Shown: positions 1 to 64,000 of the stretch, one piece after another | Position numbering within the stretch: position 1 is the first letter of the stretch | Layout: the number at the start of each line of letters is the position of its first letter | DNA from: Streptomyces misionensis | GTDB lineage: Bacteria; Actinomycetota; Actinomycetes; Streptomycetales; Streptomycetaceae | Assembly (NCBI RefSeq): GCF_900104815.1 | Contig: NZ_FNTD01000004.1 | Span: 3,984,501-4,048,500 of the forward strand | Reading direction: 5' to 3' | Length of the DNA: 64,000 nt | Notes under the pieces: model-generated | The model's database searches: none | Told to the model about the DNA's origin: nothing | The model's input: only the letters and a program-made list of their open reading frames with translations | Translations under genes and position numbers: made by a program

Positions 1-287
1 GCGGCGGCCAGGATCGCGAGCGCGTAGCAGAACTCGAACCACGGCTGCCCGCTCGACCACGTCAGGGCGGTGAAGGCGTGGTTGTCCCCGGTCAGCCGCT
101 TGACCATGGCCAGGTTCCAGGGTCCGCTGGGGCCGTACAGCTCCTGGCGGTACGGGAACTCGCGCAGCAGGTAGAGCAGCCAGGTGAGGGCGAAGCCGAT
201 CCGGATGACGGCACTCTGGTAGGGCCCGAGGGCCGCCTCGGTGACACGGGTGAGCGCGCGCGACAGCGTCGCGGGGACCTGGTTCAC
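1..287 (-). CDS. HTTM-domain membrane protein, N-terminal part (runs off window)
   Basis: Only the first 95 or so codons are present; the gene continues past base 1. I start it at GTG 287-285, which overlaps the TGA of the upstream DUF5819 gene (284-286) in a GTGA arrangement, so the two are translationally coupled. The peptide has an amphipathic lead, a hydrophobic segment with IRIGFALTWLLYLL, then YGPSGPW. This is typical of the first membrane helix of HTTM (horizontally transferred transmembrane, vitamin K-dependent carboxylase-like) proteins. In actinobacteria HTTM genes commonly follow DUF5819 genes. The biochemical role is unknown, and no carboxylase activity can be inferred from this fragment. 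Confidence 0.75.
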   Translation of the reverse strand, partial: MNQVPATLSRALTRVTEAALGPYQSAVIRIGFALTWLLYLLREFPYRQELYGPSGPWNLAMVKRLTGDNHAFTALTWSSGQPWFEFCYALAILAA

Positions 288-1471
288 CGCACACCCCCGG
301 CGGCCTCGTCGGCGCGCACCGTCCACCAGGGCAGCTCGCGGTAGTAGGGCTTGTCGGGCACCCGTTCGTCGCTCCACGAGGGGGGCTGCACATTGGTGGT
401 GCGGGAGCGGACCTGCACCCGCTGGATGACGCCGTCCCGGCTGGTCGGATCGGTGCGGTACAGGCGCAGCACCACTATCCGGCGCAGGTAGTCCTCGGAG
501 AGGGAGCCGCGCATGCCGACGGGACGGTTGTCGTCGGTGTGCGTCGCGGTGAGGAAGTCCCAGGCCCTGCGCAGTTCGTTCTGCTGGGCGTGGCTGGGCG
601 CCAGATTGCCGTGTATGGCGGCGCCGTCCTGCGCGGACAGGTCGGTCCAGCCGGTGGTGATCAGGCTGCCGTCCTTCGTCCGCACCTCGGCGCGCACCTG
701 CACGGCGATGTTCTGCTGCAACGGGTTGGGCGCGAACAGCTTCCAGTTCTGCTCGAACTCCGGGAACACCCATGCCTCGACGGCCTTGCCGTGCTGCTTC
801 GACACCGCGTTGGGCGGCGCGACGCTGAGGAACACCATCAGCAGGTGCACACCGACCCCGACGGCGACAGCGGCGACGGCGAGCGCGGCGGCGGCTTGGT
901 AGCGGGGGGAGAGGGCGAGGATTCCCTGGCGGGCGGGCTGGGGGTGGGGCTGGGACGTTTCTGGGCGGGCTGGTTCGGGGCGGGCCGGTTCGGAACCGGT
1001 TGCTCCCGGGCGGGCCGTTTCCGGGCGGGTTGTCTCCAGGTGGGGCGGCGCCGGGCGGGCCGTCTCCGGGGCCGACGGCTCCGGCCGCGACGGCTTCCGG
1101 CCCATCGGCCTCAGGCGCGACGGCCCCCGGTCCTTACGTCCCCGGTCCTTCGGTTCCTGATCCGTCGGTTCCCGATCCGTCGGCTTGAAGCCCAGCAGCT
1201 CCAGACCGGACGGTTCCCGGCTCGCCGGTTCGGGGCCGGTCCGCTCCGGATCCGCCGGCTCCCCGTCCGCCGGCTGGCGACCCGGCCGTGCGCGGCCCAC
1301 CGCCTCCCTGCCCGGCTCCCGCTCGGCGAAGCCGCCGTCGTGCGCGGGCGCGGCGAAACCCTCGTCGCGCTCGCCGTCCGGCAGACGTTCCGGGGCGTGC
1401 TCCGGGGGACGCGCCCCGGTCGACCCGTCCGGGCCGGGCGCGGCCCCCGAGTCCTCGTCGTACGCGTCCAT
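284..1471 (-). CDS. DUF5819 family membrane protein with repetitive N-terminus
   Basis: A 395-residue protein. Residues 1 to about 180 are low-complexity, built from short repeats of Arg/Pro/Glu/Thr such as ARPEPARPET and TDREPTDQEP, and are probably disordered on the cytoplasmic side. A single hydrophobic helix lies near residues 190-217. The rest carries the DUF5819 signature, including WVFPEFEQNWKLFAPNP. The start ATG at 1471 has a purine-rich stretch upstream, but the repetitive N-terminus makes the true start uncertain. The gene is coupled to the HTTM gene, and the pair probably forms one membrane unit. Function unknown. Confidence 0.8.
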   Translation of the reverse strand: MDAYDEDSGAAPGPDGSTGARPPEHAPERLPDGERDEGFAAPAHDGGFAEREPGREAVGRARPGRQPADGEPADPERTGPEPASREPSGLELLGFKPTDREPTDQEPKDRGRKDRGPSRLRPMGRKPSRPEPSAPETARPAPPHLETTRPETARPGATGSEPARPEPARPETSQPHPQPARQGILALSPRYQAAAALAVAAVAVGVGVHLLMVFLSVAPPNAVSKQHGKAVEAWVFPEFEQNWKLFAPNPLQQNIAVQVRAEVRTKDGSLITTGWTDLSAQDGAAIHGNLAPSHAQQNELRRAWDFLTATHTDDNRPVGMRGSLSEDYLRRIVVLRLYRTDPTSRDGVIQRVQVRSRTTNVQPPSWSDERVPDKPYYRELPWWTVRADEAAGGVR

Positions 1472-1669
1472 CCGCCCCGTCCCCTGTTCCGGCTCGGTCG
1501 TGGGCCGGCCCGCCGGGCCGGCCCATGGGTCTGCTCGTCGCTACGGCCGCCCGTCACCGGCGCCGCACGGTCCACGAGCGCCACAACCGCGGCACTCGCA
1601 CGGAACGGTACTCAGCCCCGCCCCTGTCGGCACAGTCCGGGCGCGGGGGCCCTCCCGTCCCCCCACGCT

Positions 1670-1718
1670 TCGTCCACAGGCCCCGCTCGTCCACGGGCTA
1701 CGCGCGGAGTTTTCCACA
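1670..1718. other. Cluster of DnaA-box-like 9-mers in intergenic region
   Basis: Three matches to the Streptomyces DnaA box family lie in the 348-bp gap between the DUF5819 gene and paaA: TCGTCCACA at 1670-1678, TCGTCCACG at 1687-1695 and TTTTCCACA at 1710-1718. Each differs from TTGTCCACA by one or two bases. The rest of the gap (1472-1819) holds a TTGACA at 1723-1728 and the palindrome described at 1765. No gene is seen there. Confidence 0.4.
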
Positions 1719-1764
1719 GCGGTTGACACTGTCCGGCGGCCCGGCACACCATTGACGCACACGG

Positions 1765-1778
1765 ACCGAACGATCGGT
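1765..1778. promoter_or_regulatory. PaaR-type operator upstream of paaA
   Basis: ACCGAACGATCGGT fits the core pattern ACCGNNCGNNCGGT reported for the TetR-family phenylacetate repressor PaaR of actinobacteria. It sits 42 bp before the paaA start, close downstream of TTGACG (1752-1757) and TTGACA (1723-1728), where a bound repressor could block transcription. No paaR gene is in the window, so the regulator would act from elsewhere. The match is seen directly; binding is inferred. Confidence 0.6.
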
Positions 1779-1819
1779 CGGGAGTATCCCACCACAGAGA
1801 CCGAGGTCAGGGGGACCGC

Positions 1820-2844
<1,025 letters not shown>

Positions 2845-2848
<4 letters not shown>

Positions 2849-3132
2849 GCACCACCGACTGGCCCCTGTGGGAGGTATTCGTGCGCTCGCGGCGCGGCCT
2901 CTCCCACACCCACGCCGGCAGCCTGCACGCCCCCGACGCCGAGCTGGCCCTGCGCAACGCCCGCGATCTGTACACCCGGCGCGGCGAGGGCGTCTCCATC
3001 TGGGTCGTCCCGGCCGCCGCGATCACCGCCTCCTCGCCGGACGAGAAGGACCCCTTCTTCGAGCCGGCCGCCGACAAGCCCTACCGGCACCCGACCTTCT
3101 ACGAGATCCCGGAAGGGGTGAAGCACCTGTGA
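2845..3132 (+). CDS. paaB: 1,2-phenylacetyl-CoA epoxidase, subunit B
   Basis: A 95-residue subunit of the epoxidase. It starts at ATG 2845, overlapping the paaA stop by four bases (ATGA). The body, with [21 protein letters not shown] near the N-terminus and a mid-region [15 protein letters not shown], is the compact PaaB fold. PaaB is thought to bridge PaaAC heterodimers or help connect the reductase, and it has no catalytic metal. The stop overlaps the paaC GTG. Overlaps at each junction up to paaE imply coupled, near-stoichiometric synthesis. Confidence 0.95.
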
Positions 3133-3860
3133 CCGCCACCGGACCGGCCACCGTCCCGGTGACCGCCGCGCTCGCCCTCGGCGACGACGCCCTGGTGCTC
3201 TCCCACCGCCTCGGGGAATGGGCCGGGCACGCCCCCGTCCTGGAGGAGGAGGTCGCCCTCGCGAACATCGCCCTCGACCTGCTCGGCCAGGCCCGGGTGC
3301 TGCTGTCCCTGGCCGGCGACGAGGACGAACTGGCGTACCTGCGCGAGGAACGCGCCTTCCGCAACCTCCAGCTGGTCGAGCAGCCGAACGGCGACTTCGC
3401 CCACACCATCGCCCGCCAGCTGTACTTCTCCACCTACCAGCACCTGCTGCACGCCGAACTCGCCGCGAGCGACGGCCCGTTCGCGCCGCTCGCCGCGAAG
3501 GCGGTCAAGGAGGTCGCCTACCACCGCGACCACGCCGAGCAGTGGACCCTGCGTCTGGGAGACGGCACCGAGACCAGCCATGAGCGGATGCGGCGCGCCT
3601 GCGCCGCGCTGTGGCGGTTCACCGGGGAGATGTTCCAGCCCGTGTTGGGCCTGGACGTCGACTGGGCGGCCCTGGAGTCCCGTTGGCTGGAGTCCGTCAC
3701 CGAGGTGCTCGGCCGGGCCACCCTGAGTCTCCCCGAGGGGCCCCGCACCGGGGCCTGGTCGGCGGGCGCGGGCCGGCAGGGCATCCACACCGAGTCGTTC
3801 GGGCGGATGCTCGCCGAGATGCAGCATCTGCACCGCAGTCACCCGGGGGCGTCATGGTGA
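3129..3860 (+). CDS. paaC: 1,2-phenylacetyl-CoA epoxidase, subunit C
   Basis: A 243-residue structural partner of PaaA, with the same ferritin-like helical fold and no functional diiron site in characterised homologues. The start is GTG 3129 within GTGA, overlapping the paaB stop; longer in-frame versions would run into paaB. Family features include LGQARVLLSLAG, the LRNLQLVEQPNGDFAHTIARQ-type helix (here FRNLQLVEQPNGDF), and a C-terminal GRQGIHTESFGRMLAEMQ. It forms the PaaAC core that holds the CoA substrate. Confidence 0.94.
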   Translation: MTATGPATVPVTAALALGDDALVLSHRLGEWAGHAPVLEEEVALANIALDLLGQARVLLSLAGDEDELAYLREERAFRNLQLVEQPNGDFAHTIARQLYFSTYQHLLHAELAASDGPFAPLAAKAVKEVAYHRDHAEQWTLRLGDGTETSHERMRRACAALWRFTGEMFQPVLGLDVDWAALESRWLESVTEVLGRATLSLPEGPRTGAWSAGAGRQGIHTESFGRMLAEMQHLHRSHPGASW

Positions 3861-4381
3861 CCGCCACCGCCCTGGAGGCGGAGCTGCTGGAGCTGGCCGG
3901 CTCGGTCCCCGACCCCGAGCTTCCGGTGCTCACGCTCCACGAGCTGGGCGTGGTGCGCGCGGTGCGTCTGCGCGACGCCGACACCGCCGAGGTCGAGCTG
4001 ACCCCCACGTACACCGGCTGCCCGGCGATCGAGGCGATGAGCCTCGACATCGAGCGGGTCCTGCGGGAACACGGCATGCGCGAGGTCACCGTCCGCACCG
4101 TGCTCACCCCGGCCTGGTCGACCGACGACATCAGCCCGGAAGGCCGCCGCAAACTGCGGGAGTTCGGGATAGCGCCCCCGCGGGTGCGCGAGTCCTCCGG
4201 GCCCGTGCCGCTGTCCCTCGGTCCGACGCGCACCCACGCCACCGAGACCGAACCGGTCCGCTGCCCGCACTGCGGCTCGGCCGACACCGAACTGCTGAGC
4301 AGGTTCTCCTCGACCGCGTGCAAGGCGCTGCGCCGCTGCCTGTCCTGCCGCGAACCGTTCGACCACTTCAAGGAGTTGTGA
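3854..4381 (+). CDS. paaD: 1,2-phenylacetyl-CoA epoxidase, subunit D (maturation factor)
   Basis: A 175-residue DUF59/MIP18-like protein probably used in Fe-S or diiron maturation of the epoxidase. The N-terminal domain carries VPDPELPVLTLHELGVVR and TYTGCPAIEAM, with the conserved Cys of the DUF59 family. The C-terminus is a zinc-ribbon-like module with CPHCGS and CLSCREPF. I place the start at ATG 3854; GTG 3857 is an alternative one codon later. It overlaps the end of paaC by seven bases and its TGA shares a base with the paaE ATG. Confidence 0.94.
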   Translation: MVTATALEAELLELAGSVPDPELPVLTLHELGVVRAVRLRDADTAEVELTPTYTGCPAIEAMSLDIERVLREHGMREVTVRTVLTPAWSTDDISPEGRRKLREFGIAPPRVRESSGPVPLSLGPTRTHATETEPVRCPHCGSADTELLSRFSSTACKALRRCLSCREPFDHFKEL

Positions 4382-5445
4382 TGGCGCGCTTCCACCCGCT
4401 CCAGGTGGCCGCGGTCGACCGGCTCACCGACGACTCCGTCGCCCTCACCCTCGCCGTCCCGCCCGAGCTGCGCGCGGAGTACCGCCACGCCCCCGGCCAG
4501 CACCTCGCGCTGCGGCGCCGGGTGGACGGCACGGAAGTGCGGCGCACCTACTCGATCTGCTCACCCGCTCCCGCCCCGGACGCCGAGGGCCCCGGCAGTC
4601 TGCGGGTCGGGGTGCGGCTGGTGGAGGGCGGCGCCTTCTCCACCTACGCGCTGAAGGAGATCAACGTCGGGGACGAACTGGAGGTGATGACCCCGGCCGG
4701 CCGCTTCACCCTGGACCCGGCGCCGGGGCTGTACGCGGCGATCGTCGGCGGCAGCGGCATCACCCCGGTGCTGTCCATCGTCTCCACCCTGCTGGCGCGG
4801 GAGCCCGGGGCCCGGTTCTGTCTGATACGCGGTGACCGCACGGCCGCCTCGACGATGTTCCTGGAGGAGGTCGCCGACCTGAAGGACCGCTATCCGGAGC
4901 GGCTTCAGCTGGTGACCGTGCTTTCCCGCGAGGAACAGCAGGCGGGTCTGCCCTCCGGCCGGCTCGACGAGGGACGCCTCACCGAACTCCTGCCGCGGCT
5001 CGTGCCGTTGGAGGAGGTGGCGGGCTGGTTCCTGTGCGGGCCGTACGGGCTGGTGCAGGGCGCCGAGCGGGCGCTGCGCGGGCTGGGCGTGGACCGCGCC
5101 CGGATACACGAGGAGATCTTCCACGTGGACTCCGGTCCGGCCGCGGCGGGCACCGCACCGGCGGCCGCGCACAGCACGGTCACCGCGCGGCTCGACGGCC
5201 GCGGCGGCACCTGGCCCGTGCGGGAGGGCGAGTCCCTGCTGGAGACGGTGCTGCGCAACCGCCCCGACGCGCCCTACGCCTGCAAGGGCGGGGTCTGCGG
5301 CACCTGCCGTGCCTTCCTGGTGGCGGGCGAGGTCCGGATGGACCGCAACTTCGCCCTGGAGCAGGAGGAGACGGACGCCGGATACGTGCTGGCCTGCCAG
5401 TCCCATCCGCTGACCGAACAGGTGGAGCTGGACTTCGACCGCTGA
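4381..5445 (+). CDS. paaE: 1,2-phenylacetyl-CoA epoxidase, reductase subunit E
   Basis: A 354-residue NAD(P)H-dependent electron-transfer subunit feeding the diiron centre. The N-terminal part is a ferredoxin-NADP reductase-type FAD domain (RRTYSICSP, then a GGSGITPVLSI nucleotide-binding loop near residue 123). The C-terminal part is a plant-type 2Fe-2S ferredoxin with YACKGGVCGTCRA and a fourth Cys in LACQ. It begins at ATG 4381, on the last base of the paaD stop. It is the last gene of the operon. The genes for the CoA ligase (paaK), isomerase (paaG) and ring-cleavage enzyme (paaZ) are not in this window. Confidence 0.95.
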   Translation: MARFHPLQVAAVDRLTDDSVALTLAVPPELRAEYRHAPGQHLALRRRVDGTEVRRTYSICSPAPAPDAEGPGSLRVGVRLVEGGAFSTYALKEINVGDELEVMTPAGRFTLDPAPGLYAAIVGGSGITPVLSIVSTLLAREPGARFCLIRGDRTAASTMFLEEVADLKDRYPERLQLVTVLSREEQQAGLPSGRLDEGRLTELLPRLVPLEEVAGWFLCGPYGLVQGAERALRGLGVDRARIHEEIFHVDSGPAAAGTAPAAAHSTVTARLDGRGGTWPVREGESLLETVLRNRPDAPYACKGGVCGTCRAFLVAGEVRMDRNFALEQEETDAGYVLACQSHPLTEQVELDFDR

Positions 5446-5600
5446 GGAGTGACACGAGGGGGAACCGCCGAGGCACCCCCTGCACCGCCACCACGCCTGG
5501 GCCAAGCGCCTGGAGCCGGCGCTCGGCCCGGCGGCGGTGTACGAGGAGACGCCCGGGGACCTGCCGGCGGCACATCCGCTCGGCTGACCCCGCGGGTGTA

Positions 5601-5948
5601 CTACAGCACGTGGCCCGGGCGGCCGTCGTCGGTGATCACCGGGCGGCCCGCGGCGGCCCAGGACTGCATACCGCCGTCGATGTTCACCGCGTCGATGCCC
5701 TGCTGCACCAGATACATGGTGACCTGGGCGGACCGGCCACCGGAGCGGCAGATCACATGCACGCGGCCGTCCTGCGGGACGGCCTCGGTCAGCTCGCCGT
5801 AACGGGCCACGAACTCGCTCGTCGGGATGTGCAGCGCTCCCTCGGCGTGACCCGCCTGCCACTCGTCGTTCTCGCGGACGTCCAGCAGGAAGTCGCCGTC
5901 CTTGAGGTCCGTGACCCCGGCCGTGGGCACACCAGCTCCGAAATTCAT
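5601..5948 (-). CDS. Single-domain rhodanese-like protein
   Basis: A 115-residue cytoplasmic protein consisting of one rhodanese fold. LLDVRENDEWQAGH (about residues 21-34) is the conserved CH2A-like segment. The active-site loop is CRSGGRS (67-73) with Cys67, so a persulfide could form. A plausible role is sulfur transfer or sulfide/cyanide detoxification; the substrate is unknown. It lies convergent to paaE with a 155-bp gap. No signal peptide is visible. Confidence 0.9.
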   Translation of the reverse strand: MNFGAGVPTAGVTDLKDGDFLLDVRENDEWQAGHAEGALHIPTSEFVARYGELTEAVPQDGRVHVICRSGGRSAQVTMYLVQQGIDAVNIDGGMQSWAAAGRPVITDDGRPGHVL

Positions 5949-5999
5949 GTCTCCGACGCTACCCGAAGGCGGACCCGGTTCAGTCCTGTCGGCCCCGGT

Positions 6000-6812
6000 T
6001 CAGCCCTGCTCCCGCAGGGCCGCCAGCTCGGCCTCCCGCTGGGCGATGTCGGCGCGCAGCTTGCCGGCGATCTCCTCCAGCAGCGCGTCGGGATCGTCCG
6101 GGGCGAGGCGGAGCATTCCGGCGATGGCGCCGTCCTCCAGTTCGCGGGCGACCAGGGTGAGCAGTTCCTTGCGCTGGGAGAGCCATTCGAGGCGGGCGTA
6201 CAGCTCCTCGGCGGGGCTCGGGAGCCGCTCGGGCGGCACCGGGCCGGCCGCCCATTCCTCGGCCAGTTCCCTCAGCAGCTTCTCGTCGCCCCGGGCGTAG
6301 GCGGCGTTCACGCGGGTCAGGAACTCCTCGCGTCGCTTGCGTTCGTCCTCCTCCTGCGCCAGGTCGGGGTGGGCCTTGCGGGCCAGCTCGCGGTAGAGCT
6401 TGCGGGCCTCCTCGCCGGGCCGTACCCGCTCCGGGGGGCGTACCGCCTGGTCGGTGAGCATGGCGGCGGCTTCCGGGTAGAGGCCGTGGCCGTCCATCCA
6501 GCCGCCCAGCAGTTCCTCGACGCCGGGGATCGGCAGCACGCGGGCGCGGGCCTCCTCGGCACGGCGCACGTCCTCCGGATCACCGGTGCGCGCGGCCTTC
6601 GCCTCGGCGATCTCGGCGTCCAGTTCCTCGATACGCAGATAGAGCGGGCCGAGCCGCTGTTCGTGCAGCCGGGAGAAGTTCTCGACCTCGACGCGGAAGG
6701 TCTCCACGGCGATCTCGTACTCGATCAACGCCTGCTCGGCGGCGCGGACGGCCCGTTCGAGCCGCTCCTCGGGACGGGGTTCGGCGGGCTGGTCAGCTTC
6801 CGGGGTGGTCAC
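6000..6812 (-). CDS. J-domain-like coiled-coil protein
   Basis: A 270-residue, strongly charged, helical protein starting at GTG 6812. Residues about 15-90 look like a coiled coil rich in Glu and Arg. Near residues 130-170 there is a short J-domain-like segment, ARKLYRELARKAHPDLA, followed by a helix ending VNAAYARGD. The HPD tripeptide is the element that stimulates DnaK-type Hsp70 ATPase. The C-terminal third is again coiled coil. I infer a DnaJ-like co-chaperone or adaptor; substrate and location are unknown, and no zinc-finger region is present. Confidence 0.7.
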   Translation of the reverse strand: MTTPEADQPAEPRPEERLERAVRAAEQALIEYEIAVETFRVEVENFSRLHEQRLGPLYLRIEELDAEIAEAKAARTGDPEDVRRAEEARARVLPIPGVEELLGGWMDGHGLYPEAAAMLTDQAVRPPERVRPGEEARKLYRELARKAHPDLAQEEDERKRREEFLTRVNAAYARGDEKLLRELAEEWAAGPVPPERLPSPAEELYARLEWLSQRKELLTLVARELEDGAIAGMLRLAPDDPDALLEEIAGKLRADIAQREAELAALREQG

Positions 6813-6938
6813 CCGCCCAGCGTAGCGCCGCGCCCCGCCCGGGCCGGTTCGGCTGGTCGCCGCGGCGGGCGGGCGGGTGCCGGGGCGGGCTCGTCGCGGC
6901 CGGTCGCGCGGTTCCTCCCGGCTCCGGGACCAGCCCTG

Positions 6939-8405
6939 TCAGACTCCCGATTCCGCGGGGATGCGGCCCGCTCGTATCGCGGTGGTCAGGGCGGCGTGGT
7001 CGGACTCGGTGAGGTCGGCGTAGGCGACGGCGAAGGTGGCGATGGCCTCGTCCAGTTCGTCGTTCTTGCCGCAGTAGCCGGCGATCAGGCGGGGGTCGGC
7101 GCCGTGGGAGTGGGCGCGGGCCAGGAGGGCGCCGGTCATGCGGGCGTAGTCGTCCAGCTGGTCGGCGGCGAGTGCGGCGGGGTCGACGCTGCCCTTGCGG
7201 TTGCGGAACTGGCGTACCTGGAAGGGCCGTCCGTCGACCGTGGTCCAGCCGAGCAGGATGTCGCTGACGACCTGCATCCGCTGCTGCCCGAGGACGACCC
7301 GGCGGCCCTCGTGCTCCACCGGCGGGGCCTCGAATCCGGCGGCGGCCAGATGCGGGACCAGCGCGGAGGGGCGGGCCTCCTTCACCTGGAGCACCAGGGG
7401 ATGCTCGCGGTGGTCGAGGAGCAGGACGACGTAGGACCGGGTGCCGACGCTGCCGGTGCCGACCACCCGGAAGGCCACGTCGTGCACCGCGTGCCGGGCG
7501 AGCAGCGGGTGCCGGTCCTCAGGCAGCGTCGTCAGGTACTCCGCCAGGGAGGTGGTGACCGCGGCGGCCTCGTGGTCCGGTATGCGGCGCAGCACCGGAG
7601 AGGCGTCGACGAAGCGGCGCCCGCCGTCCTCGTGCGGCTCGGTCGACTTCGCCGCGAACCGGCCGCTGGTGTTGGCCCGCGCCTTCTCCGAGACCCGTTC
7701 CAGGGTGCCGAGCAGATCGTGGGCGTCGGCGTGGGAGACCAGGTCCTCGTCCGCGATGGCGTTCCACGCGTCCAGCACCGGCAGCTTCGCCAGCAGCCGC
7801 ATGGTGTGGCGGTAGGCGCCGACCGCGTCCCGCGCCGCGGCGCGGCAGGTGTCCTCGTCGGCGCCGGTCTCGCGGCCGGCCAGCACGAGCGAGGCCGCGA
7901 GCCGCTTCAGATCCCATTCCCAGGGGCCGTAGACGGTCTCGTCGAAGTCGTTGAGGTCGATGACGAGACCGCCGCGGGCGTCGCCGTACAGACCGAAGTT
8001 GGCGGCGTGCGCGTCACCGCATATCTGGGTGCCGATCCGGGTCATGGGGGTGCGTGCCAGGTCGTGCGCCATGAGCCCGGCCGAGCCCCGCAGGAAGGCG
8101 AAGGGGGTGGCCGCCATCCGGCCCACCCGGATCGCGGTCAGCTCCGGTATCCGGCCGGTGTTGGACTCCTCGACGGCACGCACCGCGTCGGGGCGGGTGG
8201 CGTCCAGTTCGAGGAACCGATGGGCGCTGCGCGGCACGCTCGACCGCAGCGCCTTGCCCTCTTTCCTGGGCGAGCCCTGCCGCGGCCACTGGGCGAACCC
8301 CCGCACCGCCGGCAGCCTGTGCCCACCACGCGTCCTCCGCCCCGGCTCATCCGCACCGCTCCCGGCCACGGCGACCGCCTCCCCCGTACGCATCGAGACG
8401 AACAT
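6939..8405 (-). CDS. DUF2252 family protein (kinase-like)
   Basis: About 488 residues. The DUF2252 signature is clear: the segment ICGDAHAANFGLYG near residue 130 and VIDLNDFDET about 20 residues later. These resemble the catalytic loop (HGDxHxxN) and metal-binding Asp of aminoglycoside/choline-kinase-type enzymes, so a phosphotransferase fold is plausible, but no activity is established. ATG 8405 is chosen; TTG 8408 and ATG 8390 are alternatives, and no clear ribosome site separates them. A three-box DnaA cluster lies just upstream. Confidence 0.85.
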   Translation of the reverse strand: MFVSMRTGEAVAVAGSGADEPGRRTRGGHRLPAVRGFAQWPRQGSPRKEGKALRSSVPRSAHRFLELDATRPDAVRAVEESNTGRIPELTAIRVGRMAATPFAFLRGSAGLMAHDLARTPMTRIGTQICGDAHAANFGLYGDARGGLVIDLNDFDETVYGPWEWDLKRLAASLVLAGRETGADEDTCRAAARDAVGAYRHTMRLLAKLPVLDAWNAIADEDLVSHADAHDLLGTLERVSEKARANTSGRFAAKSTEPHEDGGRRFVDASPVLRRIPDHEAAAVTTSLAEYLTTLPEDRHPLLARHAVHDVAFRVVGTGSVGTRSYVVLLLDHREHPLVLQVKEARPSALVPHLAAAGFEAPPVEHEGRRVVLGQQRMQVVSDILLGWTTVDGRPFQVRQFRNRKGSVDPAALAADQLDDYARMTGALLARAHSHGADPRLIAGYCGKNDELDEAIATFAVAYADLTESDHAALTTAIRAGRIPAESGV

Positions 8406-8452
8406 CAACTCGGGGAGACCGTACAGCCGGTGACGGGATCCGCGTCAGCGCC

Positions 8453-8497
8453 TGTGGACAACTCGGCGGTTGTGGACAACCGGGCTGTTGTGGACGA
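8453..8497 (-). promoter_or_regulatory. Three DnaA boxes in 18-bp phase
   Basis: Reading the minus strand, TTGTCCACA occurs at 8461-8453 and 8479-8471, and TCGTCCACA at 8497-8489. The starts are exactly 18 bp apart, so all three face the same way. Two are perfect Streptomyces consensus boxes. They lie in the gap between the MarR gene stop and the DUF2252 start, about 45 kb from oriC. Possible roles are DnaA-dependent regulation of the DUF2252 gene or DnaA titration. Confidence 0.65.
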
Positions 8498-8569
8498 CCC
8501 GACGGCATGGAGATGTCCACCGCCCGGGGCGGCCCGGTCCCGGGCAACCCGGCCGGGCGGCAGTCGAGT

Positions 8570-9091
8570 TCAGCGCCCCCTCGCGCCCTCCGCGGCTCCC
8601 TCCCCTGTCTCCCCGCCCAGGTTCTCCGCCAGCCGGAACAGCGCGGGCAGGGCGTTCCCGATGGCCGTGCGGGAGTCGTCGTCGAGCGCGGCGAGGGCGG
8701 CGTCGATGCGGCGTTCGTGGGCGGTGGTCCAGGCCGCGAGCTTCTCGCGGCCGGCGTCGGTGAGGGTGACCACCGAGGCGCGGCGGTCGGCGGAATCGAC
8801 GTCGCGCGCGACCAGCCCGGCGGTGATCATCTGGCCGATCAGACCGCTGACGGTGCTCGGCGCCAGGCGCCGCCGGGCGGCCAGGTCGCTGATCCGGGCG
8901 GGAGAGTGCTCGCCCAGCACCTGGAGCAGTTCGACCTGCGCCATGGGAAGGGTCTCCCACGGGTAGTCGGTGCGGATCGAGGAGCGCAGCGCGCGGCGCA
9001 GCCGGGTGACGGCCTCGGTGAGCAGACGGGCCTCGGGCGCACGGGCGGCGGGGCCGGGCGCGGAGACGTCGGGGCGTGGCTGCGCGGACAT
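8570..9091 (-). CDS. MarR family transcriptional regulator
   Basis: A 173-residue DNA-binding protein. The winged helix-turn-helix lies near residues 55-120 (LPMAQVELLQVLGEHSPARI, LAPSTVSGLIGQMITAGLV, RRASVVTLTDAG), the usual MarR arrangement with the wing motif DxRxxxVxLT. Flanking helices would form the dimer. The ATG at 9091 lies six bases after a TAGGCT -10 element, which implies a leaderless mRNA. It shares orientation with the MFS exporter at 9500-10966, and MarR regulators often control such exporters, but a 408-bp repeat-rich gap separates them. The ligand is unknown. Confidence 0.9.
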   Translation of the reverse strand: MSAQPRPDVSAPGPAARAPEARLLTEAVTRLRRALRSSIRTDYPWETLPMAQVELLQVLGEHSPARISDLAARRRLAPSTVSGLIGQMITAGLVARDVDSADRRASVVTLTDAGREKLAAWTTAHERRIDAALAALDDDSRTAIGNALPALFRLAENLGGETGEGAAEGARGR

Positions 9092-9097
9092 GCGGAA

Positions 9098-9103
9098 AGC
9101 CTA
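9098..9103 (-). promoter_or_regulatory. Candidate -10 element giving leaderless MarR mRNA
   Basis: TAGGCT on the minus strand fits the Streptomyces housekeeping -10 pattern TANNNT. Only six bases separate it from the ATG at 9091, so the transcript would start at or next to the start codon. No Shine-Dalgarno sequence could fit in that space. The -35 region is poor. Confidence 0.4.
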
Positions 9104-9149
9104 GCCGGGCCCCACCGGGAAACGGCCCGGCCGCCGGACCGGAAACCCG

Positions 9150-9490
9150 TCCCCGGTCCCCGCGCCACCGGCCCCCGAATCCAGCCTTCGTTCCCGGACC
9201 CCGGCCCAGCCACCAGCCCGCGAACACGGTCCCGTCCCCGGCACCACCGGCCCGCGAATGCGGCCCCCACCCCCAGCACCACCGGCCCGCGAACACGACT
9301 CCATCCCTGGGCCCGGCCCAGCCCCAGCCCGAATCCGGCCCTCTGTCCGCGAACGTGACCCCCGCCCCGGGCCCCAGCCCGGCCACAACCCCGTGAATCC
9401 GACCCCGTCCCCGGCCCCCGGACCCCCGCCCCCGAATCTGCCCGTCCCCACACCCCGGCCCGTGAACCCACCCCCGTCACCAGGCTCCGG
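9150..9490. repeat. Degenerate cytosine-rich intergenic repeats
   Basis: The gap between the MarR start and the MFS stop is strongly C-rich on the plus strand. It contains imperfect 31- to 35-bp units with the core CCGGCCCGCGAA: related copies start at 9211, 9242 and 9277, with more decayed copies beyond. Proline-rich open frames cross it by composition alone, and I see no ribosome site or family match. The minus strand is G-rich and might form quadruplexes. Function unknown. Confidence 0.5.
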
Positions 9491-9499
9491 TCCGCTCTC

Positions 9500-10966
9500 T
9501 CACGAGCCTGTCCTCTCCCTCGGGCTCTCCCCCTTGGGACCGGCCCAGGCCGCTCCCACCGCGACCAGTGAGGCGCCCACCAGCACCACCGCGGACCAGC
9601 GCAGCCCGGCCCGGAGGGCGGTGTCGGCGCCGGTCCCCGCCAGTTGCAGGGCCAGCGTCACCAGGGCGACGCCGAGCGCGGTGCCGAGCCCCCGGGTCAT
9701 GTTGACCAGCCCCCCGCCCGTGCCGGAGGACCGCGCCGGTATCACGCCCATGATCAGGGCGTTGTTGGCCGGGGTGAACAGTCCGAGCCCCAGCCCGGTC
9801 ACCGCCAGCAGCGGCACCAGCGGGCCGACGGACGGCGGGACGACCAGCAGTCCGGCCATCGCCAGGGTGAACACACCGGCACCAGCCAGACAGCGGGTCC
9901 GGTCGGCGAGGCCGCACGGCAGCAGCCGGTCGCCGCCGGTCGCGGCCAGCGCGAACCCGGCCGGCAGGGCGGTGAGCACCAGTCCGGCGGTCAGCTCGGA
10001 CACGCCCCGCGCGGTGAGCACGACCGGTACCAGCACCAGCGGTCCGAACAACACCAGATAGCCGCTCAGCGCGCCCACCAGCCCGTACGTCACGGCCCGT
10101 ACCCGCAGCAGGGCCAGGTCCAGCAGCGGCGCGGCCGCCCGTCGCTGGCGCCGGACGAAGGCCAGACCGGCGCAGACCGCCAGCGCGAACAGCGCGGCCA
10201 CGCCCCAGCCGGGCACCGGCAGCCCGGAGGCCGCGGAGACGCCCATCAGGGCACTGGTGGTCGCGGTCGCCAGCAGCAGGAGCCCCGGCCAGTCGAAGTG
10301 GGCGACCCGGGTCCTGGCCCGGGTGCGGGGCAGCAGATAGTGCCCGCCGACCAGGGCGATCACGCCGACGGGCACATTCACCCAGAACACCCAGCGCCAG
10401 CCCAGCGTCGCCACCAGGGCCCCGCCGACGGTCGGCCCCAGCGCCAGCCCGAGGGCCTGCGCGGCGGCCTGCACCCCGAGGGCGCTGCGCATCCGCTCGC
10501 GCGGCGCGCTGGTGGTGACCAGGGCCACACTGTTGGCCTGCATCATGGCCGCCCCGGCCGCCTGGACCACGCGGAACACCACGAGTGCGGTCAGCGAGGG
10601 GGCGAAACCGCAGGCGGCGGAGGCCAGCGTGAAGACGGCGAAACCGTAGAGGTAGAGGAGCTTGCGGCCGTGGGCGTCGGCCAGCCGCCCGGCGGGCACC
10701 AGCAACGCCACCAGGGCCAGCAGATAGGCCAGCGAGACCCACTCCACGGCGGCCAGCGAGGCGTGGAAGCCCGAGCGCAGACCGCCGTAGGTGAGCGTCA
10801 CGATGCTGGCGTCCAGCTGTCCCATGAAGGCGCCGAAGCACACCGTGGCCACGGCCAGCCACCAGCCGTTCGGTCGTGCCCGTATCGACTCGGGGCGCGG
10901 CCGCTCCACGGTGAGCAGGGCGAGCCCGCGCCGTCCGGACGCACGCGGTCGGGTGTCGGTGGCCAT
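9500..10966 (-). CDS. MFS transporter, DHA2-type drug:H+ antiporter
   Basis: A 488-residue inner-membrane exporter with about 14 hydrophobic segments, as in the 14-helix DHA2 family (QacA/EmrB-like). Family motifs include MGQLDASIVTLTYGGL in helix 1 (motif D1), GRLADAHGRKLLYLYG in the loop after helix 2 (motif A), VVQAAGAAMMQANS, and GLALGPTVGGALVATLGWRWVFWVNVPVG (shown here in parts: LGPTVGGALV and WRWVFWVNVP; motif C). ATG 10966 follows TGGAGG. It probably expels hydrophobic toxins or antibiotics; the substrate cannot be read from sequence. The nearby MarR gene may control it. Confidence 0.9.
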   Translation of the reverse strand: MATDTRPRASGRRGLALLTVERPRPESIRARPNGWWLAVATVCFGAFMGQLDASIVTLTYGGLRSGFHASLAAVEWVSLAYLLALVALLVPAGRLADAHGRKLLYLYGFAVFTLASAACGFAPSLTALVVFRVVQAAGAAMMQANSVALVTTSAPRERMRSALGVQAAAQALGLALGPTVGGALVATLGWRWVFWVNVPVGVIALVGGHYLLPRTRARTRVAHFDWPGLLLLATATTSALMGVSAASGLPVPGWGVAALFALAVCAGLAFVRRQRRAAAPLLDLALLRVRAVTYGLVGALSGYLVLFGPLVLVPVVLTARGVSELTAGLVLTALPAGFALAATGGDRLLPCGLADRTRCLAGAGVFTLAMAGLLVVPPSVGPLVPLLAVTGLGLGLFTPANNALIMGVIPARSSGTGGGLVNMTRGLGTALGVALVTLALQLAGTGADTALRAGLRWSAVVLVGASLVAVGAAWAGPKGESPRERTGS

Positions 10967-10984
10967 GCCTCCAGATTACATCGG

Positions 10985-11400
10985 TCACCGAAATACTTGG
11001 CCAGCGTTCTATTCGACCCCCGCGTCCGCGCCGCACCCGCCCCCACGCCCCGCGCCGCACCCACCCTCAGTCCGGCGCCGCATTCGGCCCCGGCCCCGCA
11101 CCCGCCCCTTACGCCAGCCCGGCCCGCACATGCGGCAGACCTGCCCGAGGCGCCCCGGCTTCGCTTGCCGCGCCAACTCGGTTCCGGACTACCCGGTGTT
11201 GCCCTCGCCCGGAGCGAGCGTGCCGACAGGACGACCCCCAACCAACCTCGTCCCGGCGAGTGTTGTCCGTGGAGACCGGTCGCGACTCCAAGGAGGCACA
11301 TGAGGCCGCCGGCTCCTTGAGAGCTTCCTCACACACACGCGCCCACACCGCGCCTCACCGTGAGATCACTTGGGGAACGCCGGGAGATGGCTGCCGGGGA
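10985..11400. other. Intergenic region, C-rich tract, no gene found
   Basis: Between the MFS start and the tRNA-Leu terminator I see no convincing gene. Positions 11020-11110 are C-rich with repeated CGCACCC/CCCGCAC units, similar in style to the tracts at 9150-9490 and 11690-12010. Weak open frames here have no family features and no plausible ribosome sites. Confidence 0.5.
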
Positions 11401-11407
11401 AAGAGAA

Positions 11408-11439
11408 ATGGGCGGCATCGCCATTGCGATGCCGCCCAT
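11408..11439 (-). terminator. Rho-independent terminator of tRNA-Leu
   Basis: Perfect 13-bp arms (11408-11420 and 11427-11439, ATGGGCGGCATCG paired with its complement) enclose a six-base loop. On the minus strand the hairpin is followed by TTTCTCTTT. It lies eight bases beyond the tRNA 3' end. Confidence 0.9.
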
Positions 11440-11447
11440 TCTCACTG

Positions 11448-11531
11448 TGCGCGAGGGGGGAGTTGAACCCCCACGCCCTTGCGGGCACTGGAACCTGAAT
11501 CCAGCGCGTCTGCCTATTCCGCCACCCGCGC
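11448..11531 (-). tRNA. tRNA-Leu (anticodon CAG)
   Basis: An 84-nt type II tRNA. The acceptor stem GCGCGGG pairs with CTCGCGC, with discriminator A at 11448. The anticodon stem CTGGA/TCCAG encloses loop TTCAGGT with anticodon CAG, reading CUG. It has a long variable arm (GCCCGCAAGGGC) and a T-loop GGTTCAACTCC. CCA is not encoded. A -10-like TAATGT lies at 11593-11588. Confidence 0.97.
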
Positions 11532-11862
11532 ATTGGGTGTGTCTTCCGGTTCCTTCCCTTTCGGGCTGGCCCCTTCCGACATGCAGAACATTAGCACGTC
11601 GTACGGGGTGGGTTCACATCCCTTCTTCCCGGCCCGGATCGGCCGGGCTTCTCAACCCGGAACAGCCGGGGTCCGCGACGCCGCCCGCGCCGCCGGCCAC
11701 CACCCGCGCCCTGGCGGCCGGGTGGCCGTCGCCCCGACCGGCACCCCACCCATCGCCCCACCACGTCGTCCCCGATCGCCACCCCCTTCCACCCCAACCC
11801 TCCGCCCCACCGCTCCGCACCACGGCCCCACATCAACCTCCGCCGCCCCGACGCCCCCGCGC

Positions 11863-11902
11863 TCCCCGATCCCCCGATCCCCCGATCCCTCGGTCCCCCG
11901 AC
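11863..11902. repeat. 8-bp tandem repeat (CCCCCGAT), five units
   Basis: Five consecutive octamers related to CCCCCGAT occupy 11863-11902; two are exact, two differ by one base, and one by three. On the minus strand this gives five runs of three to five G at 8-bp spacing, a candidate G-quadruplex. It is part of a C-rich stretch (11690-12010) in the 890-bp gap between tRNA-Leu and fhaA. No gene is seen in that gap. Confidence 0.65.
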
Positions 11903-12310
11903 CATCCCCGGTCGCCCCCGACCACTCGCCCCCTCCGCCACCCCCACCGCGACGGACCCCACCGCGGCAACCCCACCCCAACCGTCCCCACCCCGGTCGC
12001 CCCACCGTGACCGTCCCCACACCCGTGACCATCCGCACAGCGCCGCGCCTCTCCAGCGCGTATGAAGGAGGGCCGGTTCACGTGGTGGTTCTCGTATCAA
12101 GGAGACCTGGTTCACGTATCAACCTCGTACCGGTCCCGGCCATCTCCCCAGGAGGCGGGCCGGGAGCGAGGCCGGGTGCGGGACACTGGTGCTCGGCCGC
12201 CTCTACGATCCATGCCGGGAAGGGTTCCCGCGCGCTGGTCCGGGGAGGAGTTCGAAGCGGACCGGCTGGGGGAACCGGCTGTTTGCCGGGGGCGTGGATA
12301 CGATCAGTAA

Positions 12311-12378
12311 GCAGTACCGGAAGCAGTACCCGCAGCAGTACCGGCGGTACCCGGCAAGGCAGCGCACACAGCAGTACA
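12311..12378 (+). repeat. 12-bp phased GCAGTACC repeats upstream of fhaA
   Basis: GCAGTACC begins at 12311, 12323 and 12335, exactly 12 bp apart, and GCAGTACA begins at 12371, a further 36 bp (3 x 12) on. The series ends about 45 bp before the fhaA start, so it lies in the promoter or leader of the cell-wall signalling operon. Regular spacing suggests cooperative protein binding or an mRNA leader structure. Confidence 0.7.
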
Positions 12379-12421
12379 CAGAGCAGGGCAAGGAAACGGC
12401 AAAGGACGGAGGAGGTGCCCC

Positions 12422-13291
12422 ATGGGAGTCCTGAAGAAGTTCGAGCAGCGTCTCGAAGGTCTGGTGAACGGCACCTTCGCCAAGGTCTTCAAGTCCGAGG
12501 TCCAGCCTGTGGAGATCGCCGGCGCGCTGCAGCGCGAGTGCGACAACAACGCCACGATCTGGAACCGCGACCGCACCGTCGTACCGAACGACTTCATCGT
12601 GGAGCTCAGCGCGCCCGACTACGAGCGCCTCAGCCCCTACTCCGGCCAGCTCGGCGACGAGCTGGCCGGCATGGTGCGTGACTACGCGAAGCAGCAGCGC
12701 TACACCTTCATGGGCCCGATCAAGGTCAACCTGGAGAAGGCCGACGACCTGGACACCGGGCTGTACCGGGTGCGCTCGCGCACCCTCGCCTCCTCCAGCG
12801 ACCAGCAGGCCGCGGCGCCCGGACCGGCCCAGGCGGCGCCGAGCCCCGCGGCACCGGCCGCCGGAGGTCCCGGTCAGGGCGGGTACGGCTACCCGCCCGC
12901 CGGCGCTCCCCCGATGCCCTCCGCCCCGCCGCCCGGCGCCCGCCCCGGCGGCTACGGCTACCCGCAGCCCGCCACCCAGCGTCCCGCGGCCGCCCCGATG
13001 AGCGGCGGGCGCACCCGCTACTGGATCGAGATCAACGGCACCCGCCACCAGATCTCCCGGCCGACCCTGGTGCTGGGCCGCAGCACCGAGGCCGACGTGC
13101 GGATCGACGACCCCGGCGTCTCCCGCCGGCACTGCGAGATCCGGACCGGAACGCCCTCGACGATCCAGGATCTCGGCTCCACCAACGGCATCGTGGTGGA
13201 CGGGCAGCACACCACCCGCGCTACGCTCCGCGACGGCTCGCGGATCGTCGTGGGCAGCACCACCGTTATCTATAGGCAAGCCGAAGGGTGA
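12422..13291 (+). CDS. fhaA: FHA-domain signalling protein FhaA
   Basis: A 289-residue cytoplasmic adaptor. Residues 1-115 are the DUF3662 (FhaA N-terminal) domain, beginning MGVLKKFEQRLEGLVNGTFA. Residues about 120-200 are a flexible Ala/Pro/Gly linker with GYGYP repeats. Residues about 200-289 are a forkhead-associated domain with GRSTEADVRI, SRRHCEI and STNGIVVDG, which binds phosphothreonine. A strong GGAGGAGG site precedes ATG 12422. In mycobacteria FhaA binds the pseudokinase MviN and the kinase PknB to control peptidoglycan synthesis; its place at the head of the fhaB-pstP-rodA-pbpA-pknB cluster fits that role. Confidence 0.93.
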   Translation: MGVLKKFEQRLEGLVNGTFAKVFKSEVQPVEIAGALQRECDNNATIWNRDRTVVPNDFIVELSAPDYERLSPYSGQLGDELAGMVRDYAKQQRYTFMGPIKVNLEKADDLDTGLYRVRSRTLASSSDQQAAAPGPAQAAPSPAAPAAGGPGQGGYGYPPAGAPPMPSAPPPGARPGGYGYPQPATQRPAAAPMSGGRTRYWIEINGTRHQISRPTLVLGRSTEADVRIDDPGVSRRHCEIRTGTPSTIQDLGSTNGIVVDGQHTTRATLRDGSRIVVGSTTVIYRQAEG

Positions 13292-13301
13292 AGCGGGGGC
13301 A

Positions 13302-13835
13302 ATGTCAGAGCTGACCCTCACGGTCATGCGGCTGGGTTTCCTGGCCGTACTGTGGCTGTTCGTGATCGTGGCCGTGCAGGTCATCCGCAGCGACCTGTTC
13401 GGTACGCGCGTCACCCAGCGCGGATCGCGTAGGGACACCGGGCGGGCCCAGCCCGCGGCCGGCCGGGCGGCCCGGCAGCAGCAGGCCGCTCCCCCGCAGC
13501 AGCGCGGCCAGCAGAGCGGCGGCGGCCGGCGCGGGCGCAACGCCCCCAGCAAGCTGGTCGTGACCGAAGGCACGCTGACCGGCACCACCGTCGCGCTTCA
13601 GGGCCAGACGATCACCCTGGGCCGTGCGCACGACTCCACGATCGTGCTGGACGACGACTACGCCTCCAGCCGTCATGCCAGGATCTATCCGGACCAGGGC
13701 GGCCAGTGGATCGTCGAGGACCTCGGGTCGACCAACGGCACCTACCTGGAGCGGTCCCGGCTGACGACCCCCACACCGATCCCGCTGGGCGCGCCGATCC
13801 GCATCGGCAAGACCGTCATCGAGCTGCGGAAGTAG
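13302..13835 (+). CDS. fhaB: FHA-domain membrane protein FhaB (FipA)
   Basis: A 177-residue protein starting ten bases after fhaA. One N-terminal transmembrane helix (about residues 7-27, LGFLAVLWLFVIVAVQVI) is followed by a Gln/Arg-rich linker. A C-terminal FHA domain (about 95-177) has LGRAHDSTIVL, SSRHARIY and STNGTYLERS. In M. tuberculosis FhaB/FipA is a phosphothreonine-reading partner of FtsZ and FtsQ. It anchors phospho-signalling to the membrane at growth or division sites. Confidence 0.92.
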   Translation: MSELTLTVMRLGFLAVLWLFVIVAVQVIRSDLFGTRVTQRGSRRDTGRAQPAAGRAARQQQAAPPQQRGQQSGGGRRGRNAPSKLVVTEGTLTGTTVALQGQTITLGRAHDSTIVLDDDYASSRHARIYPDQGGQWIVEDLGSTNGTYLERSRLTTPTPIPLGAPIRIGKTVIELRK

Positions 13836-13927
13836 TGCTACATCATGAGTGAGCGCGAGCGGAGCGAGCACGCAGCGGCGGACCGCCGTCCGGTCCCCGG
13901 TGCGCTCCCGACCGGAGGGTGGGCAGT

Positions 13928-15538
13928 GTGGCTCGACACGACCGGCTGCATTCGGAGCCGACGGGCGAGGTGCGCATGAGTCTGTCACTGCGCTTTGCCG
14001 CCGGTTCGCACAAGGGCATGATCCGCGAGGGCAACGAGGACTCCGGTTACGCCGGCACCCGCCTGCTCGCGATCGCCGACGGCATGGGCGGCCAGGCGGC
14101 CGGCGAGGTCGCCTCCTCCGAGGTCATCTCCAGCCTGGTCACCCTCGACGACGACGTGCCCGGCTCCGACATCCTCACCTCCCTCGGCGTGGCCGTGCAG
14201 CGCGCCAACGACCAGCTGCGCTCCATGGTCGAGGAGGACCCCCAGCTGGAAGGCATGGGGACCACGCTCACCGCCCTGCTGTGGACCGGGCAGCGGCTCG
14301 GTCTGGTGCACGTCGGCGACTCGCGCGCCTACCTGCTGCGGGACGGGGTGCTCACGCAGATCACCCAGGACCACACCTGGGTGCAGCGGCTCGTGGACGA
14401 GGGCCGGATCACCGAGGAGGAGGCGACGACGCATCCGCAGCGCTCCCTGCTGATGCGCGCCCTCGGCAGCGGCGACCACGTCGAGCCCGACCTGTCCATC
14501 CGCGAGGTCCGCGCCGGCGACCGCTATCTGATCTGCTCCGACGGCCTGTCCGGTGTCGTCTCCCACCAGACGATGGAGGAGACCCTCGCCAGCTACCAGG
14601 GCCCGCAGGAGACGGTGCAGGAGCTGATCCAGCTCGCGCTGCGCGGCGGCGGCCCGGACAACATCACCGTGATCGTGGCCGACGTCCTCGACCTGGACAC
14701 CGGCGACACCCTCGCGGGCCAGCTGTCCGACCAGCCGGTCGTGGTCGGCGCGGTCGCCGAGAACCAGCTCCACCTGCACGACAACGGCATCATGCAGACC
14801 CCGGCCGGGCGCGCCTCCCACCTCGGCAGGCAGGGCCACGGCAGCGGCGAGTTCGGCCCGCCCGGCTCCGGCGACAGCGCCGGCTACGCCCCGTCGGGCA
14901 GCTTCGACGAGTACGCCGACGGCGACTTCACCAAGCCCCGCAAGGGCCGCAGATGGCTGAAGGCGTCGCTCTACAGCGCCCTGGCCCTCGCGGTCGTCGG
15001 CGGCGGACTGTACGGCGGCTACCGCTGGACGCAGACGCAGTACTACGTCGGCGCCAACGAGGAGCACGTCGCGCTGTACCGCGGGATCAGCCAGGACCTG
15101 GCCTGGGTGTCGCTGTCGAAGATCGAGAAGGACCACCCGGAGATCGAACTCAAGTACCTGCCGTCGTACCAGCAGAAGCAGGTGAAGGCGACGATCGCCG
15201 AGGGCGGCCTCAAGGACGCCCAGTCGAAGATCCAGGAGCTGTCCGTGCAGGCCTCCGCCTGCAAGAAGGAGTCCGAGCGGCAGGATGCCGAGCGCACCCA
15301 GCCGGGCAAGCCGCACACGGGCAAGACCACCGGCGGCGCCGGGACCGGTACGGGCACCGTGAGCCGTGCCGCCTTCACCCGGACGACCGCGACCACGAAC
15401 CCGAAGGCGACCGCGACCTCCCCGGCAGCCCCGGGATCCTCGAAGTCTTCGACCACGACCCCGTCCGCGACCCCCAGCCCCGGCCCCACCCTCTCGGAGG
15501 ATGAGCAGAAGGTCGTCTCGCTGTGCGGTAAGCAGTAG
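13928..15538 (+). CDS. pstP: PP2C-type Ser/Thr protein phosphatase PstP
   Basis: About 536 residues. The catalytic domain opens with LRFAAGSHKGMIREGNEDSG and has ADGMGGQAAGE, HVGDSRAYLLRDG, SDGLSG and GGPDNITVI, the metal-binding Asp motifs of PP2C enzymes. After a linker there is one transmembrane helix (LALAVVGGGLYGGYRW, about residue 350-370), then an extracellular segment and a Thr/Pro/Ser-rich tail. PstP opposes PknB-type kinases. I chose GTG 13928 because GGAGG lies nine bases upstream; ATG 13976, just before the phosphatase domain and preceded by GAGG, is a strong alternative giving 520 residues. Confidence 0.93.
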   Translation: MARHDRLHSEPTGEVRMSLSLRFAAGSHKGMIREGNEDSGYAGTRLLAIADGMGGQAAGEVASSEVISSLVTLDDDVPGSDILTSLGVAVQRANDQLRSMVEEDPQLEGMGTTLTALLWTGQRLGLVHVGDSRAYLLRDGVLTQITQDHTWVQRLVDEGRITEEEATTHPQRSLLMRALGSGDHVEPDLSIREVRAGDRYLICSDGLSGVVSHQTMEETLASYQGPQETVQELIQLALRGGGPDNITVIVADVLDLDTGDTLAGQLSDQPVVVGAVAENQLHLHDNGIMQTPAGRASHLGRQGHGSGEFGPPGSGDSAGYAPSGSFDEYADGDFTKPRKGRRWLKASLYSALALAVVGGGLYGGYRWTQTQYYVGANEEHVALYRGISQDLAWVSLSKIEKDHPEIELKYLPSYQQKQVKATIAEGGLKDAQSKIQELSVQASACKKESERQDAERTQPGKPHTGKTTGGAGTGTGTVSRAAFTRTTATTNPKATATSPAAPGSSKSSTTTPSATPSPGPTLSEDEQKVVSLCGKQ

Positions 15539-15565
15539 GCAAGCCGTGAGAGGCCCTGTCACACG

Positions 15566-17014
15566 ATGAGCAGTACGACTAACTCGCCGACGCACCACAC
15601 GTCCACCATCGGCGCGATCGGCGCGCCGAGCCGCCGCAACACCGAGCTGGCCCTGCTGATCTTCGCGGTGCTCATCCCGGTGTTCGCCTACGCCAACGTG
15701 GGCCTGGCCATCGACGACCAAGTGCCCGCCGGGCTGCTGAGCTACGGCCTGGGCCTCGGCCTGCTGGCCGGCGTGGCCCATCTCGTCGTACGGAAGTTCG
15801 CGCCGTACGCCGACCCGCTGCTGCTGCCGCTGGCCACCCTGCTCAACGGGCTCGGTCTGGTCTGCATCTGGCGGCTCGACCAGTCCAAGGCGCTCCAGCA
15901 GATCCATGTCGCGGGCGGCAAGGCGACCAACCAGCTCATGTACACGGCGATGGGCATCGCCCTGTTCGTGGCGGTGCTGTACTTCCTCAAGGACCACCGC
16001 ACGCTCCAGCGCTACACCTACATCTCCATGGTGTGCGCGCTGCTCCTGCTGCTGCTGCCGCTGGTCCCGGGCCTGGGCACCAACGTCTTCGGCGCCAAGA
16101 TCTGGATCCACATCGGCAGCTTCAGCATCCAGCCGGGCGAGTTCGCCAAGATCGTGCTGGCGATCTTCTTCGCCGGCTACCTGATGGTGAAGCGGGACGC
16201 GCTGGCCCTCGCCAGCCGCCGTTTCATGGGCCTCTACCTGCCCCGCGGCCGCGACCTCGGCCCGATCCTCGTGGTCTGGGCGATGTCCATCCTGATCCTG
16301 GTCTTCGAGACCGACCTCGGTACGTCGCTGCTGTTCTTCGGCATGTTCGTGATCATGCTGTACGTCGCCACCGAGCGGACCAGCTGGATCGTCTTCGGTC
16401 TGCTGATGTCCGCGGCCGGCGCTGTCGGCGTGGCGAGCTTCGAGCCGCACATCCAGACCCGTGTGCAGGCCTGGCTGAACCCGATGCACGAGTACAAGCT
16501 CAGCCGGATGGTGACCCACGACGGCATCGCCCACTCCGACCAGCTCCAGCAGGCGCTGTGGGCCTTCGGTTCCGGCGGCACCCTCGGCACCGGCTGGGGC
16601 CAGGGCCACTCCGAACTGATCAAGTTCGCCGCCAACTCCGACTTCATCCTCGCCACCTTCGGCGAGGAGCTGGGCCTGGCGGGCGTCATGGCGATCCTGC
16701 TGATCTACGGGCTGATCGCGGAACGCGGTGTGCGCACCGCCCTCGCCGCCCGCGACCCGTTCGGCAAGCTGCTGGCCATCGGCCTGTCCGGCGCCTTCGC
16801 GCTCCAGGTGTTCGTCGTGGCCGGCGGTGTGATGGGCCTCATCCCGCTGACCGGTATGACCATGCCGTTCCTCGCGTACGGCGGTTCGTCCGTGATCGCC
16901 AACTGGGCGCTCATCGGCATCCTGATCCGCATCAGCGACACCGCCCGCCGCCCGGCGCCCGCCCCCGCTGCCAACCCCGACGCCGAGATGACCCAGGTGG
17001 TCCGCCCGTCATGA
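15566..17014 (+). CDS. rodA: SEDS-family peptidoglycan glycosyltransferase (RodA/FtsW type)
   Basis: A 482-residue polytopic membrane protein with about ten helices that polymerises lipid II into glycan strands. SEDS hallmarks include KIWIHIGSFSIQPGEFAKIVL (GSFSIQPGEFAK here), FETDLGTSLLFFGMF, and the C-terminal PLTGMTMPFLAYGGSS. Its partner class B transpeptidase pbpA follows immediately, overlapping by four bases (ATGA), as in M. tuberculosis rodA-pbpA. The neighbouring kinase and phosphatase probably control the complex. Confidence 0.94.
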   Translation: MSSTTNSPTHHTSTIGAIGAPSRRNTELALLIFAVLIPVFAYANVGLAIDDQVPAGLLSYGLGLGLLAGVAHLVVRKFAPYADPLLLPLATLLNGLGLVCIWRLDQSKALQQIHVAGGKATNQLMYTAMGIALFVAVLYFLKDHRTLQRYTYISMVCALLLLLLPLVPGLGTNVFGAKIWIHIGSFSIQPGEFAKIVLAIFFAGYLMVKRDALALASRRFMGLYLPRGRDLGPILVVWAMSILILVFETDLGTSLLFFGMFVIMLYVATERTSWIVFGLLMSAAGAVGVASFEPHIQTRVQAWLNPMHEYKLSRMVTHDGIAHSDQLQQALWAFGSGGTLGTGWGQGHSELIKFAANSDFILATFGEELGLAGVMAILLIYGLIAERGVRTALAARDPFGKLLAIGLSGAFALQVFVVAGGVMGLIPLTGMTMPFLAYGGSSVIANWALIGILIRISDTARRPAPAPAANPDAEMTQVVRPS

Positions 17015-18486
17015 ACAAGCCCCTGCGCCGGATCGCGATCTTCTGCGGTCTGCTCGTCCTGGCCCTGCTCGTCCGCGACAACTACCTCCAGTACGTCAAG
17101 GCGGACAGCCTGCGCACCGACCCGCTCAACCGCCGGGTCGCCATCGAGCGGTACGCCGCGCCGCGCGGCGACATCATCGTGGACGGCAACCCGATCACCG
17201 GCTCGACCGAGGTCAAGCACGGCGACTTCAAGTACAAGCGCACCTACAAGGACGGGCCCATGTGGGCCCCGGTGACCGGCTACTCCTCCCAGGCCTTCGG
17301 CGGCACCCAGCTGGAGAACCTGGACGACGACATCCTCACCGGCAACGACGACCGGCTCTTCTTCCGCAACACCCTGGACATGATCACGGGCAAGCCGAAG
17401 CAGGGCGGCAACGTCGTCACCACCCTCAACGGCGCCGCGCAGAAGGCCGCGTACGACGGTCTCAAGAAGCAGGGCGGCAAGGGCGCGGTCGTCGCGCTGG
17501 AGCCGTCCACCGGCAAGATCCTGGCGCTGGCCTCCTTCCCGTCGTACGACCCCTCGTCCTTCGCGGGCAACACCGACGCGGACGCCGCGGCCAGGAACAA
17601 GCTGCTGAAGGAGAACAACCCGGCCGACCCGACGCTCAACCGGGCGCTGCGCGAGACCTACCCGCCGGGCTCGACCTTCAAGGTGGTCACCGCGGCGGCG
17701 GCGCTGGAGAACGGCAAGTACACCTCCGCGGACCAGCCGACCGACTCCCCGCTGCCCTGGATCATGCCGGGCACCACGCGGCCGCTGCCCAACGAGGGCA
17801 ACATCCCCTGCAAGAACGCCACCATGCGGGTCGCGCTCCAGTACTCCTGCAACACCGTCTTCGGCAAGATCGGCGCCGACCTCGGCAACGACAAGATGCT
17901 GGAGGAGGCGAAGAAGTTCGGCTTCGACGCGGAGCAGTTCACCCCGGTGCGCTCCAACGCCTCGGTGTTCTCCAAGGACATGAACACCTCGCAGACCGCG
18001 CTGTCCTCCATCGGCCAGTACAACACCGCCGCGACCCCGCTCCAGATGGCGATGGTCGCCTCGGCGGTCGCCAACGACGGCAAGCTGATGAAGCCGTACA
18101 TGGTGGACGAGCTGGAGGCCTCCAACCTCGACCCGGTGGAGAAGACCAAGCCGCAGGAGATGAGCCGGCCGTTGTCGCCGCAGAACGCGCAGATCCTCCA
18201 GTCGATGATGGAGACCGTGGTCGACAAGGGCACCGGTACCACTGCCAAGATCCCCGGCGTCACCGTCGGCGGCAAGACCGGTACCGCCCAGCACGGTGTG
18301 GCCAACAGCGCCAACCCGTACGCGTGGTTCATCTCCTACGCCAAGCTCCCCGACGGCAGCTCGCCGGTCGCCGTGGCGGTGGTCGTCGAGGACGAGCAGG
18401 CCAACCGTGACGACATCTCCGGTGGCGGCCTGGCCGCGCCGATCGCGAAGAACGTGATGGAGGCGGTCATCAACTCCAAGAAGTGA
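17011..18486 (+). CDS. pbpA: Class B penicillin-binding protein (transpeptidase) PbpA
   Basis: A 491-residue D,D-transpeptidase that cross-links the glycan made by RodA. It has a short cytoplasmic tail and one membrane anchor (about residues 8-26). After the N-terminal pedestal domain, the penicillin-binding motifs are in order: STFK (SxxK, within PPGSTFKVVT), SCN (SxN, within YSCNTVFGKIG) and KTGT (within GGKTGTAQ). ATG 17011 overlaps the rodA stop. Confidence 0.95.
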   Translation: MNKPLRRIAIFCGLLVLALLVRDNYLQYVKADSLRTDPLNRRVAIERYAAPRGDIIVDGNPITGSTEVKHGDFKYKRTYKDGPMWAPVTGYSSQAFGGTQLENLDDDILTGNDDRLFFRNTLDMITGKPKQGGNVVTTLNGAAQKAAYDGLKKQGGKGAVVALEPSTGKILALASFPSYDPSSFAGNTDADAAARNKLLKENNPADPTLNRALRETYPPGSTFKVVTAAAALENGKYTSADQPTDSPLPWIMPGTTRPLPNEGNIPCKNATMRVALQYSCNTVFGKIGADLGNDKMLEEAKKFGFDAEQFTPVRSNASVFSKDMNTSQTALSSIGQYNTAATPLQMAMVASAVANDGKLMKPYMVDELEASNLDPVEKTKPQEMSRPLSPQNAQILQSMMETVVDKGTGTTAKIPGVTVGGKTGTAQHGVANSANPYAWFISYAKLPDGSSPVAVAVVVEDEQANRDDISGGGLAAPIAKNVMEAVINSKK

Positions 18487-18655
18487 CCCCCATCACAGCG
18501 CCTTCACATCGACGCACGTTGCGATACCGGTCCGATATCGGGTTCCGGACTTGGCCAGGTCATACAAAGGGAGCCGGGTACCGTAGGCCCGGACGGCAGC
18601 CTCGGCGCACAGCGATGTGTCGGCCGAGACCGACGGAGAGGGCTGGTAGGTAGCT

Positions 18656-20653
<1,998 letters not shown>

Positions 20654-20669
20654 TCGCCGCGCGCGCGTG

Positions 20670-20715
20670 AACGAGCGGGCCCCCGCCGGAATCGTCCGGC
20701 GGGGGCCCGCTCGTT
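20670..20715. terminator. Bidirectional terminator between pknB and srtE2
   Basis: Perfect 21-bp arms (20670-20690 and 20695-20715) enclose the loop ATCG, flanked by T-rich ends on both sides. It separates the convergent pknB and sortase genes and can act in both directions. Confidence 0.92.
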
Positions 20716-20725
20716 TCCCGGTTGT

Positions 20726-21487
20726 TCAGCGCAGTTCCGCGGGCGGGGTGCGCTTGCCGTCGACCTTCTGCACCCGGACCAGTTCGCCCCAGACGACGTA
20801 GCGGTAACGCGAGGTGTAGACGGGCGTGCAGGTGGTCAGCGTGATGTAGTGGCCGGGCTTCTTCCTGCCGGACTCCTCGGGAACCGGGTCGACCACGCCG
20901 ATGTCGTACTTCGAGGTCTCCGGAAGGATCGCGAAGACCTTGTAGACGTACCAGTCGTCCCGGGTCTCGAAGACGATCGGGTCGCCCTTCTCCAGCTTGT
21001 CGATGTTGTGGAACTTGGCGCCGTGGCCGTCGCGGTGGGCGGCGAGGGCGAAGTTGCCCTCCTTGCCGGTCGTCGGGAGCGTGGCCTTGACCGGGTCGGT
21101 GTAGTAACCGGCCACACCGCCGTTGAGGACGTCGGTGCCGGTGCCCTTCTCGACCAGGACCGTGCCGTTCTTCATCGCGGGCACGTGCAGGAAGCCGATG
21201 CCGTCCTTGGTGTCCAGCGCGCCCGGTCCCGAGTCCTTCTGCTGCGCCCAGTGCTGGCGCACCTTGTCGGCCTGCCGGTCGGCCTTGCGGTCCGCCAGCA
21301 CGTTCGTCCACCACAGCGAGTAGACGACGAACAGGCCGAGCAACACGCCCAGGGTGATGAGCAGTTCACCGAAGACGCTGACGGCCTGCGCGATCCTGCC
21401 CGGGCGCCGGCGCCGCTCGGCGGGCTCCGGTCCGGGCGCGGCAGTGGTTTCGTCGGTCGCTTCGTTCTCGTCGGCGGTCGCTGCCAC
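20726..21487 (-). CDS. srtE2: Class E sortase SrtE2
   Basis: A 253-residue cysteine transpeptidase that anchors surface proteins. It starts at GTG 21487, and one membrane helix (about 35-57) follows an acidic/Arg tail. The sortase domain has LAAHRDGHG (catalytic His), TLTTCTP (catalytic Cys) and SRYRYVVWG (catalytic Arg). In S. coelicolor the tandem SrtE1/SrtE2 enzymes sort LAxTG-type chaplins needed for aerial hyphae; order and size match that pair. Confidence 0.93.
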   Translation of the reverse strand: MAATADENEATDETTAAPGPEPAERRRRPGRIAQAVSVFGELLITLGVLLGLFVVYSLWWTNVLADRKADRQADKVRQHWAQQKDSGPGALDTKDGIGFLHVPAMKNGTVLVEKGTGTDVLNGGVAGYYTDPVKATLPTTGKEGNFALAAHRDGHGAKFHNIDKLEKGDPIVFETRDDWYVYKVFAILPETSKYDIGVVDPVPEESGRKKPGHYITLTTCTPVYTSRYRYVVWGELVRVQKVDGKRTPPAELR

Positions 21488-21500
21488 AGTGTCCTAGCCC

Positions 21501-22541
21501 TTACTCGAGGAGCGCGTCCGGCTTGCCCTTGCTGCGGGGGCGAACCTCGACCATCTTGCCCCAGACGATCAGCCGGTACTTGCTGGTGAACTCCGGTGTA
21601 CAGGTGGTCAGGGTGATGTAGCGGCCGGGCCTGGTGAAGCCCGAGCCCCTGGGTACGGGGTCCAGCACGCTGGTGTTGGACGGGGAGGTGACCGGCAGGG
21701 TCGACGTCACCTTGTAGACGTAGTAGGTGTCCTGGGTCTCGACCACGACCGGGTCGCCGGGGGTGAGCCGGTTGATGTACCGGAACGGCTCGCCATGGGT
21801 GTTGCGGTGCGCGGCCAGCCCGAAGTTGCCGGTCTTCGCGTCGGGCATCGCCGTCTTCAGCGGCGCCTCGCCGTAGTGCCCGACCATGCCCTTGTCGAGC
21901 ACCCGGGTGGTGCTGACGCCCTCCGCGATCGGCGCCACCACGTCCAGCTTGGGGATGTGCAGGATGGCGAAGCCCTGGCCGGGCGAGAAGACCCCGGGGT
22001 TGCGCCTGCCGTTCGCCCAGTCGTCCTGGAGCTGGTGGGCCTCGCTGCCGGCCTGCGCGTGCGCCCGCACGTTGGTCCACCACAGCTGGTAGGTGACGAA
22101 CAGCAGCATCAGCACGCCGGTGGTGATGAACACCTCGCCGAGCACCCGGCTCGCGACCACCGCCGGACCGGGCCTGGCCTGCCGCGCCCGCCGCCGGGCC
22201 TCCACCCGGCTCGGCGGACGGTCCGGGTCGGACTCCGCCCGCCCCGGCGCCGGTCTTCCGGAGGCGGCGGGCTCGCGGTTCCCGCCACGGCGCCCACCGC
22301 GATGCTTGGCCGCCCTCCTGCGGCCCGCACGACCGCCGGGGGCGGGCCCGGTGACGGAAGGGGCCGACGGGGCTCCAGAGGACCCCAGAGGACCCCTGCG
22401 CGCCCTCATGGACGCCGGGTCGGCGACCCGCAGCGCCATCGTCTCGTCGTCGAAGGGGACCGCGCCGGGCGCACCGACGGGGGACTCGTACGGCCGCCCG
22501 CCGCCGTCCACGTCCTCGCGCTCGGGACGCAGGGCGGTCAC
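21501..22541 (-). CDS. srtE1: Class E sortase SrtE1
   Basis: A 346-residue sortase. GTG 22541 is chosen because it overlaps the stop of the upstream glutamine amidotransferase gene (GTGA). The first 130 residues are a long Arg/Ala/Pro-rich cytoplasmic tail, then a membrane helix (VLGEVFITTGVLMLLFVTYQ). The catalytic domain has LAAHRNTHG, TLTTCTPEF and SKYRLIVWG, the His-Cys-Arg triad. The protein is a paralogue of SrtE2 next door; the long tail distinguishes it. Confidence 0.93.
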   Translation of the reverse strand: MTALRPEREDVDGGGRPYESPVGAPGAVPFDDETMALRVADPASMRARRGPLGSSGAPSAPSVTGPAPGGRAGRRRAAKHRGGRRGGNREPAASGRPAPGRAESDPDRPPSRVEARRRARQARPGPAVVASRVLGEVFITTGVLMLLFVTYQLWWTNVRAHAQAGSEAHQLQDDWANGRRNPGVFSPGQGFAILHIPKLDVVAPIAEGVSTTRVLDKGMVGHYGEAPLKTAMPDAKTGNFGLAAHRNTHGEPFRYINRLTPGDPVVVETQDTYYVYKVTSTLPVTSPSNTSVLDPVPRGSGFTRPGRYITLTTCTPEFTSKYRLIVWGKMVEVRPRSKGKPDALLE

Positions 22542-23176
22542 GCCGTGGCCCTGCCCACCACCGGGGCGAGCCCCGCCGACCTCGCCACGGCACCCTGGTC
22601 GCCGCATTCCTCCAGCCAGTTGGCCAGCATCCGGTGCCCGTGCTCGGTGAGCACCGACTCCGGGTGGAACTGCACGCCTTCGACGGGGAGTTCCCGGTGG
22701 CGCAGGCCCATGATGATGCCGTCGTGCGTGCGGGCGGTCACCTCCAGCTCGGCCGGGACCGTCGCGGGCTCGGCCGCCAGCGAGTGGTAGCGGGTCGCGG
22801 TGAAGGGCGAGGGCAGCCCGGCGAAGACGCCCTTGCCCTCGTGCTCGACCGGCGAGGTCTTGCCGTGCAGCAGTTCCGGCGCCCGGTCCACCACGCCGCC
22901 GTACGCCACCTGCATCGACTGCATGCCGAGGCACACACCGAAGACCGGCACCCCGGTGGCCGCGCAGTGGCGGACCATCTCCACGCAGACGCCGGCCTGC
23001 TCCGGGGTGCCCGGGCCGGGCGAGAGGAGGACGCCGTCGAAGCCGTCCTGGGCGTGCGCGGTCGACACCTCGTCGTTGCGCAGCACCTCGCACTCGGCGC
23101 CCAGCTGGTACAGGTACTGGACGAGGTTGAAGACGAAGCTGTCGTAGTTGTCCACGACGAGAATGCGCGCACTCAC
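22538..23176 (-). CDS. trpG: Anthranilate/aminodeoxychorismate synthase glutamine amidotransferase
   Basis: A 212-residue class I glutamine amidotransferase that delivers ammonia to chorismate for anthranilate (TrpG) or 4-amino-4-deoxychorismate (PabA). Motifs in order are ILVVDNYDSFVFNLVQ, SPGPGTP, FGVCLGMQ (nucleophile Cys) and GVQFHPESV (His/Glu). GTG 23176 overlaps the stop of the small membrane gene upstream. The same gene sits near pknB in M. tuberculosis (trpG). Sequence alone does not decide between tryptophan and folate synthesis. Confidence 0.92.
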   Translation of the reverse strand: MSARILVVDNYDSFVFNLVQYLYQLGAECEVLRNDEVSTAHAQDGFDGVLLSPGPGTPEQAGVCVEMVRHCAATGVPVFGVCLGMQSMQVAYGGVVDRAPELLHGKTSPVEHEGKGVFAGLPSPFTATRYHSLAAEPATVPAELEVTARTHDGIIMGLRHRELPVEGVQFHPESVLTEHGHRMLANWLEECGDQGAVARSAGLAPVVGRATA

Positions 23177-23334
23177 TGGTTGTCCACCGTCACATCGTTG
23201 AAGGGCAGCAGCGGTTCGGCCCACGGGAAGACGTACTGGAACAGGACGTAGACCACGGCGAGGACCAGGAGGACGGAGATCAGCGCCCTCACCCATGCGT
23301 TTCCCGGCAGATGCCGCCAGATCCAGCCGTACAT
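23173..23334 (-). CDS. Conserved 53-residue single-span membrane protein
   Basis: A short gene starting at ATG 23334. The product begins MYGWIWRHLPGNAWVRAL and has one hydrophobic helix (about residues 18-38). It ends with an aromatic/acidic tail, [18 protein letters not shown]. Its stop overlaps the trpG-like GTG in a GTGA junction, which supports real translation. I believe equivalent proteins sit at this spot in other Streptomyces. Function unknown; it may be a small subunit of a membrane complex. Confidence 0.85.
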   Translation of the reverse strand: MYGWIWRHLPGNAWVRALISVLLVLAVVYVLFQYVFPWAEPLLPFNDVTVDNQ

Positions 23335-23580
23335 GCCGTCCTTGCCGTCCCTTCCGTGTCCCTACGGCACCAGACACACGCCGTACGTCACCAGACTAGC
23401 GGCGCGGCGCCTCCGGTTCGCCTGACTCCACGGGCTCGGTGGAGTCCGGGCGCGCGGCGGGACTTCCGTGGACAGGGTGGGCGACCCGGATGCCGGCCGG
23501 GACGGTTTTGTGAGGCCCTTTGTCGATCCGATACGCGAAACAGGTGGTCGGTCGGGGTTGTGGCGGCTCCCGGCGGACGG

Positions 23581-24369
23581 CTACCGCACGGGCTTCGCGT
23601 AGTGCAGGTCCACGGTGCCCGAGTAACCCGGAAGGGTCACCGTGCCGTCGTCGGTGACTTTCCAGCCTAGGCCGTAGACGTTGACGTACACCATGTAGGT
23701 CTGGATCGCCTTGCTGTCCGCGAGGGCCCGCTGGAGCCGACCCGGGTCCCCGATCGCCGTGATCTTGTACGGCGGGGAGTAGACCCGGCCCTGGAGGATC
23801 AGGGTGTTGCCGACGCAGCGCACCGCGCTGGTGGAGATCAGCCGCTGGTCCATGACCTTGATCCCCTTGGCGCCGCCCTGCCACAGGGCGTTCACCACGG
23901 CTTGCAGGTCCTGCTGGTGGATGACCAGGTAGTCGGGCTGCGGCGGGGGGTAGCCGGGGAGCTTGGCGGTGGCGTTGGGCGGGGCGTCGTTGAGGGTGAC
24001 GGTGACCGCCTTGCCGGTGAGCTTCTCGGTGCCGGCGCTCTTCTCCAGCCCGGTGAGCCGCCGGTCCTGGGCCTTGGTGCTGCCGCCGTCGCTCGCGGCC
24101 AGGGACTCCACGCCGTCGCGCAGGGCGGCGTTGGACTCGTCCATGTCCTTGTTCTTGCGGCTGCGCTGCTGGATCAGGTCGGACAGCTTCAGCAGGGAGC
24201 CGTCCTGGCGGATGTCGGTGCCCCTGGCGGTGTCGAAGCTGGTGAAGAAGATCAGGCCCGCCAGGGCGAAGACGGCCGCAGTGAGGATCCGCACCGGGCG
24301 CACCCGTGGCCTGCGGCGGGGGCCGGAACCCATTGCTCCCGTACCGGGGGAGTCGGCAGAATTGCTCAA
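23581..24369 (-). CDS. DUF881 family membrane protein
   Basis: A 262-residue protein with a Pro/Arg-rich cytoplasmic tail, one transmembrane helix (about 27-46), a coiled-coil-like segment ([19 protein letters not shown] region) and an extracytoplasmic DUF881 domain containing [26 protein letters not shown] and RCVGNTLI. The start appears to be TTG 24369, with AAGGAGA upstream. It corresponds to the DUF881 gene beside crgA in many actinobacteria, a location that suggests a role in envelope growth or division. The 246 bases downstream (23335-23580) hold no gene that I can see. Confidence 0.85.
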
Positions 24370-24520
24370 CGTACCCTTATCTCCTTCGGCGCCGCGGAAG
24401 CACTACGCTAACGGACGCCCGGGGGAGCACACAGAGTCGTCATGTTGGCCCCTTGTACGCTGCCCCGAGCCCGACCCATTACCTGCGCGGCCACGCAGCG
24501 CATCGACAGGAGAGACCCTC

Positions 24521-24775
24521 GTGCCGAAGTCACGTATCCGCAAGAAGGCCGACTTCACGCCGCCGCCGGCGAAGCAGGCCGCGGCGATCAAGCTGAACAA
24601 CAGCGGCTGGGTCGCCCCCGTCATGCTGGCCATGTTCGTCATCGGTCTGGCCTGGATCGTCGTCTTCTATGTGACCGACGGCTCGCTGCCCATCGACGCG
24701 CTGGACAACTGGAACATCGTGGTCGGCTTCGGCTTCATCGCCGCCGGGTTCGGTGTCTCCACGCAGTGGAAGTAA
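24521..24775 (+). CDS. crgA: Cell division protein CrgA
   Basis: An 84-residue membrane protein. GTG 24521 has AGGAGAG seven bases upstream. The N-terminus is [16 protein letters not shown], then there are two transmembrane helices (about 31-53 and 65-82) ending STQWK. CrgA was first described in Streptomyces as an inhibitor or timer of Z-ring formation in aerial hyphae; in mycobacteria it recruits divisome proteins. It is divergent from the DUF881 gene. Confidence 0.95.
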
Positions 24776-24803
24776 GGGCTCTGCCCACGGGTTCTCCGCC
24801 GAG

Positions 24804-25013
24804 TTATCCACAGGCCTGAGGATTTCCACATCCCCCTGGGGAAAAGACTACGATCTGTGGATAACTCATCGGGCGTTGACGCCGGTACGACTGCCGTACC
24901 GGCTTCCACACACCCGTTCGTACCCCGTGTCACCTGCGAAAACTCATCCGAGCGGTAAGGGTCGCAGCTGATCCCACACCGTATGCACAAGATCCGCCAC
25001 CCGCTGTGGACAA
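24804..25013. other. DnaA-box cluster between crgA and rhomboid gene
   Basis: TTATCCACA (24804-24812) and its inverted copy TGTGGATAA (24856-24864) are both the strongest E. coli-type DnaA box. ATTTCCACA lies at 24822-24830, 18 bp after the first, and TGTGGACAA (Streptomyces consensus, inverted) at 25005-25013. The region is the convergent gap after crgA and has no gene. It could titrate DnaA or mark a secondary binding locus. Confidence 0.65.
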
Positions 25014-25023
25014 CGGTGCCGCG

Positions 25024-25941
25024 TCAGGTGAGCTGACCCGTTCTGACCAGGGTGAGAACGGCCACCACCACCAGCACGAGCGCACAGGTGCCGTACTGGA
25101 CGAGCGCCCGGTTGCGGCGCGGGGCGTGCACCATCGCGTACCCGGCGGCGACGCCCGCGACCAGGCCGCCGACGTGCGCCTCCCAGGCGATGTTGAAGCC
25201 GGGGGTGAAGGTGATGATCAGGTTGACGACCAGCAGGGCGACGAGCGGCCGCAGATCGTAGTTGAGCCGGCGCATCAGCACACCGGTGGCGCCGAAGAGG
25301 CCGAAGATCGCCCCGGAGGCGCCGAGCGACGGCTGGTTCGGCGCGGCGATCAGATAGGTGAGCGCGCTGCCGGCCAGGCCCGAGACGACGTACAGGGCGA
25401 AATAGCGGGCGCGCCCGAGCGCCGCTTCCAGGGGACCGCCGATCCACCACAGACTGAGCATGTTGAACAGGATGTGGGCGTACCCGCCGTGCAGGAACAT
25501 GGCGGTGAGCAGGCGGAAGTACTGGCCCTCGGCGATGCCCTGTATCCCGGGCAGCAGGGGGGTGTAGGCCCGGCCGATCAGCTCGAACCGCTGGGTGAAG
25601 CTCTCGCCGACGGCGAGCTGCACCAGGAACACCGCGAGGTTGATCCCGATCAGCACCTTGGTGAGCAGCCGGGGGTCCGCCGTCATGGTGCCCCCGGCGA
25701 TGGTGCGCGGCCGGGCCGCGGCCATCGGGCGCGCCGTACCGCCGCCTTCCCCGCCGCTCGGGGCCGGGCCGCCGCCGTGGACGCACTCGGGGCACTGGAA
25801 GCCGACGGAGGCGCTGACCATGCACTCGGGGCAGATGGGGCGCTCGCAGCGGGTGCAGCGCACGCCGGTCTCACGGTCCGGGTGCCGGTAGCACACGGGC
25901 ACGCTCCGGGCGTCCGGTGCGCTGCTTGCGACGTGGTCCAT
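25024..25941 (-). CDS. Rhomboid family intramembrane serine protease
   Basis: A 305-residue protein. ATG 25941 is chosen for the GAGCGAGGGG just upstream. The N-terminus is a zinc-binding module (CYRHPDRETGVRCTRCERPI in outline: CxxxP...CxxC, then CPEC, CPEC). A six- or seven-helix rhomboid core follows, with the HGGYAHILFNM helix, the nucleophile in GASGAIFG (GxSG), and a late His in WEAHVGGLVAG. All catalytic residues are present. It would cleave membrane proteins within the bilayer; the substrate is unknown. Confidence 0.93.
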   Translation of the reverse strand: MDHVASSAPDARSVPVCYRHPDRETGVRCTRCERPICPECMVSASVGFQCPECVHGGGPAPSGGEGGGTARPMAAARPRTIAGGTMTADPRLLTKVLIGINLAVFLVQLAVGESFTQRFELIGRAYTPLLPGIQGIAEGQYFRLLTAMFLHGGYAHILFNMLSLWWIGGPLEAALGRARYFALYVVSGLAGSALTYLIAAPNQPSLGASGAIFGLFGATGVLMRRLNYDLRPLVALLVVNLIITFTPGFNIAWEAHVGGLVAGVAAGYAMVHAPRRNRALVQYGTCALVLVVVAVLTLVRTGQLT

Positions 25942-25981
25942 GATCCCCTCGCTCCTCGTGGCGCTCACCCGGCACATACCC

Positions 25982-26013
25982 CGCCCCGCTCATCCTTACG
26001 GACGAGCGGGGCG
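25982..26013 (-). terminator. Terminator after the cyclophilin gene
   Basis: CGCCCCGCTC (25982-25991) pairs with GAGCGGGGCG (26004-26013) around a 12-base loop. There is no clear U-tract, which is common for Streptomyces terminators. It lies downstream of the cyclophilin stop and upstream of the rhomboid start. Confidence 0.5.
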
Positions 26014-26076
26014 ATTGGTTCCCTGTGGGGCGTTCCGGGGGAACCGGGTCCCCCGGTGGGCGGCCCCGGCGCGGGC

Positions 26077-26607
26077 TCAGCCCTCGCGGGTCTCGACGAC
26101 GACCGACTCGATGACGACGTCCTGGACCGGACGGTCGTTGCGGCCGGTCTTCACGCCCGCGATCTCGTCCACGACCTTCTTGCCGGCGTCCGTGCTGACC
26201 TCACCGAAGATGGTGTGCTTGCCGGTCAGCCAGGTCGTCGGGGCGACCGTGATGAAGAACTGCGAGCCGTTGGTGCCCGGGCCGGCGTTGGCCATCGCGA
26301 GCAGGTAGGGCTTGGTGAAGGCCAGGTCGGGGTGGAACTCGTCCCCGAACTTGTAGCCCGGACCGCCGATGCCGGTGCCCAGCGGGTCACCGCCCTGGAT
26401 CATGAAACCGCTGATGACACGGTGGAAGATCGTGCCGTCGTAGAGCGGGTCGTTGCTCTTCTTGCCGGACTCGGGGTGAGTCCACTCGCGCTCGCCCTTG
26501 GCCAGCTCGACAAAGTTCCGGACCGTCTTGGGCGCGTGGTTCGGGAACAGCCGGACCTCGATGTCGCCGTGGTTGGTCTTCAGGGTGGCGTAAAGCTGCT
26601 CAGCCAC
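26077..26607 (-). CDS. ppiA: Peptidyl-prolyl cis-trans isomerase, cyclophilin type
   Basis: A 176-residue single-domain cyclophilin that accelerates proline isomerisation during folding. Core motifs are FHRVISGFMIQGGDP, with the catalytic Arg, and GTNGSQFFIT. It starts at GTG 26607 with no signal peptide, so it is cytoplasmic. It occupies the same near-origin slot as ppiA in mycobacteria, beside rhomboid and crgA genes. Confidence 0.94.
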   Translation of the reverse strand: MAEQLYATLKTNHGDIEVRLFPNHAPKTVRNFVELAKGEREWTHPESGKKSNDPLYDGTIFHRVISGFMIQGGDPLGTGIGGPGYKFGDEFHPDLAFTKPYLLAMANAGPGTNGSQFFITVAPTTWLTGKHTIFGEVSTDAGKKVVDEIAGVKTGRNDRPVQDVVIESVVVETREG

Positions 26608-26800
26608 GATCTGCCTTCCGTTGTCTTCCTGTGACGCCCCGATCCTCGCACGTATGGTCCACCACGGCGCCAGTCGGCCAACCGAAGGAGCGATCGGCAC
26701 CCATATGCGCGCCCGCACATGCCGCCCGGGCCGTTCGCAGGCATGATCCGTAAAAGGGTGGAAAGTCGAAATACCGTACGCCACCGAGGAGGAGGAACCC

Positions 26801-27472
26801 GTGACCCGCATTGACAGCGTGCGCGCCGCGACCGGCTCGGCGAAGGACAGCGTGCTGCACGCCGCGGACGTGGTGGCGCCCTACGCCGACACGGCCAAGG
26901 AGCGTGCCGCGCATTACGCGCAGGAGGCACGCGTACGGCTGGCGCCCGTGGTGTCGCAGGCCGCCGAACAGGCCCGCGTGCAGTACGACGCCCGGCTCGC
27001 CCCGCGTCTGGAACAGGCCCGGCGCACCTATGTCCCGCCGAAGGTGGACCTGGCGGCGCAGGAGGCCGCCTGTCGCGCCCGCAAGGCCGCCCGGCAGACG
27101 GCCGAGTACTCACGTCCCCGGATCGAGCACGCGATGGCCGCGGCCGGGCCGGTGGCGGACGAGGCCGCGGCCCGGGGTGCCGCCGCGCTGGCCGCGCTGC
27201 GCGGCCAGGTCTCCGCGAAGGACATCCAGAAGCTCGCCCGACGCAAGGCGCGCCGGTGCCGGGCCGGCCGGGCCGCCAAGCTGCTGGGGCTGACGGCCCT
27301 GGTGGCGGGCGGCGCCTTCGCCGCCTGGAAGTGGTGGCAGCGCCAGGCCAACCCCGAGTGGCTGGTCGAGCCGCCGGCCGCGACGGAGGTCCCCGAGCCG
27401 GGTGGCCTCGGCTCGGTGGACGGCAGCGGCCCCGAGGGGACCGCCACCACGGACGGCGACGGACAGGTCTGA
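26801..27472 (+). CDS. DUF5324 family protein
   Basis: A 223-residue protein preceded by GAGGAGGAGG, so the GTG start is secure. Residues 1-160 are Ala/Arg-rich amphipathic helix with repeated heptad-like Ala/Arg/Gln patterns. One transmembrane helix follows (about 163-180, LLGLTALVAGGAFAAWKWW), then an acidic Gly/Thr-rich tail. It is known only as an actinobacterial family of unknown function at this locus. The long helix suggests a scaffold or stress-related membrane protein. Confidence 0.85.
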   Translation: MTRIDSVRAATGSAKDSVLHAADVVAPYADTAKERAAHYAQEARVRLAPVVSQAAEQARVQYDARLAPRLEQARRTYVPPKVDLAAQEAACRARKAARQTAEYSRPRIEHAMAAAGPVADEAAARGAAALAALRGQVSAKDIQKLARRKARRCRAGRAAKLLGLTALVAGGAFAAWKWWQRQANPEWLVEPPAATEVPEPGGLGSVDGSGPEGTATTDGDGQV

Positions 27473-27485
27473 ACGCTTCTCACGG

Positions 27486-27537
27486 AAACGGGCCCGGGGC
27501 CGGAAAGCGGGTGTTCGCTCCGGCCCCGGACCCGTTT
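27486..27537. terminator. Terminator hairpin abutting parS
   Basis: AAACGGG-CCGGGGCCGG (27486-27503) pairs with CCGGCCCCGG-CCCGTTT (27520-27537), with one mismatch and a 16-base loop. It lies between the convergent DUF5324 and DUF7144 genes. Its right arm overlaps the first bases of the parS site. Confidence 0.8.
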
Positions 27538-27547
27538 CACGTGAAAC
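27534..27547. other. parS site
   Basis: GTTTCACGTGAAAC, a perfect match to the ParB-binding parS core. It is a convergent-gene parS about 25 kb from oriC, consistent with the origin-proximal parS array of Streptomyces. Confidence 0.95.
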
Positions 27548-27553
27548 GGGGAG

Positions 27554-27982
27554 TCAGCGGGCGGCCTCGATGTGGGACCTGGTCAGGGCGAACAGGATCA
27601 GCAGGTCCAGGGCCATCACCGGGATCGCCCAGCCCGGGTAGAACGGCACGAACATGAACTGGGTGATGAGGCTGACGCCCGCCGTCACCACACCGGCCCC
27701 GCGGCCCCAGCTGGCGCCCGCCAGCACACCGAGGCCCGCGACGGTGAGCGCCATGCCGATGACGAGGTGGATGATGCCCCACGCCGTCAGGGGGAAGTTG
27801 TAGGCGTACCCGTTCGAGGTGGCGAACAGGCTGTCCTCCGCGATACCGGCCGCGCCCATCAGAATGCTGAGCGGCCCGCTGAGCATCAGCAGGGCCCCGG
27901 CGGCCCGGGACGCGCTGTCGAGCGTGCGTTCACGGCCGGGGCCCCCGTGCCCGCGCTCCGACTTGTCGGATATCGACGTCAT
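27554..27982 (-). CDS. DUF7144-like four-helix membrane protein
   Basis: A 142-residue protein starting at ATG 27982 behind AGGAAGG. A charged N-terminal tail of about 25 residues is followed by four hydrophobic helices, with TAWGIIHLVIGMALTVAGLG and FVPFYPGWAIPVMALDLLI (in parts). This pattern fits the actinobacterial DUF7144 membrane family. Function unknown; its product size and lack of polar motifs give no mechanism. Confidence 0.75.
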   Translation of the reverse strand: MTSISDKSERGHGGPGRERTLDSASRAAGALLMLSGPLSILMGAAGIAEDSLFATSNGYAYNFPLTAWGIIHLVIGMALTVAGLGVLAGASWGRGAGVVTAGVSLITQFMFVPFYPGWAIPVMALDLLILFALTRSHIEAAR

Positions 27983-28094
27983 GGGCGTCGCCTTCCTGTG
28001 CGGCGCGGCCGCCGGCGCACGGCGGCCGCGAGCAAGCCACGCTTCTCTGACAGGATCACCGCAATCACCCGGACCTGCGACCGCAGCCGTCCGG

Positions 28095-28751
28095 CTACCG
28101 CCCGCCCGGACCGCGGGGAGCGGTCGAAACGGCGCTGTGGCCGGGGCCGGGGCTCGCGGGCGTGGTGGCGCACACCGTGCCGCGGGACGCGACCAGCGCG
28201 CAGGCGCGGGCCTGCCCGGCATCGCGCACGCCCACCATCGCGGTGTGGGCGTCGGCGCCGTACTGCTGGCGGTACTCCTCGCGGTCCTGGTGCCGGCCGA
28301 AGACCTGGATCCAGTCGCCCTCCGAGCTGCCGCTCATCTTGGCCCAGGCGGCATGGCAGCGGGGGCTGTAGCGCAGCTCGACCAGGACGCCGAAGTCACG
28401 GCCGGTGAGGACGGTGCCCGCGTCGTTCTGGCAGACGGTGGTGGCGGGATCCGCCCCCAGGCAGCCGTCGCCGTCGCAGGAGGCGGTGGGGGACACCCGG
28501 GCCGACAGGGACGCGGAGGCCGAGGCACCGTGCCCCGGATCCGACCGGGTGAGGAAGAAGATCGCCAGCACCAGCGCCGCCAGCCCCAGGACGGACCCGG
28601 CGGCCCACACCGCCTGCCGTCCGCGCGATCCGGAGTCCTGATAGGTGACGGACCCGTGGTAGACGATGTCCCGGCCGGCCTGGTGCACCTTCGCGCTGCC
28701 CGACGCCCGGGTGCGCTGGTCTCCCCGCCCGGATTTCCTCCTACCGGCCAC
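28095..28751 (-). CDS. DUF2690 membrane protein with QAGRD motif
   Basis: A 218-residue protein. GTG 28751 is chosen; it lies inside the end of the upstream gene (stop 28741), so the two overlap by 11 bases. A short cytoplasmic tail carries AKVHQAGRD (residues 20-28, bases 28668-28694). A transmembrane helix (about 47-67) is followed by an extracytoplasmic DUF2690 domain with CDGDGCLGADP, TVCQNDA and RYSPRCHAAWAK. The four to six Cys suggest disulfides. The same QAGRD peptide occurs twice in the neighbouring gene product. Function unknown. Confidence 0.75.
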   Translation of the reverse strand: MAGRRKSGRGDQRTRASGSAKVHQAGRDIVYHGSVTYQDSGSRGRQAVWAAGSVLGLAALVLAIFFLTRSDPGHGASASASLSARVSPTASCDGDGCLGADPATTVCQNDAGTVLTGRDFGVLVELRYSPRCHAAWAKMSGSSEGDWIQVFGRHQDREEYRQQYGADAHTAMVGVRDAGQARACALVASRGTVCATTPASPGPGHSAVSTAPRGPGGR

Positions 28752-29157
28752 CGCGCCTCCGGACGTCCTGGTCCCGGCCGGCCTGGAAGACCCGCGCATC
28801 TCCCGAGACCCTGGCCCGCTGGACGACATCGCCGGCGGTCCCCCCGCCGGCCGCCGCCCCGCCGCCCCCGGACCGCAGATCACGCCCCGCCTGGTACACC
28901 CGGGCCCGCCCGCCGGCCCTGACCGTCTGCCTGACCCGCCGCCCGGGAGATGCCGTATCCCCCTGTCCCGCCCACCAGTTGACCGCCCCGCCGACGGCGG
29001 CGGCGACCGCCCCGGCGAATCCGAGCGCCACACCCCACCGGTCTCCGTCGTCCGAGGGAAGCCATTCGAACGGCACCACTCTGACGAGCCACGCACACAG
29101 CACGAACACGGCCACGGCCGCCACGACCGCCACCGCCCAGCGCACCGCACGCCCCAT
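28741..29157 (-). CDS. Small membrane protein with two QAGRD motifs
   Basis: A 138-residue protein starting at ATG 29157, with GGGGGAC upstream. Two hydrophobic helices (about 7-30 and 42-62) form a hairpin; a Gly/Arg-rich C-terminal tail follows. The tail has ARVYQAGRD (85-93, bases 28879-28905) and ARVFQAGRD (121-129, bases 28771-28797). The downstream overlapping gene has a third copy. The repeated short motif in otherwise low-complexity tails suggests a self-associating or docking element shared by the two proteins. I do not recognise the family. Confidence 0.65.
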   Translation of the reverse strand: MGRAVRWAVAVVAAVAVFVLCAWLVRVVPFEWLPSDDGDRWGVALGFAGAVAAAVGGAVNWWAGQGDTASPGRRVRQTVRAGGRARVYQAGRDLRSGGGGAAAGGGTAGDVVQRARVSGDARVFQAGRDQDVRRRGGR

Positions 29158-29264
29158 GCGAAGTCCCCCATTTCCCCCGACGTGTTGTTGAGATTCCACT
29201 CGGGGACGGGCCCGACACATCCTCGAGGGCCCAAAACAGGACATGTGCACGCTCATACGCCAAA

Positions 29265-29303
29265 GAACCCCCTGACCGGCGTCTCCGCAGGTCAGGGGGT
29301 TCT
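29265..29303 (-). terminator. Terminator of tRNA-Ala
   Basis: Perfect 14-bp arms (29265-29278 and 29290-29303, AGAACCCCCTGACC and complement) enclose an 11-base loop. On the minus strand it ends in TTCTTTGG. It starts six bases after the tRNA 3' end. Confidence 0.9.
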
Positions 29304-29309
29304 CGACAG

Positions 29310-29382
29310 TGGAGCCTAGGGGAGTCGAACCCCTGACATCCGCCATGCAAAGACGGCGCTCTACCAACTGAGCTAAGGCCCC
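29310..29382 (-). tRNA. tRNA-Ala (anticodon TGC)
   Basis: A 73-nt tRNA. The acceptor stem GGGGCCT pairs with AGGCTCC, with discriminator A at 29310. The anticodon stem CCGTC/GGCGG encloses loop TTTGCAT, giving anticodon TGC. T-arm GGGGTTCGACTCCCC is intact. CCA is not encoded. Confidence 0.97.
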
Positions 29383-29515
29383 GGGAAGGGTGTGGCCGAC
29401 CGGAGGGGGTGTGCGCCCGCCGGTGCCGCAGACCAGAGTACCGGGTCACCCCCCGTATCCCGCAAAAAGATTGGGGGTCCCCGCGGATGACCACGCTCCG
29501 TAAGATGCTCGGCGT

Positions 29516-29533
29516 GGTTCGCTACAGCGAACC
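29516..29533. promoter_or_regulatory. 18-bp inverted repeat, probable operator of XRE gene
   Basis: GGTTCGCTACAGCGAACC has perfect 8-bp arms around AC. It lies 32 bp before the XRE-type regulator start and 10 bp after a -10-like TAAGAT (29501-29506), near the expected transcription start. Autoregulation by the downstream regulator is the simplest explanation. Confidence 0.6.
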
Positions 29534-29565
29534 GCGGTTTTCAGGGGAAGCGATGGGGAGACGCA

Positions 29566-30114
29566 ATGGACGCCGCACAGCAGGAAGCCACCGCCAGAGC
29601 GCGGGAGCTGCAGCGGAACTGGTACGGGGAGCCGTTGGGGGCGCTCTTCCGTAAGCTGATCGACGATCTCGGCCTCAATCAGGCCCGTCTCGCGGCGGTC
29701 CTGGGGCTGTCCGCTCCGATGCTGTCCCAGCTGATGAGCGGGCAGCGGGCGAAGATCGGCAATCCCGCGGTGGTCCAGCGGGTACAGCAGCTGCAGGAGC
29801 TGGCGGCGCAGGTGGCGGACGGCAGCGTCAGCGCCGCCGAGGCGACCGAGCGGATGGACGAGATCAAGAAGTCGCAGGGGGGCTCCGTGCTGAGCAACAC
29901 CGTGCAGTCGACGAACGGTTCGGGCGCGCCCACCGTCAAGCGCGTGGTCCGGGAGATCCAGTCGCTGCTGCGCTCGGTGGCCGCCGCGAGCGACATCATC
30001 GAGGCCGCGGACGCCCTCGCCCCGACCCAGCCCGAACTCGCCGAGTTCCTGCGCGTCTACGGTGCCGGCCGCACCTCCGACGCGGTCGCGCACTACCAGT
30101 CCCACCAGAACTGA
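29566..30114 (+). CDS. XRE-type DNA-binding regulator
   Basis: A 182-residue protein with GGGGAGA upstream of ATG 29566. The helix-turn-helix is near residues 28-65, with LGLNQARLAAVLGLSAPMLS and QLMSGQRAKIGNP. The middle is Gln/Ala-rich helix (about 65-105). The C-terminus (about 120-182) has VKRVVREIQSLLRSVAAAS and ELAEFLRVYGAGRTS, a conserved module likely for dimerisation. This gene is a steady neighbour of the next kinase in Streptomyces. An 18-bp inverted repeat lies in its promoter. Confidence 0.88.
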   Translation: MDAAQQEATARARELQRNWYGEPLGALFRKLIDDLGLNQARLAAVLGLSAPMLSQLMSGQRAKIGNPAVVQRVQQLQELAAQVADGSVSAAEATERMDEIKKSQGGSVLSNTVQSTNGSGAPTVKRVVREIQSLLRSVAAASDIIEAADALAPTQPELAEFLRVYGAGRTSDAVAHYQSHQN

Positions 30115-30178
30115 ACGCCCGCCCGGCTCGGGGGGCCGGGCGGAAGCGGGGTCCCGAGGGGGAGGAGCTGCGGCAGTC

Positions 30179-31516
30179 ATGGGCGAGGTGTTCTCCGGCC
30201 GGTACGAGCTGGCCGACCCGATCGGGCACGGCGGCGTGGGTGTCGTATGGCGCGTCTGGGACCACCGCCGGCGGCGCTATGTGGCCGCCAAGGTGCTCCA
30301 GCAGCGCGACGCCCACTCCCTGCTGCGCTTCGTGCGCGAGCAGGCCCTGCGGATCGACCATCCCCATGTCCTCGCCCCGGCCAGCTGGGCCGCCGACGAC
30401 GACAAAGTGCTGTTCACCATGGACCTGGTCGCCGGCGGCTCCCTGGTCAGCCTGGTCAACGACTACGGCCCGCTGCCGCCGGCGTTCGTCTGCGTCCTGC
30501 TGGACCAGCTGCTCTCCGGTCTCGCCGCCGTGCACGCCGAGGGCGTCGTGCACCGCGACATCAAGCCCGCCAACATCCTCCTGGAAGCCACCGGCACCGG
30601 CCGGCCGCGGCTGCGGCTGTCCGACTTCGGCATCGCCATGCGGTTCGGCGAGCCGCGGCTGACCGAGACCAACCTCGTGGTGGGCACGCCCGGTTACCTC
30701 GCCCCCGAACAACTCGCCGGGGCCGACCCGGACTTCACGGCCGATCTGTTCGCCGTCGGCCTGGTCGCCCTGTACCTCCTCGAAGGCGCCAAGCCCGACG
30801 CCAAGGAACTCGTGCGGTACTTCACCGAGCACGGTACCCCGAGCGCGCCCAAGAACATCCCCGCGCCCCTGTGGGAGTTCGTCGCCGCGCTGCTCCAGCC
30901 CGATCCGGCGGCCCGGTACCAGACCGCCACCGGAGCGCGCAAAGGGCTCGCGCCGGTCATGGAACTCCTGCCGGACCTCGGCGGCCTGGACGACGAGCCG
31001 ATCGAGATCTTCGACCAACTCCCGGAACTGCCCGAGGGCTTCGGGCCGGACGGGCCGGAGAACAAGAGGTCGAGGACCCGGCGGCCCGTCGCCGTCCCGG
31101 GCGCCGATCCGCGCACCGACAGCGGGTATCCGAGCGGGTCCCCGGCCGGGCCGACCGGCACCGGCTCCCTGTCGGACACCGGGAGCTTCCGCCTCCCGCC
31201 ACCCCTGGCCACCGGCTCCACACCGCTCCCGTCCGCACCGCCTCCCCCCACCGCACCGCCGCTGCCGGCCGCCGCCCCCGCTCCCCGCGTTCCGCCCCCC
31301 GCACCGCCCGGCGACAGCGTCACCGCCGCCTACACCGCCGCCCCGGCACCCGCCCCGGCGCCCGCCGCGGCCGCGCCCCGCACCCCGCCCGCACACGGCC
31401 GTCGCGCCCGGCGCGCCCCCCGCCGCCCCGGTCCCCCGGCGGGGGCCGTGGTCTGCCTGCTGCTGCTCGCGCTGGCCTGCTACGCGGTGGGCTTCTGGGC
31501 CCTGAACCGGCTCTGA
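30179..31516 (+). CDS. Transmembrane Ser/Thr protein kinase without PASTA repeats
   Basis: A 445-residue kinase with GGGGGAGGAG before ATG 30179. The catalytic domain (about 8-270) has IGHGGVGVVW, AAKVL, HRDIKPANILL, SDFGIAM and APEQL, all expected active residues. A Pro/Ala-rich linker of about 130 residues leads to one C-terminal helix (about 421-442), VVCLLLLALACYAVGFWAL. There is no extracellular sensor, unlike PknB. Its 3' end overlaps the convergent gene by 37 bases. The target is unknown. Confidence 0.92.
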   Translation: MGEVFSGRYELADPIGHGGVGVVWRVWDHRRRRYVAAKVLQQRDAHSLLRFVREQALRIDHPHVLAPASWAADDDKVLFTMDLVAGGSLVSLVNDYGPLPPAFVCVLLDQLLSGLAAVHAEGVVHRDIKPANILLEATGTGRPRLRLSDFGIAMRFGEPRLTETNLVVGTPGYLAPEQLAGADPDFTADLFAVGLVALYLLEGAKPDAKELVRYFTEHGTPSAPKNIPAPLWEFVAALLQPDPAARYQTATGARKGLAPVMELLPDLGGLDDEPIEIFDQLPELPEGFGPDGPENKRSRTRRPVAVPGADPRTDSGYPSGSPAGPTGTGSLSDTGSFRLPPPLATGSTPLPSAPPPPTAPPLPAAAPAPRVPPPAPPGDSVTAAYTAAPAPAPAPAAAAPRTPPAHGRRARRAPRRPGPPAGAVVCLLLLALACYAVGFWALNRL

Positions 31517-32811
31517 GCCCGCCGGGCCGCCACCGTCCACCCGCCGAGCACCAGCAGCGACGCGGTCCCCAGACCGAACCCGCCGACCGCGACGAGCGTC
31601 AGCGCGGTCCCGTCGCCCCCGGAGCCCCCCGCCACGGGAACGGGCGCCACCACCGCGCCCCGCTCCGCGGCCGTGAAGACGCCGTCCGGCACCGGCCGCC
31701 CGGCGTACCCCGGCCCGGCGTGCGCCCGGCCGTCCACGCGGACCCGCAGCGTCACGTCGTACGGCCCGCGCCCGAACGTGCCGCCGAGCCGGTCGCTGAG
31801 GTGCAGCACCAGGTAGTAGTCGCCGGCGAAGCGCAGCGCGGTGACCGCGGCGGGCGCGGCGTACCGGTTGGCGTACTCGACCGGCGGGAGCGGGACGAGG
31901 GAGACGGGCCTGCGCACACCGGTGTAGCCGAGGGAGGCGTCGTCGGCCAGGCCGCGCACGGGGTTGTACAGGGCGAGGTCCAGGGCGCCGCCGACGTACC
32001 CGTGCCCCTGGGCGCCGCCCAGTTCGGCGGTGGCCCGCACCCGGCGGCCCCAGTCCAGCGGCACCTTGTAGAACTGGGTCTGGCCGGGCACCAGGGCGGT
32101 CCGCCAGACCCCCTGGCCCAGCGGGCGGGCCGCGGTGAAGCCCGCGCCGCCGGGCAGGTCCCGGGGGGCGCCGGCGAGCGGCTCGGGGGTGGCGGAGTCC
32201 CAGGCCCCGGGCGCCTCGCTGGGCCCTGGCGCGCTGAGCCGGGGTTCGAGGACGGGCGCGATCTCCAGGTCCCAGCGCCCCGCCGACCCGGTGCCGGCGC
32301 TCCCGGTGTCGAGGCGTTCGACCAGCACGGAGTAGGTCCCCGCGCCCTGGCACAGCGCCTTGCCCGCCTCGCGCTTGCCGAGGGCGGTGACCGGGTGCGG
32401 GCTGAGCGCGGCGCCGAAGCGGGCGGTGGCGTAGGAGCAGGCCGTGCCGTGCGCGTCCCGGACGGACACCCGGATGCCGTCGGTGGCGGTGACGGTGGCG
32501 TCCGGGGGCGGTACGGCGGTGACGGGGACGTAGGCCGTGGCGTCGGCGTCCGCCTCGGCGAGGTGGAGGTCGTAGGTGAGGCGGCCGTGCTCGGGCAGGG
32601 AGCCCCGGTAGACCCGGCCGGCGTCGAGCCGCGGGGCGTCGGCGGTGCCGGTCGCGCCCTCGACCGTGCGGGCGCCGGGGGAGAAGGCGTAGCCGGGGGC
32701 GTCGGCGGCGGCCGCGGGGAACGCGCCGGTGCCGCACAGCCCCAGTGCCAGGATCGCGGCCGTCAGAGGAGCGCGGTAGCGCCCCCACGCCGTACGCCTG
32801 TGCCGCCGCAC
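31480..32811 (-). CDS. Secreted or membrane-anchored protein of unknown function
   Basis: A 443-residue protein starting at GTG 32811. It has a signal peptide (VRRHRRTAWGRYRAPL, then a hydrophobic core ending AFPAAAADA). Next comes a large extracytoplasmic region with beta-rich, pre-peptidase-like segments (GRLTYDLHLAEADADATAY, QTQFYKVPLDWGRR, YDVTLRVRVDG). A C-terminal transmembrane helix (about 407-430) ends in a short basic tail. This type I topology suggests a surface-exposed binding protein. I do not recognise a named domain with confidence. Confidence 0.75.
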   Translation of the reverse strand: MRRHRRTAWGRYRAPLTAAILALGLCGTGAFPAAAADAPGYAFSPGARTVEGATGTADAPRLDAGRVYRGSLPEHGRLTYDLHLAEADADATAYVPVTAVPPPDATVTATDGIRVSVRDAHGTACSYATARFGAALSPHPVTALGKREAGKALCQGAGTYSVLVERLDTGSAGTGSAGRWDLEIAPVLEPRLSAPGPSEAPGAWDSATPEPLAGAPRDLPGGAGFTAARPLGQGVWRTALVPGQTQFYKVPLDWGRRVRATAELGGAQGHGYVGGALDLALYNPVRGLADDASLGYTGVRRPVSLVPLPPVEYANRYAAPAAVTALRFAGDYYLVLHLSDRLGGTFGRGPYDVTLRVRVDGRAHAGPGYAGRPVPDGVFTAAERGAVVAPVPVAGGSGGDGTALTLVAVGGFGLGTASLLVLGGWTVAARRAQSRFRAQKPTA

Positions 32812-33061
32812 GAGTGCACCCCCTGTGTCACGGCCTTCCGGTGGCCGCCCGCCGCGGTGGGCGGCCGGGCCGTGGCCCATCCTGCCCCGGGAGCCACTGC
32901 GCCATCCGGGCAATGCGCGAGACCGTCCGAAACACCGCGCCCCGCACCGGGGGGTGCGGCCACGCCTACACCACCCACCGAGAGCCCGCAAGCGGAGCGG
33001 ATACGCGAAGACCCCGACCGCGAGCGGCGGCCGGGGTCTGCCTCAAACTCTGGGATCGGAC

Positions 33062-33193
33062 TCACGAACCGGTGGGCACGGAGTCAGTCGCCTCCGTCCA
33101 CAGGTCCTGCTCGGCGCGATCCGCCTGGATCTGGCGGTACACGAGGAGCCCGCCGATGGCGGCCAGTGCGACCAGGAGCAGCTTCTTCAACAC
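33062..33193 (-). CDS. DLW-39 family protein
   Basis: A 43-residue protein starting at GTG 33193: a hydrophobic N-terminus (LKKLLLVALAAIGGLLVYRQ), then QADRAEQDLWTEATD. The DLW tripeptide and length match the DLW-39 family, a tiny single-span protein conserved across actinobacteria near the origin. Function unknown. A good -10 element lies 46 bases upstream. Confidence 0.85.
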   Translation of the reverse strand: MLKKLLLVALAAIGGLLVYRQIQADRAEQDLWTEATDSVPTGS

Positions 33194-33238
33194 CGCGCGA
33201 CCTCGTCTTTCCTTGACGTAGGGGACCTCTGGCGCCCG

Positions 33239-33267
33239 ACTATACACACCGACCGATATCGATCGGT
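33239..33267 (-). promoter_or_regulatory. Promoter of DLW-39 gene with overlapping inverted repeat
   Basis: On the minus strand TATAGT (33244-33239) is a perfect -10. Upstream, ACCGA-C-CGATATCG-A-TCGGT (33248-33267) is a 20-bp inverted repeat with only one mismatched pair, sitting where the -35 would be. The remaining divergent gap up to 33542 contains no gene that I can see. Confidence 0.55.
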
Positions 33268-33542
33268 GACCTGCGTCCGGCCCCAACTCGGGCCCCGGCG
33301 GGCGCAATAGGCCAGGTCGGACAGCATCCCGACCGGAGGGTGACCGCACCCCCACGGACCGTCACTTTGCTCCCCCTTCGCTCCCGCTCACCGGGATTTA
33401 GGGGTTTTCCGACCTTCTTACGGCCATCCGGGTGGTGTTCATCTGAACATCGCGGCGCCACGAGCGTCGGTCCACCACTTCGCGAGCCTCATACACATCA
33501 TGAGGAAAGTACGCAAATCGCCCAACCCGAAAGTGAGGGGTA

Positions 33543-33932
33543 ATGGACCAGAACAAGGTCATGAAGCTGTGGACCGCCATCGTCACCGCCTTTCTCGCCC
33601 TGTGCACCGCGCTCGGTCTCGTGAGCGCCTCCGCCGCCACCGCGAACGCCGCGCCGCGCACCGAGAGCCCGCGTACCGAGACCGCCTCACGGACGGTCCC
33701 GACGATCCCGGCCCCACGCCACTGGTCCTGGCCCTCCTCCCGGGCCCTGCCCCCCACGATGAAACAGCGGATCCGGGCCGAGGCCCACGGAAAGTCCCCG
33801 AGCTGCCGGCGCCGCCCCCTCGACGAGGACCAGTCGCCACTGGAGATCCGTGAGACCCAGAAGACCCGCGAGACACAGCAGACGGAACAGCGGACGGTGG
33901 CCCGACAGCCCTCCGCACCGCTCGACTGCTGA
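33543..33932 (+). CDS. Small secreted protein, DUF6344-like
   Basis: A 129-residue protein with GTGAGGGG just before ATG 33543. Residues 1-38 form a signal peptide (MDQNKVMKLWTAIVTAFLAL, ending ANAAP). The rest is Arg/Thr/Pro-rich with one mid Cys and a C-terminal Cys, low in predicted structure, including a Gln/Thr/Glu repeat (ETQKTRETQQTE). The N-terminus resembles a Streptomyces family annotated DUF6344. Role unknown. Confidence 0.65.
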   Translation: MDQNKVMKLWTAIVTAFLALCTALGLVSASAATANAAPRTESPRTETASRTVPTIPAPRHWSWPSSRALPPTMKQRIRAEAHGKSPSCRRRPLDEDQSPLEIRETQKTRETQQTEQRTVARQPSAPLDC

Positions 33933-34125
33933 GAGATCCTCCCTCCCCCGCTGAGAGATCCTCTCTTTCCCCGGCACCGCTGACGTTTCGACACCACGGC
34001 GACTTGCGTACGCATGGTCGACACGGAAGACCCCCGGCCCACCCGGCCGGGGGTCGAGCGCGCGTTCCCAGGGGCCCGGGACGGCCTGAGACGATGGCCG
34101 CGACATCCCGGAGAGGTCCCGAAAG

Positions 34126-34902
34126 GTGGTGAGTGCTGCCGTGAGCCGGCGCGCCACCCTTGTCACCGTCGTCACCGCCGTCCACGCCCCCTCGGCCCGG
34201 TTCCTGCCGCAGGCCTGGGCGTCCCTGCGCGACCAGGAGCTGCCCGGCGGCGCACAGTGGGAGTGGGTGATCCAGGAGGACGGCACGACGGACGCGGTCC
34301 GCCCCCACGTCCCGGACGACCCGCGCGTCTCCTTCCACCAGGGCAGACCGGGCGGTCCGGGCGTCGCGCGCACGATCGCGCTGGCACACGCACGGGGCGA
34401 CTGCGTGAAGGTCCTGGACGCCGACGACCGGCTCACCCCGGGCGCGCTCGCCCGCGATCTCGCCGCCCTGGCGGCGGACCCCACCCTCGGGTGGACGACC
34501 TGCCGGGTCCTCGACCTGCTGCCCGACGGCTCCACGGCCGGCTTCCCCGGCGATCCCGACGAGGGGCCGCTGGAGCGCGGTGCCGTGCTCGACCACTGGA
34601 AGCGGCACGACTTCCGGCCCCCGGTCCATCCGGCGACCCTCTGCGTACGCCGGGAGCTGCTGACCGCGCTGGGCGGCTGGATGGCGCTGCCCGCGTCCGA
34701 GGACACCGGGCTGCTGCTGGCGCTGGACGCGGTGAGCCGCGGGTGGTTCTCGGCTCAGGCCGGCCTGCTGTACCGCAAGTGGGAGGGGCAGGCCACCGGC
34801 CAGTCCGCGCACACCGACCCGGCCGAACGCGCGGCCCGCGCCGCGGTCGCGGAGGCCAGGGCCCGCGCGCTGGCGGACCTCGGCTGGAGCTATCCCGCCT
34901 GA
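34126..34902 (+). CDS. Family 2 glycosyltransferase
   Basis: A 258-residue GT-A fold enzyme. Features are VTVVTAVHAPSARFLPQAW, the nucleotide-sugar region EWVIQEDGT, RTIALAHARGDCVKVLDADD (in parts), with DADD as the metal-binding DxD motif, and the acceptor-side EDTGLLLAL. No transmembrane helix is visible, so it is cytoplasmic and would transfer a sugar from a nucleotide donor. GTG 34126 is used; GTG 34129 and 34141 are also possible. The acceptor is unknown and no polysaccharide cluster surrounds it. Confidence 0.85.
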   Translation: MVSAAVSRRATLVTVVTAVHAPSARFLPQAWASLRDQELPGGAQWEWVIQEDGTTDAVRPHVPDDPRVSFHQGRPGGPGVARTIALAHARGDCVKVLDADDRLTPGALARDLAALAADPTLGWTTCRVLDLLPDGSTAGFPGDPDEGPLERGAVLDHWKRHDFRPPVHPATLCVRRELLTALGGWMALPASEDTGLLLALDAVSRGWFSAQAGLLYRKWEGQATGQSAHTDPAERAARAAVAEARARALADLGWSYPA

Positions 34903-34940
34903 GACCGGCTGAGACCGGCTGAGACCGCCTGAGACGGGCC
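34901..34940 (+). repeat. Four 10-bp tandem repeats at glycosyltransferase stop
   Basis: GAGACCGGCT occurs at 34901-34910 and 34911-34920, followed by GAGACCGCCT and GAGACGGGCC. The TGA stop (34900-34902) lies at the start of the array. Each repeat would also supply in-frame or near-frame TGA triplets. Probably slippage-derived. Confidence 0.8.
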
Positions 34941-34948
34941 GCCCGGTG

Positions 34949-35137
34949 CTACTCGCTCAGCAGGATCGCCTGCGAGGGGCACCGTTCGGCCGCCTCGCGC
35001 ACCCGTGGGTCCTCGGCGGTCTCCTCCTGGCCGGGCCGTACGAAGCCGTAGCCGTCCTCGAAACCGAACACGGCCGGCGCCCGGTGGGCGCACTCGGCGG
35101 AGCCGTAACACGCGGAGCGGTCCACGGTGACCTTCAT
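34949..35137 (-). CDS. 3Fe-4S type ferredoxin
   Basis: A 62-residue acidic electron carrier. Cys10, Cys16 and Cys53 (in ACYGSAECAH and ERCPSQAI) give the C-x5-C...CP pattern of 3Fe-4S or incomplete 4Fe-4S ferredoxins, with Ser13 at the fourth position. Such ferredoxins usually serve cytochrome P450s, but no P450 gene is nearby. ATG 35137 has GGAGGGACG upstream. Confidence 0.93.
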   Translation of the reverse strand: MKVTVDRSACYGSAECAHRAPAVFGFEDGYGFVRPGQEETAEDPRVREAAERCPSQAILLSE

Positions 35138-35669
35138 ACGTCCCTCCAGCCTGGGCGAGCACGTTCCAGGACGTCACTGCCCGGCGAGCCGGGCGCTCAA
35201 CCCGCCGTGCCCGCCGAGGGCCCGGCGACGACTTGACCGCCCGTCAGGCGACAGGTGTGCCGCACGGGAGGATCCCCGCCCGCCGGCACCGGTCCCTCCC
35301 CTCGTGGGGACCGGTGCCGGGCGGTGCGGGACGTCGATCCGCACCGTGTCGGCGTGATGGCACGGATCGAAGCAATCAGAGTGAGGTGGGCCGGGATCGG
35401 TCGGGTTCGTACGGGCTCGGATGACGGCTTGCGGTCAGTTCGCGGCTGTCGATGGAAGTCGGCCGAAAAATGTGCAACGCCATGAGGTGTCTCTCCGGGC
35501 GCCGGGCCGTTGGCCTGTCCGGACGGTGTGTGACGGTTTCGCTACCGGGGTTGCGATCCTGCCATCTGTCGTCCCCAAGGAGGAGGTCTTGACCTCCGGA
35601 GCACGGCTTCTTTGCAGGTCAGGCGTATAAGGTGAGTTTTCCGGTCCGGACGTCCACAGGCGGGGGGAA
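35138..35669. other. Intergenic region upstream of the STAND/WD40 gene
   Basis: 532 bp without a convincing gene. It contains the inverted repeat GGAGGTCTTGACCTCC (35582-35597), with perfect 7-bp arms around TT, which includes TTGACC, and a TATAAG at 35626-35631. These may be an operator and part of a promoter. A single ACGTCCACA lies at 35650-35658. Confidence 0.45.
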
Positions 35670-38600
35670 GTGAGGGGTGGGGCCTTGGGTTCCGACTCAG
35701 GGGCACGCACAGCTTTCGCCGAACGGCTCGCGCTGCTCTACAAGGAGGCCGGAAACCCTCCCCTGAAGAGCGTCGCCGAAGCGGTCGGCCGGCTCCAGCG
35801 GGTGGACGAACGCGGCCGTCCGGTGCGGGTGTCCGCGCAGCGGATCAGCGACTGGCGCCGTGCCAAGAACGTGCCCGCCCAGTTCACCGCGCTCGCGGCG
35901 GTGCTCCAGATCCTCATCCCGGAGGCCCGGCGCACCCGCCCCCAGCCGGTCTCCGCGGGCCTGTACGACCTCGCCCACTGGCAGCGGCAGTGGGAGCGCG
36001 CGCTGGCCGACCCGGTCGGTGACCGCGCCGCGCCGTCCGCCTCGCCCGCCGAGGAGAACGGACGGCCGCCCGCCCAGGCCCCGCCCGTCGCCGGCGGCGT
36101 GTGCCCGTACCGGGGCCTCGCCTCGTACCGGCGGGAGGACGCCCGCTGGTTCTTCGGCCGGGAGCGGAGCACGAACGCGCTCATCGCCCAGCTGCGCACC
36201 GCGGGCCGCACCGGCGGCCTGGTGATGCTGGTCGGCGCCTCCGGGGCGGGCAAGTCCTCCCTGCTGAACGCCGGCCTGGTGCCCGCGATCGGGGCCGGCG
36301 CCCTGGCCGACCCCGGGCCCGCCCCGCGCCCGGACTGCGCGGCCGGGCAGCCGACGCCCGTCGTCCAGCTGGTGCCCGGCGCGGATCCGCTCGCCGAACT
36401 GGTGCGCAGCATCCCCGACCTCGCCCCCGTGGCCGCCGAGGCGCGCGCGGCCGAGCGGGCGGCGGCGGCCCGCCAGGAGGCCGGGGAGAACCCGGGGGCG
36501 GGCGGCGACGCGCCCCGCATCGTCCGGGCGGCACGGGAGGCGGTCACGGCGTGGGCGGCCCGGGAGGCGGCGCCGGGGGTCCGGCCGGTCGTCATCGTGG
36601 ACCAGTTCGAGGAGGCGTTCACCCTCTGCCCGGACGAGGCGGACCGCCGTACCTTCGTCCAGCTCCTGCACGCCTGCTGCACCCCGCCCCTCGGCGCGGC
36701 CGGGCCCGCGCCCGTCCTGGTCGTCCTCGGCATCCGCGCCGACTTCTACGAGCAGTGCCTCGGCTACCCGGAACTCGCCGACGCGCTCCAGCACCGGCAC
36801 ATGGTCCTCTCCCCGCTGACCAGCGGGGAGCTTCGGGACGCGGTGACCGGGCCGGCCAAGGCGGTGGGCCTGGAGCTGGAACCCGGGCTGGCCGAGCTGA
36901 TCGTGCGCGAGGTGAGCGCCGACGGCCCGCGCGGGGCGCACGACGCGGGCGTGCTCCCGCTGCTCTCGCACGCCCTGCTGGCCACCTGGCAGCGCCGCAA
37001 GGCCGGGAGGCTGACGCTGGCCGGCTACCGGGCGGCGGGCGGCATCCAGGGCGCGGTCGCGGCGACCGCCGAGCGCGCCTGGTCGGGCCTCGACCCCGCC
37101 GCCCGCACGGCCGCCCGGCTGCTGCTGCTGCGGCTGGTCCGGCTCGGCGAGGACACCGTGGCCACGCGCCGGCGCGGCACCCGGCGGCAACTGGCCCAGG
37201 AGTCGGCGGACCCCGGCAAGACGGAGGAGTCCCTGGAGGCGCTGGTCCGCGCCCGGCTGGTGACGCTGGACGCGGACACCGTGGAGATCACCCACGAGGC
37301 GCTGCTGCACGCCTGGCCCCGGCTGCGCCACTGGATCGACGACAACCGCAACGACCATCTGCTGCGCCAGCGGCTGGAGGAGGACGGCCGGGCCTGGGAG
37401 GACTCGGACCGGGACAGCTCGCTGCTGTACCGGGGCTCGCGCCTGGAGCAGGCCCGCGCCTGGGCGCGGTCGGCGGGCGACACCTATCTGACCCGCAGCG
37501 CGGTGGAGTTCCTGGCCGCCTCGGTACGGCTGCGCAAGCGCACGGTGTGGCTCAGCCGGGCGGCGGTGGCCGCACTGGTGGTGCTGGCGCTGGTCGCGGG
37601 CGGCTCGGCGGTGATCGCCTGGCAGCAGCGGGACGACGCCGTGTTCGAACAGGTGCTCGCGGAGGCGGACCGGGTGCAGCACACCGACCCCTCGCTGGCC
37701 GCCCAGCTGGACCTGGTCGCCCACCATCTGCGCCCCGACGACGAGGGCACGTACAGCAGGCTGATCTCGATCGTGAACGCGCCGCTGGCCACCCCGCTGT
37801 CCGGCCACACCGGCGCCGTCTACCTCACCTCCTTCAGCCCCGACGGCCACACCCTGGCCACGGCCAGCTACGACCGGACCGTACGGCTGTGGAACGTCGC
37901 CGACCCGACCCGGCCCGAGCCGCTCGGCCGTCCGCTGACCGGACACGGCAGCTGGGTGAGCAGCGCGGTGTTCAGCCCGGACGGGCACACCCTGGCCAGC
38001 GCGGGCGACGACGGCACGATCCGGCTGTGGAACGTCACCGACCCCGCCCGGCCCAAGCCGCTCGGCGCCCCGCTCACCGGGCACGAGGGCACCATCTACC
38101 TGGTCGCCTTCAGCCCCGACGGCCGTACCCTCGCCTCGGCCGGCGAGGACGGCACCGTACGGCTGTGGAACGTCGCCGACCCGGCCCGGTCCGCCCCGCT
38201 CGGCGACCCGCTGACCGGGCACACGGCGGCGGTGCGCAGCGTCGCCTTCAGCCCGGACGGGCACACCCTCGCGGCGGGCTCGGACGACGACACGATCCGG
38301 CTGTGGAACGTCACCGACCCGCGCCGGCCCCACTTGGTCCGCGACGTGCTGCGCGGCCACACGGACATCGTGCACTCGGTCGCCTTCAGCCCCGACGGGC
38401 GCACCCTAGCCAGCGGCAGCGCGGACGACACCGTACGGCTGTGGAACCTGACCGACCCGGCGCACCCGGCACCGCTCGGCGCGCCCCTGACCGGGCACAC
38501 CGGCCCCGTCTGGTCCGTGTCGTTCAGCCCCGACGGCGGACGGCTCGCCGCCGCGAGCGCGGACAGCACGGCCAGCCTGTGGAACGTCAGCGACCCCGGC

Positions 38601-39770
38601 TCCCCCTCGCAGATCGGCGAGCCCCTCGCGGGCAGCAGCGGGGAGATGTACGCGCTGGGCTTCAGCCCCGACGGACGCACCCTCGCCACCGGCAGCGGCG
38701 ACGCCAAGGTGCGCCTGTGGTCGATCCCGACGTCCGACATGATCGGCCGCAGCGCGGCGTTCGGCCCGGGCGGACGGCTGCTGGCCACGACCGCGCGCGA
38801 CGGCCGGCTGCGGCTGTGGAACGTGGCACGGCCCGGCCGCCCGGTGCCGCTGGGCCGGCCGTTCGCCCGCGGGAGCGGCGCGAGCACCCTGCTGTTCTCG
38901 CCGAACGGGCGCTCCCTCGCCGTGCTCACGAGCGAGCAGAAGGTGTACCTGTGGAACGTCTCCGACCCGGCCCACCCGATCCTGCCCGGCCCGCCGCTGC
39001 GGCTGCGGACCCGCTTCATGGGCCCCAACGCGCTGGCCTACAGCCCGGACGGGCGCACCCTGGCCACCGCCAACGACGACCGCACCATCCGGTTGTGGAA
39101 CGTCACCGACCCCGCCCGGCCCAAGCCGCTCGGCGACCCGGTCGCCGGCCACCACGGCTACATCAACGCCCTGGCCTTCAGCCCCGACGGACACACCCTG
39201 GCCAGCGGCAGCGCGGACAGCGACATCCGGCTGTGGAACGTCACCGACCCGGCGCGGCCGAAGCAGCTCGGCGCCCCGCTCACCCGGCACTCGGGGCCCG
39301 TCAACGCCCTCGCCTACAGCCCCGACGGGCACACCCTGGCCAGCGGCAGCGACGACGACACGGTCCGGCTGTGGAACGTCACCGACCCCGCCGCGACGAT
39401 CCCGCTGGGCGATCCGCTCACCGGCCACACCGAGGCGGTCACCTCGCTGACGTTCGACACGACCGGACACACGCTGGCCAGCGGCGGCGACGACAACACG
39501 GTCCGGCTGTGGAACGTCACCGTGCCCACCGCGGCGCGGCCGATCGGCCAGTCGATGACGCCCAACGCCAAGACCGGCACGTTCCTGGCCTTCAGCCCGG
39601 GCAGCCGGGTCCTCGGCGTCTCCAGCGGTCCCGACACGGTCCGCCTGTGGGACCTGGACGCCGACACGGCCATCGACCACATCTGCTCGGTCACCCGGGG
39701 CGTCCTCACCCCCGCCAAGTGGCAGGAGTACCTCCCCCGCCTCGACTACGACCCGCCGTGCGGCGACTGA
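35670..39770 (+). CDS. HTH-STAND NTPase-WD40 repeat protein
   Basis: A 1366-residue protein at GTG 35670, with GGGGGGAA just upstream. Residues 10-80 form a helix-turn-helix-like domain (SAQRISDWRRAKNVP). From about 145 (CPYRGLASYRREDARWFFGR) there is a novel-STAND NTPase of the nSTAND1 class, with Walker A GASGAGKSS near 189 and Walker B-like VVIVDQFEEAF near 306. A helix at about 630-650 (VAALVVLALVAGGSAVIAW) may span the membrane. Residues 710-1335 hold 14 WD40 repeats (typically FSPDGHTLASGSDD...VRLWNV), enough for two seven-blade propellers. STAND proteins act as ligand-triggered switches in signalling or defence; the ligand is unknown. Confidence 0.92.
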   Translation: MRGGALGSDSGARTAFAERLALLYKEAGNPPLKSVAEAVGRLQRVDERGRPVRVSAQRISDWRRAKNVPAQFTALAAVLQILIPEARRTRPQPVSAGLYDLAHWQRQWERALADPVGDRAAPSASPAEENGRPPAQAPPVAGGVCPYRGLASYRREDARWFFGRERSTNALIAQLRTAGRTGGLVMLVGASGAGKSSLLNAGLVPAIGAGALADPGPAPRPDCAAGQPTPVVQLVPGADPLAELVRSIPDLAPVAAEARAAERAAAARQEAGENPGAGGDAPRIVRAAREAVTAWAAREAAPGVRPVVIVDQFEEAFTLCPDEADRRTFVQLLHACCTPPLGAAGPAPVLVVLGIRADFYEQCLGYPELADALQHRHMVLSPLTSGELRDAVTGPAKAVGLELEPGLAELIVREVSADGPRGAHDAGVLPLLSHALLATWQRRKAGRLTLAGYRAAGGIQGAVAATAERAWSGLDPAARTAARLLLLRLVRLGEDTVATRRRGTRRQLAQESADPGKTEESLEALVRARLVTLDADTVEITHEALLHAWPRLRHWIDDNRNDHLLRQRLEEDGRAWEDSDRDSSLLYRGSRLEQARAWARSAGDTYLTRSAVEFLAASVRLRKRTVWLSRAAVAALVVLALVAGGSAVIAWQQRDDAVFEQVLAEADRVQHTDPSLAAQLDLVAHHLRPDDEGTYSRLISIVNAPLATPLSGHTGAVYLTSFSPDGHTLATASYDRTVRLWNVADPTRPEPLGRPLTGHGSWVSSAVFSPDGHTLASAGDDGTIRLWNVTDPARPKPLGAPLTGHEGTIYLVAFSPDGRTLASAGEDGTVRLWNVADPARSAPLGDPLTGHTAAVRSVAFSPDGHTLAAGSDDDTIRLWNVTDPRRPHLVRDVLRGHTDIVHSVAFSPDGRTLASGSADDTVRLWNLTDPAHPAPLGAPLTGHTGPVWSVSFSPDGGRLAAASADSTASLWNVSDPGSPSQIGEPLAGSSGEMYALGFSPDGRTLATGSGDAKVRLWSIPTSDMIGRSAAFGPGGRLLATTARDGRLRLWNVARPGRPVPLGRPFARGSGASTLLFSPNGRSLAVLTSEQKVYLWNVSDPAHPILPGPPLRLRTRFMGPNALAYSPDGRTLATANDDRTIRLWNVTDPARPKPLGDPVAGHHGYINALAFSPDGHTLASGSADSDIRLWNVTDPARPKQLGAPLTRHSGPVNALAYSPDGHTLASGSDDDTVRLWNVTDPAATIPLGDPLTGHTEAVTSLTFDTTGHTLASGGDDNTVRLWNVTVPTAARPIGQSMTPNAKTGTFLAFSPGSRVLGVSSGPDTVRLWDLDADTAIDHICSVTRGVLTPAKWQEYLPRLDYDPPCGD

Positions 39771-39840
39771 TCGGCCAACTTCCCCGATTCCTCGCCGACT
39801 TGGCCCCACGACGCCGTCAATCTTGTTACCCTTGGCCATA

Positions 39841-39880
39841 GCCCGATCGCTGGTGCATCCCCCGTCGCCAGCGATCGGGC
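39841..39880 (+). terminator. Terminator-like hairpin, possible short RNA
   Basis: GCCCGATCGCTGG (39841-39853) pairs perfectly with CCAGCGATCGGGC (39868-39880) around a 14-base loop with CCCCC, followed by TTTTCT. It can end the WD40 gene transcript. TTGGCC (39800-39805) and TGTTAC (39824-39829) upstream might make it a separate short transcript. Confidence 0.8.
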
Positions 39881-39983
39881 CTTTTCTCATGCCTTGGAGC
39901 CAGTGGTCCCCGCCCCGGCCCGGGCGGTGAGGCAACGAACCGCCGGGCTCGTGGACTCCTTCAGGTGTGTTCAGGAGGTGTCC

Positions 39984-40523
39984 ATGGCAGACGGCAAACA
40001 GGACCGGGACGAAGAGTTCGGCAGATTCATGGCCGCCCGCTGGCCGCGGCTGCTGCGTACGGCGTTTCTCCTGTCGGGGGAGCGCCACGCGGCCGAGGAT
40101 CTGGCCCAGTCGACGCTGGAGCGGGTCTACACCGCCTGGCGCAGGGTCGGCACGGCCGACGACCCGGACGCCTATGTCCGGCGCGTGATGATCAATCTGC
40201 ACGCCCGCCGCCACCGGCGCCGGCTCAAGGAGTTCCTCGCACCGAAGGACGACCTGTCGCTGGTGCACGAGGAGGCCGACCGCGGCGACCGGATCGTCCA
40301 GGCCGTCGACCGCGACGTGCTGCTGCGGGCGCTCGCCCAACTGCCCGCCCGGCAGCGCCAGGCGGTGGTCCTGCGCTACTGGGAGGACCTGACGGAGACC
40401 CAGACCGCCCAGGCGATGGGGTGCTCGGTCGGCACGGTCAAGAGCAACACGGCCAAGGGGATGGCGAAGCTGCGCGTCGCACCGGTGCTGGCCGACACGG
40501 TTACGCGGAAGGAACGGTCATGA
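39984..40523 (+). CDS. ECF sigma factor, SigE family
   Basis: A 179-residue sigma-70 ECF protein. AGGAGGTG lies five bases before ATG 39984. Region 2 is RFMAARWPRLLRTAFLLSGERHAAED (shown in outline: WPRLLRTAFLLSG, AEDLAQSTLERVY). Region 4 is ALAQLPARQRQAVVLRYWED followed by MGCSVGTVKSNTAKGM, the DNA-recognition helix for -35. It is co-translated with the next gene (ATGA overlap), which may be its membrane-bound regulator. Confidence 0.93.
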   Translation: MADGKQDRDEEFGRFMAARWPRLLRTAFLLSGERHAAEDLAQSTLERVYTAWRRVGTADDPDAYVRRVMINLHARRHRRRLKEFLAPKDDLSLVHEEADRGDRIVQAVDRDVLLRALAQLPARQRQAVVLRYWEDLTETQTAQAMGCSVGTVKSNTAKGMAKLRVAPVLADTVTRKERS

Positions 40524-41317
40524 CGGACCACGACGACAGGACGCGGGACAGGATCACCCTCCTCCTCGCGGACACGGCCGAGGAGTTCGAGACCGGCGCG
40601 GCACCCGTCGCGGCGGTCGTACGGGCGGGGCGCCGGCGCCGGACCCGGCGGTGGGCGGCGGGCGCGGTCGCGGCGGCGGTGCTGGCGGGCGGCACCGGGA
40701 CGCTGGCGGCGACCGGCCTGCCCGGCGTCACCCGCGAGGCGGCCTCCCCGGCGCGCTCGCCCTGGACTCCCGGGCACCTGGTGTACGAGCCGGTGGACAC
40801 GACGGTGGGCTACGGCACCGAGCAGGGCATGCCGTGGGCCGTGGGCCTGCGCGTGTGGCCGGCCCCCCGCGACCGCGCCGAGGCCGTCCGGCAGATGAAG
40901 GCCATGGCGGACTGGGGCCTCACCCCGGTGACCTCGGGCAGCCCGTCCGACCTGATCGGCAGGACGAGTTACTTCGTCATCCGCTCGTTCGGCACGGCCG
41001 ACCGCCGGCTGGTGACCTCCGACACCGTCGCGCGGCTGCCCCGCCTGACGGGGGACGAGATCCGCGTCTTCCCCCAGCCCCTCACCGACGGGGGCTCGTC
41101 GCGCCTGGTCGTCGGCATGGTGGCCAAGACGGCACGACAGGTCACCTGCCACTGGAAGGACGGCTCCACCACCGTGGCCGAGCGCGCCCCCGACAACACC
41201 CCGGTGCGCCCCGTCGACGCCGTGATCAGGTCCGTCCGCGACTTCCCCACCGCGAACTGGTTCACCTGCCTGTCCCCGGGCTCCGCGGCCTACGAGTCCG
41301 CGGAGGTGACGAAGTAG
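40520..41317 (+). CDS. Membrane protein coupled to ECF sigma factor
   Basis: A 265-residue protein starting at ATG 40520 within ATGA, overlapping the sigma gene stop. The N-terminal 45 residues are acidic then Arg-rich (RRRRTRRWAAG), followed by one transmembrane helix (about 46-67) and an extracytoplasmic domain with two Cys (TCHWKDGS, WFTCLSPGS). No classical zinc-binding anti-sigma (ZAS) HxxxCxxC motif is present. It is probably an anti-sigma-like regulator or a sensor, by position only. Confidence 0.75.
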   Translation: MTDHDDRTRDRITLLLADTAEEFETGAAPVAAVVRAGRRRRTRRWAAGAVAAAVLAGGTGTLAATGLPGVTREAASPARSPWTPGHLVYEPVDTTVGYGTEQGMPWAVGLRVWPAPRDRAEAVRQMKAMADWGLTPVTSGSPSDLIGRTSYFVIRSFGTADRRLVTSDTVARLPRLTGDEIRVFPQPLTDGGSSRLVVGMVAKTARQVTCHWKDGSTTVAERAPDNTPVRPVDAVIRSVRDFPTANWFTCLSPGSAAYESAEVTK

Positions 41318-41323
41318 GGCGCC

Positions 41324-42175
41324 TCAGCCGCGCAGCGCGTCCAGGATGTGCGGCCAGGCCGCCTCGCCGAGCAGCGCGTCGGCCTCGGGCGTGCCGCCGT
41401 GCCGAAAGCGCGGGGACGGCGGGGGGAGGCTCTCGCCCGGCAGCAGGGGCCGGTGTCCGGCGTCGGCACGGGCGATCAGCCGGACCGTGCCGCCCGCCGC
41501 GCGCCGGCGCTCGGCCAGCCGCTCGGCGTGGGGCAGCGACGGCCACAGCTCGTCGTCGCCGCCCGCCACCAGGAGCAGGTCCGCGCGGGCCGTCTCCACG
41601 GGGATCGCCGCCGCCACGAGCCGCTCGGCGAAGGTCCGCTCGCTGCGCTCGTACCAGCCGCGGATGGCGACGGGCCCGCCCGCCGGCCCGGCCGGTGTCC
41701 AGGAGTCGTCCATGGGCACGAAGGGCAGCGGCCGCCCCCGCCAGGTCCACGACGACCGGTACGGGCGATCGGCGCCGTCCCGGCCGGGCCCGACGTTGCA
41801 CCACACCAGCGAGGTGGGCGACATCGCGACGACCACGTCCACGCGCGGCTCGCGCACCGCCGTGAGCAGCGCGGCCTCGGCCCCCTTGGACAGCCCGAGC
41901 ACGCCGATCCGCCGCGCCCCGCCGTCCCGCAGGAAACCGACCCCCGCGGTGAACGTCTCCAGCGGGACCTCGCAGATCCCCGGCGGCTGCCCCTTCCCCC
42001 CGAACCAGCGGATCGCCAGGGCGGCGATCCCCTGCCGGGCGAGCAGCCGCGCCCGCTCCCGCTCGATCCGCCCGCTGGAGCCGGCCAGCACCAGCACCCC
42101 GGCGTCGGCACCCCGCGCGGGAGCGGCCAGGAACCCCTCCCACGGCCCGGCCGGCTCGCGTTCGACGATGTCCAC
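41324..42175 (-). CDS. Alpha/beta-hydrolase, BAAT C-terminal-like acyl-CoA thioesterase/acyltransferase
   Basis: A 283-residue single-domain enzyme at GTG 42175. The nucleophile elbow is GVLGLSKGAEAAL with Ser96. The acid is in GGDDELWPS and the base in DAGHRPLLP, so the Ser-Asp-His triad is complete. RWFGGKGQPPGICEVPLE matches the BAAT/acyl-CoA thioester hydrolase C-terminal family. The N-terminal Ig-like domain of eukaryotic enzymes is absent. It would act on CoA thioesters or esters; the substrate is unknown. Confidence 0.88.
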   Translation of the reverse strand: MDIVEREPAGPWEGFLAAPARGADAGVLVLAGSSGRIERERARLLARQGIAALAIRWFGGKGQPPGICEVPLETFTAGVGFLRDGGARRIGVLGLSKGAEAALLTAVREPRVDVVVAMSPTSLVWCNVGPGRDGADRPYRSSWTWRGRPLPFVPMDDSWTPAGPAGGPVAIRGWYERSERTFAERLVAAAIPVETARADLLLVAGGDDELWPSLPHAERLAERRRAAGGTVRLIARADAGHRPLLPGESLPPPSPRFRHGGTPEADALLGEAAWPHILDALRG

Positions 42176-42200
42176 AAGCTCCCCCGGTATCGAGAACGAG

Positions 42201-42232
42201 AAAACCCCCGGTCCTGTCGGACCGGGGGTTTT
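42201..42232 (-). terminator. Terminator of tRNA-Ile
   Basis: Perfect 14-bp arms (42201-42214 and 42219-42232, AAAACCCCCGGTCC and complement) with loop TGTC. On the minus strand the hairpin ends in TTTTCTCG. It lies eight bases after the tRNA. Confidence 0.92.
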
Positions 42233-42240
42233 CCAGCTGG

Positions 42241-42314
42241 TGGGGCTAACAGGATTTGAACCTGTGGCCTCATCCTTATCAGGGATGCGCTCTAACCAAC
42301 TGAGCTATAGCCCC
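42241..42314 (-). tRNA. tRNA-Ile (anticodon GAT)
   Basis: A 74-nt tRNA. Acceptor stem GGGGCTA pairs with TAGCCCC, with discriminator A at 42241. The anticodon stem CATCC/GGATG encloses loop CTGATAA, giving GAT. T-loop GTTCAAATC is intact. CCA is not encoded. It occupies the usual position after gyrA and the DUF3566 gene. Confidence 0.98.
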
Positions 42315-42354
42315 GCCGCGCTTTGCGGTGTGTGTCCCGCGCGCTGACTCCTGA

Positions 42355-42383
42355 AGATTAGCGCACGACCACGTCAGTCCCAA
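42355..42383 (-). promoter_or_regulatory. Promoter of tRNA-Ile
   Basis: On the minus strand TTGGGA (42383-42378) and TAATCT (42360-42355) are separated by 17 bases, a good housekeeping sigma promoter. Transcription would begin about 35-40 bases before the tRNA. Confidence 0.6.
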
Positions 42384-42403
42384 AATCGGTTGTCGCCGGG
42401 CCC

Positions 42404-43132
42404 TCACTCGTCCTCGGCGAGGGTCAGTTCGACGCCGCCCACGAAGCCCGCGGAGAGGTTGTAGATGAAGGCGCCGAGGGTCGCGAGGGCGGTGGCCAGG
42501 ACCACGTCGATCGCGGCGATGATCGTCGTGAAGATCAGGACGTGGGGGAGCGACAGGAACGACTGGAGGTCGAAGCCGCTGGCCTCGTTCGCGCCGGTCG
42601 CCTCCGAGATCGTCCCGCCGACGGTGGAGAACACGCCCATCGCGTCCATGACCATCCACAGCACCGCCGAGGCGACGATGGTGCAGATGCCGAGCGCGAT
42701 GGAGAGCAGGAAGCTCACCTTCATCACCGACCACGGATCGGCCTTGGCCACCCGCAGCCGCGCCTTGCGGGTGCGCGGTGCCGTGCGCACCCCGGTGCGC
42801 GGCCGCCGTACCGCACCGGCCGGCGCCTGCGCCGGGTAGGCCTGCGGCGGGTGGTACGGCCCGCCCGCCTGCTCGTGGCGCCGCTCCCCGGGGAGCGGAG
42901 ACGACGACTGCGCCTCACCGGCCGAGGCCGGGCCACGGGTGTCCGTCACAGTTCCCCCCTGGGGTGAAGACGAGCCGGAGGTGTCCGCCGCGGACGCCCG
43001 CACCGGCTTCAGGTTGGTCGTGTGCGGGTCGGTTTCCCCGCCCGCCCCGTGCGCGGCGGAGCCACGGCCGCCGCCGTCCGTCTCCGTACCCGTGGAGGTA
43101 CCGGCCGATCCGGCGCCCGTGGCTCCGCTCAC
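42404..43132 (-). CDS. DUF3566 domain membrane protein
   Basis: A 242-residue protein. The first 125 residues are a Gly/Thr/Pro-rich, probably disordered cytoplasmic region. The DUF3566 domain follows: AKADPWSVMKVSFLLSIALG, with one helix, an extracytoplasmic loop with VFSTVGGTI, and a second helix (TTIIAAIDVVLATALATLGAF in part), ending in an acidic tail. It lies 20 bases downstream of gyrA. A homologue next to gyrA is typical of actinobacteria (CwsA-region neighbour). Function is not firmly known. Confidence 0.9.
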   Translation of the reverse strand: MSGATGAGSAGTSTGTETDGGGRGSAAHGAGGETDPHTTNLKPVRASAADTSGSSSPQGGTVTDTRGPASAGEAQSSSPLPGERRHEQAGGPYHPPQAYPAQAPAGAVRRPRTGVRTAPRTRKARLRVAKADPWSVMKVSFLLSIALGICTIVASAVLWMVMDAMGVFSTVGGTISEATGANEASGFDLQSFLSLPHVLIFTTIIAAIDVVLATALATLGAFIYNLSAGFVGGVELTLAEDE

Positions 43133-43151
43133 GATGACTCACTCCTCGTGC

Positions 43152-45746
<2,595 letters not shown>

Positions 45747-45788
45747 TGCTGGTGAAGATCCTTCCTGGTGCGGTCAGCTGAGACCGAC

Positions 45789-48246
<2,458 letters not shown>

Positions 48247-48783
48247 TCACCCGTAGGTATCGCCAGGCCCGGTGCTTCCCGGGGCCCGCAGCGGGCCGTA
48301 GCGGCGGGCCTGCCCGCCGGGGCCGTGCACCTTGATCAGCCGGACCGCGCCATGACCGAGGTCCTGGTTGAGCCGGGCGACCAGCGCCGGCGCGAGCAGC
48401 CGCAGCTGGGTCGCCCAGGCCGTGGAGTCGCAGCCCACCGTGAGCACCCGCTCGTCCTCGTCGTACCGCTGCGGCACACAGTGCTTGGCCAGGTCCTCGC
48501 CGACGATCTGCGGCCAGCGGCCCATCACCCCGCCCACGGCGGCCGGGGTCTCCCAGCCGCGCTCGGTGATCAGCCGGTTGATCGCGGCGCCGAGCGCCAT
48601 CGGGTCGCGGCCGTCGGCGCGCGCCCCGGACCGCAGGCCACCGCCCCGCCGGGCCTGCTTCTTCTGCCGCGCCGCGTCACCGCGCGCGCGGGCCTGCTCC
48701 TTCGCCGCGCGCAGCGCCACGCGCGCGAGGTCGACACCGGAGGGCTCGGCGTTCTTCCGGGGCGGGTGCTGCTCGGCGCTCAT
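48247..48783 (-). CDS. DUF721 (DciA-like) protein
   Basis: A 178-residue protein; its ATG (48783) overlaps the recF stop. After an Arg/Lys-rich tail, the DUF721 domain covers about residues 65-155: [42 protein letters not shown] and [14 protein letters not shown]. In bacteria without DnaC or DnaI, DciA proteins load the replicative helicase DnaB, and this gene keeps its place between recF and gyrB across actinobacteria. I infer the same role. Confidence 0.88.
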
Positions 48784-49901
48784 ACGCGTTCCACCGTCCC
48801 GCCGGAGACGGCGTAGCGCGCACCGGTCAGCACATGCGGTACGTCGTCGTCCACCGCGGCGGTGACCAGCACCTGCTCGCCGGGCGCCACCAGCTCGGCC
48901 AGCCGCTCCCGGCGGCGGGCGTCCAGCTCGGCGAAGACGTCGTCCAGGACGAGCACCGGCTCGTTGCCCTCGGCGCGCAACAGGTCGTAGGAGGCCAGGC
49001 GCAGCGCGAGGGCGTACGACCAGGACTCGCCGTGCGAGGCGTACCCCTTGGCGGGCAGCTCGCCGAGTTTGAGGAGCAGGTCGTCGCGGTGCGGGCCGAC
49101 CAGGGTGACGCCCCGCTCGATCTCCTGCTTGCGCGCCTCGGCCAGGGCGGCCAGCAGTTGCGCGTACAGATCCTCCCGGTTGTGGGCCTCGCCGGGCGCG
49201 GACGGCTTGTACTCCAGCGCGAGCGGACCGCCGCCGGGGGCCAGCTGCTCGTAGGCCTTGTCGGCCAGCGGCCGCAGCGCGCCGATCAGGTCGAGCCGCT
49301 GGGCGAGCAGTTCGGCACCGGCGCGAGCCAGGTGCTGGTCCCAGACGTCCAGCGTGGACAGGTCCATGGAGCGCCCGCCGTGCCGCCGGGCCAGCGCGGC
49401 GGACTTCAGCAGCGTGTTGCGCTGCTTGAGCACCCGCTCGTAGTCGGAGCGCACGCCCGCCATCCGCGGCGAGCGCGCGGTGATCAGCTCGTCGAGGAAC
49501 CTGCGCCGCTCGCCGGGATCGCCCTTCACCAGGGCGAGGTCCTCGGGCGCGAACAGCACGGTCCGTACGATGCCCAGCACGTCACGGGGCCTGCCCTGCG
49601 GCGACCGGTTGATGCGGGCGCGGTTGGCCCGGCCCGGGTTCAGCTCCAGTTCGATCAGCTGCTGCCGGTCGCCCTGCCGGACCTGCGCCCGGATCACGGC
49701 CCGTTCGGCGCCCATCCGCACCAGCGGCGCGTCCGTCGCGACGCGGTGGCTGCCGAGCGTCGCCAGATAGCCGACCGCCTCGACCAGATTGGTCTTGCCC
49801 TGCCCGTTGGGCCCGACGAAGGCGGTGACGCCCGGGTCGAGCGGCACCTCGGCCCGGGCGTACGAGCGGAAGTCGGCGAGCGAAAGATGCGTGACGTGCA
49901 T
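48780..49901 (-). CDS. recF: DNA replication and repair protein RecF
   Basis: A 373-residue SMC-like ATPase that binds single-strand gaps and helps load RecA. It has Walker [15 protein letters not shown] near residue 30, the signature region with [15 protein letters not shown], and Walker [15 protein letters not shown] 49901 is next to dnaN's locus via gnd. It is coupled to DUF721 by a four-base overlap. Confidence 0.96.
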
Positions 49902-49931
49902 GACCGTGCGCCGACCTCCTCCCTGCTTCTT

Positions 49932-50810
49932 TCAGGACTTCTTCTCTACGGCGTGACCGCCGAACTGGTTGCGCAGCGCGGCGATCATCTTCATCTGCGG
50001 CGAGTCCTCCTGGCGGGAGGCGAACCGGGCGAACAGCGATGCGGTGATCGCGGGCAGCGGCACCGCGTTGTCGATCGCGGCCTCCACGGTCCAGCGTCCC
50101 TCACCGGAGTCCTGGGCGTAACCGCGCAGGTCGTCCAGGTGCTCGTCCTCGTCCAGCGCGTTGACCGCGAGGTCGAGCAGCCAGGAGCGGATGACGGTGC
50201 CCTCCTGCCAGGAGCGGAAGACCTCACGCACGTCCGTGACGGAGTCGACCTTCTCCAGCAGCTCCCAGCCCTCGGCGTAGGCCTGCATCATGGCGTACTC
50301 GATGCCGTTGTGGACCATCTTCGCGAAATGGCCCGCGCCGACCTTGCCGGCGTGCACCGAACCGAAGTCGCCCTCCGGCTTGAGCGCGTCGAAGACCGGC
50401 TGCACCCGGGCGACGTGCTCGGCGTCGCCGCCGTACATCAGCGCGTACCCGTTCTCCAGGCCCCAGACGCCGCCGGAGACGCCGCAGTCCACGAAGCCTA
50501 TGCCCTTGGCGGCCAGCTCCTCGGCGTGCTTCTCGTCGTCCGTCCAGCGGGAGTTGCCGCCGTCCACGACCACGTCGCCCGGCTCCAGCAGCTCGGCCAG
50601 CTGGTCGATGGTCGACTGGGTGGGCGCACCGGCCGGGACCATCACCCAGACCACCCGCGGGCCGCTGAGCTTGCCCACCAGCTCTTCCAGGCTGTGGACG
50701 TCCGCGAGGTCGGGGTTGCGGTCGTATCCGATGACGGTGTGGCCCGCGCGGCGGATCCGCTCGCGCATGTTGCCGCCCATCTTGCCGAGGCCGACGAGAC
50801 CGAGCTCCAT
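49932..50810 (-). CDS. gnd: 6-phosphogluconate dehydrogenase (decarboxylating), short type
   Basis: A 292-residue enzyme of the oxidative pentose phosphate pathway, the short GndA-like class. The Rossmann motif is GLVGLGKMGGNM. The substrate site has DGGNSRW, then GVSGGVWGLENGYALM and the catalytic helix GHFAKMVHNGIEYAMMQ (Lys and Asn). The all-helical C-terminal domain is present. It lies between dnaN and recF, as in other Streptomyces. Confidence 0.94.
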   Translation of the reverse strand: MELGLVGLGKMGGNMRERIRRAGHTVIGYDRNPDLADVHSLEELVGKLSGPRVVWVMVPAGAPTQSTIDQLAELLEPGDVVVDGGNSRWTDDEKHAEELAAKGIGFVDCGVSGGVWGLENGYALMYGGDAEHVARVQPVFDALKPEGDFGSVHAGKVGAGHFAKMVHNGIEYAMMQAYAEGWELLEKVDSVTDVREVFRSWQEGTVIRSWLLDLAVNALDEDEHLDDLRGYAQDSGEGRWTVEAAIDNAVPLPAITASLFARFASRQEDSPQMKMIAALRNQFGGHAVEKKS

Positions 50811-50970
50811 CAGTTGTGTTCCTTAGGGTCGCTGGTGGCGTGAGGGGCACGGGAGGTGCCGCCCAGAGCCTAAACCGACCCTTCGGCGCACAGCTGTGGG
50901 CTCAGGCGCTCATCCGGCGACGGCGGTTCCGGCCGCCCGGCTGCGGGCTGTGACGCCCCCGCCGGCCACG

Positions 50971-51001
50971 GTGCCGGGCGCCCACAGGACGCGCCCGGCA
51001 C
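50971..51001 (-). terminator. Probable terminator after dnaN
   Basis: GTGCCGGGCGC (50971-50981) pairs perfectly with GCGCCCGGCAC (50991-51001), nine-base loop. There is no U-tract. A TGTGGAAAA DnaA-like 9-mer (51012-51020) adjoins it. Confidence 0.55.
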
Positions 51002-51022
51002 TGTGCACAGCTGTGGAAAACG

Positions 51023-52153
51023 TCAGCCGCTGAGCCGCACCGGCATGATCAGGTACTTGTACGCCTCGTCGGCCTCCGCGTCCACCGCCGGCTTGCCGCT
51101 GAGCAGCGCCGGCTTCGTGGAGGTGGTGAACGACAGCTGCGCCACCGGGGAGTCGATCGCGCTCAGGCCGTCCAGCAGGAACGTCGGGTTGAAGGCGATC
51201 GAGATGTCGTCGCCCTCCAGCTGCGCGTCGACGCGCTCCACAGCCTGTGCGTCGTCGCTGGAACCGGCCTCCAGGATCAGCACGCCCTGCTCGAAGCTCA
51301 GCCGCACCGGGGTGTTCCGCTCGGCCACCAGCGCCACACGCTTGACGGCCTCGACGAACGGCGCCGTCTCGATCACCGCGACCGAGTTGAACTCGGTCGG
51401 GAACAGCGTCCGGTACTTCGGCAGGTCGCCCTCGAGGAGCCGCGTGGTCGTGCGCCGGCCCGCGCCCTCGAAACCGATCAGGCCCTCACCGGCGCCGGAG
51501 CCCGACAGGGCCAGCGTCACGCTGTCCCCGGCGCCCAGCGACTTCGCGGTGTCCAGCAGCGTCTTCGCGGGCACCAGGGCGACCGCGGACGCGTCCGGGT
51601 TCTCCGGCTTCCACAGGAACTCGCGGACGGCGAACCGGTAGCGGTCGGTGGAGGCCAGCGTGACGGTGTCGCCCTCGATCTCGATGCGCACACCGGTGAG
51701 CACGGGCAGCGTGTCGTCGCGGCCGGCGGCGATGGCCACCTGGGAGACGGCGGCCGCGAAGACCTCGCCCGGGACGGTGCCGGTCGCGTTCGGCATCTGC
51801 GGCAGCGCCGGGTACTCCTCCACCGGGAGGGTGTGCAGCGTGAACCGGGACGATCCACAGACCACGGTCGCCCGTACACCGTCTGTGGAAATCTCCACCG
51901 GCCGGTTGGGGAGCGCGCGGGAGATGTCGGCGAGCAGTCGGCCGGAGACCAGGACGGTGCCGTCCTCCTCGACCTCGGCGTCGACGCTCACCCGAGCGGA
52001 CACCTCGTAGTCGAAGCTCGACAGGCTCAGCTGGCCGTCCTCGGCCTTCAGCAGCAGGCCGGCGAGGACAGGCGCCGGCGGACGGGCCGGGAGGCTGCGT
52101 GCCGCCCAGGCCACTGCCTCCGCGAGTACGTCGCGTTCCACCCGGATCTTCAC
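51023..52153 (-). CDS. dnaN: DNA polymerase III beta subunit (sliding clamp)
   Basis: A 376-residue clamp. GTG 52153 is used because MKIRVERDVLAEAVAWAARS is the conserved N-terminus; longer open frame upstream is the origin. Three repeated clamp domains are visible (start about 1, 125 and 255), with the C-terminal peptide-binding region ending YLIMPVRLSG. It tethers DNA polymerase III and other factors to DNA. Confidence 0.97.
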   Translation of the reverse strand: MKIRVERDVLAEAVAWAARSLPARPPAPVLAGLLLKAEDGQLSLSSFDYEVSARVSVDAEVEEDGTVLVSGRLLADISRALPNRPVEISTDGVRATVVCGSSRFTLHTLPVEEYPALPQMPNATGTVPGEVFAAAVSQVAIAAGRDDTLPVLTGVRIEIEGDTVTLASTDRYRFAVREFLWKPENPDASAVALVPAKTLLDTAKSLGAGDSVTLALSGSGAGEGLIGFEGAGRRTTTRLLEGDLPKYRTLFPTEFNSVAVIETAPFVEAVKRVALVAERNTPVRLSFEQGVLILEAGSSDDAQAVERVDAQLEGDDISIAFNPTFLLDGLSAIDSPVAQLSFTTSTKPALLSGKPAVDAEADEAYKYLIMPVRLSG

Positions 52154-53248
52154 CGTAAGCCGCCTCCTGCTTGTTGCTTCTGAGTCCTCCGACTCGGTGT
52201 CACCGCCCACTGCGAAGGGCAGAACACCGGGGACCAGTCTGACGCACCGCGGTGACAGCAGGTGCCCGTCGGGGTCAAGTCGCTCCGGGAGGCAGCCGGG
52301 CCCGAGACGGCGAGTTGTGCACAGGCCCCGCTTCGAAACGATTGCCGAGCTCTCTCTAGTCGGGAGTAGTAGTAGGGCCTGTGGATACCGTGGATAACCA
52401 CGTTTGCCCAGCTCAGCGCGGGTTTTTTGTCCACCGGTCCTGTGGGTGGAGGCGGTGGAAAACCGGGGCTCGCTGTGGAGAACGGAAAGTTCTGCACACG
52501 CCGCCCACAGGCTGAGGGCAGTTCTCCCCAGCTGTGTCCCCAGGAATACCCAGGTTTCCCACACCCCAACCCGGCAGCTTCGTGTGACGCCTTTCACTCG
52601 ACGCGGTGAGAGGGCGGGTCGGGTTGCCGAACAGTGGACAGCCATGTGGAGAAGCGGCGGCAGACTGGGGACAACCGCCCCCAGCCTGTGGGTTGCCGGT
52701 GGACAACTTTCTGCACAGCCTGTGGATTCCCGCTTCGTCCACAGCCTGTGGATCTCTTTTGTCCACGATTCCACAGCCACCTGAGCTGCGTGGATGCACA
52801 ACCCCCAGCCTCCCTGTGGACACACCTCGGGACAACTTCCCAGTCCCCAGGATGTGGACGGAAGAAAGTCGCCGAATCTGTGGAGACAGGCCGTAACCCG
52901 GTCCTGAATTCGAACAGAGACCGGTGCCGGATCCACCGGCCGCGGCCGTGCGCTCGGCCGCGAGCGCTCCCCGCCGGCTCCGATCGGGGTCCAATCGGGG
53001 TCCGGATCGGGGTCCGCGCTCCCGTCCGACGACGGAACCGGAGACCCGCGGAACGGCACCCAGCCCCGCGGAAACGGCACCGGGGCCGTGGACGGCACCG
53101 GGAGCGCGCGGGACGGGGCCGGGCGCTTCGTGGAACGGGCCGGGCGCACACGGGCGCCAGGAGCCCGCGGAACGTGCCCGTACATGCCGAAGGGCGCCCC
53201 CAGGACAACCGTCCCGGAGACGCCCTCGAAAGCCGGTCAGGCCCGGCG
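52154..53248. other. Chromosomal replication origin oriC
   Basis: The 1,095-bp non-coding dnaN-dnaA gap holds many DnaA boxes in both directions, fitting the multi-box Streptomyces oriC. Best plus-strand matches: TTGTGCACA 52315, TTGTCCACC 52427, TCGTCCACA 52735, TTGTCCACG 52759, GATTCCACA 52767. Reverse matches (as TGTGGA-like 9-mers) start at 52380, 52389, 52474, 52645, 52666, 52698, 52721, 52747, 52815, 52853 and 52879. The densest part is 52640-52890. The part near dnaA (52900-53248) has few boxes. Confidence 0.95.
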
Positions 53249-55213
53249 CTAGCCGTTCTTGATGCGGTTGGTCAGCTCGGTCACCTGGTTGTAGATGGAC
53301 CGCCGCTCCGCCATCAGGGCCCGGATCTTCCGGTCGGCGTGCATGACCGTCGTGTGGTCCCGGCCCCCGAACTGCGCCCCGATCTTCGGCAGCGACAGGT
53401 CCGTCAGCTCCCGGCACAGGTACATCGCGATCTGCCGGGCGGTCACCAGCGCCCTGCCCCGGGAGGTCCCGCACAGGTCCTCCACGGTCAGCCCGAAGTA
53501 GTCCGCCGTGGCCGCCATGATCGCCGTGGCCGTGATCTCGGGCGCGGAGTCCTCCCCGCCAGGGATCAGGTCCTTGAGCACGATCTCGGTGAGCCCCAGG
53601 TCCACCGGCTGCCGGTTGAGCGAGGCGAACGCCGTCACCCGGATCAGCGCGCCCTCCAGCTCGCGGATGTTGCGCGAGATCCGGGACGCGATGAATTCCA
53701 GCACCTCCGGCGGCGCGTTGAGCTGCTCCTGGACCGCCTTCTTGCGCAGGATCGCGATCCGCGTCTCCAGCTCGGGCGGCTGCACGTCGGTGATCAGGCC
53801 CCACTCGAAGCGGTTGCGCAGCCGGTCCTCAAGCGTGACCAGCTGCTTGGGCGGCCGGTCGCTGGACAGCACGATCTGCTTGTTGGCGTTGTGGAGCGTG
53901 TTGAAGGTGTGGAAGAACTCCTCCTGCGTCGACTCCTTGTCCGCGAGGAACTGGATGTCGTCGACGAGCAGGATGTCCATCTCGCGGTAGCGCTTGCGGA
54001 AACTGTCGCCCTTGCCGTCACGGATAGAGTTGATGAACTCGTTCGTGAACTCCTCCGAGCTGACGTAGCGCACGCGCGTGCCCGGGTAGAGACTGCGCGC
54101 GTAGTGCCCGATGGCGTGCAGCAGATGGGTCTTGCCGAGCCCGGACTCCCCGTAGATGAACAGGGGGTTGTACGCCTTCGCCGGCGCCTCGGCGACCGCC
54201 ACCGCGGCCGCGTGCGCGAACCGGTTGGACGCGCCGATGACGAACGTGTCGAAGAGGTACTTCGGGTTCAGCCGTGCCGTCGGCTCCCCGGGCCCGCTCG
54301 CGGGCGCGGGCTTCGCGCCCAGCGGCCCGGGCGCGCCCGTGGGGGCGCCGTCCGGCCGTCCGGGCCCGCCGCGGTGCCCCGCGTCGCCGCCCATCGGCCG
54401 CTCGGGCGGCTCCCGGCGGACGGGGTCGCGCTGGTCGTACTCGGTGCGCGGGGAGTCGTAGTCCGCGCGGTCGTAGTCGGAACGGTCGTACTCGGGACGC
54501 GGCTTGCCGTACTCGGAGCGCGGTGTGTCGCGGTCCGGGCGGGACGGCTCGTACTCCCCGCGCTGCTGGTCGTACGACGGGCGGTCCATGCCCTGGGTGC
54601 GGTAGTCGTGGGCCGGCTGGCCGTAGGGGTCCTGGGAGGACGGCGAGGCGTACGGGTCGCGCTCGGGGAAGCCGAGCCGCTGCTGCTGCCAGCCGTACTC
54701 GTCCTGTCCGCCGCGCGGCCAGGCCCCGGGTTCGGGGCGCTGGTACTCGGAGGGGTAGGCGGGCCGCACGGCGGGCAGCTGGTCGGCGCGCGACGCCGGC
54801 TCGCCGCCCGGGTGCTGGTCCGCGCGGTGGCGGCCGTAGCCCTCGTACGACGACGGACCGGAGGGCAGCTCCGGCTCCTCGTAGCGCGGCGGGGACGGCT
54901 GCTGGGCGGGCGGCGCGGCCGGGGCCGGCGGCTCGCCCGCGGAGTCGTCCACGGTGATCGCGATGCGGATGGGGCGGCCGCACTCACGGCTCAGCGTCTC
55001 GCTGACGACCGGTGCGAGACGGCCCTCCAGTACGCCCTTCGCGAATTCGTTCGGCACGGCGAGCAGGGCGGTGTCCGCGACCAGCGCCAGCGGCTGGCAG
55101 CGCCGGATCCAGTGCTCGTCCTTCGTCTCCACACCCTGTCCGCGGCCCTCTCCGAGGAGCTGCTCCAGTACGCGTGGCCACACTGCGGCAAGATCGGCAG
55201 GTACGTCAGCCAC
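53249..55213 (-). CDS. dnaA: Replication initiator protein DnaA
   Basis: A 654-residue AAA+ initiator that binds DnaA boxes and opens oriC. GTG 55213 gives the known Streptomyces N-terminus ([20 protein letters not shown]). Domain I is 1-90. Domain II is unusually long (about 95-310), Arg/Pro/Asp-rich with Tyr-Asp repeats ([13 protein letters not shown]). Domain III has Walker [12 protein letters not shown] and Walker [10 protein letters not shown]. Domain IV has the [17 protein letters not shown]-binding signature. Two DnaA boxes overlap its promoter, so it is probably self-regulated. Confidence 0.98.
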
Positions 55214-55336
55214 AGGGCACGCTCTCTCGCAGGTCCCACGAAAGTGTGATCGCGGGACGGGTCGGGATGAATTTCGGGTGATCGGCGGGGCAAACCCGCC
55301 GGGGCGGGGGACAAAAGAACGAATCGGAGTCCAGCC

Positions 55337-55366
55337 ACGGTAGTCAGCGTGGCCGGTACGGTTCAA
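55337..55366 (-). promoter_or_regulatory. dnaA promoter
   Basis: On the minus strand TTGAAC (55366-55361) and TACCGT (55342-55337) are separated by 18 bases. Transcription would start about 130 bases before dnaA GTG. Two DnaA boxes begin five bases upstream of the -35. Confidence 0.7.
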
Positions 55367-55370
55367 GTTG

Positions 55371-55391
55371 TTGTCCCCAGCCTGTGGACAG
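55371..55391. promoter_or_regulatory. Paired DnaA boxes at dnaA promoter
   Basis: TTGTCCCCA (55371-55379) and inverted TGTGGACAG (55383-55391) are separated by three bases. Paired boxes with this spacing are known upstream of Streptomyces dnaA, where DnaA represses its own gene. They also sit upstream of the divergent rpmH promoter. Confidence 0.8.
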
Positions 55392-55411
55392 TGTCCCCCG
55401 GCGCCCCCGGT

Positions 55412-55441
55412 TTGACCGAATGGCGTAGCCCCGCGTACCGT
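55412..55441 (+). promoter_or_regulatory. rpmH promoter
   Basis: TTGACC (55412-55417) and TACCGT (55436-55441) are separated by 18 bases. It faces rpmH, giving a leader of about 160 bases. Strong transcription here is expected for L34 and RNase P protein. Confidence 0.65.
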
Positions 55442-55608
55442 AACCAGGTCGAGTTGTCGATGGCTGCTGCCGCCTGCCTCCGATGGGCACAGATCACGTC
55501 AGGTGATCGGGAAGCGGTGCACTCGGGCGTGAAGCGAGCTACTCGTGGGCGCACGGTGACAGCCAGGACGGCACCCCGCCAACTACCGATTCTTTCTGGA
55601 GCCCCCGA

Positions 55609-55746
55609 GTGAGCAAGCGCACCTTCCAGCCGAACAACCGTCGTCGCGCGAAGACCCACGGCTTCCGGCTGCGTATGCGCACCCGTGCCGGCCGCGCGAT
55701 TCTCGCGTCCCGCCGTAGCAAGGGTCGCGCCCGTCTGTCCGCCTGA
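55609..55746 (+). CDS. rpmH: 50S ribosomal protein L34
   Basis: A 45-residue, very basic protein, [18 protein letters not shown]..., complete and ending RARLSA. GTG 55609 follows CTGGAG. It assembles into the large ribosomal subunit. It is divergent from dnaA, the standard arrangement, and 21 bases before rnpA. Confidence 0.97.
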
Positions 55747-55767
55747 TCCCGGTCAGGTCATGACATC

Positions 55768-56139
55768 GTGCTGCCCACCGAGAACCGGCTGAGGCGGCGC
55801 GAGGACTTCGCGACCGCGGTACGACGGGGCCGTCGGGCAGGCCGCCCGACCCTCGTCGTCCACCTTCGTAGCGGTGCCACGGACCCGCACGCGCCTGGGG
55901 AGAGCGCTCCTCCGACGCGTGCGGGTTTCGTCGTGAGCAAGGCCGTGGGTGGTGCGGTCGTGCGCAACAAAGTGAAGCGCAGACTGCGTCATCTGATGCG
56001 TGACCGAGTCGACCTGTTTCCCCCCGGTAGCCTGGTAGTCGTACGAGCGCTGCCCGGAGCGGGCGACGCCGACCATGCACAGCTGGCCCAAGACCTGGAC
56101 GCCGCCGTAGGGCGGCTGCTGGGAGGGGGCACGCGATGA
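55768..56139 (+). CDS. rnpA: Ribonuclease P protein component
   Basis: A 123-residue basic protein that helps the RNase P RNA cleave pre-tRNA 5' leaders. It starts [21 protein letters not shown], with the RNP motif [16 protein letters not shown] 55768. The stop overlaps the yidD ATG by four bases, so translation is coupled. Confidence 0.96.
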
Positions 56140-56510
56140 AGTACCCGCTGCTGGCTCTGATCAAGCTGTACCAGTGGACGATCAGTCCACTGCTGGGGCC
56201 GGTGTGCAAGTACTACCCGTCGTGCTCCCATTACGGCTACACGGCCATCGACCGGCATGGTGCGATCAAGGGCACGGCACTCACCGCCTGGCGCATCCTC
56301 CGGTGCAATCCGTGGTCGCTGGGCGGGGTGGACCATGTTCCGCCGCGCAAGCGTCCGCGGTGGCACGAAATGCTGCGCGACGCCTGGCGCACACGCAGAG
56401 GCGGGTCCTCCGCCGCCGAACCGGCCACCGAAGAGAGGCCGGAGAACTTCATCTCCGACCTTCCTCCAAGCCCGGCCGCAGAGACCTCGTCCCATGCCCA
56501 AGGAGCATGA
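56136..56510 (+). CDS. yidD: Membrane protein insertion efficiency factor YidD
   Basis: A 124-residue protein with the YidD signature: [26 protein letters not shown] and [17 protein letters not shown] (in parts), including three Cys. The C-terminal 45 residues are an extension beyond the usual 70-80-residue family length. It supports YidC-dependent insertion and lies just before yidC. Confidence 0.95.
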
Positions 56511-56513
56511 TTA

Positions 56514-57812
56514 GTGGACACGATTGCCAGCCTGTTCAGTTTCATCACCTGGCCCGTCTCCTGGGTCATCGTCCAGTTCCACACGGTGTACGGAGCGATC
56601 TTCGGACCTGACACCGGGTGGGCCTGGGGCCTGTCCATCGTGTCCCTGGTGATTCTGATCCGCATCTGCCTGATCCCGCTCTTCGTGAAGCAGATCAAGG
56701 CGACTCGCGCGATGCAGACGCTCCAGCCGGAGATGAAGAAGATCCAGGAGCGCTACAAGAACGACAAACAGCGTCAGTCCGAAGAGATGATGAAGCTGTA
56801 CAAGGAGGCGGGCACCAACCCGCTCTCCTCGTGCCTTCCCATCCTGGCGCAGTCCCCGTTCTTCTTCGCCCTGTACCACGTGCTCAACGGCATCGCGTCC
56901 GGCACCAAGATCGGCTACATCAACGCCGACCTGCTGGCCAGCGCCCGTCAGGCACACATCTTCGGGGCCCCGCTGGCCGCGAAGTTCCTCGACGGCGCCG
57001 ACACGGTGCAGAAGCTCGGTGCCTCGCTCACCGACGTCCGGGTCGTCACCGCGGTCATGATCGTCCTGATGTCGGCGTCGCAGTTCTACACGCAGCGCCA
57101 GCTGATGACGAAGAACGTCGACACCACGGTGAAGACGCCGTTCATGCAGCAGCAGAAGATGCTGATGTACGTCTTCCCGATCATGTTCGCCTTCTTCGGT
57201 ATCCGCTTCCCGGTCGGTGTCCTCATCTACTGGCTGACCACCAACGTGTGGACCATGGGCCAGCAGATGTATGTCATCCGCAACAACCCGACCCCGGGCT
57301 CCAAGGCCCAGGCCGCGTACCTGGAGCGTCTGACCAAGCACGTCACGCACCACGGCAAGGTCGGCCGCCGCAGCGAGAAGGCGATCGTCAAGGCGATCGT
57401 CGCCAAGGGCCGCGAGCGCAACGAGTTCGAGCGCAAGTTCATCAACGCCCTGAACAAGGCCGGCCTCGCCGCCCAGGCGGACGGCACCGTGACGAAGAGC
57501 GTGGCCCAGGCCGAGGCGCAGACCGAGGACGGTACGACCACCGCCACGGGCACCACCGCCCGGCGCCAGCAGCCCAAGCGCCAGACCAAGGCCCAGCGCC
57601 AGTCCGGCGCGGCCAAGCCGGCGGGCGACTCCCCCGCGTCGGAGAACACCGACCAGGACGAGTCGCAGCAGGAGAAGACCGACCAGCCGCAGGACAGCAA
57701 GCCCGCCGCTGCCCGGCAGGCCTCGAAGCCCGGCACGGGCGCCCGCAGCAAGGCCCAGAGCGGCCAGCGCAAGGGTGGCTCGCAGCGGCCCAAGTCCCCG
57801 TCCAAGAAGTAA
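56514..57812 (+). CDS. yidC: Membrane protein insertase YidC/Oxa1
   Basis: A 432-residue insertase. GTG 56514 is three bases after yidD. Five hydrophobic helices include [20 protein letters not shown] (helix 2, with the hydrophilic-groove Arg), [15 protein letters not shown], and [21 protein letters not shown] in part. A long Lys/Arg/Gln-rich tail (about 300-432) would bind ribosomes. It inserts small membrane proteins, alone or with SecYEG. Confidence 0.95.
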
Positions 57813-57827
57813 GAAGGAGCCCAGCCC

Positions 57828-58340
57828 GTGACGGAAGGCACCACCTCCGCCGCTGCCGAGGGTGCAGACGCCCTCACCCGCCTGGAGCAGGAGGGCGAGA
57901 TCGCGGCGGACTACCTGGAGGGTCTGCTGGACATCGCCGACCTCGACGGCGACATCGACATGGACGTCGAGGCCGATCGTGCCTCCGTGTCGATCATCAG
58001 CGACAGCGGCAGCCGTGATCTGCAGAAGCTGGTCGGCCGCGATGGCGAGGTGCTGGAGGCCCTTCAGGAGCTGACGCGTCTGGCCGTGCACCGGGAGACC
58101 GGTGACCGCAGCCGGCTGATGCTGGACATCGCCGAGTACCGGGCCAAGAAGCGCGCCGAGCTGTCCGAGCTGGGCGCCAAGGCCGCCGCCGAGGTGAAGA
58201 GCTCCGGGGAGCCCGTGAAGCTCCGGCCCATGACCCCCTTCGAGCGCAAGGTCGTGCACGACGCGGTCAAGGCCGCCGGACTGCGCAGCGAGTCCGAGGG
58301 CGAGGAGCCGCAGCGCTTCGTCGTCGTGCTGCCCGCCTGA
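57828..58340 (+). CDS. jag: RNA-binding protein Jag/KhpB (KH and R3H domains)
   Basis: A 170-residue protein. After an acidic N-terminus, the KH domain has a GRDGEVLEALQELTRLAV motif. The R3H domain near the C-terminus has MTPFERKVVHDAVKAAG. It starts at GTG 57828, 16 bases after yidC. It is an RNA-binding factor tied to cell elongation and envelope growth in other Gram-positives; its usual partner KhpA is not in the window. Confidence 0.92.
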   Translation: MTEGTTSAAAEGADALTRLEQEGEIAADYLEGLLDIADLDGDIDMDVEADRASVSIISDSGSRDLQKLVGRDGEVLEALQELTRLAVHRETGDRSRLMLDIAEYRAKKRAELSELGAKAAAEVKSSGEPVKLRPMTPFERKVVHDAVKAAGLRSESEGEEPQRFVVVLPA

Positions 58341-58358
58341 TCGGTCCCCTTGTTACAC

Positions 58359-58387
58359 CGGCCCCGTCTGTTGAGCAGGCGGGGCCG
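58359..58387 (+). terminator. Terminator after jag
   Basis: CGGCCCCGTCTG (58359-58370) pairs with CAGGCGGGGCCG-type bases 58376-58387, including one G-U pair, around TTGAG. It is followed by AACTTTGTC. It lies between jag and rsmG. Confidence 0.7.
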
Positions 58388-58457
58388 AACTTTGTCAGCC
58401 TGGTAGTTCTGGTGGCCGGTGCGCGAAGCACCGGCGCTGTACGGAAGGACGGTCCCC

Positions 58458-59174
58458 GTGACGGAGGCAGCGGAGCTTCCCCCCGCCCCCGAGCAGGCGC
58501 GCGAAGTGTTCGGTGATCGCTTCGCCGATGCGGTGCGCTACGCGGAACTGCTCGCCGAGGCGGGAGTGCAGCGCGGTCTGATCGGTCCGCGGGAAGTGCC
58601 CCGCCTGTGGGAGCGGCACATTCTGAACTGTGCGGTGCTCTCCGAGGCCGTTCCCGAGGGGGTGACGGTCTGCGATGTCGGCTCCGGCGCCGGTCTGCCG
58701 GGCATCCCGCTGGCGCTGGTCCGCGACGACCTCAACATCACCCTGCTGGAGCCTCTGCTGCGGCGCACCAACTTCCTCACCGAGGTCGTCGAGCTGCTCG
58801 GCCTGGACCATGTCACCGTGGTGCGGGGGCGTGCCGAGGAGGTCCTCGGCAAGCTGCCGCCGGTCCATGTGGTGACCGCCCGGGCCGTGGCCCCGCTGGA
58901 CCGTCTGGCCACCTGGGGGATTCCGCTGCTGCGCCCGTACGGCGAGATGCTGGCCCTCAAGGGTGACACCGCGGAGGAGGAGCTGAAGGCCGCGTCCACT
59001 GCGCTCAGCAAGCTCGGTGCGGTGGAGACCTCGATCCTCCATGTGGGCGAGGGCATCGTCGACCCCATGTCGACGGTGGTCCGGGTGGAGGTCGGGGAAA
59101 GCCCCGGCGGTGTTCGCTTCGCCGCCAAGCGGGCGAAGGCCGCACGCACCGGACGCACCCGCCGGCGCCGCTGA
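58458..59174 (+). CDS. rsmG: 16S rRNA (guanine-N7) methyltransferase RsmG
   Basis: A 238-residue SAM enzyme that methylates G527 of 16S rRNA; loss gives low-level streptomycin resistance. The SAM-binding loop is [16 protein letters not shown]. Other parts are [12 protein letters not shown] and [13 protein letters not shown] 58458 is used (N-terminus MTEAAELPP), with GGAAGGAC upstream. The C-terminus is basic. A parS site follows the gene. Confidence 0.94.
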
Positions 59175-59258
59175 GCCGGACGGGCGTACTCCACACAAGC
59201 TGCCGAACCCGTGCGGCCGGAGTGTCGCGGAGCCCCGGTCGCCGGGGCCCTGCATCGT

Positions 59259-59272
59259 GTTTCACGTGAAAC
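59259..59272. other. parS site upstream of parA
   Basis: GTTTCACGTGAAAC, exact. It lies in the rsmG-parA gap, about 200 bases before parA. Confidence 0.96.
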
Positions 59273-59409
59273 GTCGCTCACTGCTGCACGGCATCATCAG
59301 TCGCGGCCGCGCTGCGGCCGAACCCCGCGACCGGAAGCCTCTCGGTTCCCTGGGAGAGGGCCCCGATCCCACTGTCCGGTCCGCTCCGGCCCCCTCAGGG
59401 GGCACGGAG

Positions 59410-59436
59410 TTGTCCACAGAGGTGGATTTCTCCACA
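59410..59436 (+). other. Two DnaA boxes 18 bp apart before parA
   Basis: TTGTCCACA (59410-59418) and TTCTCCACA (59428-59436) share orientation, with starts exactly 18 bp apart. They lie about 40-60 bases before the parA start, in the likely promoter area. Confidence 0.6.
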
Positions 59437-59472
59437 GAAGGCCCGACCTCACTGGTTCACGACCCCGAAGGC

Positions 59473-60546
59473 ATGGGAGGCTCTGTTCATTGCGAGCCTG
59501 AAGTCGAGGAGAGTGAATCCTTGCGGTCCGACGCCAACATCGCGGGACCGATGACCGATCCGGTCCCCGGTCCCCGTACCGAGTCGATGGGGGCGGATGT
59601 TTCACGTGAAACACCGCCTCCGATGGACGACACCCCCATCGGTCGCGCGGCCCAACTGGCGGTGGAGGCTATCGGCCGCGCCGGCGAAGGTCTGCCGCGG
59701 CCGGAGCAGACCCGCGTCATGGTGGTCGCCAACCAGAAGGGTGGCGTGGGCAAGACGACGACGACCGTCAACCTTGCCGCCTCGCTGGCTCTGCACGGTG
59801 CCCGGGTGCTGGTGATCGACCTGGACCCGCAGGGCAACGCGTCCACGGCCCTCGGGATCGACCACCACGCCGAAGTTCCCTCGATCTACGACGTGTTGGT
59901 GGAGAGCAAGCCGCTCGCCGAGGTCGTTCAGCCCGTGCCGGACGTCGAGGGACTCTTCTGCGCCCCGGCCACCATCGATCTCGCCGGTGCGGAGATCGAG
60001 CTGGTCTCCCTGGTGGCTCGGGAAAGCCGGCTGGAGCGCGCGATCCAGGCGTACGAACAGCCGCTGGACTACATCCTCATCGACTGCCCGCCCTCGCTCG
60101 GCCTGTTGACGGTCAACGCACTGGTCGCGGGCCAGGAGGTCCTTATCCCGATCCAGTGCGAGTACTACGCGCTGGAGGGCCTGGGGCAGCTGCTGCGCAA
60201 TGTCGATCTGGTGCGGGGGCACCTCAACCCCGGCCTGCATGTATCGACCATCCTGCTCACCATGTACGACGGCCGGACGCGTCTCGCCTCCCAGGTCGCG
60301 GAAGAGGTGCGCAGCCACTTCGGTGAAGAGGTGCTGCGGACGAGCATTCCCCGCTCGGTCCGTATCTCCGAGGCGCCGAGCTACGGGCAGACGGTGCTGA
60401 CTTACGATCCTGGATCGAGCGGTGCCCTCTCGTATCTTGAGGCGGCCCGAGAAATCGCGCTGCGGGGCATTGGCATCAGCTATGACGCGAGCCAGGCCCA
60501 TGTCGGCGCCCAGAGCGACCCGAGCATGGTGGAGGGGATCCAGTGA
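59473..60546 (+). CDS. parA: Chromosome segregation ATPase ParA (Soj)
   Basis: A 357-residue Walker-type ATPase that moves origin regions and sets hyphal tip and spore segregation. ATG 59473 is used because the acidic 90-residue N-terminus is present in Streptomyces ParA. The deviant Walker A is [10 protein letters not shown] near residue 95. The switch regions [10 protein letters not shown] and DCPPSLG follow. A parS site (59599-59612) lies inside the coding region, giving VSRET. The stop overlaps parB. Confidence 0.95.
59599..59612. other. parS site inside parA coding sequence
   Basis: GTTTCACGTGAAAC, exact, within the N-terminal coding part of parA. In frame it encodes VSRET. Confidence 0.96.
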
Positions 60547-61643
60547 GTGAGCGACGGAGGGGGCTCGGCCGAGGACTAGGGGCGCTGATTCCCGCCGCCC
60601 CGGTCGAGAAGAACCCGGTCCCGGCCGCGTTGGGAGGGGGACCGTCCGTCTCTTCCGCCGGTGGTCCGGTGATGACGACGGACCGCGGTGTGGCCGCGGC
60701 GAAGGTGGCCTCGCTGCCGTCCGTCTCACGGGAAACCGAGGAGCCGGCGGCGAGCCCCGCCAAGGAGACGCCCGCACCCCCGATGGGCGCCCACTTCGCC
60801 GAGATCCCCCTCGACGCCATCACGCCGAACCCGCGCCAGCCGCGCGAGGTCTTCGACGAGGACGCCCTGCACGAGCTGGTCACCTCCATCAAGGAGGTCG
60901 GTCTGCTCCAGCCGGTCGTCGTACGGCAGTTGGAACCCGGCCGCTATGAGCTGATCATGGGTGAGCGCCGCTGGCGCGCCTGTCGTGAGGCCGGACTGGA
61001 GGCCATCCCGGCGATCGTCCGGGCCACGGAGGACGAGAAGCTCCTCCTGGACGCGCTGCTGGAGAACCTGCACCGCGCGCAGCTGAACCCGCTGGAAGAG
61101 GCCGCCGCCTACGACCAGTTGCTGAAGGACTTCAACTGCACGCACGACCAGCTGGCCGACCGGATCGGACGCTCCCGCCCGCAGGTCTCCAACACGCTGC
61201 GGCTGCTGAAGCTTTCGCCGACGGTGCAGAAGAGGGTCGCCGCCGGGGTGCTTTCCGCCGGCCATGCCCGGGCGCTGCTGTCCGTGGCGGACTCGGAGGA
61301 GCAGGACCGGCTGGCCCACCGCATTGTGGCCGAGGGACTGTCGGTGCGGGCCGTCGAGGAGATCGTGACCCTGATGGGCTCGCGGCCCCAGAAGCCGCAG
61401 CGTCCCAAGGGTCCGCGCGCGGGCTCGCGTCTCTCCCCGGCGCTGAACGAGCTGGCGACCCGGTTGTCCGACCGCTTCGAGACCCGGGTGAAGGTCGACC
61501 TCGGGCAGAAGAAGGGCAAGATCACGGTGGAGTTCGCCTCCGTGGAGGACCTTCAGCGGATCCTGGGCACGCTGGCGCCGGGCGAGGGTCCCGTCCTTCC
61601 CAAGGACCTCCAGGAGAGTGCCGACGGCGACCAGGAGGACTGA
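60543..61643 (+). CDS. parB: Chromosome partitioning protein ParB (Spo0J)
   Basis: A 366-residue parS-binding CTPase that spreads on DNA and loads condensin. GTG 60543 overlaps the parA stop. The N-terminus, [13 protein letters not shown], is a ParA-interaction peptide. The CTP-binding boxes are [23 protein letters not shown] and [10 protein letters not shown]. The helix-turn-helix [20 protein letters not shown] reads parS. The C-terminal dimer domain ends about 360. The sequence near 60723 encodes VSRET from a decayed parS. Confidence 0.96.
60723..60736. other. Degenerate parS-like sequence in parB
   Basis: GTCTCACGGGAAAC matches GTTTCACGTGAAAC at 12 of 14 positions. It lies in frame in parB and still encodes VSRET, as the intact copy in parA does. 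ParB binding is doubtful with two mismatches. Confidence 0.45.
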
Positions 61644-61678
61644 TCCTCGGCGCCTCGGGCTGTCGGGGTTCGGGCTTC

Positions 61679-61720
61679 GAGCGGGGCCGTGTCCGGTATC
61701 CACCGGACACGGCCCCGCTC
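61679..61720 (+). terminator. Terminator of parAB operon
   Basis: Perfect 18-bp arms (61679-61696 and 61703-61720) with loop TATCCA, followed by TTTGCTTT. It ends parAB before the GNAT gene. Confidence 0.93.
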
Positions 61721-61839
61721 TTTGCTTTGGGGCGGTGTCGAGCGAATCCCATCGTGGATACGATGCCGATCAGGGAGCGCAGTGCTCTGACGGCCGCCCG
61801 CGTTGTGGCGGTCGGTGACGGAAGCGAGGAACAGCTTTC

Positions 61840-62457
61840 ATGGGGCGTCGGCTTGTGCCGCTCACTCTGGACAACCTTCAGGACCTTCCCCAACGCTGTC
61901 GCTCATGTGTCTTCTGGGAACTGGACCCTGTCAGCGGCGAGGCGGCGGTCAAGGGCGGCACGGCCGCCGTGGAGAAGGAGTCCTGGATCTCCGCCGTCCT
62001 GCTCGACTGGGGCTCGTGCGGGCGCGTGGTCTACGTCGATGACGTACCGGTGGGCTTTGTGCTCTACGCCCCGCCCGCCTACGTCCCCCGCTCGGCGGCC
62101 TTCCCCACGAGCCCGATCTCTCCCGACGCCGTCCAGCTGATCACGTCCTTCATCAAGCCCGGATACCAGGGACAGGGCCTGGGACGGGTGCTGGTGCAGA
62201 CGGTCGCCAAGGATCTGCTCCGACGGGGCTTCAAGGCCATAGAGGCCTTCGGGGACGCCCGCTGGAAGGAGCCCGCCTGTCTGCTGCCGGCCGACCATCT
62301 GCTGGCCGTGGGCTTCAAGACGGTACGACAGCACCCCACGCACCCCCGGCTGCGGCTGGAGCTGCGCTCCACGCTCTCCTGGAAGGAGGACGTCGAGATG
62401 GCGATCGACCGGCTGCTGGGCGCCGTCCAGAAGGAACCCGCGCTGAGACCGCTCTAG
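61840..62457 (+). CDS. GNAT family N-acetyltransferase
   Basis: A 205-residue protein with one acetyltransferase fold. The central strand VYVDDVPVGFVLYAPP is followed by the acetyl-CoA-binding loop YQGQGLGRVLVQTVAKDLL (Q-x-x-G-x-G). Near the N-terminus, CRSCVFWELDP has two Cys. The substrate, small molecule or protein, is unknown. It sits between parB and trxA in Streptomyces genomes. ATG 61840; a purine-rich AACAGC stretch but no strong ribosome site precedes it. Confidence 0.88.
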   Translation: MGRRLVPLTLDNLQDLPQRCRSCVFWELDPVSGEAAVKGGTAAVEKESWISAVLLDWGSCGRVVYVDDVPVGFVLYAPPAYVPRSAAFPTSPISPDAVQLITSFIKPGYQGQGLGRVLVQTVAKDLLRRGFKAIEAFGDARWKEPACLLPADHLLAVGFKTVRQHPTHPRLRLELRSTLSWKEDVEMAIDRLLGAVQKEPALRPL

Positions 62458-62482
62458 TCGGGGCCGACCGGAGGGACATAAG

Positions 62483-62516
62483 CGAATGGGCCAACCCCCA
62501 GGGGTTGGCCCATTCG
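62483..62516. terminator. Bidirectional terminator next to parS
   Basis: CGAATGGGCCAACCCC (62483-62498) pairs with GGGGTTGGCCCATTCG (62501-62516). It separates convergent GNAT and trxA genes, and abuts a parS site. Confidence 0.88.
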
Positions 62517-62517
62517 T

Positions 62518-62531
62518 GTTTCACGTGAAAC
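62518..62531. other. parS site
   Basis: GTTTCACGTGAAAC, exact, two bases after the terminator hairpin and one base before the trxA stop codon. Confidence 0.96.
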
Positions 62532-62532
62532 A

Positions 62533-62862
62533 TCACTCGGCGATGAAGTCCTCGAGGTCGCGCACGATCGCGGCCTTGGGCTTGGCGCCGACGATGGTCT
62601 TGGCGACCTCGCCGCCCTGGTAGACGTTCAGGGTCGGGATGGACATGACGCCGTACTTGGCGGCCGTGGCCGGGTTCTCGTCGATGTTGAGCTTGACGAT
62701 CTCGATCTTGTCGCCGTGCTCCGCGGCGATCGCCTCAAGAGAGGGAGCGATCTGGCGGCACGGACCGCACCAGGCGGCCCAGAAGTCCACCAGGACGGGC
62801 TTGTCGTTCTTGAGGACGTCCTCCTCGAAGGAGGCGTCGGTCACGTTCTTCAGGGCGGCCAC
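62533..62862 (-). CDS. trxA: Thioredoxin
   Basis: A 109-residue thiol-disulfide oxidoreductase that reduces cytoplasmic protein disulfides. The active site is WCGPC at 31-35 (redox Cys32 and Cys35). The cis-Pro segment is SIPTLNVYQGG. GTG 62862 follows GGAG. It lies 57 bases after trxB and is likely co-transcribed with it from the sigma-R promoter. Confidence 0.97.
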   Translation of the reverse strand: MAALKNVTDASFEEDVLKNDKPVLVDFWAAWCGPCRQIAPSLEAIAAEHGDKIEIVKLNIDENPATAAKYGVMSIPTLNVYQGGEVAKTIVGAKPKAAIVRDLEDFIAE

Positions 62863-62919
62863 TCTGGGCTCCTTACCTTGGTCGTGGGGTGGGCGGGGAA
62901 GGAAAGCTGAGAGGAAGGC

Positions 62920-63891
62920 TCAGACCGCGGCGGTCTTCTCGGGCTCGGCCTTGTCCTCGTCCGCCAGGGCGGCGAGGTAGCGCTCGGCGTCCAGGGCGGC
63001 GGAGCAACCGGTGCCGGCCGCGGTGATCGCCTGCCGGTAGGTGTGGTCGACCACGTCGCCGGCGGCGAAGACACCGGTCACATTGGTGCGGGTGGACGGG
63101 GCGGCGACCTTCAGGTAGCCCTCCTCGTCGAGGTCCAGCTGGCCCTTGAACAGCTCCGTGCGCGGGTCGTGGCCGATGGCGATGAACAGTCCGGTCACGG
63201 GCAGCTCGGACAGCTCACCGGTCTTGACGTTGCGCAGCTTCAGCCCGGAGAGCTTCTGGTCGCCCTGGATCTCGGCGACCTCGCTGTCCCAGACGAACTT
63301 GATCTTCGGGTCGCCGAAGGCGCGCTCCTGCATCGCCTTCGAGGCGCGCAGCGTGTCCCGGCGGTGGACGATCGTCACGGACTTGGCGAAGCGGGAGAGG
63401 AAGGTGGCCTCCTCCATCGCGGTGTCGCCGCCGCCGATCACGGCGATGTCCTGGTCCTTGAAGAAGAACCCGTCGCAGGTGGCGCACCAGGAGACACCGC
63501 GGCCGGAGAGCGCGTCCTCGTTCGGGAGGCCGAGCTTGCGGTGCTGGGAGCCCGTGGTGACGATGACGGCCTTCGCCTTGTGGACCGTGCCCGAGGTGTC
63601 GGTGACGGTCTTGATCTCACCGGTCAGATCGACCGAGACGATGTCGTCGGGGATCAGTTCGGCGCCGAAGCGTTCGGCCTGCGCCCGCATGTTGTCCATG
63701 AGGTCGGGGCCCATGATGCCGTCGCGGAAGCCCGGGAAGTTCTCCACCTCGGTGGTGTTCATCAGCGCACCACCGGCGGTGACGGCGCCTTCGAACACCA
63801 GCGGCTTCAGCGACGCACGGGCGGTGTACAGCGCCGACGTGTAGCCTGCGGGCCCGGAGCCGATGATGATCACGTTACGGACGTCGCTCAC
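62920..63891 (-). CDS. trxB: Thioredoxin reductase
   Basis: A 323-residue FAD/NADPH enzyme that recycles thioredoxin. The FAD-binding [12 protein letters not shown] is near residues 11-22. The redox disulfide is CATC (Cys136, Cys139). The NADPH-binding [10 protein letters not shown] follows, and near the C-terminus there is [10 protein letters not shown]. The C-terminus is Lys/Glu-rich. It starts at GTG 63891, behind a matching sigma-R promoter. Confidence 0.97.
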
Positions 63892-63961
63892 GGCTTGATT
63901 CCTCGTCTCTGGTCTGCGTCAGTGACCGGTGGATGCCCCTTTCGGGGCTCTCACCCCACCC

Positions 63962-63988
63962 AACGGATCCTACGGGGCGCGCATTCCC
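63962..63988 (-). promoter_or_regulatory. Sigma-R promoter of trxBA
   Basis: On the minus strand GGGAAT (63988-63983) and GTT (63964-63962) are separated by 18 bases, a match to the SigR consensus GGAAT-N18-GTT. Transcription starts about 60 bases before trxB. In Streptomyces trxBA is a classic thiol-oxidative-stress target of the SigR/RsrA system. Confidence 0.9.
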
Positions 63989-64000
63989 GTTGTGTCCGGG

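Follow-up and report, generated by a model that had tools for sequence, protein, structure and literature searches.

What connects two overlapping membrane-protein genes that carry one short peptide three times between them? The genes lie on the minus strand of a 64,000-nucleotide stretch of the Streptomyces misionensis genome (hereafter the window), just downstream of a tRNA-Ala gene (Table 1). The first-pass annotation had reported a QAGRD peptide repeated three times across the two adjacent genes at 28668..28905, and this is what we find: the QAGRD codons lie on the minus strand at 28893-28879 and 28785-28771, both in the protein P0002, and at 28682-28668 in P0001, with copy 2 beginning 36 residues past copy 1 in P0002 and a common core of V-[YFH]-Q-A-G-R-D. 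In 60 Markov-1 simulations covering six frames per 64 kb, 0.13 QAGRD and 0 V.QAGRD were expected, against 4 and 3 observed, and a single QAGRD arose in 633 of 200,000 shuffles of P0001 and P0002; simulation and shuffling together exclude chance for the three copies, which lie far above its rate. The fourth QAGRD reading, at window position 13550 on the plus strand, is isolated and looks like chance. The proposed repeat length of nine residues did not hold, as profile matches give about 17–22 residues.

Table 1. Features of the gene pair and its flank, in window coordinates
Feature	Position	Strand	Details
P0001, 218-aa single-pass receptor-like protein (motif, TM helix, DUF2690)	28095..28751	-	GTG start
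DUF2690 domain, conserved cysteines, predicted outside	28200..28463	-	Pfam match
Single TM helix of P0001, residues 48-66	28554..28610	-	Mean hydropathy 2.34; AF2 helix 57-67, low confidence
Motif copy 3, P0001 residues 12-28, near N terminus	28668..28718	-	...AKVHQAGRD...; 20.4 bits vs 11-tail profile
Effector stop overlapping the receptor start, 11 nt	28741..28751	-	From sequence; translational coupling likely
P0002, 138-aa two-TM effector-like protein	28741..29157	-	ATG start, TAG stop; start agrees with family alignment
Motif copy 2, P0002 residues 110-130	28768..28830	-	...ARVFQAGRD...; 28.4 bits vs 11-tail profile
Motif copy 1, P0002 residues 74-94	28876..28938	-	...ARVYQAGRD...; 24.4 bits vs 11-tail profile
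tRNA-Ala beside the pair	29309..29382	-	Conserved flank of variable site

P0002 consists of two transmembrane (TM) helices and a Gly-rich tail that holds both of its motif copies. AF2 modelled helices at residues 3-27 and 37-64 (mean pLDDT 59.7) and, at low confidence, a motif tail with two units of strand, turn and strand, the strands lying at 75-81 and 86-89 (copy 1) and at 111-117 and 122-125 (copy 2). Nothing scored above cut-off in Pfam or NCBIfam, PADLOC gave no match, and the heuristic gene-likeness score of the open reading frame was weak (6.3). The protein nevertheless fits a 14-row alignment of a two-TM family, in which the TM1-loop-TM2 core and the tandem motif tail both align and R6, F18, A52, A53, Q77, Q113 and A115 are invariant. 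Among its homologues the type of motif recurs, but the exact QAGRD is not kept throughout: the near-identical P0070 has ARAFQAGRD at copy 2, P0071 (60% identical to P0002) has LAGRD at both motif places, and more distant two-TM relatives carry other variants such as QTGG and QVGG.

Genes adjoining this family were read at 21 distinct two-TM loci, window included, after four duplicates had been merged. Two scans supplied them. The first covered 150 genomes of the genus; 19 had a match at E ≤ 0.001, and in 10 of the 19, including the genome of the window, it was a two-TM relative matched across most of the length. The second, of named genomes and with a narrower alignment, yielded 15 loci, spread over Streptomyces, Actinacidiphila and Yinghuangia. 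Dropped from the first search were G146 (core only, in another protein), the tail-only Bell-like matches in G028, G127, G086 and G014, and the remaining weak matches. A neighbouring NLR/STAND gene with a related N-terminal motif was present at 19 of the 21 loci; it was the next gene downstream on the same strand at 18 (after about 200 nt at L078) and convergent at one (Streptomyces pyxinae, L081). No partner was found at the locus in G041, and at the window the partner is a DUF2690 protein instead of an NLR, a substitution not noted in the annotation. Five of the NLR partners were put to Pfam, of which four had NB-ARC and TPR (one of these NB-ARC matches falling just under the cut-off) and the fifth AAA_16 below the cut-off; the remaining NLR/STAND partners were assigned by a P-loop read in the sequence. 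With a profile of the NLR-side motif, the window effector and receptor outranked the other window genes and the receptor was beaten by 2 of 2000 shuffles, though this profile is weaker than the effector-tail profile described below and a shortened call of the effector gene outscored the receptor. Cognate pairs fitted better than permuted ones on average (0/20,000), with phylogeny uncontrolled and many loci ranking their own partner badly, and this test is not among our main evidence. Judged from alignment and gene neighbourhood, P0002 is an effector of this NLR-partner family.

A short motif in a Gly-rich tail, with two copies in one protein and one in the other, could also serve as a constitutive homotypic tether, in which beta-arches pair within a small stable complex that neither polymerises nor templates; the tail does show a weak match to the beta-solenoid repeat of YdcK (18.1 bits, cut-off 30; E 0.0024). 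The same motif, however, occurs in pairs with NLR/STAND receptors, an arrangement that passages of a review tie to amyloid signalling (PMC7889193), and we regard a tether as rather unlikely.

The second gene of the pair encodes P0001, for which a Pfam search at E up to 1 returned DUF2690 alone (PF10901; E 2.9e-16, 59.9 bits, gathering cut-off 23) and no NB-ARC, NACHT or STAND NTPase. Its start is most likely GTG 28751, giving 218 aa, because P0003 (Streptomyces misionensis; 218 aa, 96% identical to P0001) starts at the same residue and GGAGG stands four bases 5' of the codon. From this start it follows that the motif lies close to the P0001 N terminus and that the genes do overlap, as had been annotated, but by 11 nt only; since such an overlap is a usual sign of translational coupling, coupling is likely. 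The two proteins fit the description of being unrelated apart from the peptide. Cysteines 92, 97, 107, 132, 184 and 194 are kept in 66, 67, 67, 68, 67 and 61 of 68 aligned rows, and because these six are conserved the DUF2690 part suits an oxidising location outside the cell. AF2 modelled 101 residues of P0001 at pLDDT ≥ 90 and the motif part without structure, and the charge balance around the TM helix is +1 versus 0.

DUF2690 itself is common, with a match in 126 of the 150 genomes, and most of the relatives that we read are HTH-TM-DUF2690 proteins, alongside some bare or secreted DUF2690. The HTH-TM-DUF2690 proteins of Streptomyces have DUF2690 and the TM helix in common with P0001, the three nearest at 57–64% identity over 53–58% of the query, but mostly carry a helix-turn-helix where P0001 has the motif, which occurs in none of P0004-P0069. 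Among 67 DUF2690 relatives found in 5.8 billion proteins, the motif was present in P0003 only, and a search with P0001 residues 8-72 alone found nothing further. At three Streptomyces loci (L053, L060 and L061) a malate-dehydrogenase-like gene lies downstream of the DUF2690 gene.

The link between the P0001 N terminus and effector tails was measured with a profile built from the C-terminal tails of 11 effectors, none of them from the window and seven of them encoded beside an NLR gene. All three copies scored at least 20 bits (Table 1), compared with a top score of 9.6 bits among 4000 shuffles and −0.9 bits for one other P0001 stretch, and neither P0004-P0069 nor any further window gene appeared among the 14 best matches listed. 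Aligned locally with the effector tail, the P0001 motif scored 60, a value reached by 0 of 20,000 shuffles. Against its own effector tail the window receptor gave z 6.1 (45 residues) and 4.8 (75 residues), while among 66 DUF2690 relatives compared with the 75-residue tail z never exceeded 2.7. The core of the RHIM motif is built around [IV]-Q-[IVL]-G; compared by eye, the window core retains Q-x-G and differs in the residues flanking Q.

Nearly the same peptide occurs about 237 kb away in the same genome, in a Bell-like/NB-ARC-like pair (L044:4136-6789; C4, about 3.776 Mb). The small protein of this pair ends in ATGNGRVYQAGRDQHIQES, and the overlapping NB-ARC-like P-loop gene has ASDQARVYQAGRDLYVNES in its N-terminal part. 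Parts of a review describe Bell proteins as a small helical domain with a C-terminal motif (PMC7889193); the small protein, for which neither Pfam nor NCBIfam gave a match above cut-off, fits that description, and 'Bell-like' is a label given here that, for P0075, rests on a reading of the published description. The window effector has two TM helices, and BLASTP of the two-TM core against the Bell-like core gave no match. Cross-talk between the two pairs is possible, and the window genes might even be a decoy or adaptor for the distant system, not a self-standing pathway: ATGNGRVYQAGRDQHI in the tail of the distant effector and ASDQARVYQAGRDLYV in the partner of that effector have the same core as the window copies. 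This we hold to be improbable, given that the window genes overlap as complete pairs do and that comparable pairs elsewhere are neighbours.

Whether the motif is scattered at random was a check suggested by the annotation, and the peptide instead recurs in effector/neighbour pairs, the same-genome pair among them. A raw census of the DNA pattern V.QAGRD in 41 genomes of the genus gave 212 matches versus 71 for a reversed-pattern control (3.0-fold). Twenty of these places were fetched, picked mostly for V[YFH]: seven were effector tails, including L166 with an adjoining receptor copy, one (L164) was an open reading frame with a P-loop read as a putative STAND, and the other 12 looked, by their composition, like antisense readings or accidents. 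An excess of only threefold and this share of accidental places tell against the annotated reading. Raw patterns were abandoned for profile and neighbour tests.

The Bell-like effector was matched in 69 of the 150 genomes. We read 90 of the 109 listed places, dropped seven for effector length and kept 83 with an effector of 120-175 aa. At 48 of the 83 (z ≥ 3.5) the downstream gene has a motif in common with the effector tail; 38 of these genes carry a P-loop, taken here as a sequence pattern and not from a domain search, and 10 do not, and at z ≥ 5 the total is 39, split 32 and 7. The null rate was 3/996 for single comparisons and 5/249 for the best of three, obtained with 34-residue tails and 50 window genes, where the scan used 45-residue tails. 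No common motif was detected at 35 of the 83 loci, eight of which adjoin a P-loop gene. Eight Bell-like loci (L224, L230, L231, L233, L236, L238, L241 and L242) have another tail type (HNTISGGVQHGPVIQAG and the like), with no adjoining motif partner detected.

Five of the 10 partners lacking a P-loop are single-pass proteins arranged as motif, TM helix and ectodomain, as in the window: L203 (the same locus as L166), L222, L225, L247 and L249. The receptor at L247:1175-2509 has a Tectonin match of 31.3 bits (cut-off 30), and its beta-propeller ectodomain is possibly a lectin; that at L225:1715-2542 has an unclassified ectodomain with eight cysteines and VTMAGRD in both receptor and effector; and that at L249 matches TIG below threshold, with z borderline at 3.6. 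One more receptor, encoded on an Embleya plasmid (L185), has an ectodomain sharing 70% identity with the one at L249. It scored 2.3 bits with a nine-tail profile, equalled by 1 of 1000 shuffles, and with so poor a score what speaks for it is its architecture and its likeness to the tail of its own effector. Counting the window and L185, there are seven receptors with six ectodomain types that give no mutual BLASTP matches at 1e-3, and TM-flanking charge favours an N-in orientation in six of the seven (in the window by a single charge only), the exception being L203. The annotation's claim that a homotypic motif of the amyloid-signalling type links the two membrane proteins thus gains support from sequence comparison, the peptide or a close variant recurring at effector C termini and in neighbouring genes.

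The remaining non-P-loop partners are varied. L256 looks soluble and L213 is a short remnant, and the partners at L212, L216 and L237 have C-terminal TM-like stretches; those at L212 and L216 combine an N-terminal motif with a charged middle that is coiled-coil-like by eye, several C-terminal TM-like stretches and no P-loop pattern. Elsewhere, at L180 and L181:4414-7329, a NACHT protein has an N-terminal motif, then one or more hydrophobic stretches and then the NTPase. The plasmid locus L183:4450-5514 encodes a soluble partner with an MgtE_N match and no NTPase, in which VYQVAQGN resembles VFQVGQGN of the effector tail, and this locus shows that further partner kinds exist.

The setting of the window pair was also predicted to be a lineage-variable stretch beside tRNA-Ala, and so it proved: in 18 relatives, with the tRNA-Ala site read for up to 5 kb, none carried either gene there. 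One of them (G006, locus L120) has a 624-aa gene beside the same tRNA-Ala that is integrase-like by eye, and the place may be a hotspot for integration. Only a few near-identical sequences of the pair are known (five in the P0003 cluster and four in the P0070 cluster), and little can be drawn from its conservation. An accessory insertion of two unrelated membrane proteins, with the peptide likeness a functionless short DNA duplication, would suit a variable site next to a tRNA gene, the absence of the pair from all 18 relatives and the close DNA-level resemblance of copies 2 and 3. Within V-x-QAGRD, however, copy 1 departs from copy 2 at 5/7 third codon positions and from copy 3 at 4/7, near-identical homologues retain the copies and unrelated pairs show the same arrangement; together with the 11-tail profile scores and the Bell-like locus scan, this makes such a duplication very improbable.

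We return to the amyloid-signalling pair and lean towards the view that the window genes form one in which a transmembrane receptor stands in for the NLR, triggered by clustering and acting on the membrane. This reading is built on motif identity and position, gene overlap and order, the NLR partners of the effector family and the recurring motif-TM-ectodomain partners. In the topology that we infer, P0001 would be a type II (N-in) receptor with a Cys-rich DUF2690 domain outside and one motif in a short cytoplasmic N terminus, and P0002 an effector with two TM helices and two motif copies in a cytoplasmic tail. The ectodomain would detect an outside signal, its ligand being proposed by analogy, and the receptors would cluster, allowing their motifs to stack as beta-arches in a presumed amyloid fold. 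This receptor seed would then template the same fold in the effector tails and so gather the two-TM proteins, which, again by analogy, might act on the membrane to cause permeabilisation, growth arrest or death.

Bacterial amyloid motifs in adjacent effector and NLR genes are known (Dyrka et al. 2020, as presented in parts of PMC7889193, PMC7885112, PMC8086366 and PMC12261475). The BASS Bell/NLR signalosomes and the window pair alike have adjacent or overlapping genes with a common motif, and the window peptide is the same as in Bell-like/NLR pairs of this genus. The BASS motif is described there at the effector C terminus and the receptor N terminus, and in the window it occupies residues 74-94 and 110-130 of 138 and 12-28 of 218. 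The receptors differ: BASS has an NLR, whereas the window receptor is single-pass and is predicted to carry an extracytoplasmic domain. Fungal HET-s has two repeats at a spacing similar to the 36 residues seen here. Excerpts on HET-S/NWD2 of Podospora likewise describe an effector tail with two pseudo-repeats, as in P0002, but that system is fungal, with a HeLo effector and an NLR receptor (PMC7889193).

The nearest functional parallel, with no homology claimed, is Drosophila PGRP-LC in the IMD pathway, a sensing receptor with a short intracytosolic homotypic amyloid motif. This receptor spans the membrane once, in type II orientation. Sections of PMC9496462 describe an intracytosolic part whose cryptic RHIM assembles into amyloid when peptidoglycan is sensed; this cRHIM is another motif, and the pathway leads to NF-kB signalling rather than to a two-TM effector. 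Searches of open-licence PMC papers gave no report of motif-TM-ectodomain receptors, and none is mentioned in the portions of PMC8195603 that deal with effector-associated domains. What appears to be new, as far as sequence can tell, is thus a motif-TM-ectodomain receptor in the place of the NLR, within a gene pair and with a motif that otherwise correspond to the known systems. Whether the Streptomycetaceae hold a whole class of NLR-free type II single-pass receptors, with one cytoplasmic amyloid motif and interchangeable ectodomains (DUF2690, TIG-like, Tectonin propeller or unclassified), paired with Bell-like or two-TM effectors and relaying extracellular signals by templated assembly as bacterial analogues of PGRP-LC, seems to us evenly balanced.

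Part of PMC7889193 asks, as an open matter, whether NLR-independent pathways use signalling amyloids. The window and six further loci offer concrete candidates in which sensor, motif and effector are all defined, and the question therefore becomes testable in laboratory strains. If the proposal is true, bacterial amyloid-type signalling would not be limited to the cytoplasm and may start at the cell surface, as it does in insects, and the ectodomains would be exchangeable like cartridges.
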